Source: Euhalothece natronophila Z-M001 (GTDB lineage: Bacteria; Cyanobacteriota; Cyanobacteriia; Cyanobacteriales; Rubidibacteraceae). Taken from it: 64,000 nucleotides of DNA. The notes under the pieces are model-generated. The model had not been told where the DNA came from, did no database searches, and saw nothing but the letters and a program-made list of their open reading frames with translations. Shown here piece after piece: positions 1 through 64,000 of this stretch. A program made the position numbers and the translations under genes. The first letter of the stretch is position 1. Every line of letters begins with the position of its first letter. Where the stretch lies: the NCBI RefSeq assembly GCF_007904085.1, contig NZ_CP042326.1:2480001-2544000 (forward strand). Direction: 5' to 3'.

Positions 1-180
1 GTATTAGCCAGTTTTTTCTGGTTTGCCATTGCTTTAGTGGGGCGTTCGGCAGATATTCCCCTAGGCTTAGATTTATGGTACAGGCTCTGGGAACCGGTAT
101 TTACCCCCGCCATTGGCATTTTAATGTTAGGGGCAATTGGTAATGGCATTATTCGCCAGATTACCAAACGATTGGGTTAA
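1..180 (+). CDS. 3' end of a hypothetical membrane protein (partial)
   Basis: The reading frame is open from the window edge and stops at the TAA ending at 180, giving 59 residues of a C-terminus. Two hydrophobic stretches are visible, one at the very start (SFFWFAIALVG) and one near the end (FTPAIGILMLGAIGNGI), followed by a short basic tail (RQITKRLG), so it is probably an integral membrane protein with a cytoplasmic C-terminus. I do not recognise the family. The tRNA gene that follows is on the opposite strand. Confidence 0.6.
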   Translation, partial: VLASFFWFAIALVGRSADIPLGLDLWYRLWEPVFTPAIGILMLGAIGNGIIRQITKRLG

Positions 181-307
181 TTAAATTTTGAATATCAGTA
201 AGGCTGTTGTGGCGAAAAGCCTTAACCCCAATGGTATAACAACTGATCACTTAGATAAGGATAATCGCTATATCCCTCACAAACCAATTGGGCTTTCTCC
301 TAGGAAC

Positions 308-393
308 GGAGAGGGAGGGATTCGAACCCTCGATAGAGTTGCCCCTATACAGCATTTCCAATGCTGCGCCTTAAACCACTCGGCCACCTCTCC
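308..393 (-). tRNA. tRNA-Ser(GGA)
   Basis: Read on the minus strand, the gene starts GGAGAGG and ends CCTCTCC, which pair as a 7-bp acceptor stem. The anticodon stem CAGCA/TGCTG encloses the loop TTGGAAA with anticodon GGA (plus-strand positions 357-359). The T arm has the expected GGTTCGAATCC, and a long variable arm (about 15 nt) lies between the anticodon and T arms, as in class II serine tRNAs. CCA is not encoded. Length is 86 nt. It reads the serine codons UCC and UCU. Confidence 0.95.
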
Positions 394-477
394 AACTTTC
401 GATCACGGTTTAAAATTGTACAATATAAGTTCCGTTTTTTGTTCACTTTTGCTGAAATTTCTGGAAATTTTTGTCTG

Positions 478-846
478 ATGACACGCCATTACAAAATTCA
501 CGTTTACAATCGCCAAACAGGAACCCAACATACAGCAACGATTCCTGATGATCAATATATTCTGCAAAGTTTAGAGGAGAAAGGGATTAAGTTGCCATTT
601 TCTTGTCGCAATGGGGCTTGTACCACTTGTGCGGTGCGACGGATTGAAGGGGAAATTTATCACCCCGAAGCAATGGGATTGTCTCCACAGTTAGAAGAAA
701 AGGGCTATAATTTGCTTTGTGTCGGCTATCCTCGCTCTGATTTGGTAGTGGAAACCCAAGATGAGGATGAGGTGTATGAACAGCAGTTTGGTCGCTATTT
801 TGGCAAGGGGAAAATCCTGTTTGGCATCCCCTTAGATGATGATTAA
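478..846 (+). CDS. [2Fe-2S] ferredoxin, plant/cyanobacterial type
   Basis: A 122-residue soluble electron carrier. The cluster-binding cysteines are in CRNGACTTCAV (Cys-X4-Cys-X2-Cys), and the fourth is in LLCVGYP about 30 residues later, the standard arrangement of plant-type ferredoxins. The protein is longer than photosynthetic PetF (about 97 residues) because of a C-terminal extension (EVYEQQFGRYFGKG and onward). It therefore looks like one of the minor cyanobacterial ferredoxins, not the main photosystem I acceptor. The start MTRHYKIHVYNRQ is chosen because homology begins there; an upstream in-frame ATG at 361 lies inside the tRNA gene and is not credible. Its redox partner cannot be told from the neighbours. 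Confidence 0.85.
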   Translation: MTRHYKIHVYNRQTGTQHTATIPDDQYILQSLEEKGIKLPFSCRNGACTTCAVRRIEGEIYHPEAMGLSPQLEEKGYNLLCVGYPRSDLVVETQDEDEVYEQQFGRYFGKGKILFGIPLDDD

Positions 847-851
847 ATCAA

Positions 852-2402
852 CTAGGTTATTCCAAATAAAGTTTGCAGCGCGATCGCGCTACTTTTCTCC
901 ATTTGCCCATAGCTGAATAGCCAAGGCACATTACTGGGAAGCGTTTTCTCTAACCAATCCCCCACATAAGGGCTGCCATAAACAATGACTGCTTGGAGGG
1001 AGTTTTGATGAGATAAGGATTCTAATAGGGCTTTTGTTGAGTCATTTAGCCCTGATTCACCACGAAAAGGGTTGCCTCTGGTAAAAATTTGCACAAGTGT
1101 GAGGGGGAATTTTTCAGGGGATTGGGGAAACATTTGAGTTTGTCCCAGTAATTGCAACTCATAACCGAGTTTTTCTGGAAGCGCGATCGCGCTACTATTT
1201 TCATGAATGTGATCACAGTGGAGAAGATCATCAACAATCACTAAATTTCGGCCCCCTGTCTGAGAAATGGGCAATTGGCCATGAGTCTGTAAAGAAGCCT
1301 TTAAAATCTCTGTGGTTGTTTTTTCCGCAAGGGGCGTAGATAATTCTTTGATAAAATTTTCCGTAGGTGGGGTAATGCGTGCTTTTTTCTTCGCTTCCCA
1401 AATGCGACTTAAAGAGGCTGTAATCCGTTGCCTCGAAAGGCGACCCGTATTCACTGCATCAGCAATCGCCGCGATCGCGCTTTCAGGATTTTCTGGCATT
1501 AAAATAATATCAGCCCCCGCTTCAATGGCAAAAATGGGTAACTCTTCAGGAGAAGCTACTTCCTTTAAAGCCCCCATCACTAAGGCATCAGTGACAATTA
1601 ATCCCTGAAAGTTCAAATTAAACCGTAATTGTTGCGTCAGCGCTGTAGAAGAAAGGGTTGCTGGGAAAACATCATCCCAAGCTGGCACCAAAATATGGGC
1701 ACTCATTACTGCATCTACCCCTTGCGCGATCGCGCTTTTAAAAGGAGGTAATTCCACCTCATTTAACCGATCTGCCCCCACTGTTAACACAGGCAAGGAG
1801 AGATGAGAATCTGTTGCCGTATCCCCATGCCCCGGAAAATGTTTAGCAGTAGTTAAAACAGGATAGCGGTGTGCCCCGTCAATAAAAGCAGTCGTTAACT
1901 CACTAACCGTCTGGGTATCTTCGCCAAACGCTCGCACATTAATCACCGGATTATCAGGATTATTATTCACATCCACCACAGGAGCAAATAACCAATTAAT
2001 CCCTAAGGCTATAGCTTCTTGCGCGGTAAGTTCTCCCATCTTGGCGGCATAGGCTTTTCCTTCTTCTCCCATCCCACTTAACGCCATTGGTGGCGGAAAC
2101 CAAGTTGCCCCTGCAAACCTTTGCCCCACCCCTTCTTCAATATCTGCCGCCATTAAAAGGGGAGTAGCAGCCCAACCTTGCAATTGTTGAGTCCGTTGAG
2201 CAATTTCGGGAGCACTACCCCCCAATAAAATTACGCCTCCAACGTTCAAACTTTCTAGCCAGTAGCGTAATTTTTCATTAGTCGGTTCCCATTGGGGATA
2301 GCGAATTTGCTGATCAAAAAGATGCCCTGAAGCCCGAACAACGATCATCTGGGCAATTTGTTCTTCCAATTGCCATTGGGTGTAGTCTGGAAGCGTCGCC
2401 AT
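852..2402 (-). CDS. nagZ: glycoside hydrolase family 3, beta-N-acetylglucosaminidase-like
   Basis: A 516-residue GH3 enzyme. The signature KHFPGHGDTATDSH is the NagZ-type motif that carries the His/Asp general acid-base pair, and the nucleophile Asp lies in the GLIVTDALVMGA segment. NagZ removes GlcNAc from muropeptides during peptidoglycan recycling in the cytoplasm. At 516 residues it is longer than proteobacterial NagZ (about 340); the extra C-terminal part (roughly residue 350 on) resembles the second domain of larger GH3 proteins. The start codon overlaps the rbfA stop by one base (TAATG), so the two genes are probably co-transcribed and translationally coupled. Exact substrate is inferred. 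Confidence 0.8.
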   Translation of the reverse strand: MATLPDYTQWQLEEQIAQMIVVRASGHLFDQQIRYPQWEPTNEKLRYWLESLNVGGVILLGGSAPEIAQRTQQLQGWAATPLLMAADIEEGVGQRFAGATWFPPPMALSGMGEEGKAYAAKMGELTAQEAIALGINWLFAPVVDVNNNPDNPVINVRAFGEDTQTVSELTTAFIDGAHRYPVLTTAKHFPGHGDTATDSHLSLPVLTVGADRLNEVELPPFKSAIAQGVDAVMSAHILVPAWDDVFPATLSSTALTQQLRFNLNFQGLIVTDALVMGALKEVASPEELPIFAIEAGADIILMPENPESAIAAIADAVNTGRLSRQRITASLSRIWEAKKKARITPPTENFIKELSTPLAEKTTTEILKASLQTHGQLPISQTGGRNLVIVDDLLHCDHIHENSSAIALPEKLGYELQLLGQTQMFPQSPEKFPLTLVQIFTRGNPFRGESGLNDSTKALLESLSHQNSLQAVIVYGSPYVGDWLEKTLPSNVPWLFSYGQMEKSSAIALQTLFGIT

Positions 2403-2794
2403 TAATTTTCTAATTCCTTTGCTTCATCCGTTTTTTCTTCCCGTTTTTCACTAAGTTGATTAATTAACGATAACGTGCGATCACCGAGTTCTAGAGAACG
2501 GTCTTCATAAAATACCACTTCTGGAGTCCGACGTAATCGTATTCGTTGCCCTAACTCACGACGAACAAACGCTGTAGAAGACTTTAATCCTGCCATCGTT
2601 TCAGTTTTGGCTTCTTCCGTGCCATAAATACTGACAAAAATTTTGGCATGTTGGAGATCATTAGACACATCTACATTGGTGACACTGACCATTCCTGCGC
2701 CTACTCGGTCATCTTTGATCCCATTAATCAGCATTTGACTTACTTCTTGCTGAATGAGGGATGCGACCCTTGCCACACGGCGACTGGTTGCCAT
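2402..2794 (-). CDS. rbfA: 30S ribosome-binding factor RbfA
   Basis: A 130-residue protein starting [20 protein letters not shown] and containing [20 protein letters not shown] and [17 protein letters not shown], the typical KH-like fold blocks of RbfA. RbfA binds the 30S subunit and helps mature the 5' end of 16S rRNA, and it is needed for growth in the cold. The C-terminal tail ([15 protein letters not shown]) is charged. It is the first gene of a two-gene unit with the GH3 gene, overlapping it by one base. Confidence 0.92.
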
Positions 2795-2941
2795 TTTCTT
2801 TCCCTATAGTAATGTTCTCTTTTAAGTTTAACAATATGCCGAGAAATCCCCATCAAGGCATATCCTATTGGAGTTTAATACAGCCCAGGGCTGCTCGTCA
2901 ATTTTTGATGGGGGCAAGGCGTACAACAAACGACTAGGAAA

Positions 2942-4855
2942 TTAGTCTCTTGAAGAGGGTGGATTATGCCCATTGCTGGAAACTAAACTACTTTCTGACT
3001 GGTCGGAACTCGCCCGAGATTTTTCACTGTAATAGTAGGTGTAGTAATAGTGATAATCAGTGACTGATCCTTGTACAATTCCGTTAGCTACGGTTCCTAA
3101 GACTGTAGTTTTTGGGACACCTAAAATATCAATCACATCTTTAAACATAGACTTATCGACGACTCCGAGTCCCGCTACTAAGACCAAACCATTCGTCAAA
3201 GGCGTAATGATTCTGGCATCTGCTAAACCACCTAATGGTGGTGTATCGTAAAGGACTAAATCAAAGGATTCTTCCCATTCCTTTGCCAATTGTTTCATCA
3301 TGTTAGAAGAAAGAAGGCTCGTGGGATCAGGAGGAATGGGTCCTGAAGTTAAAAAGTAAAGATTATTATTAAACGTAGCCTGCTGAATCGCTTCTTCACT
3401 ACTGACTCGACGGGAAATCACACTAGAAAGCCCATGTTGATTAGAGAGTTCTAACATCTGGTGTAGCTGAGGGATCCGAAGATCGGCATCAACTAATAAA
3501 ACTCGTTTACCAACAGCTGCAGCAGCCTGAGCTAAATTTAGAGTTACAGTGGACTTTCCTTCTCCCGGAATTGAAGAACTAACAACTAATGACTTGATTG
3601 GGAAATCAGGATTCATGAAAGAAAGATTGGTATGCAGCGATCGAAACGCCTCACTAAAGTTAAAGGATAAGTTGTTCAATATTGTGGGCTTAGAGGAGGC
3701 AGGCAAAGTTGGAGAACTATTTTCTTCAGCCGAAAGTTCCTCTGTCTCTGTTGAATGGGACTGAGTTTTTAATTCCTCAACTCTTTGTAATCCCCCCTCA
3801 TAGGGAATTACCCCAATCATTGGTAAATTTGTAGCTTGCTTGAGTTCGTCAGGGCTATGGAATTTATTGTCCATTTTTTCAGCTAAAAATGCTGCTCCTG
3901 CCCCTGCTAATAAGCCTGCCATCAATCCTACCATTACACTATTATCCTCCTCTGGCAATCGTCGGGCTTGACTCGGCTCTTCTAAAGTTTGCCAAGGCTG
4001 GGCCTCTTGCGCTGCTTGCATGGCTAACTCTTCCCGACGCTCAGTAAAGCGTGCTAGGTTTTCCTGAGCCGTATTTAAGCGTTGATTCATGCCGTCATAC
4101 TCTCGGGCCAGGTCAGTCATTTGCTCTAGTTGCTGACGAACTTCGTCTTCAGCTTCTTCCAGAGCGGAATTACGGACATTGAGAACCCGAATTTGATTAG
4201 TTGCTCCAATTAAGTCTTGAGTGAGGGAAAGGCGAATAGGGTTAGGAGAGGTTACTTGTTCTCGAATTTGCTCTGGGACTCTTTCTTCTCCTAAAACCGC
4301 TGACGACTCTTCTCTTAATAACTCTAAAATTAAATCTCTTTGTTCTCTCAGTGCTTGAATATCAGGACTGTCTTCAGTAAAGCGTCCTAGTTCTAGAGCA
4401 ATTTCCGTTTCTTTGTCCTTCAGTTGATTCAACAGTTCTTGATAGCGAGGGGCCTCACTGAGAGCAACCGTGGTCATTGCTTCCTCTAAACTTAATCCTA
4501 GTTGGTCTAATAGGCTATCGCGCAGGGAGGTATTTTCTTGAATTTCAACATCTGTAGCTTGTTGACGTTGTTGTAGCGTATTAATAGTTCCAGAAAATTG
4601 ACCTGCAGTTTGCACCGGATCAACTACTTCATTTTCTTGACGGAAACTTTGAATTTGATCTTGGATCGATTCTACTCGCTGTTGTAACTGTGGTAAGCGC
4701 TCATCAATTAACTCGATAACCCGTTGTTGTCCAACCTGCTGTTGTTGTTCAGAGTATTCAATGTAACGTTCCGCCACTGCTTTAAAAGTCTTAAACCAGA
4801 ATTTAAGCAAAATAGTAAGCCATTGATACCTCGCCCCCAAAAACGTTGAGGCCAA
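2942..4855 (-). CDS. polysaccharide co-polymerase/BY-type tyrosine kinase, N-terminally truncated
   Basis: A 637-codon frame with the second half of a Wzc-like exopolysaccharide kinase. A long coiled coil (about residues 30-290) is followed by a membrane helix near VMVGLMAGLLAGAGAAFLAE and a BY-kinase domain: Walker A SSSIPGEGKSTV, Walker A' VLLVDADLRIP, Walker B DLVLYDTPP and a tyrosine-rich C-terminus (DYHYYYTYYYSEKS) for autophosphorylation. Full-length relatives have about 150 more N-terminal residues with a first membrane helix and the Wzz core; these are missing. The first 25-30 codons, starting at a TTG, are the glycosyltransferase remnant read in another frame, and recognisable homology begins near AVAERYIEYSEQ. 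The gene therefore looks like the product of a deletion. Whether it is translated, and from where, is unclear. Confidence 0.75.
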   Translation of the reverse strand: MASTFLGARYQWLTILLKFWFKTFKAVAERYIEYSEQQQQVGQQRVIELIDERLPQLQQRVESIQDQIQSFRQENEVVDPVQTAGQFSGTINTLQQRQQATDVEIQENTSLRDSLLDQLGLSLEEAMTTVALSEAPRYQELLNQLKDKETEIALELGRFTEDSPDIQALREQRDLILELLREESSAVLGEERVPEQIREQVTSPNPIRLSLTQDLIGATNQIRVLNVRNSALEEAEDEVRQQLEQMTDLAREYDGMNQRLNTAQENLARFTERREELAMQAAQEAQPWQTLEEPSQARRLPEEDNSVMVGLMAGLLAGAGAAFLAEKMDNKFHSPDELKQATNLPMIGVIPYEGGLQRVEELKTQSHSTETEELSAEENSSPTLPASSKPTILNNLSFNFSEAFRSLHTNLSFMNPDFPIKSLVVSSSIPGEGKSTVTLNLAQAAAAVGKRVLLVDADLRIPQLHQMLELSNQHGLSSVISRRVSSEEAIQQATFNNNLYFLTSGPIPPDPTSLLSSNMMKQLAKEWEESFDLVLYDTPPLGGLADARIITPLTNGLVLVAGLGVVDKSMFKDVIDILGVPKTTVLGTVANGIVQGSVTDYHYYYTYYYSEKSRASSDQSESSLVSSNGHNPPSSRD

Positions 4856-5085
4856 ATTCGAGACGTAAGAGAACGTCTAATTTCAATAGTTTTTGTCTTT
4901 TCCTTAGGTGGAGCTAAGCAGTTGCCTAATGTATATGCTGGTTGACCCGTAATAACTTTAACCTCTATGTTATATTGAGTGAATTGCTTGGCTAATTCCT
5001 CTATTAGCTGTCCGGTTGCTGCACAGTCAGGGGGATAGAATTGAGTAACAATAGAAATTTTAGGCACATTCATACTACCAATCAC
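4708..5085 (-). pseudogene. 5' fragment of a WcaI-like glycosyltransferase
   Basis: The first about 105 residues read as a family 4-type glycosyltransferase N-terminus: ISIVTQFYPPDCAATGQLIEE, then VKVITGQPAY and RIWPQRFWGRGINGLLFC. After about LRLLKQW the homology stops and the frame runs through the kinase coding sequence in the wrong frame (NVTLNTLNNNSRLDNNGLSS) to a stop. A complete enzyme would have about 400 residues. The likely start is the second Met (MNVPKISIV, at 5073). The fragment is the 5' side of the deletion that also beheaded the kinase, so the promoter of the lost glycosyltransferase gene probably now drives the kinase remnant. Confidence 0.8.
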
Positions 5086-5363
5086 GTCAGTTTGTTTCCT
5101 TTATCATAATCTATCAATGACTGGGTGTCATATTGATATGTTCCTATATTTTACTTGAATTATAGTCAAATAACGTAAGTGTAACTACTTAATTTTTATC
5201 CTTTCTTTAAGAAAAACTTGTTTTTCATTACTTATCGGCAATTAGTTCCGTTGAGTTAACGGTTGAGGCGTTGTAAGGCAATAAATCGGGTTACAATCTC
5301 ACTAACTGACTTTGAATGGGGAAATTGGAGTAATTACACCAAGTAGTATTATAAATTCATTTC

Positions 5364-6182
5364 ATGGCAAAACAACGTCTTGATACATTATTAGTGACTC
5401 GTCAATTTTGTGAATCTCGCCAGAAAGCGCAACGTTTAATTCGCGCGGGTGAGGTTAAGGTGAATGATCATGTGATTGATAAGCCGGGAACTGTTGTGGA
5501 TACCGAAGCCCATTTATTTGTGGTGCAGGCCCCTCCTTTTGTATCGCGAGGAGGAGAAAAGTTAGCTAAGGCGCTATCAGAATTTCCCATTACGGTGCAA
5601 GGGCGTATTTGTTTAGACGGAGGAATTTCTACGGGAGGCTTTACCGACTGCTTGTTACAAGCTGGTGCGAAACAAGTGTATGGGGTAGATGTAGGCTATG
5701 GACAGGTTGCCTGGCAGTTACGTCAAGATGAACGGGTGATTTTGAAGGAAAGGACAAATTTACGCTATTTGCACCAAAAAGATTTGTATGGCGATGCCCC
5801 TGCTGCTGATTTGGGTGTACTTGATTTATCGTTTATTTCTCTGACTAAAGTGTTAAAGCCACTCTGGGATTTACTATCTGTACCAAGAGAAGCAGTGGTA
5901 TTAGTTAAGCCTCAATTTGAAGTAGGGCGCGATCGCGTGGGGGAAAAAGGGGTGGTGCGATCTGCTAAGGATCACTACGCAAGTATTACTCAAGTTATTA
6001 CTGCTAGCAAGGAGTTGGGGTGGACTCCTTTAGGGTTAACTTATTCGCCGCTACGGGGTCCGGCGGGCAATATTGAATACTTACTCTGGCTACACAGTGA
6101 TCCCCCAACTAATCAAACCTCTATAGTCAGTGAAGAGGCAATAGAAACTCTCACACAAGCTGCAACGCAGAACCTAAATTAA
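5364..6182 (+). CDS. tlyA: TlyA family rRNA (cytidine-2'-O)-methyltransferase
   Basis: A 272-residue protein with an N-terminal S4 RNA-binding domain (RLDTLLVTRQFCESRQKAQR, then GEVKVNDHVIDKPG) and an FtsJ-like SAM-binding domain (LDGGISTGGFTDCLL, YGVDVGYGQ, then VLVKPQFEVGRD). The glycine of LDGG stands where most relatives have LDVG. Members methylate 2'-O of cytidines in 16S/23S rRNA, and older annotation calls them hemolysin A. The 3' end overlaps the convergent FHA gene by four bases (6179-6182). Confidence 0.88.
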   Translation: MAKQRLDTLLVTRQFCESRQKAQRLIRAGEVKVNDHVIDKPGTVVDTEAHLFVVQAPPFVSRGGEKLAKALSEFPITVQGRICLDGGISTGGFTDCLLQAGAKQVYGVDVGYGQVAWQLRQDERVILKERTNLRYLHQKDLYGDAPAADLGVLDLSFISLTKVLKPLWDLLSVPREAVVLVKPQFEVGRDRVGEKGVVRSAKDHYASITQVITASKELGWTPLGLTYSPLRGPAGNIEYLLWLHSDPPTNQTSIVSEEAIETLTQAATQNLN

Positions 6183-6718
6183 TCCATTTGCGTCTCTTTG
6201 GCTTGTTCAATTTCTTGAGGAGAAAGTTTCTGGTCACGTTTTTCTTGAGGGAAAGTGCCTTGAGCTTTTTCCATATCTTTTTTAGAGATGGAATGTTGTG
6301 ATGAACTTGTATCAGGTTTTTTCTCTGATGTTAAGACATCTGTCCAAATTTGCAGTTGTGGTCCCGAACTCGCTAACCGAATAATCATCCCATTTTTAAC
6401 GGCTGCTCGACTAATTCGTTTCCCATCACAAAAAGTCCCGTTAGAACCAGTATTGACAACTTCCCAATCTTTTCCTTTTCGCCGAATTTCCACATGATGG
6501 CGAGAGACAACAGCACTATAGAGGGTAACTTCATTATTGCGAGAACGACCCACCCTAATCACTGACTTTGGTTCAAAACGCCAAGTCTGAACAGCTACCG
6601 AATGCTGCGGATGCAGTAAAGTGAGCGTTATCATTGGGGTTTGACTGTCCAACGATTGCTCCGGTGATGCGATGTTTGGTTCGTTATCGCCAGAGTAAGT
6701 CGGTTGAGATGATGCCAT
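6179..6718 (-). CDS. FHA domain protein
   Basis: A 179-residue protein with one forkhead-associated domain in the middle (about residues 28-130). The phosphothreonine-binding signatures are all present: VIRVGRSRNNEVTL, then VVSRHHVEIRR and NTGSNGTFCDGKRI. The C-terminal 45 residues are polar and probably disordered. The N-terminal 30 residues are also low in complexity. No kinase gene is adjacent, so the phosphorylated partner is unknown. The gene converges on tlyA with a four-base overlap. Confidence 0.85.
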   Translation of the reverse strand: MASSQPTYSGDNEPNIASPEQSLDSQTPMITLTLLHPQHSVAVQTWRFEPKSVIRVGRSRNNEVTLYSAVVSRHHVEIRRKGKDWEVVNTGSNGTFCDGKRISRAAVKNGMIIRLASSGPQLQIWTDVLTSEKKPDTSSSQHSISKKDMEKAQGTFPQEKRDQKLSPQEIEQAKETQMD

Positions 6719-6884
6719 TATTATAGTGAGACTCTGCTGATTATTGCAATTAAGGGGATTCCTCGACTAAGGCGTTCCCTACCTGATTATTATAATCTCT
6801 TTTTCCGATCATATTTGTTTTTGTGCTTCAAAGATCGTTAAATTTGTTTGTCCTTTGTCCTTCTTCCTTTATTATTTGTAAAGT

Positions 6885-6926
6885 AATGACGAATGACGAA
6901 TGATTAATCACTAATTAATGATTAAT
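6885..6926. repeat. short heptamer repeats and inverted repeat between the FHA gene and nadE
   Basis: AATGACG occurs twice in tandem (6885-6898) and then decays into AATGATT. Immediately after, ATTAATCA (6903-6910) and TGATTAAT (6919-6926) form an 8-bp inverted repeat with an 8-nt spacer that contains the nadE stop codon. The rest of 6719-6884 shows no gene. The AT-only arm composition makes a strong terminator unlikely. Confidence 0.45.
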
Positions 6927-8606
6927 TTTACTGGCAATGGGCATCCGCCAACCTGTTCCAAAGGCGCGATCTGTGACTTTTAGCCCTGGGGGGGCTTGAC
7001 GGCGTTTAAATTCTGCTTTTCGCACTAAATTAGTAACTTTCTTGACTGTATCTTCTGCAAAGCCAGCAGCCATAAGTTCATCAATTCCCTGATGTTCATG
7101 GATAAAACGATGTAAAATTTCATCTAAAATTTCATAGGGGGGAAGGGAGTCTTGATCTTGTTGATCAGGTTTTAGTTCTGCACTAGGGGCTTTATTAATA
7201 ATATTAGAGGGGATAATTTCTTGGTCTTGGTTTAGCCAGCGACAAAGAGAATAAACTTGCATTTTAGGAACATCAGAAATGACGGCAAGCCCCCCATTCA
7301 TATCCCCGTATAATGTACAGTATCCTACTGCCATTTCCGATTTATTTCCTGTAGAAAGTAGTAAATAGTTAAATTTATTGGCAATTGCCATTAATAAGTT
7401 ACCACGGATTCTTGATTGTAAATTCTCTTCAGCAACTCCAAATTCTGTTCCCGAAAATAAGGGGGCTAACATTTCATCGTAAGCGTTCATTGCTGCTTCT
7501 ATGGGGAGAGTTGTGCTAGCAATTCCTAAATTTTTAATCAAGGCTTTTGCATCGGTAATCGAACCTTGAGAACTATAAGGGGAGGGCATTAAAACTGCTA
7601 GAACGTTATCTTTTCCTAAGGCAAATCGCGCGATCGCGGCTACTAGCGCTGAATCAATTCCCCCACTTAATCCAATCACGACTTTCTTAAATCCACATTT
7701 ACGAGTATAATCCTGTACTCCTAATACTAGCGCTTCCCACATTTCTTGATCTAAATTATCAATGGTTGGGGCAATATTGGTGGACATTAAATCTTGTTTT
7801 TGGGAACTAAATTCAGCGATCGCTAAATCATCTTGAAAGGCTTTAGCACGAGTTACCAATTCACCCTTGCGATTAATTGCTATACTTCCGCCATCAAAAA
7901 TTAAATCATCATTTGCTCCCACTTGATTAGTATAAATAATAGGGATTTTATAATGATTAGCACTATGACTAAGCATCTTAGTTCTTAGATTTTGCTTACC
8001 GACACTATAAGGAGATGCCGATAAATTAACAATGAAATCCACTCCTCTTGTGGCTAAGTCTTCTAAAGGATTATGTTGATAATTCCGTTGTCCCCAAAAG
8101 TTTTCATCATTCCAAAGGTCTTCACAAATAGTTACACCAACGTTAAGAGGAATTATTGAATTTTGCTCCGAATTTAGTTTAATCACAAAGCAATTCGTTT
8201 CTTTTGCTGGTTCAAAATAACGAGCTTCATCAAACACATCATAAGTAGGAAGTAATCGTTTATGAAAGTAGTTAATCACTTTTCCATTTTCAATGAGAGC
8301 AATACTATTATGAAGGGGCTTTTCTCCTTTTTCTGCTGCGTGAGGATTAGAAGTCGCAACTCCCACTAAAACGGTTAATTGTGGCGGTAATTCTTGGGCT
8401 AACGCTTCTAATTCTTGGGACATTTTTTTTAAGAAGCTAGGATTGAGGAGATAATCCCGAGGCGGATAGCCACATAAAGAAAGTTCTGGAGTTAATAGTA
8501 ACTGGGCATTTTCTTTTACCGCTTCTTGAGCAGCATTTAAGATATTTTTGGCATTGCCTTTTAAGTCACCGATGGTAGAATTGAGTTGCGCGATCGCGAT
8601 CTTCAT
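6915..8606 (-). CDS. nadE: glutamine-dependent NAD+ synthetase
   Basis: A 563-residue two-domain enzyme that amidates nicotinate adenine dinucleotide to NAD+ with glutamine-derived ammonia. The N-terminal nitrilase-like glutaminase (about 1-260) shows LLLTPELSLCGYPPRDYL (catalytic Glu), the Lys region HKRLLPTYDVFDEARYF and the nucleophile Cys in GVTICEDLWND. The C-terminal synthetase has the PP-loop VIGLSGGIDSALVA, then LLSTGNKSEMAVGYCTLYGD. It is the last gene of the pncB-nadD-nrtR-nadE cluster, 14 bases after nrtR. Confidence 0.95.
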   Translation of the reverse strand: MKIAIAQLNSTIGDLKGNAKNILNAAQEAVKENAQLLLTPELSLCGYPPRDYLLNPSFLKKMSQELEALAQELPPQLTVLVGVATSNPHAAEKGEKPLHNSIALIENGKVINYFHKRLLPTYDVFDEARYFEPAKETNCFVIKLNSEQNSIIPLNVGVTICEDLWNDENFWGQRNYQHNPLEDLATRGVDFIVNLSASPYSVGKQNLRTKMLSHSANHYKIPIIYTNQVGANDDLIFDGGSIAINRKGELVTRAKAFQDDLAIAEFSSQKQDLMSTNIAPTIDNLDQEMWEALVLGVQDYTRKCGFKKVVIGLSGGIDSALVAAIARFALGKDNVLAVLMPSPYSSQGSITDAKALIKNLGIASTTLPIEAAMNAYDEMLAPLFSGTEFGVAEENLQSRIRGNLLMAIANKFNYLLLSTGNKSEMAVGYCTLYGDMNGGLAVISDVPKMQVYSLCRWLNQDQEIIPSNIINKAPSAELKPDQQDQDSLPPYEILDEILHRFIHEHQGIDELMAAGFAEDTVKKVTNLVRKAEFKRRQAPPGLKVTDRAFGTGWRMPIASKINH

Positions 8607-8620
8607 AACTTAATTTCCTA

Positions 8621-9352
8621 TTAAATAAAAACTAACGGCTTATCCTTTAATAATGCAAAGGCATCCTCATCGAAACGATAAAGAGCTGCTGGTCTTCCTG
8701 CACCCCGTGACACTTTTAAGCCTGTATCCGTTAAAAATCCTAACTTTAATAAACGGGCGCGAAAATTAGAATAATCAGAAAAATTTTCTCCTAATACAGT
8801 AGTATAAAACTGATATAAGTCGTTTAAGGTAAAGGCTTCAGGGAGAACTTTAAACGCAATTGGACTATATTCTAACTTATTTCTTAAGCGTTGATAACCA
8901 TAACGTAAAATACGATTATGATCAAACGCCAGTTGCGGTGTTTCTTTAAGTAAATGCCAAACTGCTTTTTGGTTATCCTTAGTAATTAAATTTGTATCTT
9001 CATAACGCACCAACGCAAAATAACTCACCGATAAATAACGTTGTTCATAAGACGTTTCATTTTCTCTTGGATCACGCCCCGGTTCGCCAAATGTATAAAG
9101 CTGCTCTAAATAAAGATTTTCTACTTCAATTTTTTCCGATAGCGTCCGATAAGCTGCCGTTTCTAAAGATTCTCCTGTGCAAACTAACGTCCCCGGCAGA
9201 CTATAATAATTCGCAAAGGGATCATGAGGTCTTTTTACTAATAAAATTAATAACCGATTCCGTTGAGTATCTACTGAAAATATGACATTATCGACCCCGA
9301 CTTTAAAATCAGCAACACTATTTTTTCCGAAATTGATGGTCGGATCAATCAT
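8621..9352 (-). CDS. nrtR: NrtR-type Nudix-like transcriptional regulator of NAD metabolism
   Basis: A 243-residue protein with an N-terminal Nudix fold (about 15-150) and a C-terminal winged helix (about 160-243, FRARLLKLGFLTDTG, then GRPAALYRF). The Nudix box is degenerate: GESLETAAYRTLSEKIE has Thr and Lys where hydrolases have the REL and EE glutamates, which suggests binding and not hydrolysis. NrtR proteins repress NAD genes and release DNA on binding ADP-ribose-type ligands. Its place between nadD and nadE, sharing four bases (ATGA) with nadD, strongly supports this role over a stand-alone ADP-ribose pyrophosphatase. Confidence 0.85.
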   Translation of the reverse strand: MIDPTINFGKNSVADFKVGVDNVIFSVDTQRNRLLILLVKRPHDPFANYYSLPGTLVCTGESLETAAYRTLSEKIEVENLYLEQLYTFGEPGRDPRENETSYEQRYLSVSYFALVRYEDTNLITKDNQKAVWHLLKETPQLAFDHNRILRYGYQRLRNKLEYSPIAFKVLPEAFTLNDLYQFYTTVLGENFSDYSNFRARLLKLGFLTDTGLKVSRGAGRPAALYRFDEDAFALLKDKPLVFI

Positions 9353-9930
9353 GAATATAATTTTTGTTCTTGAATGTAGCTTTTAACCGAATTATCGATC
9401 ACTTCTTTTCCCTTTTCCCGATAAGCGCTGGAGGATACAGACGGTGCATTAATATCAGCAACTTGATAGTTTGCCCCTATCTCTTTTAAGATTTCTAACT
9501 CCGTTTCGGTTAAAGGATACCCAGGACGTGGAATGATTAAGAGTTTCACTCGTTGCAATAGTTCCTCACTCTTGTACCACCGCCGAATTTGGGTAATTAA
9601 GTCAGAACCAATGACAAAGGTAAAATTAGCCTGATTATTCCAGAGTATTTCTGCCTTTTTCACCGTTTCTAAACTGCGAGGATGGCTTAATTCTGCGTAG
9701 AGTTTAACATTAGCTTTCGGAGTGGTTAAAGACGCAATCATTAACTCCAACATTTTCATGCGATGCTTTAACGGGGTTTGTTTTGATTTTAAGGGATTAC
9801 TGGCTGCCCAAACCGCTACTTGATCATAATGGCGAGATAACCACTCTAAAATGGTTTTATGACCTTCTGTTGGTGGATCAGCACTGGTTCCAAAAAGGGC
9901 AATTTCAGAAGAGGTGGAATTATTCATCAC
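9349..9930 (-). CDS. nadD: nicotinate-nucleotide adenylyltransferase
   Basis: A 193-residue nucleotidyltransferase of the HIGH superfamily. It begins with IALFGTSADPPTEGHKTILEWL, where the ATP-binding (T/H)xGH element is TEGH, and ends with the second motif region PSVSSSAYREKGKE, the ISSTxIR equivalent. It adenylates nicotinate mononucleotide. It overlaps pncB by 11 bases and nrtR by 4, so translational coupling is likely. Confidence 0.88.
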   Translation of the reverse strand: MMNNSTSSEIALFGTSADPPTEGHKTILEWLSRHYDQVAVWAASNPLKSKQTPLKHRMKMLELMIASLTTPKANVKLYAELSHPRSLETVKKAEILWNNQANFTFVIGSDLITQIRRWYKSEELLQRVKLLIIPRPGYPLTETELEILKEIGANYQVADINAPSVSSSAYREKGKEVIDNSVKSYIQEQKLYS

Positions 9931-11269
9931 TAATGAGAGTTTGTAATTGCGAAGAAAGTTGTACAGAAATTGAATCAGGATGATGGAGATGGCGCACAGA
10001 ATCAGGAAGGGATAGAATAGATTGGCGAGCGCGATCGCGCAACTGTTCCAAACTTTCCACAGGCTTAATCATTTCTCCATTTTTCATCACTAACTCTAAC
10101 AAAGGAACTTCTCCCTTTTCCGCCGATTCTGTGATTAACCCTAAACGATCTTCTCTAATTTTCCCCTGTTCATAACGGCGAAAAATCTGTTTCCGCCCCG
10201 GATAAGTTTCCTTACTTGCTGATGCCTTTCTCGTGGGAACCCCCTCAATTTCTACTAACTTATATACGCCATTAATCGAGGCACCAGTCACTAATTTTGT
10301 CCCAATACCATAACCATCAATAATAGCCCCCGAGGAAAGCAACCGTTTGATTTCCAACTCATCCAAATCTCCACTGACAAATATGGCAGTTTCAGGAAGT
10401 AGTGACCGCACTGTTTGAGATAATTCTATAATATCCCCAGAATCAATGCGTACACCTGTTACTTGTCGTGAGTTGTTCCGCACTGCTTCAGCAAGCCGTG
10501 TTGCCGCTGCCAAGGTATCATAAGTATCAATTAAAAGAGGGGCCTCGGGAAAATAGCGATTAAACGCGGCAAAAGCTTCATCTTCTCCCCCTTGCAAGCT
10601 CCCAATTGCCATCACCAAGGAATGTGCCATCGTCCCACTCGGAACTTCTCCCAATTTTAACGCCGCCGCCACATTAGAAGTCGCATCAAATCCTGTGGCT
10701 AACGCTGCCCTAGCTGCCCAGAGAGAGGCTTGAGGGCTAAATGCGCGTCTTGTGCCAAATTCTAATAACTTTGCCCCGTCTCCAGCAATATCTCGCACTC
10801 GGGCTGCTTTGGTGGCAATTAGGGTTTGGTAATTCAGGGTATTAAGAAGATACGTTTCTACTAATTGCGCTTGCCATAAGGGGGCTTCTACTCGTAATAA
10901 TGGTTCATTAGCAAATATGGGAGTCGCTTCAGAAACAGCCCAAACCTCCCCTGTAAAAACTTTCCCCGCTAGCAGTTCCCAAAATTCAGAGGGAGCATGA
11001 TTAAATAATCCTGTTTCTTGTAACTGTTGGATTTGTTCGGATGAAAAATGCAATTGTTGTAAGTATTCTAAGCCGTGAGCGAGCCCCATCGCTATTAGGT
11101 AGCCATAGCAAGAGGGTAAACGGCGGACAAATAGCTCAAAACTAGCACGTTTTTCCGCAACGCCTTCTCCCACATAACAAGCCCCCATGGTTAACTGATA
11201 AAGATCAGTAATCAGGCTATAGTCTTGGGGAGAAATAGTGAGAGAGGAGAAAGACATTCTTGATTCCAT
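9920..11269 (-). CDS. pncB: nicotinate phosphoribosyltransferase
   Basis: A 449-residue enzyme that makes nicotinate mononucleotide from nicotinate and PRPP, the first step of NAD salvage. Recognisable blocks are SLITDLYQLTMGACYV at the N-terminus, LLEFGTRRAFSPQAS in the middle with the phosphate-binding region, and VTGVRIDSGDI and IDGYGIGTKLVTGA in the barrel. Two starts are possible, MESRM and MSFSS four codons later. It is the first gene of the NAD operon, so the operon promoter should lie within 11270-11382, between it and crtD. Confidence 0.93.
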   Translation of the reverse strand: MESRMSFSSLTISPQDYSLITDLYQLTMGACYVGEGVAEKRASFELFVRRLPSCYGYLIAMGLAHGLEYLQQLHFSSEQIQQLQETGLFNHAPSEFWELLAGKVFTGEVWAVSEATPIFANEPLLRVEAPLWQAQLVETYLLNTLNYQTLIATKAARVRDIAGDGAKLLEFGTRRAFSPQASLWAARAALATGFDATSNVAAALKLGEVPSGTMAHSLVMAIGSLQGGEDEAFAAFNRYFPEAPLLIDTYDTLAAATRLAEAVRNNSRQVTGVRIDSGDIIELSQTVRSLLPETAIFVSGDLDELEIKRLLSSGAIIDGYGIGTKLVTGASINGVYKLVEIEGVPTRKASASKETYPGRKQIFRRYEQGKIREDRLGLITESAEKGEVPLLELVMKNGEMIKPVESLEQLRDRARQSILSLPDSVRHLHHPDSISVQLSSQLQTLISDE

Positions 11270-11294
11270 AAATAACAGCCATTGTTAAATTATA

Positions 11295-11305
11295 GTGAAC
11301 ATCAC
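11295..11305. promoter_or_regulatory. candidate palindromic operator upstream of pncB
   Basis: GTGA-ACA-TCAC is a perfect short palindrome 26 bases upstream of the pncB start, next to a TATAGT hexamer. It is the only dyad I see in this 113-bp gap and could be the binding site of the operon's own NrtR-like regulator. The cyanobacterial NrtR consensus could not be compared here, so this is only a position to test. Confidence 0.2.
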
Positions 11306-11382
11306 CAAAAAAGCCTAGGTATTGCTTGATACAACTATTCAGGTTCAATCTGAAGAATCTCCCCTTATAATTATTCTCAGAG

Positions 11383-12906
11383 TTAATTGGAGAGTATCAA
11401 TTGACGGACAGCAGTTAAGGCTGAGTAACTAACCCCTGCTGTTCCCTCTCCTGGATGTGTACTATCTCCCACTAACCAAAGATTCCTAATGGGAGTGCGA
11501 TTGGCAAATCCAAAGGGGCCAAATGTAGAAACTCGTTGTCCTAAACCTCCTACATAACCAGCTTCACGAGCCGTAAATCGCGCAAAAGTCCTTGGAGTAG
11601 CTGCTTCTTGATGGATAATGGTGTCTGCAGTGAGATGAAAATAGTGGCTCAGATTTTTGATGGCAGTTTCAACATAATCTTGCTTTAAGGCTTCATAGCT
11701 TTCTGCGGTTTCTGTCCACCATTGACCGACTTCAGTAAAAGCAGAGGCGGTAATCGTTGCTTGTCCTTGGGGCGCGCGTCCATCTCCTGCTCGACTGACA
11801 GAGACAAAAAGGGAATTTTTCTCCCCGACAATCCCGTCATAATGATATAAAAATTGTAGATGTGGGGGACAATTTTCTGGAATTGCTGTTTCATCAACTC
11901 CTAAATATAAAACAAATGCTCCATTGGCTTCGGGTAAATTTTTCACTCGTCTTTCATATCCACTTAGCCATAACTGGGAAGCGCCAAAAGAATTATTCGG
12001 ATCACTTAATAGCTTTAATAAATTTTGTACGGTGACATTTGCTACGACAGCTGTTGCTTGTTCTTGCCATACTTCCCCAGTTTTTTCATTGCGAATCCTA
12101 ACGCCTGTTACTTTTCCTTGCTGAGAGTGAATTGTCTCCACGCGATGACGGAGACGTAATTTCCCGCTATGTTTTCTTAATCCTTTTACTAAACGGGTGC
12201 TTAAGGTTTGCATACTTCCCTGTAAATGCCATAGCCCTTGTGGAGATTGGGACATTCCAAGAGCAGTTGCTGCATATAATAAAGCTGTTTCATCCGCATT
12301 CACTTGGGAATACAGTTTTAACTGCATATCTAGGAAAGTTTTTAAGCGTTGATCCTTATCAAGTCTTAAAAGGCGTAATATATCCCCAACTGTTAAGAAG
12401 GTAAAAGGCAACGTGATTAAGGTATCCAGTCGTAGAGCAGAGATTAATTGCCAAGTATCCCAAAGGTTGCGGGGAGGAAGAACTGGATCGCGCTTTTGAA
12501 ACTGCCAACTTGCCCCAAATAGCTTTTCCATAAGTTGCCAAAAGGGTTCACTATTGGGAAACTGATCTTGTCGTTCTTTACGCCATTTTTCTGGATCGCG
12601 CCAGATATTAATCGGGGAGTTTTCTCCAGGCAGATAGACGCTACAGGCTGGATCACAGGGAGTGGCAGCGGGAACGTCTATACCGAGTTCGGTAAAAATT
12701 TGTTGATGAATGCCCCCTTTTTCTAAACCTGCTACTTGAGTTGCCCCTACATCAAAGGTAAAGCCATGACGCTTAAAGGTGGAAGCACAGCCACCTGGGA
12801 CATAAGCTTGATCATAAACGGTAACGGCATATCCTCGTTTTGCCAGTAATGCCCCTGCAGTTAGTCCCCCAATTCCAGCGCCAATAACAATGACTTTTTT
12901 TGACAT
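11383..12906 (-). CDS. crtD: carotenoid C-3',4' desaturase (CrtD type)
   Basis: A 507-residue FAD-dependent phytoene-desaturase-family protein. The dinucleotide-binding fold is at the N-terminus (VIVIGAGIGGLTAGALLAKRG), followed by VPGGCASTFKRHGFTFDVG, and the C-terminal FAD motif is LWLVGDSTHPGEGTAGV. The segments ATQVAGLEKGGIHQQIFTE and PCDPACSVYLPGE match what I recall of cyanobacterial CrtD, which makes the end groups of myxol-type carotenoids; carotene isomerase CrtH is the main alternative. It is a single gene divergent from the M23 peptidase gene. Confidence 0.75.
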   Translation of the reverse strand: MSKKVIVIGAGIGGLTAGALLAKRGYAVTVYDQAYVPGGCASTFKRHGFTFDVGATQVAGLEKGGIHQQIFTELGIDVPAATPCDPACSVYLPGENSPINIWRDPEKWRKERQDQFPNSEPFWQLMEKLFGASWQFQKRDPVLPPRNLWDTWQLISALRLDTLITLPFTFLTVGDILRLLRLDKDQRLKTFLDMQLKLYSQVNADETALLYAATALGMSQSPQGLWHLQGSMQTLSTRLVKGLRKHSGKLRLRHRVETIHSQQGKVTGVRIRNEKTGEVWQEQATAVVANVTVQNLLKLLSDPNNSFGASQLWLSGYERRVKNLPEANGAFVLYLGVDETAIPENCPPHLQFLYHYDGIVGEKNSLFVSVSRAGDGRAPQGQATITASAFTEVGQWWTETAESYEALKQDYVETAIKNLSHYFHLTADTIIHQEAATPRTFARFTAREAGYVGGLGQRVSTFGPFGFANRTPIRNLWLVGDSTHPGEGTAGVSYSALTAVRQLILSN

Positions 12907-13086
12907 TCCTTTTTTGATTCCATTTTTAAAAGTTAGGTTACAGTGAGCAGTGATTCACCTATTTCCCTTTACTTTCTCTATTGTAAACTTTTGTATCTTT
13001 TATGAATTTCTTCTAAAAAGCAGTTGACAAAGGGGAGTAAAAATGGAAACTTATGAGCAGATTTTCTTAAATTTGGGGTGTGAGGT

Positions 13087-13740
13087 ATGGTCAGAGCTTA
13101 TAAGAAGCCTCAACAGGGAACAAGTTGGCAACAGCGTATCGCATTACAGATTTTATTCGTCACTTTAGCCAGTATCAGTGGAATAACAGTGTTTTCCGCA
13201 TGGAAACAAGCATCGGTTCAGGCACAAAATAATAATGTTGCTCGAACTGCACAAGAAGGGAGACAGTGGTCAGAGGCTTCCTTTCCGGTAGAAAACTTTC
13301 AACGTTATACTTCTCCTTATGGTTATCGTAAGTCACCAACAACGGGGAGAGTACAGTTTCATCGCGGGTTAGACTTTGCTGCCCCTTTAGGGAGTTATAT
13401 TCGTAACTGGTGGGGGGGTAAAGTTGTAGGACTCTCTGATCATACTGCTTGTGGCACTATGGTGGTGATTCAGTCTGGGGAATGGCAGCATATTTATTGT
13501 CATCTTAAAGGCACTGTTCAACGGACGAGCGACGGCTTAGTAATGGTGGATCGCGGTGGGGGGATTCGCTTGCGAAAAGGTCAAAGGGTTGAAACCGGTC
13601 GTCGCATTGGACGAGTGGGAATGACAGGGCGAACAACGGGGCCCCATCTTCATTGGGAATTGAAGTATGAGGGAGAACATCTTGATCCAGCTTTGGTATT
13701 ACGAGAAATGTACAACCAGCAACAAGCAGCAACTCAGTGA
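13087..13740 (+). CDS. M23 family (LytM) metallopeptidase
   Basis: A 217-residue exported protein. A basic N-terminus is followed by a hydrophobic signal/anchor (IALQILFVTLASISGITVF, about residues 19-37). The peptidase domain shows YGYRKSPTTGRVQFHRGLDF (zinc His and Asp) and GPHLHWEL (HxH), so the catalytic zinc site appears complete. Such enzymes cut peptidoglycan cross-links in the periplasm. The gene is just upstream of rnpB on the same strand. Confidence 0.88.
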   Translation: MVRAYKKPQQGTSWQQRIALQILFVTLASISGITVFSAWKQASVQAQNNNVARTAQEGRQWSEASFPVENFQRYTSPYGYRKSPTTGRVQFHRGLDFAAPLGSYIRNWWGGKVVGLSDHTACGTMVVIQSGEWQHIYCHLKGTVQRTSDGLVMVDRGGGIRLRKGQRVETGRRIGRVGMTGRTTGPHLHWELKYEGEHLDPALVLREMYNQQQAATQ

Positions 13741-13780
13741 ATATTGGAGGAAAATAAGGATTCTGGTTACACTAGGGAGT

Positions 13781-14161
13781 AGAAAGAGAGTTGGCGAGGT
13801 AGTTGCAGATTCCTATCTAAGGAATTTGAGGAAAGTCCGGGCTTCCAAAGACCAGACTGCTGGGTAACGCCCAGTGCGGGTGACCGTGAGGAAAGTGCCA
13901 CAGAAACATACCGCCAAGAAGGTTCACACTTCTTTGGTAAGGGTGCAAAGGTGCGGTAAGAGCGCACCAGCAGTATCGAGAGGTACTGGCTCGGTAAACC
14001 CCAGTCGGAAGCAAGGTCGAGGGAAACTATGGTTGGTCTTTAACCGGTTTCCGTTTTGGGAGTACCGCTTGAGGCTTCTGGTAACAGGAGTCCCAGATAG
14101 ATAACTACCCTCAGGCACGTTGCTTGAGAACAGAACCCGGCTTATGTCCAACTCTCTTTCT
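13781..14161 (+). ncRNA. rnpB: RNase P RNA (M1 RNA, cyanobacterial type A)
   Basis: The 381-nt segment has all universal RNase P RNA blocks: GAGGAAAGTCCGGGCT near the 5' side, the P10/11 region GGGTAACGCCCAGTGCGGG, ACAGAAACATACCGCC, GGTAAGGGTGCAAAGGTGCG, GTAAACCCC and near the 3' end GAACAGAACCCGGCTTATG. The ends AGAAAGAGAGTTGG (13781-13794) and CCAACTCTCTTTCT (14148-14161) pair over 14 bp as helix P1. Several short reading frames overlap it and are not genes. It processes tRNA 5' ends. Its neighbour rnc is also an RNA-processing enzyme. Confidence 0.96.
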
Positions 14162-14166
14162 ATTAA

Positions 14167-14180
14167 TCCCGTTCTCGGGA
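14167..14180 (+). terminator. possible terminator after rnpB
   Basis: TCCCG and CGGGA form a 5-bp stem with a TTCT loop, followed by AATATTTT. It lies six bases after rnpB and would be the natural 3' boundary, but both the stem and the U-run are weak. Confidence 0.35.
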
Positions 14181-14229
14181 ATATTTTGCGGAGAATAAAC
14201 CACTATCAAATAAGCGTGACAGGAATAAA

Positions 14230-14997
14230 ATGAAGGGAGACAGCTCTTCTGGGTTAGCAATTGAAACTAGACCTAAATCGCGTTCCGGTAAAAGAGTAGG
14301 GGGATCACGTCGTATTCGAGAGTTAACTAGATTAGTAGAACGGTTGGGAATAACTAATACTGCTAGTGTGGATTGGCATTTATTGGATTTAGCTTTGACT
14401 CATCCGAGTTCTTCTAGTCTGGCGAACTATCAACAGCTAGAGTTTGTGGGAGATGCTGTGGTTCGCCTAGCGGCTTCAGAATTACTCTTGGAAACCTATC
14501 CTCAAGCCCCTGTAGGAGACTTTGCCGCCATTCGCTCCATTTTAGTTAGTGATCGAGTGCTGGCAGAATTTGCAGAAAGTTATGGCATGGATCAATTTCT
14601 CTTGATGGCTGGGAGTGCGGCTAAAAATAAGGCAGGAGCGCGATCGCGCTTAGCTGATGCGTTTGAGGCAGTGTTAGGAGCTCTTTATCTGAGTACCCAT
14701 TCTATGAGCCTAGTTCGTCCTTGGTTGGATCCTATTTTAAAGGAAAAGGCGGATCAAATTCGTCAAGATCCCGCCCGACAAAACTATAAGGATGCTCTCC
14801 AGGAGTGGACGCAAGCTCATTATAAAGTTTTGCCACAGTATCAAGTTGAAGAGACTGGCCAAGGTTATGATGATCCTGAACGGTTTACTGCTTATGTCTG
14901 GCTTAAAGATCACTTTTTAAGTCAGGGTAAAGGGCGGTCGAAAAAGGCAGCCCAACAAGCAGCCGCTCAAGCAGCTTATCAACAATTAAGTAAATAA
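14230..14997 (+). CDS. rnc: ribonuclease III
   Basis: A 255-residue enzyme for double-stranded RNA. The signature helix reads YQQLEFVGDAVVRLAASELL, holding the catalytic acidic residues, and the second acidic cluster is in ADAFEAVLGALYLS. A dsRNA-binding domain fills the C-terminus (about 178-255: NYKDALQEWTQAHYKVLPQY, and GRSKKAAQQAAAQAAY). The N-terminal 30 residues are basic and extra. The stop codon overlaps the next ATG by one base, so the next gene is probably co-translated. Confidence 0.93.
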   Translation: MKGDSSSGLAIETRPKSRSGKRVGGSRRIRELTRLVERLGITNTASVDWHLLDLALTHPSSSSLANYQQLEFVGDAVVRLAASELLLETYPQAPVGDFAAIRSILVSDRVLAEFAESYGMDQFLLMAGSAAKNKAGARSRLADAFEAVLGALYLSTHSMSLVRPWLDPILKEKADQIRQDPARQNYKDALQEWTQAHYKVLPQYQVEETGQGYDDPERFTAYVWLKDHFLSQGKGRSKKAAQQAAAQAAYQQLSK

Positions 14998-15695
14998 TGA
15001 CTCGTCCTCATACTACTGTTGTCCTAGCAATGAGTGCTGATGGCAAAATTGCGGATGTAGCGCGATCAGCACCGAAGTTTACTTCTTCTATTGATTTCGC
15101 TCATCTTGAACGGCAAGTCGCGATCGCAGATGCCGTTTTGTTCGGTGCGGGAACGTTACGCGCTCACGGGAGTGCGATGTCGATTCGGGATTCGCAATTA
15201 ATTGCCCAACGTAGAGAAAAACAAAAGCCCGATCAAGCGATACAGATTGTCTGTACGCGATCGGGTGTTATTCCTTCTGATATCCGTTTCTTTCAACAAA
15301 ATATCCCCCGTTGGCTTCTGACTACAGAAAAAGGGGCAACTTCTTGGCAAAATAATTCTCAAAAGCCTTTTGATGAAATTATCGTTGCTGAAAACTCAGC
15401 AGGGGAAATTGATTGGGAAGAAACTCTCAAAACTTTTAAAAATAAAGGGATTGAACGCTTAGCTGTGCTAGGAGGGGGAGAACTGATAGCAGACTTATTT
15501 ACCAGAGAATTCCTTGATGAGTTATGGTTAACAGTTTGTCCTGTTTTATTAGGCGGAAAAGATGCCCCTAACCCGATTGAAGGCACTGGTTTAAGTTTAG
15601 ACAATGCTCAAAAACTTCATTTATTATCTGTGGAAAATATTGATCAAGAAGTATTTCTACATTATCAAGTAATTCATCATGATAGTGTTTCTTAG
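14997..15695 (+). CDS. RibD C-terminal-domain reductase
   Basis: A 232-residue protein of the dihydrofolate-reductase-like RibD_C fold: TVVLAMSADGKIADVARSAP at the N-terminus, AVLFGAGTLRAHGS in the substrate loop, and AVLGGGELIADLFTREFLDE and VCPVLLGGKDAP later. It lacks the deaminase half of bifunctional RibD, so it would perform only the NADPH-dependent reduction of 5-amino-6-ribosylamino-pyrimidine in riboflavin synthesis, or reduce a related compound. It overlaps rnc by one base. Confidence 0.8.
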   Translation: MTRPHTTVVLAMSADGKIADVARSAPKFTSSIDFAHLERQVAIADAVLFGAGTLRAHGSAMSIRDSQLIAQRREKQKPDQAIQIVCTRSGVIPSDIRFFQQNIPRWLLTTEKGATSWQNNSQKPFDEIIVAENSAGEIDWEETLKTFKNKGIERLAVLGGGELIADLFTREFLDELWLTVCPVLLGGKDAPNPIEGTGLSLDNAQKLHLLSVENIDQEVFLHYQVIHHDSVS

Positions 15696-15712
15696 TCTTT
15701 TGAGGGATAAAC

Positions 15713-15754
15713 TTAGTCATTAGTCATTAGTCATTAGTCATTGGTCATTAGTCA
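15713..15754. repeat. heptamer tandem repeat (TTAGTCA type)
   Basis: Six perfect-register 7-bp units: TTAGTCA four times, TTGGTCA once, TTAGTCA once, then a decayed TTGGTTT. It sits in the 126-bp gap between the convergent RibD-like gene and pcrA. This is the short tandemly repeated repetitive class known from cyanobacterial intergenic DNA. No spacers are present, so it is not a CRISPR array. Confidence 0.85.
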
Positions 15755-15821
15755 TTGGTTTACAAAGGACGAATGACAAAAATCTCAGGAAGCGTAAAAA
15801 CTGCTATAGACCGACCTATTA

Positions 15822-18185
15822 TTAAATTAACTCTAAAGAAGCAATTTTAGGGTCAATAATTTTACGTCCTATTCCTGGAAACTGTACAGCAAGGTTGGTT
15901 TTCTCGCCATTTCCAAGAACATGGGTAACAGTTCCTTCTCCAAAAGTTTTATGAAAAACGCGATCGCCGACTTGCCAATTTTGCCCAGTGTCTTTTTTTG
16001 TATCTTTCTTCTCTTGACGACGAGGTTTAATGGGAGGAGAACTATAATTGACTAACTCTTCGGGAAGTTCACTTAAAAATTGTGAGGGAATTGCTGGTTC
16101 TCGAGATCCCCATAACCGCCGTTCTTCTGCATGAGAAATAAATAACTGTTCTTGGGCGCGAGTAATCCCAACATAACATAAGCGTCGTTCTTCTTCTAAA
16201 GCCGCCGGATCATCTAAAGTACGGCGATTTGGAAATAATCCTTGTTCTAACCCTACCATAAATACTACAGGAAATTCTAATCCTTTGGCAGCGTGTAATG
16301 TCATTAAGGAAACTTTTTCTTCTTTCTCATTGAGGTTATCAAGATCAGAGGCTAAAGCCGCATTAGCTAAAAAGCCTTCTAAACTATTATCTTCATTTTC
16401 CTCTGCAAATTGTGTCATCGCACTATCTAATTCTTTTAAGTTTTCGATGCGGTTTTCTGCTTCATCTGTTCCTTGATTTTGTAAGTCTTGGCGGTATCCT
16501 GATTCACTTAAAATTCCGTCTAAAATTTCTACGGCTGGTAATTGGTCTAAATTAGCTTGATAACGTTGAATTAATTTCGCAAATTCATTAACTTTTTTAC
16601 TTGCCCGTCCGGCTAACGTATTCACTGACGTTTCATCCCTAATAATTTCCCAAAGAGGAACTCCTAACTCTTGGGAGGCACTAATTAATTGATCAATAGT
16701 TTTTTGCCCAATTCCGCGACGAGGAGTGTTAATAATACGAAGAAGGCTAACAGTATCATTGGGATTAGTGAGTAGTCGTAAATAGGCTAAGGCATCTTTA
16801 ATTTCTTTGCGATCATAAAACTTTAAGCCGCCAATAATTTGGTAAGGAATTTTATCACGGATCGCTTCTTCTATAACTCGCGATTGGGCATTAGTTCGAT
16901 ATAAAATCGCAAAATCTCCCCAGTTTAGTTCAGGGTTTTCGTTTTGTAAGGTTAGGAGTTGACGGCGAATAAATTGCCCTTCTTCAATTTCATTCTCGGC
17001 TTTATAACAATAAATTTCTTCCCCATATCCCCGAGTAGGTTTCAGAATTTTATCAATGCGTTCACTATTATTTTCAATGAGGGTATTGGCAACTTCAAGG
17101 ATATTTTCGCGCGATCGATAATTTTCCTCTAACTTGACCATCGTTCGGGTATCATCATCAGGTAATCCATCGCCAAAGTCCTGTTGAAATTCTAGTAAAA
17201 TAGTAAAGTCTGCCATGCGAAATGAATAAATGGATTGATCCGCATCTCCGACGACAAAAATAGATCGGTTTTCCCAATTTAAGTTTTGTTTTTTGGGTTC
17301 CCCATTAGTTGCAAGGAGATTAATTAACTGATATTGGATGCGATTGGTATCTTGATATTCATCGACTAAAATATGTTGAAACTGTTTATGCCAATATCCT
17401 AAAATTGACTCGTTTTGAGAAAATAATCGCGCTGGAATTAGGATTAAATCATCAAAATCGAGAGCATTATTACTGGCAAGTTGAGCTTGATATTCTTGGT
17501 AAACTTCGGAAATAACTCTTCCTCGATAGTTGGGTTGTTGCGCCAGCACATCTTCAGGATAAAAACCTTGATTTTTGGCATTACTGATGCTGTAGCGGAG
17601 ATAACGGGGATTAAATTTTTTATCGTCTAAGTTTAACTGTTTCGTGACAATGTTTTTAACTAGACTTTGGGCATCAGATTCATCATAAATGGTAAAATTG
17701 CGATCCCATTGATACCCTTTTGGGTCTTGATATTTATTAATATCTTGCCGTAAAATCCGAGCAAATAGGCTGTGAAATGTTCCGATCCAGAGATGTTTGG
17801 TGATATCTTGATAAGCGCGCGATCGCAGTTTAACCTGCTTATGTTCTGGTAGTAATTCTAAGCGTTCCCCTTCTTTTTCTTGAGCTAGCCGTTGGGCGAA
17901 AATTAGCTCAATGCGCTCTTTCATCTCCTTCGCTGCTTTATTCGTAAAAGTAACAGCTAGGATATTTTCAGGATTAACCTGATGATTAAGAATTAAATAG
18001 GCAATGCGATACGTTAAGGCTCTTGTTTTCCCTGAACCTGCCCCCGCCACTACCAAAAGAGGCCCACAAAAATGCTGAACTGCCTGCCGTTGCGACTCAT
18101 TCAGTCCGTCTAAAAAGTCCGTTTCTACTGGCATAATCTGAATCAGAGACGAGATTTCCTTAATACTCTCTAGTGTATCGGACAA
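15822..18185 (-). CDS. pcrA: ATP-dependent DNA helicase PcrA/UvrD
   Basis: A 787-residue superfamily 1A 3'-5' helicase. Motifs in order: LNESQRQAVQHF (Q), VVAGAGSGKTRALTYRI (I), VTFTNKAAKEMKERI (Ia), ILVDEYQDTNRIQYQ (II), VVGDADQSIYSFRMAD (III), VKLEENYRS (IV), VSLMTLHAAKGLEFPVVFM (V) and RRLCYVGITRAQEQL (VI). The C-terminus has the Tudor-like tail (VGDRVFHKTFGEGTVTHVLG) that contacts RNA polymerase in PcrA. The Met at codon 19 (MPVETDFLDGLN) may be the true start. It follows hisG by 15 bases on the same strand. Confidence 0.95.
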   Translation of the reverse strand: MSDTLESIKEISSLIQIMPVETDFLDGLNESQRQAVQHFCGPLLVVAGAGSGKTRALTYRIAYLILNHQVNPENILAVTFTNKAAKEMKERIELIFAQRLAQEKEGERLELLPEHKQVKLRSRAYQDITKHLWIGTFHSLFARILRQDINKYQDPKGYQWDRNFTIYDESDAQSLVKNIVTKQLNLDDKKFNPRYLRYSISNAKNQGFYPEDVLAQQPNYRGRVISEVYQEYQAQLASNNALDFDDLILIPARLFSQNESILGYWHKQFQHILVDEYQDTNRIQYQLINLLATNGEPKKQNLNWENRSIFVVGDADQSIYSFRMADFTILLEFQQDFGDGLPDDDTRTMVKLEENYRSRENILEVANTLIENNSERIDKILKPTRGYGEEIYCYKAENEIEEGQFIRRQLLTLQNENPELNWGDFAILYRTNAQSRVIEEAIRDKIPYQIIGGLKFYDRKEIKDALAYLRLLTNPNDTVSLLRIINTPRRGIGQKTIDQLISASQELGVPLWEIIRDETSVNTLAGRASKKVNEFAKLIQRYQANLDQLPAVEILDGILSESGYRQDLQNQGTDEAENRIENLKELDSAMTQFAEENEDNSLEGFLANAALASDLDNLNEKEEKVSLMTLHAAKGLEFPVVFMVGLEQGLFPNRRTLDDPAALEEERRLCYVGITRAQEQLFISHAEERRLWGSREPAIPSQFLSELPEELVNYSSPPIKPRRQEKKDTKKDTGQNWQVGDRVFHKTFGEGTVTHVLGNGEKTNLAVQFPGIGRKIIDPKIASLELI

Positions 18186-18200
18186 AGGTAAATTAAAAAC

Positions 18201-18863
18201 TTAGCTATTCATCAGTTCGGAAGTTTTAACTGCGAGCTTTTCTCGAATTGCTTGACAATAGTCGGCTAAGTTTCCTTGATTAAGGCGATAGCTGAGAGGA
18301 TTCGCAATGAGATGAGCAGTGCTTTCAAACAAGAGATCCACTTCCACTAAGCCATTTTCTCGGAGTGTGCGCCCAGTAGAAACTAAATCAACAATTGCCT
18401 CAGACATTCCCGTAATTGGCCCTAGTTCCACCGAACCATAGAGAGGTACAATTTCTACAGGTAAATCCAATTCATGGAAATGATGAAGCGCACATTGGAC
18501 AAACTTGGAGGCAACGCGAGCATGAGCAGGTAAATCCAGCGATCGCTGATAACCACTATCTGATTTTACCGCTACTGACAACCGACAGTAACCAAACTTA
18601 AGATCGGCTAAATCAGCAACATTAGGCTTTTTTTCACGTAGCACATCATAACCAACAATTCCCATTTGAGCCTGCCCATAGGCAACATAAACGGGAACAT
18701 CTAAGGCTCGCACTAATAATCCCCTTGCCTGCCCAGTGGGATCAACAATTTGTAAGGCCCGATTTTTCGGATCATTGAAGGCACTAAAATCTAAACCAAC
18801 ATCTTGGAGTAAACGGATGCTATCTTCTAACAACGCTCCTTTCGGTAAAGCAACAGTCAGCAT
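18201..18863 (-). CDS. hisG: ATP phosphoribosyltransferase, short form
   Basis: A 220-residue HisG starting [34 protein letters not shown] is the PRPP-binding loop. It lacks the C-terminal regulatory domain of long HisG, so it should be the short form that needs HisZ as regulatory partner; hisZ is not in this window. It catalyses the first step of histidine synthesis. The pcrA gene follows after 15 bases. Confidence 0.93.
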
Positions 18864-19162
18864 TGAGTTCCTTTTTTTTGTAAACCAGACAGAGATCGTA
18901 CCATATCCAATTTGAATCTGAGCTTTACTAGAGAGAATTGTGATGAGGATTGCTCAAGAAAATTGTTAAAATACTTAGCAAGTGTTAATTCCTCAACTTA
19001 CCATCAATAATATTAGTTCTTGAAATGTTTTCCCAATCCTTACGGTTAATTTCTCCACTAACCAGCCATCAGTTAGGATTACTCAATTAATTAGTGATTA
19101 TAATATCGGATAATATTAACACTGCTTTCCACTGAAAACGCCAAAACAAAGGACATTGTTCT

Positions 19163-22100
19163 ATGCCGTCAGCCCAACCCCATAACCTTAACCGAAATGA
19201 ATATCTAAACGAAGCCAAAAAACATCTCGAAACAATTGAGCGAGGGCTTCTGAATTTATCAGGCGTAGTTAGACAGCCAGAAACGCTACAGAGTTTGTAT
19301 GAAGCTGCGGATTTTTTAAATACTGGAGCCCTATTCCACGAAATGGAAACTCTACAGCAGATGGCACAGTTTTTTGAAGATTGTTTTGGGGTGATGCGTA
19401 CTGCTTCTGTGGTTAGTGATAAGCACTTAGAAGGGTTATTGTGGAAAATTTTTGATACTTTCCAAGGGTTAGTGGATATGCATCTTATGTCAGAGGAGCC
19501 CACTGAATATACCCAAGGAGTAGAAAGAGAAGTTTATAAAGGATTACAGCCCACCTTAAATGAGGCAAAACAATATCTTCAGTCTCGCATTTTGCACGAG
19601 GAAGCAACAGTTAGTGAATTAACCCCCGAAAGCGAATTTTTCCATGAGCAAGTAAATGCGGAATTAAAAGCAATGGAAGGGTTACTCCAGCAAGATAATC
19701 CTTCTTTTTATCGAAACGAATTGCAAGAACATTGTCAAGTTCTAGAACAAATTGGGGCGCAGGCAAAAATCCCCACTTGGGTAAAATTATTAAAAACAGC
19801 TCAAAGCGCGATCGCTGCTACAGAAAACTCAGTCACAAAAGCGACTCAAACGGCGATTAAAGATATTCAGGAAGCCCAAGAATTAATTAATCTCGGCGAA
19901 GCCTACAAAATTAAACCTAGTCAGCGCCTCAAGGCAATGTCCTTACAACTGTCTTCGCCTTGGGATACCCAAACCAGTGAAGCATCTGAAGAAGAAGAGA
20001 ATAACTTTACAATTGAAGAATCAAACTTCAACAACCCAGATCTTGAATTAGATGAAAAAGCCACAATTGCTGATCTCGATGGTATTTTTGAAAACAGTAA
20101 TTCTAGTGAAAATGGGCCAGAAGATTTAGACTTACTCGACAGCTTAGATGGAGATCTCTGGGAAGGAGAACAGCTTAACCTTGAAGAGTCACCACAAATC
20201 GATCACTCTGAGGACAATTTGCAGTTATGGGATGAGCAAGAAACGATTTTTGAAGAAAATGATGAGTTGTGGAATGAGCAAGAAACCGCCTTAGAAGAGG
20301 ATGGCAAGGAAGAAAATTTAGAGCAATGGAAAACGGAAAATACTGATCAAGAAGTTGAGAATGATGAGTTCTTACAGGATCTTTTTGGCTCCACAGAACA
20401 GGCAAATGAATCTGATGATTTCGACAAATTCTTAAATAGTATCTCTTCAGAAGAAGAAAGTGATAGCAACCAAGATTGGGATGATTTATTTAGTTTTGCT
20501 GATGCTTCAGCCGAAGAAGAAACTGGTGAACTAGAAGTAGAAGAAGAGGGAGAAGCGGCTTCTAGTATTGAAAGTGAAGATAACTTTTCTTGGGCAGAAC
20601 AAACCTTTGAACCTTTAGAAGATCTAGAAACCATTTTTGCTGAGGAAGAAGAACAAACCTTTATTCAACCTACAACAAGAGAGCAGCAACAAGTAGATCA
20701 AAATGGTGAATACGAAACCTTTATCGAACAATTACCGCATGAGGTAACAACTCGCACCCCTCAAAATTCTCTGCAATACTATGAAACTTTAGATAACTTA
20801 GCAAATCTAATTGAAGCTTCTCCTCAAGCCGATATAGCAGAAAATATTGACGTTACTGCTCTCAAAACGTACATTGAGCAACCTGCTAGCTTGTCAGAAG
20901 AAACTGTTGCGCCTACGAGTGAGCAACAACAGAAGGCTGAACCACAACAGCCCGCTCAAGTAATGCCATTGAAATCCAATACAGGAGGCACGAGTTTATT
21001 CGAGCAAACTGTAAAAGTTCCCGTGCGGTTAATGGATCATCTCAATAACCTCATCGGGGAATTAGTGGTGAATCGAAATAGCTTAGAACAAGATCAAGAG
21101 CGCTTACGACGCTTCCTAGATAACTTGTTAGAACAAGTGCAGAATCTCAATGACTTAGGAATGCGAATGCAAGACCTTTATGAACGGTCTTTATTAGAAA
21201 ATTCTCTACTGGCTAGCAAATCTTATCGTACTCAGGAAGTCACTCAAGTTGGGGGCAACCAAGGAAATAGTTATCAAGACACAAAAAATAATTCTGAAGA
21301 CTATGATCCTCTAGAAATGGATCGCTTTAGTGGTTTCCATCTGCTTTCTCAAGAAATGATTGAGTTAATTGTCCGAGTGCGGGAATCTAGTTCTGATATT
21401 GAGTTTTTAGTGGATGAAATTGAACAAGAGGCTCGCATTTTTCGCCAAGTGACTACCCAACTACAAGAAGGGTTTACCTCAGCACGAATGGTTCCTTTCT
21501 CACAAGTTGCTGATCGTCTCCCGCGGGCAGTACGGGATATTTCCTTAAAACTGAATAAAAAAGCCCAATTACAGGTGGAAGGGAAAGAAACCCTTGTGGA
21601 TAAGATGATCCTAGAGCAACTTTATGATCCCATGACCCACTTAGTTAATAATGCCATTACTCATGGGATTGAGTCTCCAGAAGATCGGAAACAAGCTGGG
21701 AAGTCGGAAACAGGCACAATTAAGGTAGAATCTCATCACCAAGGAAACCAAACCATTATTTCCATTTCTGACGATGGGGCAGGCTTGGATCCGATTCGTA
21801 TTCGTCGCAAAGCTGTGGAAAAAGGACTGATTTCCCAAGCAGAAGCCAACGGACTACCTGATATTGATATTTTTGACTTTATCTTCCATCCGGGGTTTAG
21901 TACCAAGGAGAAAGCGGATGACTTTGCTGGGCGTGGTGTGGGAATGGATGTTGTCCGTTCGTCTCTGAGTAAACTTCGCGGTAGCATTAACATTGATTCT
22001 ACGCCGGGTAAGGGAACAACCTTTATTATTGGTTTACCTTTGACTCTTAGTATTACCACTGCTCTCTGTTGCAAACTGGATCAGTCTAATATTGCCTTTC

Positions 22101-22966
22101 CTGTGGATGGGGTAGAAGATAAGTTTGAAACCAGTAAGGAAAATATTAAGGTTAATCAAAAAGGGGAACGCTTTATTCGCTGGCAAAAGAGTTCCACGTT
22201 GCTGCCCTTTAAGCATTTATCAGAGTTATTTGTTTATAACCGCACCCTGACTCGCAGTAATGTTTATGCGGCGCAATCAGAAGCAGATGAAATTTCCGTG
22301 GTGGTTCTCCGCAGTACAGGGAACTTAGTGGCGGTACAAGTGGATCAGGTTTTAGGACAACAAGAGATCGTTATTAAACAGCTTTCGGGCCCCGTTCCCA
22401 AGCCTGTCGGGATTGCTGGGGCAACAGTTACCTCAGAAGGGAGTGTCATGGCGATCGCGGATGTTTTAGAACTCATTGACTTGTTCTATGGACGAGTCCG
22501 TAAAGATGTTATGAACTCTATGTTGGCACAACAAGAAAAAGCCGCCGAACAAGAACAGGGTGAAGCAGAACCAATGGTGCTAATCGTGGATGACTCGATT
22601 ACAGTACGAGAATTACTCTCGATGACCTTTAGTAAAGCTGGCTATCGCGTGGAACAGGCGCGTGATGGTAAAGAGGCTTGGGAAAAACTGCGAGCGGGTC
22701 TTGCTTGCGATATGATGTTCTGTGATATTGAAATGCCAAGAATGGACGGTTTAGAATTGTTATCTCGTATTAAACAAGAAGAGCGATTTGCTGACCTCCC
22801 AGTGGGAATGCTGACTTCACGGGGGGCGGATCGTCATCGCCAAATGGCAACCCGTCTCGGGGCAAAAGGCTATTTCACAAAGCCCTATTTAGAGGAGGTG
22901 CTATTGGATGCGGCGAAGCGAATGCTCAAAGGCGAGAATATGATTAACCAGAAGGCAAATGTTTAA
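19163..22966 (+). CDS. CheA-like hybrid histidine kinase with response-regulator domain
   Basis: A 1267-residue phototaxis/pilus-type CheA hybrid. Order: Hpt-like helices (1-130); a second helical region (140-265); a very acidic linker (270-560); the P3 dimerisation helices (VKVPVRLMDHLNNLIGELVV); the ATPase with N-box HLVNNAITHGIE (His826), G-boxes ISDDGAGLD and AGRGVGMDVV; a CheW-like domain; and a receiver (VLIVDDSIT, phospho-Asp about 1188 in CDIEMPRMDG, TKPY). In the first Hpt the phosphoacceptor His is replaced by Asp50 in YEAADFLNTGALF, where relatives read AAHxxKGGAA. The N-box also has Asn and Thr instead of the usual Arg and Asp. The spoIID-like gene follows after 3 bases. Confidence 0.88.
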   Translation: MPSAQPHNLNRNEYLNEAKKHLETIERGLLNLSGVVRQPETLQSLYEAADFLNTGALFHEMETLQQMAQFFEDCFGVMRTASVVSDKHLEGLLWKIFDTFQGLVDMHLMSEEPTEYTQGVEREVYKGLQPTLNEAKQYLQSRILHEEATVSELTPESEFFHEQVNAELKAMEGLLQQDNPSFYRNELQEHCQVLEQIGAQAKIPTWVKLLKTAQSAIAATENSVTKATQTAIKDIQEAQELINLGEAYKIKPSQRLKAMSLQLSSPWDTQTSEASEEEENNFTIEESNFNNPDLELDEKATIADLDGIFENSNSSENGPEDLDLLDSLDGDLWEGEQLNLEESPQIDHSEDNLQLWDEQETIFEENDELWNEQETALEEDGKEENLEQWKTENTDQEVENDEFLQDLFGSTEQANESDDFDKFLNSISSEEESDSNQDWDDLFSFADASAEEETGELEVEEEGEAASSIESEDNFSWAEQTFEPLEDLETIFAEEEEQTFIQPTTREQQQVDQNGEYETFIEQLPHEVTTRTPQNSLQYYETLDNLANLIEASPQADIAENIDVTALKTYIEQPASLSEETVAPTSEQQQKAEPQQPAQVMPLKSNTGGTSLFEQTVKVPVRLMDHLNNLIGELVVNRNSLEQDQERLRRFLDNLLEQVQNLNDLGMRMQDLYERSLLENSLLASKSYRTQEVTQVGGNQGNSYQDTKNNSEDYDPLEMDRFSGFHLLSQEMIELIVRVRESSSDIEFLVDEIEQEARIFRQVTTQLQEGFTSARMVPFSQVADRLPRAVRDISLKLNKKAQLQVEGKETLVDKMILEQLYDPMTHLVNNAITHGIESPEDRKQAGKSETGTIKVESHHQGNQTIISISDDGAGLDPIRIRRKAVEKGLISQAEANGLPDIDIFDFIFHPGFSTKEKADDFAGRGVGMDVVRSSLSKLRGSINIDSTPGKGTTFIIGLPLTLSITTALCCKLDQSNIAFPVDGVEDKFETSKENIKVNQKGERFIRWQKSSTLLPFKHLSELFVYNRTLTRSNVYAAQSEADEISVVVLRSTGNLVAVQVDQVLGQQEIVIKQLSGPVPKPVGIAGATVTSEGSVMAIADVLELIDLFYGRVRKDVMNSMLAQQEKAAEQEQGEAEPMVLIVDDSITVRELLSMTFSKAGYRVEQARDGKEAWEKLRAGLACDMMFCDIEMPRMDGLELLSRIKQEERFADLPVGMLTSRGADRHRQMATRLGAKGYFTKPYLEEVLLDAAKRMLKGENMINQKANV

Positions 22967-22969
22967 GTA

Positions 22970-24550
22970 ATGAAGCAAACAATCAAATTAGCTCTGAAGG
23001 TTGGTGCATTGGGGTTACTCAGCGCATTGGCTGTAATTCTTCCTGCGACTGGTAGTGAGGAGTTTTATATTGATGTGGGGATTGTGCAGCGATTTGGAGA
23101 AAATGCTGAGGATGAAATTGTTCTTGAGAGTCCTGATAATGCCCCATTAAGGGTAGAATTTGAAGAAGAGGGAAACGCGATCGCGCTCTTAACTAATCGC
23201 TTAACCCTAGAAATCGAGGAACGGGCTTTAGAAAAACCGCAACTGCGAGAACGACTGGTGTTAAGTGATCATGCCACTTTTGAAACGGCAGAAAGTAGTG
23301 CCAAAAGTTGGGAAGAACGGGGCTTATTAGTAGAAGTAACTCAGCCTGGGCGTTGGCAAGTTTGGGCAAAAACTGATATTTATCGGACTCCTTTATTGCG
23401 GCGATTTTTATTGGCTAGTTTAAAGGAGGAAGGCTACGAAATTCCCTACTTGCAAACAGAATTCTTAGAAGAAGTCCCCATTGTTACTTTTGAGATCAAT
23501 GGCGAACGCTACACGGTTGAAAATCTAAGTATTCAGCACGAAGGGGAAAGAATTTATGTGGATGCAAGTGATGAACCCCGTCGGCTTTATCCGGGAAGTT
23601 TGCAGCTACAACCTAATTCTTATGGGAATTATACGTTAGTGAATACGGTGGAAGTAGAAGACTATTTACGGGGAGTCGTTCCCCATGAAATTGGTCATCA
23701 AGCCCCATTTGAGGCAGTGAAAGCTCAAGCGATTATTGCTCGAACTTATGCTTTAAGAAATCTTCATCGGTTTGAAGCGGATGATTACGAATTGTGTGCC
23801 ACCGTTCATTGTCAAGTATATTGGGGATGGAGTGAAACCAATGACCGCAGCGATCGCGCCATTCAAGACACCGCAAGGCAGATTCTTAGCTATGACAATC
23901 AATTAGTCGATGCCCTTTATTCCTCAACCACAGGAGGCGTAACTGCTTATTTTGATGACATTTGGGATGGCAGTCCACGTCCTTACTTAAAATCAATCGT
24001 TGACTCCACAGAAGGGATTTGGGATTTAGAAGCCAATCCCTTAAATGAAGAAGAGAATTTCCGTCAGTTTATTGCCCAAGAAAGCAACTTTAATGAAACA
24101 GGAAGTCATGCTTTTCGTTGGCAACGGGAAAGTAATCTTGAAGAATTAACCGAAGATTTGACAACTTACTTAGAACGGACTAATCATCCTGACGCTGAGG
24201 CAGTGACAGAAATTAAAGAAATGACAGTGACAGCGCGATCGCGCTCAGGGCGCATTTTAGAAATGGAAGTAGAAACCAATCAAGGAACCATTACCCTAGA
24301 GAAAACAGAAGTTCGCAGTGCTTTTGATCCCCCACGTAGTACCCTATTCTATCTTCAGCCTGTAGAAAATGATGAAGGTGAATTAACTGGGTATGAATTT
24401 ATCGGCGGTGGCTTTGGACATGGTGTGGGATTAAGCCAAATTGGAGCGCATCATCTTGCCAGACAAGGGTGGGCAGCTTCTGAAATTCTGTCTTTTTACT
24501 ATCCAGAAACAGAAATTATCCCCCTTGAAGAAGTAATCGAGGAAGAGTAA
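22970..24550 (+). CDS. SpoIID/LytB domain protein
   Basis: A 526-residue exported protein with a signal peptide (LGLLSALAVILPATGS). The SpoIID domain (about 205-510) shows YTLVNTVEVEDYLRGVVPHE, KAQAIIARTYALRN and IGGGFGHGVGLSQIGAHHLA. SpoIID-family proteins are lytic transglycosylases that act on denuded peptidoglycan; non-sporulating cyanobacteria carry several copies. The E of VVPHE is the expected catalytic acid. It probably shares a transcript with the CheA-like gene (3-base gap). Confidence 0.88.
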   Translation: MKQTIKLALKVGALGLLSALAVILPATGSEEFYIDVGIVQRFGENAEDEIVLESPDNAPLRVEFEEEGNAIALLTNRLTLEIEERALEKPQLRERLVLSDHATFETAESSAKSWEERGLLVEVTQPGRWQVWAKTDIYRTPLLRRFLLASLKEEGYEIPYLQTEFLEEVPIVTFEINGERYTVENLSIQHEGERIYVDASDEPRRLYPGSLQLQPNSYGNYTLVNTVEVEDYLRGVVPHEIGHQAPFEAVKAQAIIARTYALRNLHRFEADDYELCATVHCQVYWGWSETNDRSDRAIQDTARQILSYDNQLVDALYSSTTGGVTAYFDDIWDGSPRPYLKSIVDSTEGIWDLEANPLNEEENFRQFIAQESNFNETGSHAFRWQRESNLEELTEDLTTYLERTNHPDAEAVTEIKEMTVTARSRSGRILEMEVETNQGTITLEKTEVRSAFDPPRSTLFYLQPVENDEGELTGYEFIGGGFGHGVGLSQIGAHHLARQGWAASEILSFYYPETEIIPLEEVIEEE

Positions 24551-24723
24551 TGGTTCTTTACGTCATTTTGCGATTAATCTGAGAGATATGTTAAGTTAAG
24601 TAAAGATAGTCAACAGATAAAATAAATAATTATTAGCTCCTTAACATTCTTCCTCGAAGAAAACAGAGTAGAAAGCTTGACTTAAGCCTTATTGTTAGAC
24701 GCAAATTATTAAGGACATAAAAA

Positions 24724-26619
24724 ATGAAACTACCTTGGCGGGTAATCCTACTGTGGACACTACCAATTCTCGTGGTTGGCTTCTTTCTTTGGCAGGGAAC
24801 TTTCTCTCCCAACGCTGCCGATCTAAGTGGTAATAATACAGCCAATACACGACTCAGTTATGGTCGCTTCCTTGAATATTTAGAGTCAGATCGGGTACAG
24901 GCCGTTGATCTATATGACAACGGTCGCACTGCTATTGTTGAAGCCAGTGATCCCCAACTTAGTGGCAGTGTTCAGCGTTATCGCGTTGACCTCCCCGAAA
25001 ATTCCCCCGAATTAGTTAGCAAAATGCGGAAATCGGGAGTAGAAATTGATTCCCATGATAGTGGCGACAATGGGGCAATTTGGGGCTTATTAGGCAACTT
25101 AATTTTCCCTGTGTTGCTGATTGGGGCTTTATTCTTCCTCTTCCGCCGTTCTAATAACGCTGGTGGCGGACCAGGACAAGCCATGAATTTTGGTAAATCT
25201 CGCGCCCGTTTCCAAATGGAAGCAAAAACCGGCATTCTCTTTGATGATGTTGCCGGTGTCGATGAAGCAAAAGAAGAACTGCAAGAAGTGGTTACCTTCC
25301 TCAAACAACCTGAACGGTTTACTGCAGTTGGGGCAAAAATTCCAAAAGGTGCACTTTTAATTGGCCCCCCTGGAACAGGAAAAACCCTCATGGCAAAAGC
25401 CATCGCTGGGGAAGCAGGCGTTCCCTTCTTTAGCATTTCTGGTTCAGAATTTGTGGAAATGTTTGTTGGGGTTGGGGCTTCTCGGGTCCGCGATCTCTTC
25501 AAAAAAGCAAAAGAAAATGCACCCTGTCTCATCTTTATTGATGAAATTGACGCAGTCGGTCGTCAGCGTGGTGCTGGTATCGGCGGTGGCAATGACGAAC
25601 GGGAACAAACCCTCAACCAATTATTAACGGAAATGGACGGTTTTGAAGGCAATACAGGTATTATTATCATTGCCGCTACCAACCGCCCAGATGTTCTTGA
25701 TACTGCCCTGTTACGTCCCGGACGCTTTGATCGTCAGATCAGTGTCGATGCCCCTGATGTTAAAGGACGGGTGTCTATTCTTAATGTTCATGCTCGTAAC
25801 AAAAAGCTATCCCCTGATGTTTCTTTAGAGTCCATTGCCAGACGGACTCCCGGTTTTACCGGTGCTGATTTAGCTAACCTTCTCAACGAAGCGGCTATTC
25901 TGACCGCCCGTCGTCGTAAAGATGCAATTACCCTTTCTGAAATTGATGATGCGGTGGATCGGGTTGTTGCTGGTATGGAAGGAACGCCCTTAGTGGATAG
26001 TAAGAGTAAGCGTCTCATTGCTTACCATGAAGTGGGTCATGCCATTATTGGCACTTTAGTGAAAGAACATGATCCTGTCCAGAAAGTAACCTTAATTCCT
26101 CGCGGGCAAGCCCAGGGTTTAACTTGGTTTACACCTAGTGAAGAACAAACCTTAGTATCGCGATCGCAGCTAAAAGCGCGAATCACCGGTGCTTTAGGGG
26201 GTCGAGCAGCTGAAGAAGAAGTCTTTGGTGATGCGGAAGTAACCTCTGGTGCTGGTGGTGACTTACAACAGCTAACTGCCATGGCGCGACAAATGGTAAC
26301 TCGCTTTGGAATGTCTGATCTCGGTCCCATGTCCTTGGAAAGCCAAAATAGTGAAGTTTTCCTCGGCGGTGGCTTAATGAATCGCTCAGAATATTCCGAA
26401 GAAATTGCTTCCCGTATTGATGCTCAAGTGCGAGAAATTGTTGAACAATGTCATCAAAACGCCCGACAAATCATTCGGGATAACCGCGTTGCCATTGACC
26501 GATTAGTGGATTTACTCATCGAAAAAGAAACCATTGACGGGGATGAATTCCGTCAGATTCTTTCTGAGTACACTGAGATTCCCGAAAAGGAACAGTATGC
26601 ACCACAACTGCAATCATAG
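24724..26619 (+). CDS. ftsH: ATP-dependent zinc metalloprotease FtsH (FtsH2-like)
   Basis: A 631-residue AAA+ membrane protease. Two N-terminal membrane helices (about 7-25 and 118-135) flank a lumenal domain. Then come Walker A ([14 protein letters not shown]), Walker B ([12 protein letters not shown]), the second region of homology ([19 protein letters not shown]) and the zinc site YHEVGHA. The N-terminus [17 protein letters not shown] and the end of the protein look like the cyanobacterial FtsH2 class that degrades damaged D1 in photosystem II repair. A good terminator follows at 26655. Confidence 0.93.
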
Positions 26620-26654
26620 TTGTTGGCATATTATCTCCTAACAATTAACTAATT

Positions 26655-26680
26655 CTAGGGTGGACAATTGTCCGCCTTAG
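26655..26680 (+). terminator. rho-independent terminator of ftsH
   Basis: CTAGGGTGGAC and GTCCGCCTTAG pair over 11 bp (with G-T pairs) around an AATT loop and are followed directly by seven T residues. Confidence 0.85.
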
Positions 26681-26732
26681 TTTTTTTGATTGCAGTTAAC
26701 TTAATTTTGAAATAGAATGAAAGATTGCGTCT

Positions 26733-26783
26733 CCTGCTCGGAACAGGTCAGACAGCAACCAAAGCGAAAATATCGCTACCTGT
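26733..26783 (+). promoter_or_regulatory. structured leader of rplU with alternative hairpins
   Basis: Three elements are seen. CCTG (26733-26736) can pair with CAGG (26744-26747). ACAGGT (26743-26748) can pair instead with ACCTGT (26778-26783). AGCGA (26763-26767) pairs with TCGCT (26773-26777) and lies directly against ACCTGT, so the two helices could stack. The first two pairings exclude each other because they share CAGG. The region ends about 28 bases before the rplU start. Autoregulation by a ribosomal protein is a guess. Confidence 0.35.
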
Positions 26784-26811
26784 ACGGCATTTTGAAAGGA
26801 TTAATCAGACC

Positions 26812-27186
26812 ATGAGTTATGCAATTGTAGAAGCAAGCGGAACCCAGATCAAAGTGGAACCGGGTTATTTTTATGACCTCAACCGTTTGCCCGTTGACGA
26901 AGAAGGCAACTATACCTTCGACAAGGTATTATTAATCAATAATGACGGTGAAATCACAGTCGGTCAGCCTTACATTGAAGGGGCAACTGTGGAAGGAACA
27001 GTCATGAATCACCTAAGAGGGAAAAAAGTTCTGGTTTATAAAATGAAACCGAAGAAGAACTACCGCAAAAAGCGAGGACACCGTCAGGAATTAACTCGCG
27101 TCATGATTAATTCTATTAGTCTTAACGGTTCCGTCATTGCCCAAGCTGAGACTGAACCAGAAGCAGTAACCCCAGAAGTAGTTTAG
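26812..27186 (+). CDS. rplU: 50S ribosomal protein L21
   Basis: A 124-residue protein: MSYAIVEASGTQIKVEPGYF, then LLINNDGEITVGQPYIEGATVEG in two pieces and KPKKNYRKKRGHRQELTRV, the L21 signature. The start is set at the ATG at 26812, 30 codons inside a longer TTG-initiated frame, because L21 proteins start with this sequence and GAAAGGA lies upstream. An extra acidic tail (QAETEPEAVTPEVV) is typical of cyanobacteria. It is the first gene of the conserved rplU-rpmA pair. Confidence 0.95.
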   Translation: MSYAIVEASGTQIKVEPGYFYDLNRLPVDEEGNYTFDKVLLINNDGEITVGQPYIEGATVEGTVMNHLRGKKVLVYKMKPKKNYRKKRGHRQELTRVMINSISLNGSVIAQAETEPEAVTPEVV

Positions 27187-27228
27187 GTTATACCAGAATA
27201 GAATAGGAAGAAAAATAGAGAGGAAATT

Positions 27229-27501
27229 ATGGCTCATAAGAAAGGAACAGGAAGTACTCGCAACGGTCGGGATTCTAATTCAAAACGTTTAGGTGTTAAG
27301 CGTTTTGGCGGTCAAGTCGTTCGTGCTGGCAATATTTTAGTGCGTCAGCGGGGAACGAAAATTCACCCAGGACTCAATGTTGGTCGCGGCAATGATGACA
27401 CCCTCTTTGCCTTAGTCGATGGAGTTGTTTCCTATGATCGCTATGGCAAAAGCCGTCGTAAAGTTAGCATCCGCCCTGTAGAAGAAGCAACAACTGCCTA
27501 A
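27229..27501 (+). CDS. rpmA: 50S ribosomal protein L27
   Basis: A 90-residue protein starting [20 protein letters not shown] and continuing [20 protein letters not shown], the L27 signature. No N-terminal cleavage extension (as in Firmicutes) is present. L27's N-terminus reaches the peptidyl-transferase centre. It lies 42 bases after rplU, behind AGAGAGGA as ribosome-binding site. Confidence 0.97.
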
Positions 27502-27537
27502 GCGATTAACATTAGTTCATATCCCTAAGGATATTTG

Positions 27538-27561
27538 ACCCTCTCCAGTTAAGGAGAGGGT
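27538..27561 (+). terminator. terminator of the rplU-rpmA operon
   Basis: ACCCTCTCC and GGAGAGGGT form a perfect 9-bp stem with the loop AGTTAA, followed by TTATTTAAA. It lies 36 bases after rpmA and only 16 bases before the first codon of the headless kinase, so that gene has little room for a promoter. Confidence 0.8.
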
Positions 27562-27577
27562 TTATTTAAAAATCCAA

Positions 27578-28399
27578 TTGAAAACGGTTCAAGAAATTAA
27601 AGATAAACTGGGTTACACTCTGTTGGGATCAATTCCGCTATTTGGGAAACAAGCCAGTGAATTACCAATGCAGGATCAGCCACGCTCTGCTGTCAGTGAA
27701 GCCTTTCGGATGCTACAGGCAAACTTAAAATTCTCACGAGTAGATGAAAAGTTAAAGGTCATTGTCGTAACTAGTAGTGTTCCCAATGAAGGTAAATCAA
27801 CGGTGACTGGGAATTTAGGCTTGGCTCTAGCGGAGTTAGGAAATCGAGTTTTAATCGTTGATGGGGATATGCGTCGCCCCAGTCAGCACCAAGTTTGGGA
27901 AGAACCAAATTCTATGGGATTAAGTAATCTTCTAGTGGATCAAAGTGATGTCAGTACAGTCACTAAAGAACTGCATCCCAATCTTGAGTTATTAACAGTA
28001 GGGGCACCGCCACCTAATCCGATCGCGCTTTTAGATTCGCAACGAATTGCTGATTTCATAGACAAATGTCGTCAAGCCTATGATTATGTCCTAATTGATA
28101 CCCCTCCGATGGCAGTAGGAGCAGATTCGGCTCTTTTAGGAAAACTAGCCGAAGGAACATTATTAGTGGTTCGTCCGAATATGGCTGATCTCACTAGTGC
28201 AACGGGAGCGAAGGAAATGTTACAACGCTCAGGACAGCCGGTTTTAGGAATGGTCATTAATGGCGTTAATCCCTCAGATGAGCCTGATAGCTACTACTAT
28301 TACTATGCTCAAGGCTATTATTATGAAACGAAAGAAGAGGAGGAATCGGGGAAAAAGGCTCTCTTTGGTTTTGGGAGAGGAAAAAGCAATCAATCCTAA
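27578..28399 (+). CDS. BY-kinase catalytic domain without its membrane half
   Basis: A 273-codon frame with only the cytoplasmic kinase part of a Wzc-like protein. It opens with VQEIKDKLGYTLLGSIPLFG, which in full-length kinases lies just after the second membrane helix. Walker A is SSVPNEGKSTV, Walker A' VLIVDGDMRRP, Walker B YDYVLIDTPP and the tyrosine cluster SYYYYYAQGYYYE. All catalytic motifs are intact. The only start near the beginning is TTG at 27578 with no ribosome-binding site, and the frame is open upstream only to a TGA at 27536-27538 in the terminator. It is either a 5'-truncated remnant or a stand-alone kinase of the split (CpsD-like) kind whose activator is elsewhere. Confidence 0.75.
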   Translation: MKTVQEIKDKLGYTLLGSIPLFGKQASELPMQDQPRSAVSEAFRMLQANLKFSRVDEKLKVIVVTSSVPNEGKSTVTGNLGLALAELGNRVLIVDGDMRRPSQHQVWEEPNSMGLSNLLVDQSDVSTVTKELHPNLELLTVGAPPPNPIALLDSQRIADFIDKCRQAYDYVLIDTPPMAVGADSALLGKLAEGTLLVVRPNMADLTSATGAKEMLQRSGQPVLGMVINGVNPSDEPDSYYYYYAQGYYYETKEEEESGKKALFGFGRGKSNQS

Positions 28400-28489
28400 A
28401 TGTTTCATTTCTGATTAGTCTCATCTTCAGTGTCTTCTCAGAATGGAGGATTATGCTAAGGGGAGTAAGGATTAGTATTGTTTCTTGTA

Positions 28490-29923
28490 ATGCAGTTGCT
28501 CCCCTTTAAGAAAATTAAGGCTTGGTTTCAGACTTGGAATCCCAAATCGCTGCGGTTTCGGTTAACTCTAGCCATTACCACCGTATCGGTAGTTGGTATG
28601 GGGGGGCTAGCCATTTGGTTGGGCGTGACGATGCAACGGATTCTCATTTCAGCACATAAAGACAATGTTCTTTATCTTGATGAGCGTCTCCCTGAAGATG
28701 TGGCAATTTATGAGGAGATGTTTTCCCAGCCAGAAGCAATTCAGAAGGCAATTGATAATCTCAGTCGCGATCGCGTGGTGATGTGGGTAGAAGATGAGGA
28801 AGAAGACATTATCGCCAGAACTGGGGGTGTCGATACCCCACAACCTTTACCTGTTTCCCCAGAAACCACTAATTTTCCCTTTCCAGGAGTAACACTTTCG
28901 CAAGTAGATGGACGGTATTGGATTCTCTGTGCTAGCCCTTTGACTGTTAATGGCGAGAGAATTGGCAACCTTTACATTGTTCAAGATATCCATGCTGAAC
29001 AAGTGATGTTCTTGCACGTAATGAGAAATTTAGCTGTTGCGACAGTGGTTGCTATTACGGGAATTAGCATAGTCGGGGGAATTTACGTTGCGCGATCGCT
29101 GCTTCCCCTGCGTCGGATTTGTCAATTGACTGAAAGTATCTCGGCAGATCATTTAGGAGAAACCCGAATTGCTCTGAATCACGCCCCCACAGAAGTCCAA
29201 CAGTTAGCAGAACGGTTTGATGAAATGCTCACTCGTTTATATGCGGCTTGGGAACAACAGCGTCAATTTGTGAGCAATGTTTCCCATGAATTACGAACTC
29301 CCTTAACGATTGTGTCTGGCTATTTACAAAGTGTGCAAAGACGAGGTAAAAACCTCAGTGAACCCCAACAAGAAGCCCTTGCTATTGCCAGTAATGAAGC
29401 GGATCGCACCATTCAGTTATTAGAAGATTTATTAACCTTAGCGCGAGTGGATAATGGGCAAATGCAGTTTCAATTAGAAACCATATCCTTTCCTTCATTT
29501 ATAGAACAGATCATTGAATTATTCCAACAATGCCACGATCGCGCGATTCATTATCATCTCCCGACAGAAGAAATAAAAATCTGTGCTGATAGTAATCGTC
29601 TCAAACAAGTTATTCTTAATCTTCTCGATAATGCCATAAAATATTCCGAGCCAGAACAACCCGTTACAATGACGCTAGAGCGGAAAAAGCAATTAGGCGT
29701 CTTATCAGTGCGCGATCGCGGAATTGGCATTCCCTTAGCCCAACAAACTCGCATTTTTGAACGTTTTTATCGCGTTGACGACGCAAGAAGTTGCTCCACA
29801 GGAGGCACTGGTTTAGGATTATCAATTGTTAAAACCCTTGTAGAAGGAATGGGGGGAAATATTAAAGTCAGTTCCCGCCCTAGGGAAGGTACAATTTTTA
29901 CCCTTACCTTTGCCACTATGTAG
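28490..29923 (+). CDS. membrane sensor histidine kinase
   Basis: A 477-residue class I histidine kinase. Two membrane helices (about 20-42 and 170-192) bound a periplasmic sensor of about 125 residues. A HAMP linker follows (SLLPLRRICQLTESISADHL), then the phosphoacceptor region FVSNVSHELRTPLTIVSGYL, the N-box VILNLLDNAIKYSE, and G-boxes VRDRGIGIP and GGTGLGLSIVKTLVEGMGG. The ATG at 28490 is preferred over the TTG four codons upstream. No response regulator gene is adjacent, so it is an orphan. The signal is unknown. Confidence 0.88.
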   Translation: MQLLPFKKIKAWFQTWNPKSLRFRLTLAITTVSVVGMGGLAIWLGVTMQRILISAHKDNVLYLDERLPEDVAIYEEMFSQPEAIQKAIDNLSRDRVVMWVEDEEEDIIARTGGVDTPQPLPVSPETTNFPFPGVTLSQVDGRYWILCASPLTVNGERIGNLYIVQDIHAEQVMFLHVMRNLAVATVVAITGISIVGGIYVARSLLPLRRICQLTESISADHLGETRIALNHAPTEVQQLAERFDEMLTRLYAAWEQQRQFVSNVSHELRTPLTIVSGYLQSVQRRGKNLSEPQQEALAIASNEADRTIQLLEDLLTLARVDNGQMQFQLETISFPSFIEQIIELFQQCHDRAIHYHLPTEEIKICADSNRLKQVILNLLDNAIKYSEPEQPVTMTLERKKQLGVLSVRDRGIGIPLAQQTRIFERFYRVDDARSCSTGGTGLGLSIVKTLVEGMGGNIKVSSRPREGTIFTLTFATM

Positions 29924-29933
29924 TGGAGACTTT

Positions 29934-30124
29934 TTGAGCCTCTTCTGCCTAAAGGCGAGAAGATTCCCTTGTAGACTCTTATCTAGATTTAACTCTTAGA
30001 GTTAAATCCCCGACAGACCGCCGTTACAGGGCTGTTTGGTCACGGTCGCCCCAACCGCAGACACTTACATCTTAACACAGAACGCCATAAATGGCGGGGT
30101 TTTGAACCCGTGATTTTACGATAA
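29934..30124 (-). mobile_element. 191-bp miniature IS200/IS605-type element, copy A
   Basis: Identical to the inverted copy at 39842-40032 except for one base (30050). Read on the minus strand it begins TTAT and ends TCAA, matching the kind of left and right cleavage tetranucleotides used by Y1 transposases such as IS608. It carries subterminal hairpins CGCCAT/ATGGCG near the left end and TCTTCT-GCC/GGC-AGAAGA just before TCAA, plus a 10-bp-arm palindrome (TTTAACTCT region). Inside is the end of a TnpB reading frame, VTKQPCNGGLSGI and a stop. No transposase is present, so it could move only in trans. Confidence 0.8.
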
Positions 30125-30191
30125 TTTCCTACTTTAACTATTATTGCTGGGGAATATGAACATACTATTATAGTCGTTCCAATTCAGTTCC

Positions 30192-30240
30192 GTAGTGCAG
30201 CCATCTTGGCTGCTACTAGGGAGCAAGATGCTCCCACTAC
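30192..30240. repeat. double-hairpin intergenic repeat
   Basis: The outer arms GTAGTG (30192-30197) and CACTAC (30235-30240) enclose two hairpins, CAGCC-ATCTT-GGCTG and GGGAGC-AAGAT-GCTCCC, which share the boundary base at each end. The two loops ATCTT and AAGAT are exact complements and could kiss. This layout is typical of dispersed cyanobacterial palindromic repeats. Longer frames running through it into the next gene are not coding. Other sequence in 30125-30394 shows nothing recognisable. Confidence 0.7.
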
Positions 30241-30394
30241 TTTTAAGTTGCTGTTTTTTATTTGGAATGACTATAATTATCTGCTTCAGGTATTAAATCA
30301 TGTTAAGCATCCTGAAAAAATCTTGACAGAAGTTGAAAAAAGATACTTGTTTGCGTTAGGGGTTAATCATAGAGATTATCTTGGGAGGAGCCTC

Positions 30395-30739
30395 ATGGAA
30401 AACTTGTTGCAAGAAAATTGTATTCCCTGCCATGGAGGCGTTTCTCCAATTAGCGAGGAAGAAATAAAGCAGTATAAACCTCAAATCCCTGACTGGTCAA
30501 TTATTAATCAGGAAAACTCGTCTTATCTTGAACGCTGTTATCAGTTATCGGATTTTGCGACGGCGCTGGTTTTAGCCCAGAAAATTGGAGAAGTTGCTGA
30601 AAAACAAGGACATCATCCCACTTTGATTGTGGAATGGGGAAAGTTAACTGTACAGTGGTGGACTCATGCTATTAACGGGCTACATCGTAACGACTTCATC
30701 ATGGCTCGAAAAACGGATCAAATACTACAAGAATTGTGA
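30395..30739 (+). CDS. 4a-hydroxytetrahydrobiopterin (pterin-4a-carbinolamine) dehydratase
   Basis: A 114-residue protein of the PCD/DCoH family. The active-site signature is KQGHHPTLIVEWGKLTVQWW with the two neighbouring histidines, and THAINGLHRNDFIMARKTD follows, as expected. It dehydrates the carbinolamine formed when tetrahydropterin is used by aromatic hydroxylases; a wider role in molybdopterin or folate chemistry has been proposed. The start MENLLQENC is chosen because GGGAGGAG stands four bases upstream; the frame continues upstream through a repeat element and is not coding there. Confidence 0.88.
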   Translation: MENLLQENCIPCHGGVSPISEEEIKQYKPQIPDWSIINQENSSYLERCYQLSDFATALVLAQKIGEVAEKQGHHPTLIVEWGKLTVQWWTHAINGLHRNDFIMARKTDQILQEL

Positions 30740-30845
30740 CAAGCGCGATTCAGTTCAGTTAACTGCCTGCCCAGGGGGAAGAGTTTAAAAGCTCATGATA
30801 ACATAAAGTCAAAGTCTCTGACCTAACCGACTCATCTTCATAGCC

Positions 30846-32621
30846 ATGAAACGACTGCTTATTTTCGGTTTATTTTTACTGGGATTAACCCTTGCGGTTT
30901 GGAACTTTTTAAGTTCAGTCCCCCAAGGAACTTATAACAGTTATGTTCTCGATTTCAAAGAAGAAATTCCCTACTCAGTGGTAGAACAAAAACTGAAAAC
31001 CCTGGAAAAAGAATATGGGGTTACTACCAGACTTAATAGTGAATTTTCTAAGCGCGATCGCGTTTATGTGGTTCAAACAGACGCTGAACTTCCTAGCCTT
31101 CAACCCCTCAAAGACTTAGTCAAAGAAGCCACCGAAGCCATCGATCGAAACTTTATTTATCAAACCTTTGATATCCCTAACGATCCTTATTATTCCCAAC
31201 AATGGAACTTCCGCAGTATTAACCTCGAAAAGGCTTGGGATGAGTCGCAGGGAGAAGGCATAACCGTTGCGGTGATTGATACGGGTGTCAGTAAAGTTCC
31301 CGACTTAAAACAAACCGAATTTGTTGAAGGCTACGATTTCATTAATGATCGTAAACAAGCTGATGATGACGTAGGGCATGGCACTCATGTCGCCGGAACC
31401 ATTGCTCAATCCACTAATAATAACTATGGGGTAGCAGGCATTGCCTACAAAGCCAAAATTATGCCCATTAAAGTCCTTGATGGCAATGGCAGTGGTACAA
31501 TTGCCGATATTGCAGAGGGCATCCGTTTTGCTGCGGATAATGGCGCAGATGTCATTAATTTAAGTCTTGGCGGCTTTGGTGATAGTCACCTCGTCTCAGA
31601 AGCCATTAACTACGCCTATGACAAAGATGTAGTTATTGTCGCTGCGGCTGGCAACTCTAATCAAAATTCTGCTGCCTATCCTGCACGGTATCCCCGTGTA
31701 ATTGGCGTTTCCGCCCTCGATGCGGCAGGCAACAAAAGTAATTATTCCAACTATGGGGCAGGGATTGATATCTCTGCACCAGGTGGCAGTGAAGCAGGGA
31801 AAATTATCCAGAATACGATTAACCCAGAGAAAGGAGATTCTGTTTTCGCAGGTTATCAAGGCACTAGCATGGCCTCACCTCATGTCGCTGGGGTGGCAGC
31901 GTTAGTGAAAGCCGTGGGCATTACTGAACCCGACGCAGTGTCCAATGTCTTACAACAATCGGTGCGAAAAGTGCAAGAAGACCCCATGAACCATTATGGC
32001 GTGGGACAATTAGACGCGGGAGAAGCGGTTAAACTAGCCATGAAAGGTCAAATTAGCGTCCGTGACTTCTTCCGTTGGATGCGTGATAATGGCTATCTCA
32101 ATCCCCGTTTCTGGATTGATGGCGGTACAGTCATGTTGCCCTTTAAGTTAGCCACCGTCATTGGCGGTTATATCCTCGCTTGGTTATTACGCAATTACTT
32201 CCCCTTTGGCTGGAGTTGGTCTCTTGCCAGTGGAATTATTGCTGGCAGTTCAGGACTATTCTTCTTGCGAGGGATTTATATCTTTGACTTACCTCAAGCC
32301 CCCTTCCGTATTATGGGCAGTTCTATTCCCGAATTAGGTAATATGATTCCAGGGACGACTACCCTTAATCCCTTCTTTGCCAGTGTCTTAATTCCCGTGG
32401 GATTGGTTTTATTATTCCTGCAACATCCGAAGTGGGGTTGGTTTGCTGTCGGGACAAGTTTAGGCATGGCTTCCTTCTTAGCCATCAGCGCTGTCATGTC
32501 TCCAGCCGTGTGGGGATTAGGAAGTGGCTGGTTAAGTCGCAGTTATCTCCTAATTAATGCAGTTTTATGTTGGGGATTAGCCCGTCTAGCAAGTCAAAAA
32601 GAGACTGCAAGTGTTTCTTAA
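30846..32621 (+). CDS. subtilisin-like (S8) serine protease with C-terminal membrane domain
   Basis: A 591-residue protease. An N-terminal signal/anchor (LLIFGLFLLGLTLAVWNFL) is followed by a propeptide-like region (30-110). The catalytic triad is intact: Asp in AVIDTGVS, His in GHGTHVAG, Ser in GTSMASPH. The oxyanion Asn is in AAAGNSNQN. After the protease domain (ends about 400), three to four hydrophobic helices follow (KLATVIGGYILAWLL, SLASGIIAGSSGLFFL, VLIPVGLVLLFLQ, and a last one near the end), an unusual arrangement for S8 enzymes. This suggests a protease tethered to the membrane at both ends, facing outward. Confidence 0.88.
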   Translation: MKRLLIFGLFLLGLTLAVWNFLSSVPQGTYNSYVLDFKEEIPYSVVEQKLKTLEKEYGVTTRLNSEFSKRDRVYVVQTDAELPSLQPLKDLVKEATEAIDRNFIYQTFDIPNDPYYSQQWNFRSINLEKAWDESQGEGITVAVIDTGVSKVPDLKQTEFVEGYDFINDRKQADDDVGHGTHVAGTIAQSTNNNYGVAGIAYKAKIMPIKVLDGNGSGTIADIAEGIRFAADNGADVINLSLGGFGDSHLVSEAINYAYDKDVVIVAAAGNSNQNSAAYPARYPRVIGVSALDAAGNKSNYSNYGAGIDISAPGGSEAGKIIQNTINPEKGDSVFAGYQGTSMASPHVAGVAALVKAVGITEPDAVSNVLQQSVRKVQEDPMNHYGVGQLDAGEAVKLAMKGQISVRDFFRWMRDNGYLNPRFWIDGGTVMLPFKLATVIGGYILAWLLRNYFPFGWSWSLASGIIAGSSGLFFLRGIYIFDLPQAPFRIMGSSIPELGNMIPGTTTLNPFFASVLIPVGLVLLFLQHPKWGWFAVGTSLGMASFLAISAVMSPAVWGLGSGWLSRSYLLINAVLCWGLARLASQKETASVS

Positions 32622-32759
32622 GCATGATATAAATCACTTTCTTGAACTAAAATTGTCAAACTGTTTAAGATGGAGAAACCAACTATACTGAATCAGCTTC
32701 AAGATTTGTTTTAAGCTAAACGATCAGATTGATTATCCAAAATTCAAGATCAGCTCAAA

Positions 32760-32785
32760 AGTCGTGCTTCTGTGAAGTGACGACT
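32760..32785 (+). promoter_or_regulatory. hairpin in the glsF upstream region
   Basis: AGTCGT (32760-32765) pairs with ACGACT (32780-32785), and inside it CTTC pairs with GAAG around a TGT loop, separated by a small internal loop. No T-run follows, so it is not a standard terminator of the protease gene. It lies 82 bases before the glsF start in a 246-bp gap that has no other recognisable element. Confidence 0.3.
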
Positions 32786-32867
32786 GCTATAACACAATGG
32801 AGAAATAAAAAAACTGGGCTGACTGAAAGGATAAAGACTCAGACAGCAAACCATCCTTACAAAAGAT

Positions 32868-35800
32868 ATGAGTAACGATAGCATGAACACAGAGAAACAA
32901 AACGTAACGAATCATTCAACCCCGTATCAAGGACAACCTTGGTTAGTGGAAGAAAGAGACGCTTGTGGGGTAGGGTTTATCGCCTCTCAAGAAGGGAAAG
33001 CAAGCCACAATTTAGTACAACAAGCCGTCAGTGCTTTAGGTTGCCTAGAACATCGTGGCGCTTGTAGTGCTGACCAAGACTCTGGTGATGGGGCGGGAAT
33101 TATGACCGCTATTCCTTGGCAGTTACTCCAAAATTGGTTAAAAGAAAATCATTTATTTAGCCCTTCCCGAGAACATTTAGGGGTAGGAATGCTTTTTTTA
33201 CCCTTAGATGAAGAAAAAGCAACCCAAGTCAGAAGCTGTGTTGAAAAAGTTCTCAAACAATACTGTCTCTATGTTGTCGGCTGGCGACCAGTTCCTGTGA
33301 ATGCTGAGGTATTAGGAGAACAAGCCAAAGCAAACCGCCCCCGTGTCGAACAAGTTCTTTTTGCCTCCCCAACGCAACAAGGGGATGATTTAGAAAAAAC
33401 CCTTTATATTACCAGTGCCAAAATTAAACAAGAAGTTGTTTCTACACCCGGCTTAGAAGACCCCGACGACTTTTATATTTGCTCCTTTTCCAATCGTACC
33501 ATTGTCTATAAGGGCATGGTGCGCTCCGTGGTCTTAGGAGAATATTATTTAGATTTCCAGAACCCTGACTTTATTAGCCCCTTTGCCATTTATCACCGTC
33601 GCTTCAGTACCAATACCATGCCTAAGTGGCGACTTGCCCAACCGATGCGGTTATTAGGGCATAACGGGGAAATTAATACTCTTTTAGGGAATATTAACTG
33701 GATGCTTGCCCGAGTTGATGATTTAGAAGCCCCACATCTCAGTAAAGAAGAAATGGCAGCTCTGCCTTTAGTGAGTCAAGCTAAAAGTGACTCGGCAAAC
33801 CTAGATAACATTATGGAGCTTCTGGTGCAAGCAGGACGCAGTCCCATGGCGGCTTTGATGATGCTGATTCCAGAAGCCTATCAGAATCAACCAGAATTAG
33901 CGGAACTTCCAGAAGTAATTGACTTTTACGAGTATCATCGTGGCATTCAAGAACCTTGGGATGGTCCAGCGTTAATTGTTTTCAGTGATGGTAAAACCGT
34001 TGGCGCAAACTTAGACCGAAATGGCTTACGTCCGGCCCGTTACTGTATTACCAAAGATAATTATGTCATTGTAGGGTCAGAAGCAGGAGTGCTTCCCATT
34101 CCCGAAGCTGACATTGTGGAAAAAGGTCGTCTAGGCCCCGGGGAAATGCTCGCGGTGGACTTACAAAATCACCAAATTCTAAAAAATTGGGAGATTAAAG
34201 AAAAAGTTGCTAAAGAAGCCCCCTATGGAGAGTGGTTAAAACAAGGGCGGAAAACTGTCGAGTTACAAGCCTTTCCAGATGCCCCACAAATGGATGAAAC
34301 CGAGGTTTTTCAAAAACAAACCGCCTTCGGTTACACCGCAGAAGATGTGGAGATGATTCTCCAGCCTATGGCAACGCAGGCGAAAGAACCGACTTTCTGT
34401 ATGGGGGATGATATTCCCTTAGCTGTATTGTCGGATAAGCCACGGCTACTGTTTGACTACTTTAAGCAACGGTTTGCTCAGGTTACTAACCCAGCCATTG
34501 ACCCCTTACGGGAAAAGCTGGTGATGTCATTGCAGATGTGTTTGGGAGAAAAAGGGAACTTGCTACAAGCAACCCCTGAACACGCCCAAATGCTGAAAAT
34601 TGAAACCCCCGTTCTCAATGATGGGGAGTTAGAAAGCGTTAAACAGTCTGGGTTTACCACCAGTGAACTTTCTACCCTGTTTGCCATTAGTGATGGGCCC
34701 CAAGGCTTGGAAAACGCCCTGCAACGTTTACAAGAACAAGCGGCGGAAGCGGTCAAAGCAGGCAGTAAAATTTTAGTGCTTTCTGACCGTGCTGCGTCGG
34801 GGATTAATAATGAATATAGCTATATTCCCCCTCTGTTAGCAGTGGGTGCAGTTCACCATCACCTCATTGAAGAAGGACTGCGGATGAAAGCCTCCATTGT
34901 TATTGATACCGCTCAATGTTGGAGTACCCATCACTTTGCTTGCTTAATTGGTTATGGGGCTTCTGCGGTGTGTCCTTATCTGGCGTTAGAGAGTATTCGT
35001 CAATGGGTCAGTGATAGTAAAACCCAGAAAATGATGGATAAAGGACGCATGGAAAAAATTTCTTGTCTCGAAGCACAAGAACAGTATCGCCATGCGGTAG
35101 AAATGGGCTTACTGAAGATTCTCTCGAAAATGGGAATTTCTCTCTTGTCCAGTTATAACGGCGCACAAATTTTTGAGGCAATTGGTTTAGGAGAAGATGT
35201 CATTAATCGCGCTTTTGCTGGCACAACTTCTCGGGTTGGTGGCTTAAATATGGAAGAACTTGCCCAAGAGGTGATGAACTTCCATCGTCGTGCTTTCCCT
35301 GAGTTACAAGGGAAGAAGTTGGAGAACTTTGGGTTCTTTAATTATCGTCCCCGTGGGGAATATCACATGAATAGCCCTGAGATGGCAAAAGCGTTACACC
35401 AAGCGGTTGCCGGCAAAAATTATGACCATTATGAGCTATATACCAAGCATTTAGAGGAACGTCCAGCAACGGCGCTACGAGACTTATTAGACTTCAAGGT
35501 GGATGAACAAAAGGCCATTCCTTTAGAAGAAGTTGAACCGGTAGAAGAGATTGTTAAACGCTTCTGCACAGGGGCAATGTCTCTGGGGTCGCTGTCTCGG
35601 GAAGCCCATGAAACCCTTGCTGTGGCTATGAACCGCATTGGTGGTAAATCCAATTCGGGGGAAGGAGGAGAAGATCCCACGCGCTTTATTGTCATGAATG
35701 ATGTGGATGAAGAGGGCAACTCCCAGACATTTCCCCATCTGAAAGGGTTAAATAATGGCGATACGGCAAGTTCAGCCATTAAACAGGTGGCTTCGGGACG

Positions 35801-37514
35801 CTTTGGGGTCACTCCACAGTACTTGATGAGTGGTCGCCAAATTGAGATTAAAGTGGCGCAAGGGGCAAAACCTGGCGAAGGAGGACAACTCCCTGGCAAG
35901 AAAGTCAGCCCTTATATTGCCATGTTACGGCGGTCTAAGCCTGGCGTTCCTCTCATTTCACCACCGCCACACCATGATATTTACTCCATTGAGGATTTAT
36001 CGCAGCTAATTTTTGACTTACACCAAGTCAACCCTGATGCGAAAGTTTCTGTGAAGTTAGTGGCTGAAATTGGCATCGGAACGATTGCTGCTGGCGTGGC
36101 AAAAGCAAATGCTGATGTGATTCAGATTTCTGGTCATGATGGCGGAACGGGGGCTTCTCCCTTGTCTTCTATTAAACACGCAGGAACGCCTTGGGAATTG
36201 GGGGTAACAGAAGTGCATCGGATGCTGTTGGAAAATCAACTGCGCGATCGCGTTACTCTCCGTGCTGACGGTGGCATCAAAACTGGCTGGGATGTCCTCA
36301 TGGCAGCCTTAATGGGCGCAGAAGAATATGGCTTTGGCTCGGTTTCCATGATTGCTGAAGGCTGTATTATGGCACGAATTTGCCACACCAATAACTGTCC
36401 CGTTGGAGTGGCAACCCAGCAAGAAAAACTCCGTAAGCGATTCAGTGGCACTCCTGGTCATGTGGTTAATTTCTTCTACTTTGTCGCCCAAGAAGTGCGG
36501 ATGTTGTTGGCGCGGTTAGGGTATCGTCGTCTCGATGAAGTAATTGGACGGTCTGATTTACTCAAACACCGTGAAAACATCAACCTGACCAAAACCGAGT
36601 CCTTAAACTTAAACTGTCTGATTAACTTGCCAGATGTGCGAGAAAATCGCAGTTGGTTACAGCATGAGGAAGTTCACAGTAATGGGCCAATTCTAGATGA
36701 AAAACTCTTAAATGACCCAGAAATTGCTAATGCCATGGCAAATCATGGTCAGGTGAACAAATCTGTTAAAATTCTCAACACCGATCGCGCTGTAGGGGCA
36801 AGAATCGCGGGTAAACTTGCTAAACAACATGGCGATACCGGCTTCAACGGGCAAATTAACCTTAACTTTCAAGGTGCTGCTGGACAGAGTTTTGGGGCGT
36901 TTAATCTCGCTGGCATGACCCTGAAACTTACAGGAGAAGCCAACGACTATGTGGGTAAAGGCATGAATGGCGGTGAACTGATTATTGTTCCCCCAGAAGA
37001 CGCTACCTATGAACCTGCTAATAACGCGATCGTTGGTAATACCTGCTTATATGGGGCAACTGGTGGCTATCTCTATGCCAATGGACAAGCTGGTGAACGC
37101 TTTGCCGTGCGAAATTCCTTTGGCTATGCCGTAATTACTGGTGCTGGCGACCACTGTTGCGAATACATGACTGGTGGCGTTGTGGTTGTCTTAGGAAAAG
37201 TGGGACGAAATGTTGGTGCTGGAATGACTGGCGGTATTGGCTATTTCTTAGATGAAGAAAATAATTTCCCCGCTAAAGTCAACACCGAAATTGTCACCTA
37301 TCAACGCATTGTCAGTAAAGCTGGAGAAGAACAACTCAAAGAACTGATCACCAATCATGCCCAACGCACGGGCAGCAAAAAAGCGCAGATGATTCTCGAT
37401 AATTGGGAAACTTATCTGCCCAAATTCTGGCAAATTGTTCCTCCCTCAGAAGCAGAAACAGCAGTGGCTAATGCTGAAGTTTCGCAAGAGGAAAAAACGC
37501 TCACCAGTGTTTAA
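32868..37514 (+). CDS. glsF: ferredoxin-dependent glutamate synthase
   Basis: A 1548-residue Fd-GOGAT that makes two glutamates from glutamine and 2-oxoglutarate. The N-terminal Ntn glutaminase would be exposed by removal of 32 residues: the sequence [16 protein letters not shown] places the catalytic Cys at position 33. The central and FMN domains show [20 protein letters not shown], and [19 protein letters not shown] gives the three cysteines of the [3Fe-4S] cluster. The C-terminal beta-helix (GXXXG repeats) ends the protein. The [13 protein letters not shown] start marks the ferredoxin type; NADH-type GltB reads differently there, and no gltD is adjacent. A terminator follows. Confidence 0.92.
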
Positions 37515-37535
37515 TAATTAGCCAGTTCTTGATCT

Positions 37536-37574
37536 AAAAAAGCGCACCTGATCTAAGGATTGGGTGCGTTTTTT
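37536..37574 (+). terminator. rho-independent terminator of glsF
   Basis: AAAAAA-G-CGCACC pairs with GGTGCG-TTTTTT (6 plus 6 bp, with one bulged G) around a 14-nt loop, giving both the stem and the U-run. It lies 21 bases after the stop codon. Confidence 0.85.
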
Positions 37575-37692
37575 GAATAACTCTGGCTTAGTCTAATCAA
37601 AAGCCATGGTTGTAAAAGTTTCAGCAGGTTGCAATTTGGAAAAAGTTTGAAAAAACCTGTTACCTTAGAAAAAGTGAATTTACTCCTACATA

Positions 37693-38316
37693 ATGAGCAA
37701 TTTTCCCCTAACCGTTGGTATCAGTGGTGCATCTGGTTTAATTTACGCAGTTAGAACCCTTAAATATCTCTTAGCCGCTGATTATACTGTTGATGTGGTT
37801 GCGTCAAAAGCAAGTTTTATGGTTTGGCAAGCAGAAAACAACATCAAAATGCCTGTTGAACCAGATCAGCAAGAACAATTTTGGCGAGAACAATCTGAAG
37901 AAAAAGACAGAGGAAAATTACGTTGCCATCGTTGGGGAGATGTGGGTGCAACCATTGCTAGTGGTTCCTACAAAACCTTGGGGATGTTGATTATTCCCTG
38001 TAGCATGAGTACCGTCGCAAAGATTGCTCAAGGGTTAAGTTCTGACTTATTAGAACGAGCAGCAGATGTACAACTTAAAGAAGGACGGAAATTAGTTGTT
38101 GTTCCCCGAGAAACCCCTTTAAGCTTAATTCACTTGCGAAACTTAACCGCTCTTGCAGAAGCAGGGGGAAGAATCGTTCCCGCTATACCGGCTTGGTATC
38201 ATCACCCAGAAACTATTGAAGATTTAGTGGATTTTGTTGTTGCTCGTAGTTTAGATCAATTTGATATCCCTTGTGTGCCTTTCCAACGATGGCAAGGCAG
38301 AGGAGATCATCAATGA
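37693..38316 (+). CDS. ubiX: flavin prenyltransferase UbiX
   Basis: A 207-residue flavoprotein-family enzyme that prenylates FMN to make the cofactor of UbiD-type decarboxylases. Visible signatures are VGISGASGLIYAVRTLKYLL, the FMN-binding PCSMSTVAKIAQGLSSDLLE and VVVPRETPLSLIHLRNL. Such enzymes are cytoplasmic dodecamers. A UbiD partner is not in the window. It follows the glsF terminator, so it has its own promoter. Confidence 0.92.
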   Translation: MSNFPLTVGISGASGLIYAVRTLKYLLAADYTVDVVASKASFMVWQAENNIKMPVEPDQQEQFWREQSEEKDRGKLRCHRWGDVGATIASGSYKTLGMLIIPCSMSTVAKIAQGLSSDLLERAADVQLKEGRKLVVVPRETPLSLIHLRNLTALAEAGGRIVPAIPAWYHHPETIEDLVDFVVARSLDQFDIPCVPFQRWQGRGDHQ

Positions 38317-38341
38317 AGTACCAAAACAAAGGACAAATTGA

Positions 38342-39796
38342 CTACTTTTTTAGCTTTTGCCACAATTTAATCACCCATTTTTCGAGCCAGGCTAAACCGC
38401 GATCAATCCATTCTAAAATTCGGGCTAAAATATGCTTTTCATAACCAATAGGGATTGCTTCGGTTTGTAAATAATCTGTACTTTCAGATGTTGACTTTCC
38501 CTGATTTGTTTTACCATTCTTACTAGCAAGAGTCGTGCTTAACTGTTGCGCGATCGCTGCAGAAAATTCTTCATCAGTAATCACAGGAGATACTGGCTTA
38601 TTAGTTTCTTCTTCTCCAAATAAATCCGCTTTGGTTAACCAGTCTTCTTGAAAAGAGGGCTCTCCTTCGGCATAAGATAACCCCTGATTATCTTTTCTTC
38701 TCAAATGTTCAAAAGCAGCTTCAATGAGTCTAGCGAGACTATAGGGATTATACTTTAGCGAACTTTGAGTGTCAGTTGCTCCCTTACCACTGAGACGTTT
38801 TTGGGGTTTTACGCCATAAAAATAATCCACCGCTGAGCGAATAAGAGACAAGATAGCATTATTATCCTGCTTACCTAAATTGGCTTTCCAGTGCCTTAAT
38901 TGGTTAATAACAGGGCTTAATTTTGTCTTTTCCCAACGAGCAAGAGTACGATCTAAATTATTCAGTTGACTCGAAGGTGGCGTTTGAGAAATCGTATCAG
39001 CACCAGCAGGAATTTCTAATTGTGATTCTTGGAATAAATTTAACCGTTTCGCAAAGGGGCTAGTTTGTATCCACACCAGAAACTGCGATAACCACTGAAT
39101 GGGATTTAAACGTTTTTTCGTTCGAGAATTAGCAAGTCGCCACCACCAAGGTTGTTGCAATTCCTCATAACATTCAATAATAACTTTAATTCGCTTTTTC
39201 AATTGCTGATGTTGTTGATCAGATAAGATATCAATGGTTTGATTATTCGCAGTGGCTAAAACCAGTTTCCCCGTTATCAAATCAGTGGCGATTCCCTGAA
39301 TTAACGTATTGGAGGTTTCAGTTTTTCCTCCTTTGCGAAACGAACTAGCAGGTAAAAATGGAACTTGCCTCAACCAGTTTGCTTTTTGAGGGCGACTTAA
39401 GGGCTTAATTTCTACTTTGATTTTTCTAGGCTTCTTTTTACGCCAGAATTTGAGCTTTTCCCAGATTGAAGTTGAGGCTTCAGGGAGAGGAAGCAGTTGA
39501 TAGGGAGTATGTTTTAGCCAGGGTTGGAGACTATTTAAGATAACACTTGTGGGTTGGCTTCCTACAGAGGAGGTATGTTGCTCTTTTGGTGGTAATAATA
39601 ACTCAACGGTTTTATTTTGCAGTTGTTTTCCTAGTTGAGTTGAGGTTTGCACTAACAGGTAAAGGGGATAAGCAATGATTTGTATTCCCCACACCGTCGC
39701 AGTTTTGAGTTGTCTGAAACTGACCTTAGCGCGATCGCCGAAACGTAATGATTGGCGATTAATAAAGCTCAAAATCTGACTTTTGTAAGGCGACAT
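38342..39796 (-). CDS. hypothetical protein, probably cyanobacteria-specific
   Basis: A 484-residue protein that I do not recognise. The N-terminus has a moderately hydrophobic stretch (WGIQIIAYPLYLLVQTS, about 35-51). Basic and Trp-rich segments follow (WEKLKFWRKKKPRKIKVEIK, about 112-131), then a conserved-looking block (GKLVLATANNQTIDILSDQQ), a long helical middle and an amphipathic C-terminal helix (LAWLEKWVIKLWQKLKK). This composition suggests peripheral membrane association. It converges on ubiX with 25 bases between stops. Codon use looks like that of its neighbours, and it carries HIP1 sites. Confidence 0.6.
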   Translation of the reverse strand: MSPYKSQILSFINRQSLRFGDRAKVSFRQLKTATVWGIQIIAYPLYLLVQTSTQLGKQLQNKTVELLLPPKEQHTSSVGSQPTSVILNSLQPWLKHTPYQLLPLPEASTSIWEKLKFWRKKKPRKIKVEIKPLSRPQKANWLRQVPFLPASSFRKGGKTETSNTLIQGIATDLITGKLVLATANNQTIDILSDQQHQQLKKRIKVIIECYEELQQPWWWRLANSRTKKRLNPIQWLSQFLVWIQTSPFAKRLNLFQESQLEIPAGADTISQTPPSSQLNNLDRTLARWEKTKLSPVINQLRHWKANLGKQDNNAILSLIRSAVDYFYGVKPQKRLSGKGATDTQSSLKYNPYSLARLIEAAFEHLRRKDNQGLSYAEGEPSFQEDWLTKADLFGEEETNKPVSPVITDEEFSAAIAQQLSTTLASKNGKTNQGKSTSESTDYLQTEAIPIGYEKHILARILEWIDRGLAWLEKWVIKLWQKLKK

Positions 39797-39841
39797 TAAC
39801 TCCCTAACCCTAGAATAGACAACATCAGCATGATTACTATT

Positions 39842-40032
39842 TTATCGTAAAATCACGGGTTCAAAACCCCGCCATTTATGGCGTTCTGTGTTAAGATGTA
39901 AGTGTCTGCGGTTGGAGCGACCGTGACCAAACAGCCCTGTAACGGCGGTCTGTCGGGGATTTAACTCTAAGAGTTAAATCTAGATAAGAGTCTACAAGGG
40001 AATCTTCTCGCCTTTAGGCAGAAGAGGCTCAA
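39842..40032 (+). mobile_element. 191-bp miniature IS200/IS605-type element, copy B
   Basis: Same element as at 29934-30124 in the opposite orientation, with one difference (A39916). On the plus strand it runs from TTAT (39842-39845) to TCAA (40029-40032). Codons 39902-39964 encode the TnpB-like tail ending CNGGLSGI and TAA; the single difference is a synonymous third base of a glycine codon. The in-frame codon just before this tail is TAA, so no longer protein is made. The right-end hairpin and tail would correspond to the omega-RNA region of a complete TnpB element. Confidence 0.8.
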
Positions 40033-40117
40033 TTTCCCACTTTTCCTTGCGTTGATCTATCGGTGTAGTTAGGGAATCAGGATAGGGTGGACAAACTGCC
40101 CACTCCATCCACTGTAT

Positions 40118-41644
40118 TTACGCATTTACTGCTTCTTTGGCAGCATATATCACTTCGGCGCTGATATTTTCAATTCCTTGTTCTCGGGCATATTTTTCGG
40201 TATTCCGTTTTACTTTGCCACGAACAAACCCAGGAACTTTATTTAATTCTGCTAACCCGTCTTTTGTCCAATTTAAGTCAGATTCCGCAGAAACTGTTTT
40301 GGTAATCACTTCTTTGGTATCGTGTCCACCGAAGATTTCTAAGAGGTGATCTTCCATACCGAGAGTAAAGGAATTATACACTAAATCTACCACTTGGTTT
40401 GCTCCTTCATAGCCTAAGAAAGGACGATAGCCAACTGGGAAGTCTTGAATGTGAATTGGGGCAGCAATTACGCCACAGGGAATGTTAATGCGTTTACCCA
40501 CATGGCGTTCCATTTGCGTACCAAAAATAGCAGCTGGTTCTAATCGCGCGATCGCGTCACCAATTGCCCCATTATCATCACTGACAAGAACCTCATCACA
40601 ATAATCTTGGACTTGTTCTTTAAACCAATCCGCATCGTAGGTGCAGTAGGTTCCAGCTAAGACCACCCGAATTCCCATTTCTTTGGCTAAAATACGGGTC
40701 ATAGCAACTGCATGAGTATTATCCCCAAAAACAACCGCTTTTTTCCCTGTTAAGTTTTGGCAGTCAATGGAACGAGAGAACCAAGCCGCTTGCGAGACAA
40801 AGCGGGTTTGATTATCAATATAGCCTTCATAATCAACATTTCCCCCCTGATCATTAATCGCCTTCTGCATCGAACGGATACAACGGGCCGTTTCCACAAT
40901 TCCCATAGGGGTTACTTGTACCGTAGGAACATTATAATTATCCTCGATATATTTGGCTGCCATGGGGCCGACTTCCCGATATGGAACGAGGTTAAACCAC
41001 GCCCGAGGAAGCGTTTTCAGTTCATGGACACAAGCCCCTTGCGGAATAATTTGGTTAATTTCAATGCCCAAATCAGTCATTAACCGTTGTAGTTCTGTGA
41101 GATCATGTTGATTATGAAAGCCTAAAGTAGTGGGACCAATAATATTAACGGAGGGCTTTTCCGTTTTATCGGTGCGAATATCACCTTTTTTCTCAGCTTT
41201 CTCTAGATAGAATTTGACAACTTGAGCAAGGGTTTTATCTGCTGCTTGTAGTTCATTCACACGATAATGATTAACATCGGCAAGCATGACATCGCCACTG
41301 CTATCGAGTTGGGCGCGTTGAACAAAGTTTTCTAAGTCTTCTTGTAAAATACTGGAAGTGCAAGTGGGGGTAAGGATGGTTAAGTCGGGATGAATTTCGG
41401 CATCTTTACGGGTAATGTTATCCACGACTTTTTCTTGTGAGCCACGGGCAAGTACCTTACGATCTACCACACTGGTAGTTACAGGCGTAAAATTGCGATC
41501 GCGCTCTAACATCGACCGCATAACATTAAAGTAATCATCTCCGAGGGGGGCGTGCATAATAGCGTGAACGTTCTTAAACGAGCTAGCAATGCGGAGTGTG
41601 CCAATATGAGCGGGCCCCGCATACATCCAGTAAGCTAATTTCAT
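40118..41644 (-). CDS. chlB: light-independent protochlorophyllide reductase subunit B
   Basis: A 508-residue nitrogenase-like protein, one of the two catalytic subunits (with ChlN) that reduce protochlorophyllide to chlorophyllide in the dark using electrons from ChlL. The N-terminus [18 protein letters not shown] is characteristic, and the Asp that serves as an unusual ligand to the NB [4Fe-4S] cluster lies in [12 protein letters not shown] (Asp36/37). Cluster cysteines include those in [12 protein letters not shown] and [11 protein letters not shown]. The C-terminal extension ([20 protein letters not shown]) is the DPOR-specific part. chlL and chlN are not adjacent here. Confidence 0.96.
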
Positions 41645-41886
41645 AAATTCAAGTCTGTCTCTGAGTTAGTTATGTTGTATTGTCTCAGATATGATCGACA
41701 GGATTGAGTCAAGGCATATCTACTTAAAAAAGTCTCTAATGCTTATGACTAAAGGAATTTACCAGTTTTATTTCCTTCTCGAAGTGTACAATTTTTCTTG
41801 AATCTATAGGATTCTTAAAGTCTTTCAATAAATTTAAAAGAAGGGATATAATTTTACAAAAGTAAAAAAGAAATTACGATTTCAAA

Positions 41887-42663
41887 ATGGTCTTAGGTGC
41901 AATTGCAGGAGACATTATCGGTTCAATTTATGAATCACCATGGAATAATATTAAAACTAAATCGTTTCCTCTTTTCCAAAGTGAAAGTCGTTTTACAGAT
42001 GATACGGTTCTCACTGTCGCTGTCGCCGATGCGATCCTCAATAATCAAAGTTATATCATAAAGTTAAAAGAATACTATCATCGCTATCCTAATGCTGGGT
42101 TTGGAGGAAACTTTCGTCGTTGGGCAGCCAGTGATAATACTGAACCATACTATAGTTTTGGGAATGGTTCAGCAATGCGAGTTAGTCCAGTTGCCTATGC
42201 GTTCTCTGATTTAGAAACGGTAAAAAACGAAGCCTTAAAAAGTGCTGCCGTAACTCATAATCATCCTGAAGGAATTAAAGGGGCGCAGGCAATTGCTATG
42301 GCAATATTTTTAGCGCGATCTAATATTAGTAAAGCAAAAATTCAGGAAAAAATTAAAGAGTTTTGTCAATATGATCTTAATTTAACTGTCTCAGAACTGC
42401 AAAAAACATATTGTTTTGATTTATCTTGTCAGGGATCAGTTCCTCAAGCGATTATTTGCTTTTTAGAGGCAACGGACTTTGAAGATGCAATTCGTAATGC
42501 TATTTCCATTGGTGGGGATAGTGATACTCTTGCTTGTATGACAGGGGCAATAGCAGAGGCTTTTTATCAGGAGATTCCTGAGGGGATTTTAAAAGAAACT
42601 TATCAACGGTTAGATGGGCACTTGAAAACAGTTATTGAGGATTTTAAACAACAATATTTATAA
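41887..42663 (+). CDS. ADP-ribosylglycohydrolase family protein
   Basis: A 258-residue DraG/ARH-like protein. It starts GAIAGDIIGSIYE, and the dinuclear metal-binding residues are visible in SRFTDDTVLTVAVADAI and ISIGGDSDTLACMTGAIAEA. HNHPEGIKGAQAIAMAI is the other family block. These enzymes remove ADP-ribose from proteins or small molecules. No nitrogenase or DraT gene is nearby, so a nitrogenase role has no support. It converges on the DUF3050 gene with a 5-base gap. Confidence 0.88.
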   Translation: MVLGAIAGDIIGSIYESPWNNIKTKSFPLFQSESRFTDDTVLTVAVADAILNNQSYIIKLKEYYHRYPNAGFGGNFRRWAASDNTEPYYSFGNGSAMRVSPVAYAFSDLETVKNEALKSAAVTHNHPEGIKGAQAIAMAIFLARSNISKAKIQEKIKEFCQYDLNLTVSELQKTYCFDLSCQGSVPQAIICFLEATDFEDAIRNAISIGGDSDTLACMTGAIAEAFYQEIPEGILKETYQRLDGHLKTVIEDFKQQYL

Positions 42664-42668
42664 ATATT

Positions 42669-43445
42669 TTATTCAATATTATTAATTTCTTTATGAATAA
42701 AGTCCCATAGCTCTGCTCTTACTTGCAAGGCTTTTTTAGCTGCGGATACTGCATTATTCCAGTTTTGAGGAGAATCTCCACAAATTTCAATCATCATTTC
42801 TTGTCCCAATTTGCTATGTTGCTCACCATCAACTTTAATATGTCTTTCTAAGTAGTAAATTAGCTTCTGATATTGATCTGCTTGAGGAAAATCTTGCAAA
42901 ATTCCTAGAAATAACTCTGGAATGATATCTTCTCGACCATACAAAAAGATGGCAACTAATTCTGGATTAGAAGCCATAGAAATATTATCAAACGTAAAAT
43001 TAAGAAATTGACAAACTGGAGAAGGTAAATTAATAGAGGCAGTCGCTTGTTTAACAGAATATCCTTGCTTAACTAAACTCACAAGAGAGACTATTTTTTC
43101 AGTTTCTGCCCCTACATCCTTCATCGCATCTAAATAAAGGCTATAATGGCTACAAGGGATTCCTTGAGGGTCTAAATCAGATTCTTCTCCTAAAACAATT
43201 TCATTAATAAGCCGACAATTTTTTGGATTTTTGGGAGTCCAAGGAATTTCTACAGAAGTTAAGCGGTGCTGTAAAGTTTTGACAAGGGACATAAAATCCC
43301 AAACTGCAAAAACATGGTTTTCCATAAAGACTTGAATTGCCTTTTTTGATGTTAAGGACTCATATAAAGGATGCGTTTTGAGATAATTTTTTTGCTGGCT
43401 TAATTCTTTTTCTATTTGAATCAGAAATGATGACATGAGGGTCAT
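42669..43445 (-). CDS. DUF3050 family protein (haem-oxygenase-like fold)
   Basis: A 258-residue protein with the DUF3050 pattern: LKTHPLYESLTSKKAIQVFM near the N-terminus, MENHVFAVWDFMSLVKTLQ, then CRLINEIVLGEESD and YYLERHIKVDGEQHSKLGQ. Conserved His and Glu residues (ENHVFAVWDF, GEES, ERHIKVDGEQH) resemble the metal ligands of the haem-oxygenase-like diiron oxidase fold. Function unknown. The start overlaps the stop of the upstream MSMEG_0570-like gene by four bases, so the two are coupled. Confidence 0.78.
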   Translation of the reverse strand: MTLMSSFLIQIEKELSQQKNYLKTHPLYESLTSKKAIQVFMENHVFAVWDFMSLVKTLQHRLTSVEIPWTPKNPKNCRLINEIVLGEESDLDPQGIPCSHYSLYLDAMKDVGAETEKIVSLVSLVKQGYSVKQATASINLPSPVCQFLNFTFDNISMASNPELVAIFLYGREDIIPELFLGILQDFPQADQYQKLIYYLERHIKVDGEQHSKLGQEMMIEICGDSPQNWNNAVSAAKKALQVRAELWDFIHKEINNIE

Positions 43446-43726
43446 TTAAATTGAATTAGTTGGACAGTTTGACTAGGATCATCTTGATACGTTTTGGCTT
43501 TGGCTTCAATTTGTTCAAGTTGTCCTAATGCTAATCCACAAGGGCGACCATATTTTGCTTTAACTCTTTCACTTCCTGAATTTAGGGCTTCACTGCATCG
43601 CGCAACAAAATCTTCTAAGGAATAACTTTCACCAACTTGGAAATATTTTTTGATCACTGCCGAAGGAGAATAGCATACTTCTGTTGACCCATCTGGCCAA
43701 GCAATTTCAAAATGAACTTCTGGCAT
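43442..43726 (-). CDS. MSMEG_0570 family nitrogen-starvation response protein
   Basis: A 94-residue protein: EIAWPDGSTEVCYSPSAVIK, then GESYSLEDFVARCSEALNSG and YGRPCGLALGQLEQIE, the pattern of the MSMEG_0570 family. In other bacteria this small protein lies in the nitrogen-starvation Nit1-type cluster with a nitrilase, a radical SAM protein, a GNAT protein and an AIR-synthase-like protein. Here most of that cluster is absent, and only a possible AIR-synthase tail remains upstream. The biochemical role is unknown. Confidence 0.8.
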   Translation of the reverse strand: MPEVHFEIAWPDGSTEVCYSPSAVIKKYFQVGESYSLEDFVARCSEALNSGSERVKAKYGRPCGLALGQLEQIEAKAKTYQDDPSQTVQLIQFK

Positions 43727-43739
43727 AACTTTCCACTCC

Positions 43740-43871
43740 TTAAAATCCTGTAAGAGGGGTCTGATTTAAATCCCAAAATGGGAGCAATTCTTCCCCTAAT
43801 TTTAGTTTAAAAACGCGATCGCGCGTTACTTCCCCAACTACAGCAACTGCTAGATTAGCTTGTTGGACATA
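43740..43871 (-). pseudogene. 43-codon remnant, possibly the C-terminus of an AIR-synthase-like protein
   Basis: A short frame, ATG at 43869-43871 to TAA at 43740-43742. It includes AVAVVGEVTRDRVFKLKLGE and LPFWDLNQTPLTGF, which reads like the C-terminal subdomain of a PurM/AIR-synthase-like protein (VVGEV followed by a terminal WDL-QxPLTG). An in-frame TGA stands six codons before the ATG. It lies 13 bases upstream of the MSMEG_0570-like gene, the position such a gene can have in Nit1-type clusters. The assignment rests on my reading of a short stretch. Confidence 0.35.
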
Positions 43872-43878
43872 GAAATAA

Positions 43879-44346
43879 CTATTCTGGGGAATCAATTAAC
43901 CCAGGGTGATCTTGGGGGCGAGGGCCAGCTGGCCAATGAAAGCGACGTTCAGCCTCTGTAATGGGCTTATCATTAATACTAGCTTCTCTGCGTCTCATTA
44001 AGCCATTTTCATCAAATTCCCAGTTTTCATTGCCATAAGCGCGATACCATTGTCCAGCATCATCATGCCATTCATATTGAAACCGAACCGAAATCCGATT
44101 TTCCCCATAAGCCCACATTTCTTTTACGAGACGATAATCTAGTTCTTTATCCCATTTGCGCTGTAGAAAAGCACGGATTTTTTCACGACCTTGAAAAATT
44201 TCGGAACGATTGCGCCAAAAACTATCTTCTGTATAAGCTAAAGAAACTCGTTCAGGATCACGACTATTCCAAGCATCCTCAGCCATCCGAACTTTCGCGA
44301 TCGCGGTTTCTCGATCAAAAGGGGGCACTAACTTTTTTGTTGTCAT
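43879..44346 (-). CDS. DUF1348 / NTF2-like family protein
   Basis: A 155-residue protein of the SnoaL/NTF2-like fold: [40 protein letters not shown] and [19 protein letters not shown], then [20 protein letters not shown] near the end, matching DUF1348. Members are small cone-shaped proteins of uncertain function. It is divergent from ccmO. Confidence 0.82.
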
Positions 44347-44499
44347 AAGTCTAAAAATTCACTGATATGCTAGAGAAAAACATTCATTAGCTAGGTTTGG
44401 GTTATCATAGCATCCTCTCTAAAGTGGCTTCCCCTACCAAAACTGCTAGAATTTTCCGTTATTGTTTAAATAGGGGAATACTAATACCAAGAACGAGAA

Positions 44500-45420
44500 A
44501 TGCCATCGCAATTACCTGCAGAGTTTAATCATCAATCGCCACCACCACAACAACACTATAGTGACAGCGCTTTAGGCTTAGTTGCTACCACTAGCTTTCC
44601 AGCCATCGTGGGAACTGCTGACATGATGCTGAAATCTGCAGAAGTGATTTTAGTGGGATATGAAAAAATTGGCAGTGGTCATTGTACCGCCATTGTGAGA
44701 GGAAAAACTGCTGATGTCCGTTTAGCCGTGGATGAAGGGGCAAAAACCGCCGAACAATTTGGGCAACTAATTGCAAAATTAGTCATTCCTCGCCCCATGC
44801 CCAATTTAGAAGCTGTGTTTCCCATTGGCACTCGGTTAGCGGAATTAGCCCAACAACAGCGCGGCTATTCTAATATGAGTAATCGCGCGATCGGGCTATT
44901 AGAAACTAGAGGATTTCCAGCGATGGTTGCTGGTGCTGATGCGATGTTAAAAGCGGCAGATGTACAACTAACTGCTTATGAAACCATTGGCGCAGGGTTA
45001 TGTACTGCCATTATTCGGGGTTCAGTGGCAAATGTTGCCATGGCAATTGAAGTGGGAATGCAAGAAGCTGAACGAGTTGGGGAACTCCATGCGGTGATGG
45101 TGATTCCACGGTTAATGGAAGACTTAGAACATACCCTTCCTGTAGCAGAATCCTTACAAGAAAAAGAACCGCAACGGGAAAGCCTATCCCTACCGCAGAA
45201 ACAAGAAGAAACCACAGAAAAACGGCAACCGTTATCCTTACCGCAGAAAGAAGAAGAAACGATAGAAGCCGAAGCTACAGACGAAGAAGAACGTCCCTTA
45301 ATACAACTACCCGAATTAGAGAAACTGGAGGAACGGGAACAAAAACCAGAACAAGAGAAAAAACGCCAGCAAGCCCCGCCTCCAGAAGATAACGAAAACT
45401 CAACCGACACCAACGGCTGA
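44500..45420 (+). CDS. ccmO: carboxysome shell protein CcmO (tandem BMC domains)
   Basis: A 306-residue protein with two bacterial-microcompartment domains: ALGLVATTSFPAIVGTADMM (about 26-105) and AIGLLETRGFPAMVAGADAM (about 127-210). Each has the shell-pore segment (EKIGSGHCTAIVRG and ETIGAGLCTAIIRG). Tandem BMC proteins of this layout in beta-cyanobacteria are CcmO, needed for carboxysome assembly. The C-terminal 95 residues are acidic and repetitive (LSLPQK occurs twice, each followed by an EET-type stretch) and probably disordered. Other ccm genes are not adjacent. Its 3' end overlaps the convergent avtA gene by 21 bases. Confidence 0.92.
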   Translation: MPSQLPAEFNHQSPPPQQHYSDSALGLVATTSFPAIVGTADMMLKSAEVILVGYEKIGSGHCTAIVRGKTADVRLAVDEGAKTAEQFGQLIAKLVIPRPMPNLEAVFPIGTRLAELAQQQRGYSNMSNRAIGLLETRGFPAMVAGADAMLKAADVQLTAYETIGAGLCTAIIRGSVANVAMAIEVGMQEAERVGELHAVMVIPRLMEDLEHTLPVAESLQEKEPQRESLSLPQKQEETTEKRQPLSLPQKEEETIEAEATDEEERPLIQLPELEKLEEREQKPEQEKKRQQAPPPEDNENSTDTNG

Positions 45421-46701
45421 TCCTTGATATACCTTTTCCACAACTTTAGCTAACCGTTGCATGGCTGTGGCAATTTCTTCATTAGTCGCAGTTAAGCTGA
45501 TGCGGATACATTGGTGTTTATGTTGCCATTCTTCTTTTAAGCCTGGGAAAAATGTGCTACCGGGAACTACAATAACATCCTGTTGCTTCAACTCTTGATA
45601 GAGATCCCAATCTGATAACGGCAAATCTTTTAACCATAGCCAAGAGAAAATTGCTCCCTCACCGCGATGGAGAAACCAAGGAACGGTTTTCGGCATATAA
45701 GCATCAAGGGTTTCTTCAAGAACCGCAAATTTACTTTGATAGTGAGGACGGATCACATTTTCAGCAATATGTCCTAGTTGACCTGACGCGATCGCGCGAG
45801 CCGCAATTGCCTGTCCATAGCGAGGAGAATGAATACATAAATTAGTCTGGAATGATTCTAAAACCTCAATTAACTCAGGTTCGCCAATGGCAACTCCAAT
45901 CCGTTCTCCGGGGAGTCCAGCTTTAGAAAGACTTAAACAATGTAATAAATTCTCACCAAATTGAGGGGTCATCTCGGTAAAATTCAATCCCGGATAAGGA
46001 GGGGAATAAGCGGCATCAAGAATCACAGGAACATGCGCTGGTTTCGCCAGTTCCGTAATTTTATTTAATTCTTCATCAGAAATCACATTCCCCGTAGGAT
46101 TGCAAGGGCGAGACAGAATCACACAGCCCGTTTGCTCATTAATAGCCAGTTGACTAAAATCAGGGCGATATTTGAAGCGATGACCATTCTCATCAATATC
46201 AAGGGTGGGTTTATAAGCCCGTAAAGCCTCTTTAAATAAACTAACGCCTCCGTAACCCGTATATTCTGGACTAAGAGGAAGAACAATTTCCTTAAGAGAG
46301 CCATCCTCAGCGTAACCGCCAAAAGCATTGGCAGCATAAAAATAGAGAGCTTGGGAACCGGGGGTAATTAAAATATTGCGATCGCTGAGATTTAAGCCAT
46401 AACGTTGATTAAAATCTTTAACAATCGCCTCAATTAAAGGAGCATAGCCTTGAGAAGAGCCATAACGACAGACTACCTCACCATATTCAGAACTTGCTAA
46501 TAACTCAGCAGTACAATCCCGCCATAATTTCTCCACTTCAGGGATAATCACAGGATTACCTGCGCTAAGATTAATAAACTCCCTTTCGCCAGCTTGACGG
46601 AGGGTTTCTATAATATCTTTCATAATGGCACGCACGCCTGTTAATTCTGACATCTGCGTACCAAAGTGGGAAAGGTTATAATCCATTGCTTTTTTTGTCA
46701 T
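45400..46701 (-). CDS. avtA: valine-pyruvate aminotransferase
   Basis: A 433-residue fold-type I PLP enzyme. Blocks seen are FINLSAGNPVIIPEVEKLW, LITPGSQALYFYAANAFGG, ILSRPCNPTGNVISDEEL, the PLP lysine in LSLSKAGLPGERIGVAI, and QCIRISLTATNEEI with the carboxylate-binding Arg. The order and wording match AvtA (alanine-valine transaminase). A start five codons later (MDYNLSHFG) is also possible. It overlaps the end of ccmO by 21 bases, tail to tail. Confidence 0.85.
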   Translation of the reverse strand: MTKKAMDYNLSHFGTQMSELTGVRAIMKDIIETLRQAGEREFINLSAGNPVIIPEVEKLWRDCTAELLASSEYGEVVCRYGSSQGYAPLIEAIVKDFNQRYGLNLSDRNILITPGSQALYFYAANAFGGYAEDGSLKEIVLPLSPEYTGYGGVSLFKEALRAYKPTLDIDENGHRFKYRPDFSQLAINEQTGCVILSRPCNPTGNVISDEELNKITELAKPAHVPVILDAAYSPPYPGLNFTEMTPQFGENLLHCLSLSKAGLPGERIGVAIGEPELIEVLESFQTNLCIHSPRYGQAIAARAIASGQLGHIAENVIRPHYQSKFAVLEETLDAYMPKTVPWFLHRGEGAIFSWLWLKDLPLSDWDLYQELKQQDVIVVPGSTFFPGLKEEWQHKHQCIRISLTATNEEIATAMQRLAKVVEKVYQGSAVGVG

Positions 46702-46866
46702 TTATAATGCCATTAATGTTATTGTATTCAACCTGTATCGACTATCCTATCCTGAACCTAAGTTACTCAATTAGTTAATTATGAACAATTAAACATTTTG
46801 GGAACACAATAGGGTGATAGAAAGTCATCAAAAACTTAAATCAAATGGTGAGGAAAGAGACTAACT

Positions 46867-48756
46867 ATGTGTGGAATCGTTGGTTATATTGGCACACAAA
46901 CCGCCTCAGATATTTTAATTTCAGGATTAGAGAAATTGGAGTATCGCGGTTACGACTCCGCAGGTATTGCTACCATCTTTGAAGACGAATTACACTGTGT
47001 TCGCGCAAAAGGAAAACTGCACAACCTTCGCTCCAAAATTGAGCAAAACCATCATCCTGCCCAAATTGGCATCGGACACACTCGCTGGGCGACTCATGGC
47101 AAGCCAGAAGAACATAATGCCCATCCTCACCTCGATATGGCAAGACGAGTGGCTGTGGTTCAAAATGGTATCATTGAAAACCATCGGGAACTGCGAGAAG
47201 AATTAAAAACCCAAGGACATCAATTTGTTTCTGATACCGATACAGAAGTGATTCCTCACCTAATCGCTGAAATATTAACTCAAACTAAAGACAGTGACTC
47301 TCCACTCTTAGAAGCTGTCCAAAAAGCTGTTACGCGCTTAAATGGGGCTTATGCCATTGCCGTTATTTGTGCCGATTATCCTGATGAAATGGTGATTGCC
47401 CGTGAACAAGCCCCCCTTGTCATTGGGTTTGGACAAGGAGAATTTTTCTGTGCTTCTGATACTCCTGCTTTAATTCCCCATACCCGAGCGGTTTTATCTT
47501 TAGATAATGGTGAAATTGCCAAGTTAACCCCTCTCGGTGTCGAAATTTACAATGAAAGCGGCGATCGCGTTAAGAAAACTCCCCGTACCCTAGACTGGAA
47601 CCCCATTGTGGTAGAAAAGCAAGGCTTCCGTCATTTTATGCTCAAAGAAATTTACGAGCAACCAGGGGTTGTCCGTACCTGTTTAGAAGCCTATCTCGAT
47701 AAAGACTGGCACGCTAATCAAAATGCCCAAACTTCCCCTATCAATCTCAATCTCTCCTCTAGCCTCACTGAAAATTTAGAACATATTCAAATCCTTGCTT
47801 GCGGAACCAGTTGGCACGCTGCCTTAGTGGGAAAATATCTCTTAGAGCAATTAGTAGGCATTCCCACCACTGTCCAGTATGCCTCAGAATTTCGTTATGC
47901 CCCAACTCCCATTACCTCTCACACCCTCACCATTGGAGTTACCCAGTCAGGAGAAACCGCCGATACTCTCGCCGCCTTAGACTTAGAAAAACACCGTCGG
48001 GAAAACTTAGAAAATAAATTTCATCCCCACCTATTAGGCATTACCAACCGCCCCGAAAGCACGCTTGGGCAAATGGTCGATGAAGTGATTGATACTCATG
48101 CAGGAATAGAAATTGGCGTGGCTGCCACCAAAACCTTTATTGCCCAACTAATTGGTTTTTATTGCCTCTCCCTAGACCTAGCTTATCAACGTAAAACCCT
48201 TCCTGAAGAGCGCATTGAGGAAATTCTAGATAACTTACGCTATCTTCCCGCCCAAATTGAACTCATTTTAGAGAGTCAAGAGCGGTATATTGAAGAGTTA
48301 GCCCATGAATTTATCGAAACCCAAGACTTTATTTTTGTGGGACGCGGCATTAACTTTCCCATTGCCTTAGAAGGCGCATTAAAACTAAAAGAAATCAGTT
48401 ATATTCATGCTGAGGGCTATCCTGCTGGAGAAATGAAACATGGTCCGATCGCGCTTTTAGATAATAAAGTGCCTGTGGTTTCCATTGCTATGCCTGGCAG
48501 CGTTTATGACAAAGTTTTATCTAATGCTCAAGAAGCCAAAGCCAGAGATGCGCGGTTAATTGGGGTAACGGTAATGAATAATCAGGAAGCCAAGGAAACG
48601 TTTAATGATCTATTACCTGTTCCTGAAGTTGAGGAATTAATTTCACCTTTAGTCACCGTAATTCCTTTACAATTATTGTCCTATCATATTGCAGCACGGC
48701 GCGGCTTAGATGTGGATCAACCTCGAAACTTAGCAAAGTCTGTAACTGTTGAGTGA
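46867..48756 (+). CDS. glmS: glutamine-fructose-6-phosphate aminotransferase
   Basis: A 629-residue enzyme that makes glucosamine-6-phosphate for peptidoglycan and lipopolysaccharide. It starts MCGIVGYIGTQ with the nucleophile Cys2, followed by LEYRGYDSAGIA and GIGHTRWATHG. Two SIS domains follow: CGTSWHAALVGKYLLEQL with GVTQSGETADTLAALD, and FVGRGINFPIALEGALKLKE with YPAGEMKHGPIALL. The C-terminus LDVDQPRNLAKSVTVE is diagnostic. At 629 residues it is slightly longer than E. coli GlmS (609). Confidence 0.97.
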   Translation: MCGIVGYIGTQTASDILISGLEKLEYRGYDSAGIATIFEDELHCVRAKGKLHNLRSKIEQNHHPAQIGIGHTRWATHGKPEEHNAHPHLDMARRVAVVQNGIIENHRELREELKTQGHQFVSDTDTEVIPHLIAEILTQTKDSDSPLLEAVQKAVTRLNGAYAIAVICADYPDEMVIAREQAPLVIGFGQGEFFCASDTPALIPHTRAVLSLDNGEIAKLTPLGVEIYNESGDRVKKTPRTLDWNPIVVEKQGFRHFMLKEIYEQPGVVRTCLEAYLDKDWHANQNAQTSPINLNLSSSLTENLEHIQILACGTSWHAALVGKYLLEQLVGIPTTVQYASEFRYAPTPITSHTLTIGVTQSGETADTLAALDLEKHRRENLENKFHPHLLGITNRPESTLGQMVDEVIDTHAGIEIGVAATKTFIAQLIGFYCLSLDLAYQRKTLPEERIEEILDNLRYLPAQIELILESQERYIEELAHEFIETQDFIFVGRGINFPIALEGALKLKEISYIHAEGYPAGEMKHGPIALLDNKVPVVSIAMPGSVYDKVLSNAQEAKARDARLIGVTVMNNQEAKETFNDLLPVPEVEELISPLVTVIPLQLLSYHIAARRGLDVDQPRNLAKSVTVE

Positions 48757-48780
48757 CAAAAGTCAATTAAATCGATTTCA

Positions 48781-48867
48781 ATGATCGCGCTACCCTTGCA
48801 AAAGGCAATTTTAATCTGCCAAGCAAAGCAATACTGGAAAGATTACAAAAGACGTGGCAATGAGTAA
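48781..48867 (+). pseudogene. tail of a HigB-like toxin fused to a duplicated antitoxin scrap
   Basis: A 28-codon frame, ending QAKQYWKDYKRRGNE, which reads like the C-terminus of HigB/RelE-type toxins that precede this antitoxin class. Its stop overlaps the antitoxin start region, as in intact pairs. The part before it (48788-48810) is a 23-bp copy, with one mismatch, of a piece inside the antitoxin gene (49057-49079), so the toxin body has been replaced by a short duplication. No functional toxin remains. Confidence 0.6.
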
Positions 48868-49150
48868 AACAAGAAGTTACAAAGAGGATTTGCTAGAAGC
48901 GTTGACCGATCCCATTGAAGCGAGAGAATATCTTAACACTGCTTTGGAAGATGAGAATCCTGAAGTGTTTTTACTTGCCTTGAGAGATGTTGTGGAAGCT
49001 AACAGTCAAACCCAACACGATTCGACGAGGCACTACGGTTCGGTGTCTGACCTACACGCTACCCTTGAAAAAGGCAATTCTGACCTTGATCGCGTTCGCA
49101 GTCTCCTCAATCAAATCGGGTTTAAGTTAGTTGTTGAAGTGAATCAGTGA
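48860..49150 (+). CDS. HigA-like antitoxin
   Basis: A 96-residue protein: SYKEDLLEALTDPIEAREYL, then LEDENPEVFLLALRDVVEAN, and after a divergent middle TLEKGNSDLDRVRSLLNQIG. This is the pattern of the HigA-like addiction antidotes with a helix-turn-helix in the C-terminal half. The region between (about 55-72) is poorer than usual, so DNA binding may be impaired. The ATG at 48860 overlaps the toxin-remnant stop; a GTG two codons earlier (48854) is also possible. It appears to be an orphaned antitoxin. Confidence 0.7.
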   Translation: MSKTRSYKEDLLEALTDPIEAREYLNTALEDENPEVFLLALRDVVEANSQTQHDSTRHYGSVSDLHATLEKGNSDLDRVRSLLNQIGFKLVVEVNQ

Positions 49151-49265
49151 GATAATTGATCGCGCTTTCTCTTAAAAGTAGCCCGATCTCATAGTATCTA
49201 GGGATAATCATCGTAACTAGCTTGATTACTTAGTGCAAAATGCCAAACAAAGATAAAAATGCTGA

Positions 49266-49925
49266 TCATTTTCCAGACTCATTAACAATTCTCTCATAAA
49301 CGACTTTGATCATTTCTGCGCTTAAATTCTCCCGCAGTTCTTCATCATTCATCACACGGGCAAAAATTTCTTCATTCCCCTCAATTCGTTCCACAAAGAG
49401 AGATTCTAGCATTCGCTTAAACACAGGTTCAAAATCTTCGATCGCGTTGGCTTTAGCTGCTTGACGTAAAGATTCATTCGCGATCGCGCTTTCTTGGACT
49501 TGATCAAAGAATAGCTGATCAGCAAGGGTAAACTCAGTTCCGTGGCGTTCATTGAGTTTTTCCACTAAAGTAGAGAGGTTAACTTTGTCTTCTTGTTGGC
49601 GAGTTCCCGTTTCTTTTGGTCCTGATAAGGCATTGGCTTCCCCCTCCTTCAAATCAATGCTTCCCTCGCTGATCTTTTCCAAGCGATAATATTTCAGTTC
49701 CACTTCATCATCAACTTTAACGGCGGGTTCGTTTTGAGAACGGGGTAATTTACTCAAGAGATAGCGTCCAAAGGTGTAGAGTTTTTCTAGTTTGGAATCG
49801 CTGTAGGGAATAAGTTGAGAGAGGAATAAATACAGTTTTCGGAAACTGCTGAACTGGCTTTTGAAGAGGGCTTGTTCTTCTTCTTCTAACTCAGTTTCTT
49901 CCCCAAATTTTTGTTCGGTCAGCAT
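49266..49925 (-). pseudogene. hsdR: C-terminal fragment of type I restriction endonuclease HsdR
   Basis: The 219 codons match only the end of HsdR: FRKLYLFLSQLIPYSDSKLE, EKLYTFGRYLLSKLPR, then YYRLEKISEGSIDLKEGE, NERHGTEFTLADQLFFDQVQ and EEIFARVMNDEELRE. A full subunit has about 1000 residues with an endonuclease and a DEAD-box helicase; both are missing. The frame starts just after the vapC stop, so the deletion junction lies around 49925-49960. It could still be translated from the ATG at 49925 but cannot cut DNA. Confidence 0.85.
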
Positions 49926-49956
49926 TGTTTCTGTTGTTAATCTGCTTGATATTGCT

Positions 49957-50337
49957 TTATCGGTTGTATGGCTTCTCTATCCTTAACCTTGGAATCATTT
50001 GATAATGTTTAACATTAAAGGTACACAAGATCGCATTATTGCCAACTGCACAGGAAGCAATCAAAGCATCAATTAATCCTATGTTGTCCGATAAACGATA
50101 AGTTGTAAAGTCGGACAAAGCACGATTGCAATCGTTCTCACTTAGCCAAATTATAGGAAGGGGTGCAACCAATTGTAAGACTTGGCGAACTTGTTGCTTA
50201 TTTTTTGTCCCTTGAATCAACTCCATCACCACAAAGCCAGGAACGCTGGGAATTTCGGAAAGGCTCGAAAACCAATGCACTGCGGGCGCATAACCTCTTT
50301 GAATATCAATCAGGATATCGGTATCAACTAGATATAT
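49957..50337 (-). CDS. vapC: VapC-type PIN-domain toxin with a defective start codon
   Basis: The full PIN domain is encoded from 50337: IYLVDTDILIDIQRGYAPAV (first catalytic Asp in VDTD), VMELIQGTKNK (acidic residue), then IGLIDALIASCA (third Asp) and ILCTFNVKHY. The codon in the start position, three bases after the vapB stop, is ATA, with an in-frame stop (the vapB TAA) before it. The first ordinary in-frame start is the GTG at 50280, which would leave out the first catalytic Asp. PIN toxins are Mg-dependent RNases; this copy is probably silent or only weakly expressed. Length from ATA is 126 residues, normal for the family. Confidence 0.75.
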   Translation of the reverse strand: MYLVDTDILIDIQRGYAPAVHWFSSLSEIPSVPGFVVMELIQGTKNKQQVRQVLQLVAPLPIIWLSENDCNRALSDFTTYRLSDNIGLIDALIASCAVGNNAILCTFNVKHYQMIPRLRIEKPYNR

Positions 50338-50340
50338 CTT

Positions 50341-50601
50341 TTATACCGAGTTTCTATGTTCTGCCTCATGTCGCAGTTTGCGGGCAGATTGCTGGCTATC
50401 TTCAATGTTGGGACGCGAGTTGATCACACCTGCGTTTTCCCAATAGGCAACCAGTTGAGAACCATTTTGAGGGGGGTTTTCTAGAAAAGGATGAGAGGAA
50501 AGGATACGCAGAACATATTCCTGTAAGGGTAAGTTGAGGCGGTTTGCTTCTGCTGAGAGTTCTTCTTCTAATTCTGGAGGCAAATCTAGGATAATACTCA
50601 C
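50341..50601 (-). CDS. VapB-like antitoxin
   Basis: An 86-residue protein starting with GTG: SIILDLPPELEEELSAEANR, then LNLPLQEYVLRILSSH, an N-terminal DNA-binding motif of the ribbon-helix-helix kind, and a polar C-terminus that would wrap the toxin. It is directly upstream of and in frame with vapC, three bases apart, which is the standard antitoxin-toxin order. It looks intact. Confidence 0.75.
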   Translation of the reverse strand: MSIILDLPPELEEELSAEANRLNLPLQEYVLRILSSHPFLENPPQNGSQLVAYWENAGVINSRPNIEDSQQSARKLRHEAEHRNSV

Positions 50602-50694
50602 GCTATCTTTCTTTTAACACTGTTCGGTTGTTTTCATTGTACGCGATCGCTGTTTTAATAACTGTGTATTTAGCACCAGAATCGACATATTTAA

Positions 50695-50910
50695 GGATTC
50701 CGTGTTGTTATCTATCCTAACGACCATCAACCTGCTCATGTTCATGTCTTAAAGGCGGGGGGAAAAATTAAGTTTGATATTTCTAGGCTGGACGATATCC
50801 AAGTTATTACGGTAGTGGGAATGAAAGATAAAGAAGCCTTTACTGCATTTAAGTTGGTGCAAGAACATCAAAAGTTTTTGTTATCGAAATGGGAGGAAAT
50901 ACATGGTTAA
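50695..50910 (+). pseudogene. DUF4160 protein lacking its N-terminus
   Basis: An open frame with no start codon, coming right after an in-frame TAA (50692-50694): FRVVIYPNDHQPAHVHVLKA, then GGKIKFDISRLD and later AFKLVQEHQKFLLSKWEEIH. The HxPxHxHV motif and the end WEEIHG are typical of DUF4160. The usual N-terminus (M-P-x-V-L-R-x-x-G) is frameshifted or lost around 50675-50694. Its stop overlaps the start of the DUF2442 gene, the standard pairing. Confidence 0.7.
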
Positions 50911-51265
50911 TCCTTATCTAGAAATCAATAAAGATGACGATATTTTAAGGCAAAAAATAGAGAAGGCGAGGAAAAATACAGAAGAAAAATTAGAGCGATG
51001 CGCGATCGTGGCAAAGTATGATCCACAGCGTAATCAGATTTTTATTAAGTTTACTGATGGGGTTGAGTTTAGTTTTCCTCCGCAGTTAGGACAAGGGTTA
51101 CAAAATGCAACAGCAGAACAATTATCTGAAGTAGAAATTACTCCTTCTGGTCAAGGACTCCATTGGGAGATGTTAGATGCAGATTTAAGTATTCCTGATT
51201 TATTGCGGGGAGTTTATGGTAATAAAAAATGGATGAGTGAACTAAAACAGAAAAAGCTAATTTAA
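50903..51265 (+). CDS. DUF2442 family protein
   Basis: A 120-residue protein. The C-terminal part (about 45-110) is the DUF2442 domain: IFIKFTDGVEFSFPPQLGQG, then SEVEITPSGQGLHWEMLDAD and LSIPDLLRGVYG. DUF2442 and DUF4160 genes form a frequent pair that is often treated as a candidate toxin-antitoxin system. The N-terminal 40 residues are charged and helical. It is translationally coupled to the broken DUF4160 frame and overlaps the hsdM scrap by 9 bases. Confidence 0.78.
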   Translation: MVNPYLEINKDDDILRQKIEKARKNTEEKLERCAIVAKYDPQRNQIFIKFTDGVEFSFPPQLGQGLQNATAEQLSEVEITPSGQGLHWEMLDADLSIPDLLRGVYGNKKWMSELKQKKLI

Positions 51266-51421
51266 AGCAAATTTAGTTGGTTCTAAAACACAATCAAGGC
51301 GACGCCAAACAATCATCGGTAACATTACATGACGGTATTGAGGCGGGCGATAGGGACCCCTTAACTTATCCGCAATACTCCAGATAAAGCCAACGAGGTC
51401 TTGTGGATTATTGTTTGGCAT
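51257..51421 (-). pseudogene. hsdM: first 50 codons of type I DNA methyltransferase HsdM
   Basis: The peptide has NNPQDLVGFIWSIADKLRGP, then YRPPQYRHVMLPMIVWRRLD and CVLEPTKFALN, followed by a stop. This is the N-terminal helical start of HsdM, which normally continues for about 450 more residues with the SAM and NPPF motifs. AAGGAG stands 13-18 bases before the ATG, so the initiation region survived. The break coincides with the DUF2442 gene end. Confidence 0.85.
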
Positions 51422-51727
51422 TACAGGTGTTTTGCTCCTTATTCTTCTACCGCTTTATCACATCTTCGGAGTTGATTATACTTTCTAACGTAGCAACAAG
51501 ACGATCTGTTTTAAGAATCGGCTATTTTGGAGAGAGATAGAGAGCGCGATCGGGCTTTGTGATTCAGTGTTAGATAGGGAAACAACGGTAATATAGAACT
51601 GGTTTTGAATATAGGGAACTACTGCGCGATCGCGCTTAAAGCTTTTTCCCCATCGCCTCATATAATATGAAATGGAACTGTGTATGCTACAAATAGAGGG
51701 AGAGATTGTTAGTAATCGAGATTAGCT

Positions 51728-52797
51728 ATGGCAGGTGTCATTAAAATTGAGATTGCCGAGTCAGCTCAAGAGCTTAAAAAACAGCTCAACTTCTCCCAAA
51801 ACAGTGAAGTCAAAGAACGAATCCAAGTCTTGTATTGGCTGAAAACGAACCAAGTCAGAAGTACCGGCGCGCTCGCCTCCCTAATCGGAAAACACCGAAC
51901 GACAGTATCAAGATGGCTCAGTAAATATCGCAAAGGAGGTCTCAAAGGTCTTTTAGAAGTTAAGAAAAGTCCTGGGCGAGTCCCTAAAATCACGCCATCA
52001 GTAGAAAAAAAATTAATCCAAGAACTAGAAGATCCAGAAGGATTTTCTAGTTATAAGGAAATTCAAACATGGCTTCAGTTAATTCAAGATATTGATATTA
52101 GTTATAGTGCTGTTCATAAACGAGTCCGCTATGGTTTAGAAGGAAAACTGAAAGTGCCACGTCCAGTTCATAGCAAACAGGAATTGGGAGCACCGGAAGC
52201 TTTTAAAAAAAACTAAGTGAAATTGTTACAACCCAACTAGAAGCTAATTCAGAAAAGGTTAAACGATATCAAAACATTAGATATTGGTGCCAAGATGAAT
52301 CTCGAATCGGGTTAATCACACTTCACGATACAAAAATTACAGGTAAAGGAATTCAACCGACAGGAAAAAAACAGTGGAAGTTTGATTATTTATGGTTGTA
52401 CGGTTTAGTGGAACCGAGAACGGGAGAGAATTTTTTCAGAGAATTTTCTCATCTTGATGGTCTTTGCTTTGAGCAGTATTTAAGCTGGTTTGCTCAAGAA
52501 TATCCTGACGATTTACACTTAATACAAGTTGATAACAGTCGTTGCCATACTTGGTTAGAGTTACAACTTCCTGATAATGTCATTTTAATTTTCCAACCAC
52601 CTTATTCCCCAGAAGTTAATCCCATTGAACGATTATGGCAAGAAATTAAGAAACCTTTGAAATGGGAATTCTTTCCCGATTTAGATGATTTAAGAAAGCG
52701 ACTTTCCAAAATCTTATCAAAATTAAGTTCTCAAGTGATTACTCAGATCACTGGATGGGACTTTATTCTCAATGCTTTATCTGTAGCAAACATTTAG
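51728..52797 (+). CDS. IS630 transposase made by -1 frameshifting
   Basis: Two frames of one transposase. The first (51728-52216) has the helix-turn-helix part (RSTGALASLIGKHRTTVSRW, WLSKYRKGGLKGLLEV). The second, in the -1 frame, has the DDE catalytic domain: RYWCQDESRIGLITLH, HLIQVDNSRCHTW and PEVNPIERLWQEIKK give Asp, Asp and Glu. The heptamer A-AAA-AAC at 52207-52213 sits exactly in the frame for a -1 slip, directly before the first frame's TAA (52214-52216). Slippage there gives about 356 residues, a normal length. The element looks functional, not broken. Confidence 0.8.
52207..52213 (+). promoter_or_regulatory. slippery heptamer for -1 frameshifting
   Basis: A AAA AAC in the zero frame of the transposase, followed immediately by TAA. 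The tract contains eight A residues in total (52205-52212). Confidence 0.7.
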
Positions 52798-53183
52798 ATA
52801 TTTCATATAACTTCCCTAATCGTAGCTTAGTTCGTTCCGCGAAAACCCCCTCAAAATCATCCCCTCTCAATAATTCAGGCTCAATCAAATGTGACCTCAA
52901 GAGGTAGGAGCAAAAATACGGCAATTTTGGCAAGTTCAAGAAATTAAAACCTAATGAGAAGAGGTAATTCTCTACAAATCACTACTATAGTGTTATTTAA
53001 TCACTAATTATAAGTGCTTATCTAAGCCAACTGTCTCCTAACTTTGTACTAAGAAATAGAGGATCTGGCTTGAGGATATTGCAAATTGCAACAAATTAAG
53101 AGAAATTGTGCCTTTAAATCTTTTACAGTAGAAGATAATAGAGCCAAATATTAGACGCTAGCACTTGTCAAACAAAGCAGATT

Positions 53184-55100
53184 ATGCACATTAGCGAAAT
53201 TACCCATCCCAACCAGTTGCACGGGCTATCCATTCGTCAATTAGAAACCATTGCTCGCCAAATTCGGGAAAAGCATTTAGAAACGGTTTCTACTAGTGGT
53301 GGACACCTTGGCCCCGGTTTAGGAGTGGTGGAACTAACCTTGGGATTGTATCAAACCCTTGATTTAGACCACGATAAAGTCATTTGGGATGTGGGACACC
53401 AAGCCTATCCCCATAAAATGCTAACAGGGCGGTATCATCAATTTCATACTTTACGGCAAAAAGATGGCATTGCTGGCTATCTCAAACGCTGTGAGAGTCA
53501 ATTTGACCATTTTGGAGCCGGTCATGCTTCTACTAGTATTTCTGCTGGTTTAGGGATGGCTTTAGCCAGAGATGCGAAAGGAGAAGACTTTAAGGTAGTC
53601 TCTGTCATCGGTGATGGGGCGTTAACAGGGGGGATGGCGTTAGAAGCCATTAACCATGCTGGGCATTTACCAGATACAAATTTAATGGTGGTGCTGAATG
53701 ATAATGAGATGTCGATTTCTCCAAATGTGGGGGCAATTTCTCGTTATTTGAATAAGGTGCGTTTATCACCCCCAATGCAGTTTTTAAGTGACAATATTGA
53801 AGAGCAATTTAAGCATCTGCCTTTCTTTGGGGAGTCTTTAACCCCAGAAATGGAACGGATGAAAGAAGGAATGAAACGGTTAGCTGTTCCGAAAGTTGGG
53901 GCAGTGATTGAAGAGTTGGGCTTTAAGTATTTTGGGCCCATTGATGGACATAATCTTAATGAGTTAATTTATACGTTTAATCAAGCCCATCAGGTACAGG
54001 GGCCAGTGTTGGTTCATGTTTCCACCACAAAAGGCAAGGGGTACCCGATCGCGGAAAAAGATCAAGTCAGCTACCATGCCCAAGGTGCATTTGATCTAGC
54101 CACAGGAAAAGCAGAACCCTCTAGTAAACCGAAGCCGCCAAAATACTGTAAAGTTTTTGCCCATACTCTCACCAAACTTGCCGAAAATAATCCTAAAATC
54201 ATCGGCATTACTGCTGCCATGGCAACGGGAACTGGCTTAGATAAACTGCAACAAAAACTTCCTGATCAGTATATTGATGTGGGAATTGCTGAACAACACG
54301 CCGTTACCACTGCCGCAGGATTAGCTTGTGAAGGAATGCGCCCAGTGGCTGCCATTTATTCCACTTTCCTACAACGAGCGTATGACCAAATTATCCATGA
54401 TGTGTGCATTCAAAATTTACCTGTCTTCTTCTGTTTAGATCGTGCTGGAATTGTCGGTGCTGACGGCCCAACCCACCAAGGAATGTATGATATTGCTTAT
54501 CTGCGTTGTCTCCCCAATATGGTGGTAATGGCTCCCAAAGATGAGGCAGAATTACAACGGATGACAGTTACAGGCATTAATCATACAGAAGGGCCTATTG
54601 CTATGCGTTATCCTCGTGGTAATGGCATTGGCGTTCCTCTTATGGAAGAAGGCTGGGATCCCGTTGAAATTGGTAAAGGGGAAATTCTCCGTAATGGAGA
54701 TGATATTCTCTTACTTGGTTATGGGGCAATGGTTCCCACTACCATGCAAGCGGCAGAAATCCTCAGTGAACATGGTATTGAAGCCACTGTGGTTAATGCT
54801 CGTTTTGTGAAACCCTTAGACACGGAATTAATTTTCCCACTAGCGCAAAAAATTGGGCGTGTCGCAACTGTAGAAGAAGGCTGCTTAATGGGTGGCTTTG
54901 GTTCAGCAGTGACTGAGGCGATGATGGATAATAATATCTTAGTGCCAGTCAAACGCTTTGGTGTGCCTGATGAATTAGTAGATCATGCCAAACCTGAAGA
55001 AGCCCAAGCAGAAGTGGGTTTAACCAGCTCTCAAATTGCCGAACAAGTGTTAGAGAGTTTCTTTAAGTCGGAAAAAGAACCTGCTAAACAAGCGGTTTAA
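53184..55100 (+). CDS. dxs: 1-deoxy-D-xylulose-5-phosphate synthase
   Basis: A 638-residue thiamine-diphosphate enzyme that condenses pyruvate and glyceraldehyde-3-phosphate, the entry step of the MEP isoprenoid pathway feeding carotenoids, phytol and quinones. [20 protein letters not shown] and [13 protein letters not shown] are N-terminal marks; the ThDP motif is [20 protein letters not shown] with downstream [30 protein letters not shown] lies in the pyrimidine-binding domain. Length and order are normal. It is a single gene; the convergent sodN follows. Confidence 0.97.
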
Positions 55101-55172
55101 CTGTTTTTTTTAGTTTTCATTTGGGGAACAGTCTCTTGAAAATAAGCAAAAGACGCTAACTAATTAAAAAAT

Positions 55173-55196
55173 GGGGATCAAGAAGTTTTGATCCCC
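55173..55196 (-). terminator. terminator between dxs and sodN
   Basis: GGGGATCAA and TTGATCCCC form a perfect 9-bp stem around a 6-nt loop. Read on the minus strand it is followed by ATTTTTTAATT, so it best serves sodN; on the plus strand the tail TAAATTATT is weaker but could also stop dxs. Confidence 0.85.
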
Positions 55197-55222
55197 TAAA
55201 TTATTAGATTGTGAGAGTAAGA

Positions 55223-55693
55223 TTAGCTAGCTTGATACCATGGAACGTTCCGTTCTTTGGACTCCCAGAACATATTATGGATTTTTTGCACGGTATCCAT
55301 TAGTTCTTGGGCGTGTTGAACATTAACTTCCATTTTGCAAGCAGAACAGAGCTTCGCTGCTTTCCAGAAGGTGGTGTGAAGGTCAGGATACTGTTCTAGA
55401 TGCTTCTCTTTGAAGTAGTCTGTCCAGAGAATTAACAGTTCGTCTTTTGCAATTTGAGCTTGCTCTTCCTTAATTTTAACAAAGCGGGCAAAGGTGTTTT
55501 GATAGGCAATTTGAGCCTCTTTGCTGTTGTCTTTGGGTTCCAGATCAACCAGCTTTTTCGTCATTGATAAGACCGCTTCAGCAGCCACACGGGCGGAAGA
55601 AGGATCATAAACGCCACAGGGGCCATCGCAATGAGCGTGAACTTCTTGGGCTGGAAACAGATTTTTGAGACTACTCGTAATTTGCTTCAACAT
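55223..55693 (-). CDS. sodN: nickel-containing superoxide dismutase
   Basis: A 156-residue NiSOD. The nickel hook HCDGPCGVYDP is present with His1, Cys2 and Cys6 of the mature enzyme; the 20-residue leader before it (MLKQITSSLKNLFPAQEVHA) must be removed for nickel to bind. The four-helix-bundle body follows, ending MFWESKERNVPWYQ. The start is set at MLKQ because leaders of this family begin so, although the frame is open for 18 more codons. The maturation protease gene (sodX) that often adjoins sodN is not seen here. Confidence 0.93.
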   Translation of the reverse strand: MLKQITSSLKNLFPAQEVHAHCDGPCGVYDPSSARVAAEAVLSMTKKLVDLEPKDNSKEAQIAYQNTFARFVKIKEEQAQIAKDELLILWTDYFKEKHLEQYPDLHTTFWKAAKLCSACKMEVNVQHAQELMDTVQKIHNMFWESKERNVPWYQAS

Positions 55694-55919
55694 AGTTTTT
55701 GATACCGATATGTTTTTTAACTTCTCTTTATGACAGTGAAATTGCACTTAAAAGACAGAAAATAAGTGCAATTCGTTAATTTTGCCACTGTTTAAGCATT
55801 TACCACCATCATAAAACAAGAAGGGCATATCCTCCCATGGGGGATAAGGAAAATTTTGGAAATTCCTGTCTATCGACGTAGAAATATGCACAATGTAGAA
55901 GGAAGGATAAACTAGGTTC

Positions 55920-58751
55920 ATGTCTGACTCTTCTCTAATTCGCATTCGTGGTGCGAGACAACACAATCTCAAAAATATCAGCTTGGAATTACCGCGCAAT
56001 CATCTGATTGTTTTTACAGGGGTTTCGGGTTCGGGAAAATCCTCTCTTGCTTTTGATACCATTTTTGCGGAGGGACAACGGCGCTATGTAGAATCGTTAA
56101 GTGCTTATGCCCGTCAGTTTTTAGGACAGGTGGATAAGCCTGATGTGGATGCCATTGAAGGCTTAAGTCCAGCTATTTCTATTGATCAAAAATCCACGTC
56201 CCATAATCCGCGTTCAACGGTAGGAACGGTAACAGAAATTTATGACTATCTGCGTTTATTATTTGGACGGGCCGGAGAACCCCATTGCCCCCACTGCGAT
56301 CGCGAAATTTCTCCCCAAACCATAGACCAAATGGCTGATCACGTGATGGAACTCCCAGATCGCAGCCGTTTTCAAATTCTAGCCCCTGTGGTGCGTGGGA
56401 AAAAGGGAACTCACCAGCAATTACTTTCTAGTCTTGCCAGTGAAGGTTTTGTGCGAGTACGAGTTGATTCTGAAGTCAGAGAACTAACTGAAGAGATTAA
56501 GTTAAATAAAAACAAACAGCATACTATTGAAGTGGTCGTTGATCGGCTGGTTAAAAAAGAAGGAATTGAAGAACGGTTAGCCGACTCTCTCGCCACCGCC
56601 TTAAAACGATCAGATGGCATTGCCGTGATTGAAGTCTTACCTCGGGATGCGGAAGAAACCCCCGAAGAAATCATCTTTTCTGAAAACTTTGCCTGTCCTG
56701 AACATGGGGCAGTCATGGAAGAATTATCCCCCCGTTTATTCTCTTTTAATTCCCCCTATGGGGCTTGTCCCAAGTGCCATGGCATTGGACGTTTACGGCG
56801 ATTTTCCCCTGATTTAATTGTCCCTGATCCTACCCAACCTGTCTATAGCGCGATCGCGCCTTGGTCAGAAAAAGACAATAGCTATTACATCTCTCTCCTT
56901 TACAGCCTAGGAGAAGCCTATGGTTTTCATATCCAAACCCCTTGGGAAAAACTCACTCTCGAACAACAAGAGGTTATCCTTTATGGCAGTGAGGAACCGA
57001 TTTTTCTCTATGAAGATACCCGAGGGAACAAGCCCAAAGGTCACTATAAAGAATACTACGGTGTCATTCCTGGCTTAGAACGTGCCCTTACCACCGCTTC
57101 CGAAACATATAAACAAAAATTAGAACAGTATTTAGTATATCAAACCTGCGAAGTCTGTCATGGACAAAGATTAAAACCAGAATCCCTTTCTGTGAGATTA
57201 GGGCAATATAATATCATTGAATTAACTAGCGCTTCCATTGAAGAATGCTTAACCCGAATTAAAAACCTCAAGCTATCCTCAAAACAAGCCAAAATTGGGG
57301 AACTTGCCCTAAAAGAAATTGAAGCTAGATTGCAATTTCTCCTTGATGTGGGGTTAGAATACCTCACCTTAGATCGTCCTGCGATGACTTTATCAGGGGG
57401 AGAAGCCCAACGCATTCGTTTAGCCACACAAATTGGGTCTGGGTTAACAGGAGTTCTCTACGTTTTAGACGAACCTAGCATTGGTTTACATCAAAGAGAT
57501 AACGGACGACTATTAGAAACCCTCAAAAAATTAAGAGACTTAGGAAATACTTTAATTGTCGTTGAACATGATGAAGAAACCATCCGCAGTGCTGACCAAA
57601 TTGTTGATATTGGACCAAAGGCTGGCATTCATGGGGGAGAAATTGTTTCTCAAGGAAACTTAGAGACAATTACTAATAATAAAAACTCCATTACAGGAGA
57701 CTATTTAGCCCAAAGACGACAAATAAAAACGCCCACTGAAAGGCGAAAAGGAAATGGCAAACAATTATCTTTAATTAATGCTCATGCCAACAACTTACAA
57801 CAAATTAATGTGGAAATTCCTTTAGGAAAATTTGTTTGTGTAACAGGGGTTTCTGGTTCAGGAAAATCAACGTTAATTAATGAATTACTCTATCCAGCAT
57901 TGCAACACCGTTTAGGCTATAAAATTCCATTCCCTAAAGGCTTAGAAAACTTAAAAGGACTAGATGCAGTGGATAAAGTAATTGTCATTGATCAGTCTCC
58001 AATTGGTCGCACACCGCGTTCAAATCCAGCAACTTACACAGGATTATTTGAACCCATTCGATCCGTTTTTACCGAAACTGTTGAAGCCAAAGCCAGAGGT
58101 TATAAAGCAGGACGCTTTTCTTTTAATGTGAAAGGTGGACGCTGTGAAGCCTGTAATGGTCAGGGGGTTAATGTCATTGAAATGAATTTTCTCCCCAATG
58201 TTTATGTAGAATGTGAGGTTTGTAAAGGGGCAAGATATAACCGAGAAACCCTACAGGTGAAATATAAAGGCTATTCCATTGCTGATGTTTTAAATATGAC
58301 CGTAGAAGAGGCGTTAACTATCTTTGAAAATATCCCTCGCGCCGCCACTCGCTTACAAACTTTAGTGGATGTTGGGTTAGGGTATATTCCCCTTGGACAA
58401 CCTGCGCCCACGTTATCAGGGGGAGAAGCCCAACGGATTAAATTAGCCACGGAATTATCCCGACGCGCGACAGGAAAAACCCTATACTTAATTGATGAAC
58501 CAACTACAGGTTTATCCTTTTATGATGTTCATCAGTTATTAAATGTCTTACAGCGATTAGTAGATAAAGGAAATTCAGTTTTAGTCATTGAACATAACCT
58601 TGATATTATTCGCTGCGCGGACTGGATTATTGATTTGGGACCAGAAGGCGGTGATAAAGGGGGAGAAGTGATTGCCAAAGGAACTCCTGAACAAATTGCC
58701 CAAGAAAGCAAGTCTTATACGGGTCAATATTTAGCTAAAATTAGCTTTTAA
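55920..58751 (+). CDS. uvrA: excinuclease ABC subunit A
   Basis: A 943-residue damage-recognition ATPase of nucleotide excision repair. Two ABC modules are seen: Walker A VFTGVSGSGKSSLAFDTIFA with signature LSGGEAQRIRLATQIGSGLT and Walker B LYVLDEPSIGLHQ, then VTGVSGSGKSTLINELLYP with LSGGEAQRIKLATELSRRAT and LYLIDEPTTGLSF. The zinc cysteines appear in ACPKCHGIGRLR and in RCEACNGQGVN with VECEVCKGARYN. Length and order are standard. It is divergent from sodN. Confidence 0.97.
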   Translation: MSDSSLIRIRGARQHNLKNISLELPRNHLIVFTGVSGSGKSSLAFDTIFAEGQRRYVESLSAYARQFLGQVDKPDVDAIEGLSPAISIDQKSTSHNPRSTVGTVTEIYDYLRLLFGRAGEPHCPHCDREISPQTIDQMADHVMELPDRSRFQILAPVVRGKKGTHQQLLSSLASEGFVRVRVDSEVRELTEEIKLNKNKQHTIEVVVDRLVKKEGIEERLADSLATALKRSDGIAVIEVLPRDAEETPEEIIFSENFACPEHGAVMEELSPRLFSFNSPYGACPKCHGIGRLRRFSPDLIVPDPTQPVYSAIAPWSEKDNSYYISLLYSLGEAYGFHIQTPWEKLTLEQQEVILYGSEEPIFLYEDTRGNKPKGHYKEYYGVIPGLERALTTASETYKQKLEQYLVYQTCEVCHGQRLKPESLSVRLGQYNIIELTSASIEECLTRIKNLKLSSKQAKIGELALKEIEARLQFLLDVGLEYLTLDRPAMTLSGGEAQRIRLATQIGSGLTGVLYVLDEPSIGLHQRDNGRLLETLKKLRDLGNTLIVVEHDEETIRSADQIVDIGPKAGIHGGEIVSQGNLETITNNKNSITGDYLAQRRQIKTPTERRKGNGKQLSLINAHANNLQQINVEIPLGKFVCVTGVSGSGKSTLINELLYPALQHRLGYKIPFPKGLENLKGLDAVDKVIVIDQSPIGRTPRSNPATYTGLFEPIRSVFTETVEAKARGYKAGRFSFNVKGGRCEACNGQGVNVIEMNFLPNVYVECEVCKGARYNRETLQVKYKGYSIADVLNMTVEEALTIFENIPRAATRLQTLVDVGLGYIPLGQPAPTLSGGEAQRIKLATELSRRATGKTLYLIDEPTTGLSFYDVHQLLNVLQRLVDKGNSVLVIEHNLDIIRCADWIIDLGPEGGDKGGEVIAKGTPEQIAQESKSYTGQYLAKISF

Positions 58752-58815
58752 TGAAACGAGGTAAAACAAATACTATTACCAAATCTCTTTTACTCAAAAA
58801 ACTCAAAGGGAAATT

Positions 58816-59142
58816 ATGAAAATTCCCTCTAATGCAATAATCCAAGATGAGAAACTCACTAAGTACCTTTTAGTTTCCAAGCAAAGGAATGATAAGTCGA
58901 AATACTTAGCTCAAGGAGGATTTTACCAAGAAAACTGGCAAAAATTGAAGACAGCAATTCAGAAAATCATTAAAGAGAATGAAGCCAGAGAAGAGTTAAC
59001 AGATCAATATGGAACTTATTACCAAGTTATTGGAGAACTAGAAGGAGTTAACGCTAAAAAATTACCTGTAATTACAGTTTGGCAACAGCGCAAAGCTGAT
59101 AATACATTTTACTTTATAACCCTAAAACCTTACCGAGAATAG
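58816..59142 (+). CDS. DUF6883-like small protein
   Basis: A 108-residue protein: MKIPSNAIIQDEKLTKYLLV, then RNDKSKYLAQGGFYQENWQK, DQYGTYYQVIGELEGVNAKK and ITVWQQRKADNTFYFITLKP. The KxxYLxxxGF...W block and the ending with a predicted beta hairpin match the DUF6883 (formerly adhesin-like or toxin-like) family as I know it. It is followed after 4 bases by a DUF4926 gene, a frequent pair in mobile gene pools. No biochemical function is established that I know of. Confidence 0.65.
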   Translation: MKIPSNAIIQDEKLTKYLLVSKQRNDKSKYLAQGGFYQENWQKLKTAIQKIIKENEAREELTDQYGTYYQVIGELEGVNAKKLPVITVWQQRKADNTFYFITLKPYRE

Positions 59143-59146
59143 AATT

Positions 59147-59392
59147 ATGGATTTAGAACTTTATCAAGAAGTCGCCCTAACTCGTAACTTTCCTGAATAT
59201 CAATTACAAGAAGGAGACATTGCTACTCTTATTGATTTTGTTCCTCACCCTAATGGAGGTGAAACGGGGTGTGTATTAGAAGTATTTAATGCCGTTGGCG
59301 AATCTATCAACGTTGTAACTGTTCCCATCTCCGCTATTAAAAAATTAACTAGCCATGAAATTTTAAGTAGTCGCAAATTGATTAATCTATAA
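59147..59392 (+). CDS. DUF4926 family protein
   Basis: An 81-residue protein: LELYQEVALTRNFPEYQLQE, GDIATLIDFVPHPNGGETGC and VLEVFNAVGESINVVTVPIS, which is the DUF4926 pattern of a small beta-barrel. It follows the DUF6883-like gene by 4 bases and shares its transcript. In such pairs it may be the immunity or antitoxin partner; that is an inference from gene order. Confidence 0.7.
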   Translation: MDLELYQEVALTRNFPEYQLQEGDIATLIDFVPHPNGGETGCVLEVFNAVGESINVVTVPISAIKKLTSHEILSSRKLINL

Positions 59393-59549
59393 TGGTGAAT
59401 AACATCATAAAGATCTGCTAATTTGTCTTCGGTAATATCTTCATTTTTTGTATAATTTTATCTTTACTGCTATAGCAATATGATCTCATTTGTAAAAACT
59501 AGCTCAACATTACGTAGGCTGAAAGCCGTGCCGAAGGCTTCCCCCCCAC

Positions 59550-59566
59550 CCCCCTTAGTAAGGGGG
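59550..59566. repeat. C/G-rich palindrome upstream of hemD
   Basis: CCCCCTTA-G-TAAGGGGG is a perfect palindrome with 8-bp arms, in a C-run/G-run context (59538-59580) that repeats the theme with a further run of G. This belongs to the dispersed intergenic repeats of cyanobacteria. The 219-bp gap 59393-59611 holds nothing else that I recognise. Confidence 0.6.
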
Positions 59567-59620
59567 AATTAAAGGGGGGATCCCAACTAAAAATTTACAA
59601 CCGATTTAGGATTGCTATAT

Positions 59621-60412
59621 ATGCCTTTACCCTTACATAATAAAACTATTTTAGTGACTCGCGCTGCTAGCCAAGCCAAAACCTTTACCAATCTTCTTGA
59701 AAATGAAGGTGCAACGGTTATCGAAATGGCTGCCCTAGAAATTTGTCCGCCGTCTAGTTGGGAAGCCTTAGATCAAGCCCTTTATGAGTTATCTTCCTTT
59801 GATTGGTTAATTTTAACTTCAGCAAATGGCGTTAATTTCTTTTTTCAACGGTTAGACGAGTTAGGCATTAATCAAACTCAATTGAACACACTTAAAATTG
59901 CGGTGGTGGGGAAAAAAACAGCCAAGGTGTTAGAAAAGCAAGGAGTGACACCAACCTTTATTCCACCGAATTTTGTGGCTGATTCTCTAGTAGCGACGTT
60001 CCCAGAAAATTTATCTGATAAGAGAATTCTGTTTCCACGGGTAGAAACAGGGGGAAGAGAAGTTTTAATTGAGGAATTTCAGCAAAAAAGCGCAAAAGTA
60101 ATTGCTGTTCCTGCTTATCAGTCAAGTTGCCCAGAAAAGGCTGATCCAGTAGCAGTAGAAGCCTTAAAAGCGCAAAAAATTGACATTCTGACTTTTGCAA
60201 GTTCTAAAACTGTTAAAAATTTCTATAATCTTTTATTGCCTATCTTTGATTCTAAGGTAAACTTAAGAGAAGCGTTAGCCAATGTTTCTATTGCCTCTAT
60301 CGGCCCCCAAACTTCTCAAGCCTGTGAAAAGTGGTTAGGACGATATGACATTGAAGCACAAGAGTATACTCTGGAAGGATTAACACAAGCGATTGTTGCT
60401 AGTAATTCTTAA
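59621..60412 (+). CDS. hemD: uroporphyrinogen-III synthase
   Basis: A 263-residue two-domain protein (HEM4): LHNKTILVTRAASQAKTFTN at the N-terminus, then DWLILTSANGVNFFFQRLDE, KIAVVGKKTAKVLEKQGV, ILFPRVETGGREVLIEEF and DILTFASSKTVKNFYNLL, ending with ASIGPQTSQACEKWLG. It closes and inverts ring D in tetrapyrrole synthesis, needed for chlorophyll, haem, phycobilin and sirohaem. Start at ATG 59621 is preferred over the TTG three codons earlier. Confidence 0.9.
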   Translation: MPLPLHNKTILVTRAASQAKTFTNLLENEGATVIEMAALEICPPSSWEALDQALYELSSFDWLILTSANGVNFFFQRLDELGINQTQLNTLKIAVVGKKTAKVLEKQGVTPTFIPPNFVADSLVATFPENLSDKRILFPRVETGGREVLIEEFQQKSAKVIAVPAYQSSCPEKADPVAVEALKAQKIDILTFASSKTVKNFYNLLLPIFDSKVNLREALANVSIASIGPQTSQACEKWLGRYDIEAQEYTLEGLTQAIVASNS

Positions 60413-60461
60413 AGCACCTTGACGAAGGTTAATTGTATAAATCCTATAAAGAGGTAGAATT

Positions 60462-62813
60462 ATGTTGCAAGCAAGCCCAATATGGGACAAATCTAGCCCA
60501 ATTATTTTAGTAATTAATCGTCAAGGGAAGTGTTTACTTATTACAAGTAATTTAGAACAAAGCACTAATCCAGTTCAGACTAATTTATCTACTCTTTTTT
60601 CTCAAAAGACTCTAGAGAAAATTCAAAACTTAACCACAAAAATACTAGAGGAACAAACCCCTCAACCTTTAGTAATATCTCAACAATCAGATTTTTATTT
60701 TAGCTATTTATTTCCGCTCTCTTTAGCATCAGTTTTATTGATTGCTCAACCGCTACAATCATTATCAATAGATTCAACTCAAAAAGCAATTAATATTTTT
60801 CCAATTCCAATGTTGCTTTATAAAGCAAGCAATTTTCAAATTAAAGCGGTTAATCAAGTTGCTATTGATCATTATGGCTATTCAGAAGCGAAGTTTTTAG
60901 GGATGAAATTTTCCGACTTACATCCCTATCAAAATATTCCTTATCCTTTGCAAGATGTTTCACAATTAACCAGAGGAGAGTGGCAACATTATCGCCAAGA
61001 CGGTAAATTAATTAGTTTAGAAGTTATAGCTTATCCCCTTAATTTAAGAACTGAAAAACTAGTTCTGCTAGCGGCTCAAGATATTACTGCTAAATATACA
61101 CAAACTGCTTTAGAAAAAAAACAAGATGCTGATGTAAAATCACTATTTCCTCCTTTTGGCATTTTATGCTTTGATCAAAACTGGAATTATACTTTGGCTG
61201 TGGGGGAGGTTCTCAATCAACTTACCCCAATGACAATGACAGAAAGGGGAGAAGCTATTACAGGAAAGTCCTTTTCAGAATTATTTTCCCCAGAGTTAAA
61301 AATGATTCTACAATCAATTCAAAGTAATATATTACGAGGTCATTATCAAACGCAATGGTTTCAATATTCTCAATATACTTATTATATTCAAGGTTATCCC
61401 CTCATCAATCAAAATAAGGAAATAAAAGGCGGACTTTTGATGCTTCAAAATTTAACTCAAAATAAGAAGTTGGAAGCATTAATAAATCATCATGCTTTTC
61501 GTGATCCTGCAACTCATTTACCGAATAAAACTTGGTTACTTGAACAAATTAGACATCAAATTAAAGTTGACGGAGAATTTGGGGTAGCAGTTATTTTAGT
61601 TAATTTAGAACGCTATTCTGTGGTGAAATATGGGTTTGGCCCCGAAATTGCTGAAAAACTAATCAGTGCAGTGGCAAAACGCCTCAAACAAACTTTGCCA
61701 ATTAATTGTGATTTTGCTCGGGTTGGTGATAGCACGATCGCTGCAATTATTCTAAAAATATCACAACAGGCAGAAGTAGAAAAACTTGCTCAATTAATCC
61801 ACTGTCAATTAAGTTTACCATTAAACATTGCAGGACAAGAGTTATTTTGCCCTGTGAGCGTTGGAGTTTCGATTTATGATCAAAATTCAGAAACAGGACA
61901 TTTTTTAAATGAACCTCGTGCGCTTCTCCATGCAGCAGATACAGCTATGAATGCGGCAAGGGGAGAGGGCAAGTTGTCTTGTGTTGTCTTCCACCCATAT
62001 TTACACCATTCAGCAGTAACTAGAGTCCAATTAGAAACCGAATTAAGACGGGCTTTAAGATTAAAACAACTTCATGTTTTCTATCAGCCAACAGTGAGTA
62101 TTGCTAATGGAAAATTAGTAGGGTTTGAGGCTTTAGTTCGATGGCAACATCCCGAAAAAGGCTTAGTGTCTCCTAATCAGTTTATGCCCTTAGCAGAAGA
62201 GTTAGGATTAATTGGGTTTATTGATTGGTGGGTATTAGCTGAGGCTTGTGAAAAGTTAGCAGCTTGGCAACAAATGATTCCCGAAGGAGAATTTCTCTCG
62301 ATGAATGTTAACCTATCGGAGAATATGATTAATCAAGTGGGGGTTTTAGAACGATTAGAACAAATTATTAATCGCACTGGAATTGCCCCTAGAAGTCTGA
62401 AATTAGAGGTAACAGAAGGAATTATTTTAGAGGGAGAAACAGCAACCCTAGGAATTTTAAAGCAATTACAGCAAATGGGAGTTTTACTTTCTATTGATGA
62501 TTTTGGTACAGGATATTCTTCTTTACAACGGTTACATCAATTACCCATTAATACCTTGAAAGTAGATCGCTCTTTTACGAAAAGAATGTTAAAAGCACCA
62601 GAAATTATGCAAATTGTCAAGACAATTATTAGTTTAGCTCATAATCTGAATATGGATGTCATAGCAGAAGGGATTGAAACAGAAAGACATTGGGAAACTC
62701 TACAAGAGTTAGGCTGTGAATATGGACAAGGATTTCTTTTTGGAAAAGCGTTACCTGAAACAGCAATTCAAGAGTTAATTGTTACTCATCAGACGGATTT
62801 AATTATCAAATGA
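60462..62813 (+). CDS. PAS-GGDEF-EAL protein, probable c-di-GMP phosphodiesterase
   Basis: A 783-residue cytoplasmic signalling protein. Two PAS-like regions lie at about 105-205 and 220-335, a GGDEF-like domain at about 345-510 and an EAL domain at about 520-775. The GGDEF signature is degenerate: RVGDSTIAAI (about residue 420) lacks the catalytic Glu-Glu/Asp-Glu pair, so cyclase activity is unlikely. The EAL domain is complete: FEALVRWQHP (554-556), MNVNLSENM, KLEVTEGIIL, SIDDFGTGYSS (about 678), KVDRSF and VIAEGIETE. It should hydrolyse c-di-GMP under PAS control. Its stop overlaps coaE by four bases. Confidence 0.9.
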   Translation: MLQASPIWDKSSPIILVINRQGKCLLITSNLEQSTNPVQTNLSTLFSQKTLEKIQNLTTKILEEQTPQPLVISQQSDFYFSYLFPLSLASVLLIAQPLQSLSIDSTQKAINIFPIPMLLYKASNFQIKAVNQVAIDHYGYSEAKFLGMKFSDLHPYQNIPYPLQDVSQLTRGEWQHYRQDGKLISLEVIAYPLNLRTEKLVLLAAQDITAKYTQTALEKKQDADVKSLFPPFGILCFDQNWNYTLAVGEVLNQLTPMTMTERGEAITGKSFSELFSPELKMILQSIQSNILRGHYQTQWFQYSQYTYYIQGYPLINQNKEIKGGLLMLQNLTQNKKLEALINHHAFRDPATHLPNKTWLLEQIRHQIKVDGEFGVAVILVNLERYSVVKYGFGPEIAEKLISAVAKRLKQTLPINCDFARVGDSTIAAIILKISQQAEVEKLAQLIHCQLSLPLNIAGQELFCPVSVGVSIYDQNSETGHFLNEPRALLHAADTAMNAARGEGKLSCVVFHPYLHHSAVTRVQLETELRRALRLKQLHVFYQPTVSIANGKLVGFEALVRWQHPEKGLVSPNQFMPLAEELGLIGFIDWWVLAEACEKLAAWQQMIPEGEFLSMNVNLSENMINQVGVLERLEQIINRTGIAPRSLKLEVTEGIILEGETATLGILKQLQQMGVLLSIDDFGTGYSSLQRLHQLPINTLKVDRSFTKRMLKAPEIMQIVKTIISLAHNLNMDVIAEGIETERHWETLQELGCEYGQGFLFGKALPETAIQELIVTHQTDLIIK

Positions 62814-63391
62814 GTCAGCGTATTATTGGGTTAACGGGTGGTATTGGAACAGGAAAAAGCGCGATCGCGCATTATTTAGAAAACTTGTATAATATCCCAA
62901 TTTTAGATGCTGATTATTACGCAAGAGAAGCAGTGAGAGAAGATTCACCAATTCTAGAAAGGATTAAAAATCGGTATGGGAATGAAGTGATCAATATAGA
63001 TGACAGCTTAAATCGATCGCGCTTAGGAGAAATTATCTTTAATAATGCAACAGAAAAGCAATGGTTAGAAGAACAAATTCATCCTTATGTGCGTCATCAA
63101 ATTGAAACCGCATTATCCGCAAGTAACGCAAAAATAATCGTTGCCATGATTCCCTTATTATTTGAAGTGAAAATGCAAGATCTAGTGACAGAAACTTGGG
63201 TAGTTTATTGTCCAGAGGAAGAACAATTAAAGAGAATTATGGAACGAGATGGACTCTCCGAAAAAGAAGCGCGATCGCGCATTAATGCCCAAATGTCCCT
63301 TAGTGATAAAATTGCCCTAGCCGATGTTGTAATTGATAACTCTGGGAGTCTCCTCCACTTACAAAAACAGCTTCATCAACTGCTTGCTTAA
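62810..63391 (+). CDS. coaE: dephospho-CoA kinase
   Basis: A 193-residue P-loop kinase that does the last step of coenzyme A synthesis. The P-loop is IGLTGGIGTGKSAIAHYL, followed by LDADYYAREAVR, FEVKMQDLVTETWVVYCPEE and RINAQMSLSDKIALADVVID with NSGS. Length is normal. It overlaps the preceding EAL gene by ATGA and stops 2 bases before the convergent trpS stop. Confidence 0.93.
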   Translation: MSQRIIGLTGGIGTGKSAIAHYLENLYNIPILDADYYAREAVREDSPILERIKNRYGNEVINIDDSLNRSRLGEIIFNNATEKQWLEEQIHPYVRHQIETALSASNAKIIVAMIPLLFEVKMQDLVTETWVVYCPEEEQLKRIMERDGLSEKEARSRINAQMSLSDKIALADVVIDNSGSLLHLQKQLHQLLA

Positions 63392-63393
63392 GA

Positions 63394-64000
63394 TCAAAAG
63401 GGAGGAAGATAGCCTAAAGCATCTTTGACGCGAGAAAGCGTTTCCTGCGCGATCGCGCTAGCCTTGTCTTGTCCTTCTTTTAAGATAGAATCTAAGTAAC
63501 CTTTTTCTGTCATTAATTCGTGATATTTTTCCTGAATAGGACGTAAAGTTTCTACCGTTGCTTCCGCTAGTAGAGGCTTAAATTGCCCCCATCCCATATC
63601 CTGACATTCTGTAGCAACAGTTTCTTTAGTTTTCCCAGATAAAAGGGTGTAGAGCATTAAAAGATTATCACATTCAGGACGTTCGGGATCATCAAAAGTT
63701 AAGCCTCGTATGGGATCAGTTTTGCAACGTTTAATTTTCTTTTGAATCACATCTGGGGGATCTAATAAATTAATGCGACTCATTTCAGAGGGATCCGACT
63801 TAGACATTTTTTTCGTCCCATCAAGAAGACTCATCACCCTTGCGCCCTCTGTACGAATTAAAGGTGTCGGAAGTTTCAAAACAGGCTGATCTTTTTTCCC
63901 AAATTGATCATTGACTCGCAGGGCAATATTGCGCGTTAATTCTAAATGTTGTTTTTGATCCTCTCCCACAGGAACTTTATCCGCATCATATAATAAAATA
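63394..64000 (-). CDS. trpS: tryptophanyl-tRNA synthetase, C-terminal part (cut by window edge)
   Basis: The frame runs off the window; about 200 C-terminal residues are seen. The class I KMSKS motif is in LLDGTKKMSKSDPSEMSRIN. DADKVPVGEDQKQHLELTRN precedes it with the tRNA synthetase signature VGEDQ, and the typical TrpRS stretch KIKRCKTDPIRGLTFDDPER follows. It charges tRNA-Trp. The N-terminal HIGH motif lies beyond the window. Confidence 0.93.
   Translation of the reverse strand, partial: ILLYDADKVPVGEDQKQHLELTRNIALRVNDQFGKKDQPVLKLPTPLIRTEGARVMSLLDGTKKMSKSDPSEMSRINLLDPPDVIQKKIKRCKTDPIRGLTFDDPERPECDNLLMLYTLLSGKTKETVATECQDMGWGQFKPLLAEATVETLRPIQEKYHELMTEKGYLDSILKEGQDKASAIAQETLSRVKDALGYLPPF

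Follow-up and report, generated by a model that had tools for sequence, protein, structure and literature searches.

An Element Defined by Its Ends

The window considered here is a stretch of 64,000 nucleotides from the 3.52 Mb genome of Euhalothece natronophila Z-M001 (G000; contig NZ_CP042326.1, positions 2,480,001 to 2,544,000). It carries two copies of a 187-bp element, copy 1 at 39846–40032 on the forward strand and copy 2 at 29934–30120 on the reverse strand, which differ by one substitution (71A>G). Upstream of copy 1's neighbor on one side, a 484-aa reading frame on the reverse strand (38342–39796) for which Pfam gave no match up to an E-value of 0.001, the distance between the copy and the start of the frame is about 50 bp; on the other side of the copy, 40118–41644 (reverse strand) matches nitrogenase-type oxidoreductase and the 57 kD subunit of protochlorophyllide reductase (chlB-like). 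Beside copy 2 lies a repeat with inverted ends (TATAGTC...TTCCAA, about 30167–30275), which was recognized by eye also at loci L010, L011, L018, and L074 and part of which (query 659–724) occurs, among the matches listed, at no fewer than seven places in G001, one of the five genomes of the same genus (G001–G005) used for comparison.

An initial annotation had drawn the element at 39902–40032, which is too short. A genome search with 39800–40100 as the query returned 24 matches, eight of which are full-length copies, the two window ones included. All eight measure 187 bp, are preceded by TTAT and end in TCAA; they are 98–100% alike, differ from the window copy at zero to three positions, and have differing flanks. 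Nine positions are substituted over the eight copies (9, 17, 56, 58, 59, 71, 124, 128, and 150), and the copies are too alike, or too young, for selection to be measured on them.

The TTAT at 39842–39845 (forward strand, as for all features of copy 1 below) is the target tetranucleotide and left cleavage site, and presumably the TAM of the empty site; by eye, it also precedes the left-end sequence shared by the tnpB elements L061, L062, L063, and L077. The left end (39846–39905) is predicted to fold into two hairpins, GGGTT/AACCC at 39857–39869 and CGCCAT/ATGGCG at 39870–39883, the second followed by a promoter-like box, and it resembles left ends that are found in the genus on elements with other bodies. 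The right end comprises GAAT (40000–40003), a hairpin with the arms CTTCTCGCC and GGCAGAAG (40004–40024), and the terminal TCAA (40029–40032). For comparison, IS608 is cleaved at TTAC and TCAA and has GAAT as its right guide sequence (PMC5934647). The element thus has the subterminal hairpins, the TCAA right cleavage site, and the GAAT ahead of the hairpin that characterize IS200/IS605 elements reduced to their ends. Insertion is 3′ of a fixed tetranucleotide, and there is no target duplication, the sequence of the left flanks not recurring in the right ones. A classical MITE was considered and rejected: by eye, CGTAAAATC... at one end and ...GAGGCTCAA at the other do not form inverted repeats. 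Since it has neither terminal inverted repeats nor a target duplication, the element is, on the features of its ends, an IS200/IS605-type ends-only element of the kind called PATEs, which lack a transposase, have subterminal palindromes, no terminal inverted repeats and no target duplication, and in some cases arose by deletion of the core (PMC3119063).

For one of the eight copies (L006), the flanks align across the junction in G004, where the element is missing, in a gapped alignment in which TTCAT replaces TTTAT; a match in G002 covers the same query range and one in G005 overruns the junction by 3 bases, both as unaligned matches. For the other seven copies, none of the matches listed in the five same-genus genomes reaches more than 5 bases past the junction. 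The Euhalothece genome has two Y1 tnpA loci, one intact and one broken, and the left flank of the element that carries the only intact Y1 TnpA found reads TTGAC by eye.

A Remnant of tnpB within the Element

The 3′ two-thirds of the element derive from the end of a tnpB gene. The frame at 39902–39964, which consists of 20 codons and a TAA, reads V-S-A-V-G-A-T-V-T-K-Q-P-C-N-G-G-L-S-G-I-stop and by eye matches ...LTAVGAPVVKQPSNGDLSGATTVA, the C-terminal sequence of intact TnpBs (396 aa) encoded in this genome. At the DNA level, query positions 107–206 match three 396-aa tnpB loci at 75–77% identity with E-values of 5.5e-13 to 2.8e-10, so that the likeness to tnpB is not due to chance. The retention of the tnpB end, proposed in the initial annotation, therefore stands as a matter of homology, but what is retained is a remnant and not a gene, because an in-frame TAA lies immediately 5′ of the GTG at 39902; the similarity begins only at about 39907, and the stop at the end of the frame comes early relative to TnpB's own.

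The same annotation had noted that the only difference between copies is synonymous. This holds for the two window copies, which read GGA and GGG at position 71 (39916); across the eight copies and their nine substitutions, three substituted positions fall in the frame (58, 59, and 71), 58T>G is non-synonymous, and the synonymous mismatch becomes uninformative. Coding selection on the tnpB tail was rejected on these substitutions. It is very improbable that the preserved segment owes its importance to a short peptide or to the tnpB coding tail, an idea to which the open frame of 20 codons and the one synonymous difference between the window copies lend some appeal and against which stand the TAA directly before the frame, its early stop and the non-synonymous change in one copy.

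Covariation of the RNA Scaffold

At 39907–40032 the element corresponds, by homology with the 3′ part of tnpB and the right end, to an omega-RNA scaffold, at the heart of which lies a covarying core (39944–39992) of three nested helices: H3 (GGC at 39944–39946 with GTC at 39990–39992), H2 (TGTC at 39951–39954 with GATA at 39983–39986), and stem 1 (39958–39967 with 39971–39980). Stem 1 reads GGCAAC/GTTGCC in the tnpB copies and GATTTAACTC/GAGTTAAATC in the element, while other homologues have GGC-tetraloop-GCC, GTTAGCC/GGCTGAT, or GATGGAG/CTTCGTC. Pairs were counted from anchored strings because MAFFT alignments misplace stem 1; alignment A3 went without L094, dropped for its unalignable stem 1, and without L009 and L082. 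Within one sequence, stem 1 forms 6.4 consecutive pairs on average (18 strings), as against 3.0 when arms from different groups are combined (244 combinations, 18 of which reach at least five). Two-sided changes that keep the pairing occur in H2 (TGTC/GATA, TGTC/GACA, TGAC/GTTA, and TGAC/GTCA) and in H3 (GGC/GTC, GAC/GTC, and GGC/GCC). Both helices are fully paired in 18 of 22 distinct rows, several of which are close relatives of one another. The four incompletely paired rows (L002b, L009, L062, and L069) all hold a palindromic insert, and in them the script took the H3 strand from the end of the insert; L081, L082, L083, and L094 lay outside the 22 rows, the anchored pattern being unmet, and L094 does not fit H2 and H3 by eye.

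The predicted RNA fold has a z-score of −3.1, with 2 of 200 shuffles equally stable. The change in stem 1 is also what puts a stop codon (39962–39964) into the old frame, inside a stem that is preserved, so that structure outlived coding. On the pattern of these substitutions, RNA structure, and not protein, is what is kept.

The partner of an ISDra2-type pseudoknot is inconsistently placed: it lies at −118 in the element, at −102 to −108 in four tnpB scaffolds, and at −76 in L070, and it was absent in L085, L091, and L143. Rfam gave no match in the window at the gathering score and none in L001 up to an E-value of 0.5, and the scaffold may simply be outside Rfam.

Several different tnpB elements and remnants hold, at one shared position of the omega-RNA, small palindromic inserts of the AAGGGGCTG...GCCCCGTC and ...CAGCCCCTCA types that were recognized by eye, namely L009 (about 1450–1505), L062, L069, L083, and L002 (near 1876); such inserts were also noted at the ends of L036 and L038 and in the left-end hairpins of L067, L069, and L071. 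In habit they resemble the SMR-A elements of Haloquadratum, which are said to target PATEs and IS605 elements (PMC3119063).

By analogy with ISDra2, the 16 nt past the right end would serve as guide, i.e., 40033–40048 for copy 1 and 29918–29933 on the reverse strand for copy 2. The genome target search took in these two of the eight copies' guides. That of copy 1 had five matches at up to three mismatches, one being its own site, against two for the reversed control, and one non-self match keeps TTAT with three guide mismatches; that of copy 2 matched its own site alone in the genome (control, 0). The suggestion that the element holds the omega-RNA region is thus supported by homology through the right end and by covarying helices, but the accompanying expectation of genomic sites that match the flanks next to TTAT found no support for both window guides, for which nothing beyond the own site exceeded the reversed-pattern control.

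A Promoter-Like Box and Resident TnpBs

Between the left-end hairpins and the scaffold lies an extended −10 box, TGTTAAGAT (39889–39897), from which a transcription start near 39903–39905 is predicted. Its hexamer, TAAGAT, has four of the six consensus bases; a sigma-70 scan that requires a −35 hexamer did not list it. The left-end pattern, with two mismatches allowed, occurs at 30 places in G001–G005 against three for the reversed control, and some of these places are fortuitous or decayed (L120, for instance, resembles a piece of a tRNA gene). With TTAY required before the anchor, 33 distinct left ends were retained, 22 of which have a right end recognized by the script. TGNTANNAT is found in 19 of these 22, at an offset of 41–45 in 18. 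These counts are not independent, since homology links the left ends and the 22 include six near-identical copies of the window element. The pattern is absent from the 71 bases read of L134, L138, and L142, of which L138 is internally deleted and L142 holds an insert, and from all 11 left ends without a recognized right end; one of the latter, L117, is by eye a complete element of type D (see below) in which the box reads TCCTATAAT. The same TGNTANNAT pattern precedes the first ATG by 35–38 bases in 11 of 49 tnpB loci of the Euhalothece genome, several of these being copies of one element. The element therefore seems to have kept a tnpB-type promoter, moved directly ahead of the guide RNA.

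The TNB domain of TnpB has 49 matches in the genome, 48 above the cut-off, several of them fragments. Four tnpB loci share their family with the element's tail: L061, L063, and L077 are intact and encode 396 aa, and L062 has an insert near its end. The L063 protein has the TnpB domains in Pfam and matches solved TnpB structures (8bf8, presumably ISDra2 TnpB; E-value 1.2e-31). In one printed alignment of L063, whose partner is an AI-designed nuclease, D, E, and D residues are aligned that we take to be those of the RuvC site. The nearest named relative of the partner TnpB comes from a Halothece MAG (79% identity). With stem 1 and the right-end hairpin excluded, the scaffold of the element is identical to those of the three intact loci at 73, 73, and 75 of 87 positions; it terminates in GGCTCAA where the tnpB scaffolds compared have GGTTCAA. 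The genome thus does contain intact TnpBs with a similar scaffold and, by eye, a TTAT target, the absence of a compatible one having been named in the initial annotation as grounds for abandoning the idea. The left end of the element differs from that of the partner tnpB elements, only one of which (L063) has TGNTANNAT before its gene.

Related Elements in the Genus

Left ends similar to that of the window element are joined in the genus to different bodies, designated A to E, plus one of 118 bp (L021). Body A (187 bp) is that of the window element. Body B (314–317 bp) occurs in G002, and its end resembles by eye the 3′ end of the tnpB genes L039, L043, and L048. Body C (254–255 bp) is found in the Euhalothece genome itself (L018) and in G002 (L097), body D (191–208 bp, except in two members that carry an insert and a deletion, respectively) in G003 and G005, and body E (200 bp) at L094, where it resembles the family of A by eye. 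For bodies C and D, a motif search recognized no tnpB partner, a weak negative result because the motif also missed the known tnpBs L195 and L196. In a sample of 388 genomes of the class, which included G001 and not G002–G005, the exact left end was present in one, the Euhalothece genome itself; plasmid and phage records held no match, records near this genome possibly being excluded.

Several members of this group are worth recording individually. Multi-copy sequences with a type D body (L171–L187; G002–G005, mostly G003) are guide-RNA-like, several with an extended −10 box, TGATATAAT, and with no tnpB partner recognized. L138 is a 101-bp element of this type whose internal deletion lies apparently between two TTCCGTG repeats. 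L014 and L015 are isolated left ends, each about 30 bp long (TTATCGTAAAATCACGGGTTCAAAACCCCGCC...), for which no body or right end was recognized. By eye, L008 and L172 sit just past the start of tnpB-like reading frames.

Comparison with Known Systems

The closest anatomical counterpart is a PATE-like element of Halanaerobium described in 2020, in which 28 nt of left end are joined to the final 58 nt of tnpB and the complete right end, and for which section 3.8 of the account names no RNA role (PMC7290912). The Euhalothece element likewise keeps the tnpB tail and the right end. It differs from PATEs in that a promoter-like box abuts the scaffold, that the helices of the scaffold covary, and that similar left ends occur on several bodies in one genus; a guide RNA is unmentioned in the parts covered of the two PATE accounts (PMC3119063; PMC7290912). 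In ISDra2, the RNA bound by TnpB is about 150 nt long, its last ~16 nt being derived from the flank (PMC8612924), and processed omega-RNAs range from 79 to 466 nt (PMC10278001), lengths compatible with the transcript predicted for the element, which would run from about 39903 to 40032 and on into the guide. The region described here resembles the ISDra2 omega-RNA/reRNA in its length of ~130–150 nt, its course from the 3′ end of tnpB through the right end, its presumed right-flank guide, and the likewise presumed identity of target motif and insertion motif (PMC8612924; PMC10097598). Unlike in ISDra2, there is no tnpB in cis, the RNA is predicted to have its own promoter instead of being processed from tnpB mRNA, and the pseudoknot is inconsistently placed.

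Guide-RNA loci without a nuclease in cis are reportedly known for IscB, for which Altae-Tran and colleagues are said to have described trans-acting omega-RNA loci in 2021, and the element is like these in the same respect. The RNA of IscB is located upstream of its gene. No iscB lies beside any copy of the element, and eight loci scanned, among them L001 and L018 and not the IscB loci themselves, gave no Rfam match to a HEARO-type RNA. Two iscB loci lie elsewhere in the genome (L078 and L079, at C1:1483199 and 1769367 of G000), with RRXRR genes of equal score and upstream sequences that are alike. An IscB origin of the left end was rejected, the upstream sequence of the two loci being unlike it by eye. 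Among the matches listed in a search of the open-access literature by titles and the beginnings of abstracts, a weak basis for a negative, no TnpB guide RNA from a non-autonomous element was seen, and a word search of PMC12558985 for MITE, truncated, solo, and similar terms returned nothing.

Discussion

From what can be read in the DNA itself, i.e., the anatomy of the element, its homology to tnpB, the covarying RNA structure, the shared TTAT, the recurring −10 box, and the intact TnpBs, we favor the explanation, with a probability of about one half, that an internally deleted IS200/IS605 transposon of the tnpB type may have turned into a compact stand-alone omega-RNA gene, usable in trans by a resident TnpB, and that it would thereby aid its own retention. 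For transcription, TnpB loading, cutting, and the choice of the mobilizing transposase, we infer the following course. The left end would carry both the transposition hairpins and the extended −10 promoter, which would read straight into a scaffold RNA of ~130 nt that extends through the right end and acquires a guide from the flank. Loading of this RNA would occur in trans, by one of the resident TnpBs of the 396-aa family (L061, L063, or L077). Excision by a Y1 transposase would leave a rejoined site in which TTAT and the guide sequence meet, i.e., a TnpB target, which would be cut, and the repair would draw on a sister copy in which the element is still present; the occupied site should be spared because TCAA, and not TTAT, precedes the guide. 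Retention by TnpB has been described (PMC8612924; PMC10278001), and for ISDra2 the authors proposed that TnpB cuts the empty donor site beside the target motif and that repair restores the transposon (PMC8612924).

The principal alternative, which we consider a serious contender if somewhat less probable, is that the element is a passive PATE, in which a deletion left the tnpB tail by chance, a transposase acting in trans recently spread the copies, and no RNA from the scaffold is made or put to use. The Halanaerobium element, which shares the anatomy (PMC7290912), keeps a passive deletion product in play, and with copies that are 98–100% alike, the retention of the scaffold may reflect mere recent ancestry; bodies C and D, for which no tnpB partner was recognized, point weakly in the same direction, and of the four partner tnpB elements a single one shows the same −10 pattern. 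Such passivity is harder to reconcile with an old protein frame whose stop falls within stem 1, when pairing in stem 1, H2, and H3 is kept up by sequences that differ from those of the tnpB copies, and with a −10 box found immediately ahead of the body in several types. The element RNA might also be made and act as a decoy, binding TnpB and so leaving less of the nuclease to autonomous elements, or as a regulator of tnpB expression. Eight full copies facing four tnpB elements of the family, with a similar scaffold, would suit this role, which we nevertheless hold to be improbable: a decoy needs neither an intact right end nor the TTAT context, yet both are kept in all eight copies, an argument of little weight because transposition needs both too.

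Extending the stand-alone omega-RNA gene from the single element to the genus is more speculative, and we offer it tentatively, as somewhat more likely to be wrong than right: the genus may carry modular “guide-only” transposons in which one kind of promoter-bearing left end is combined with several omega-RNA bodies, each using a resident TnpB in trans. Nuclease and guide would then be split into independently moving elements, a step toward a split multi-guide system.

With eight scaffolds that are nearly identical, each joined to a different natural guide, and with three intact TnpBs in the same genome, these ideas are directly testable. If working guide RNAs are made, non-autonomous IS200/IS605 elements would be parasites of TnpB nucleases and not passive debris. 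If so, one TnpB could serve many guides per cell, and RNA-guided multi-guide systems could evolve from such an arrangement.
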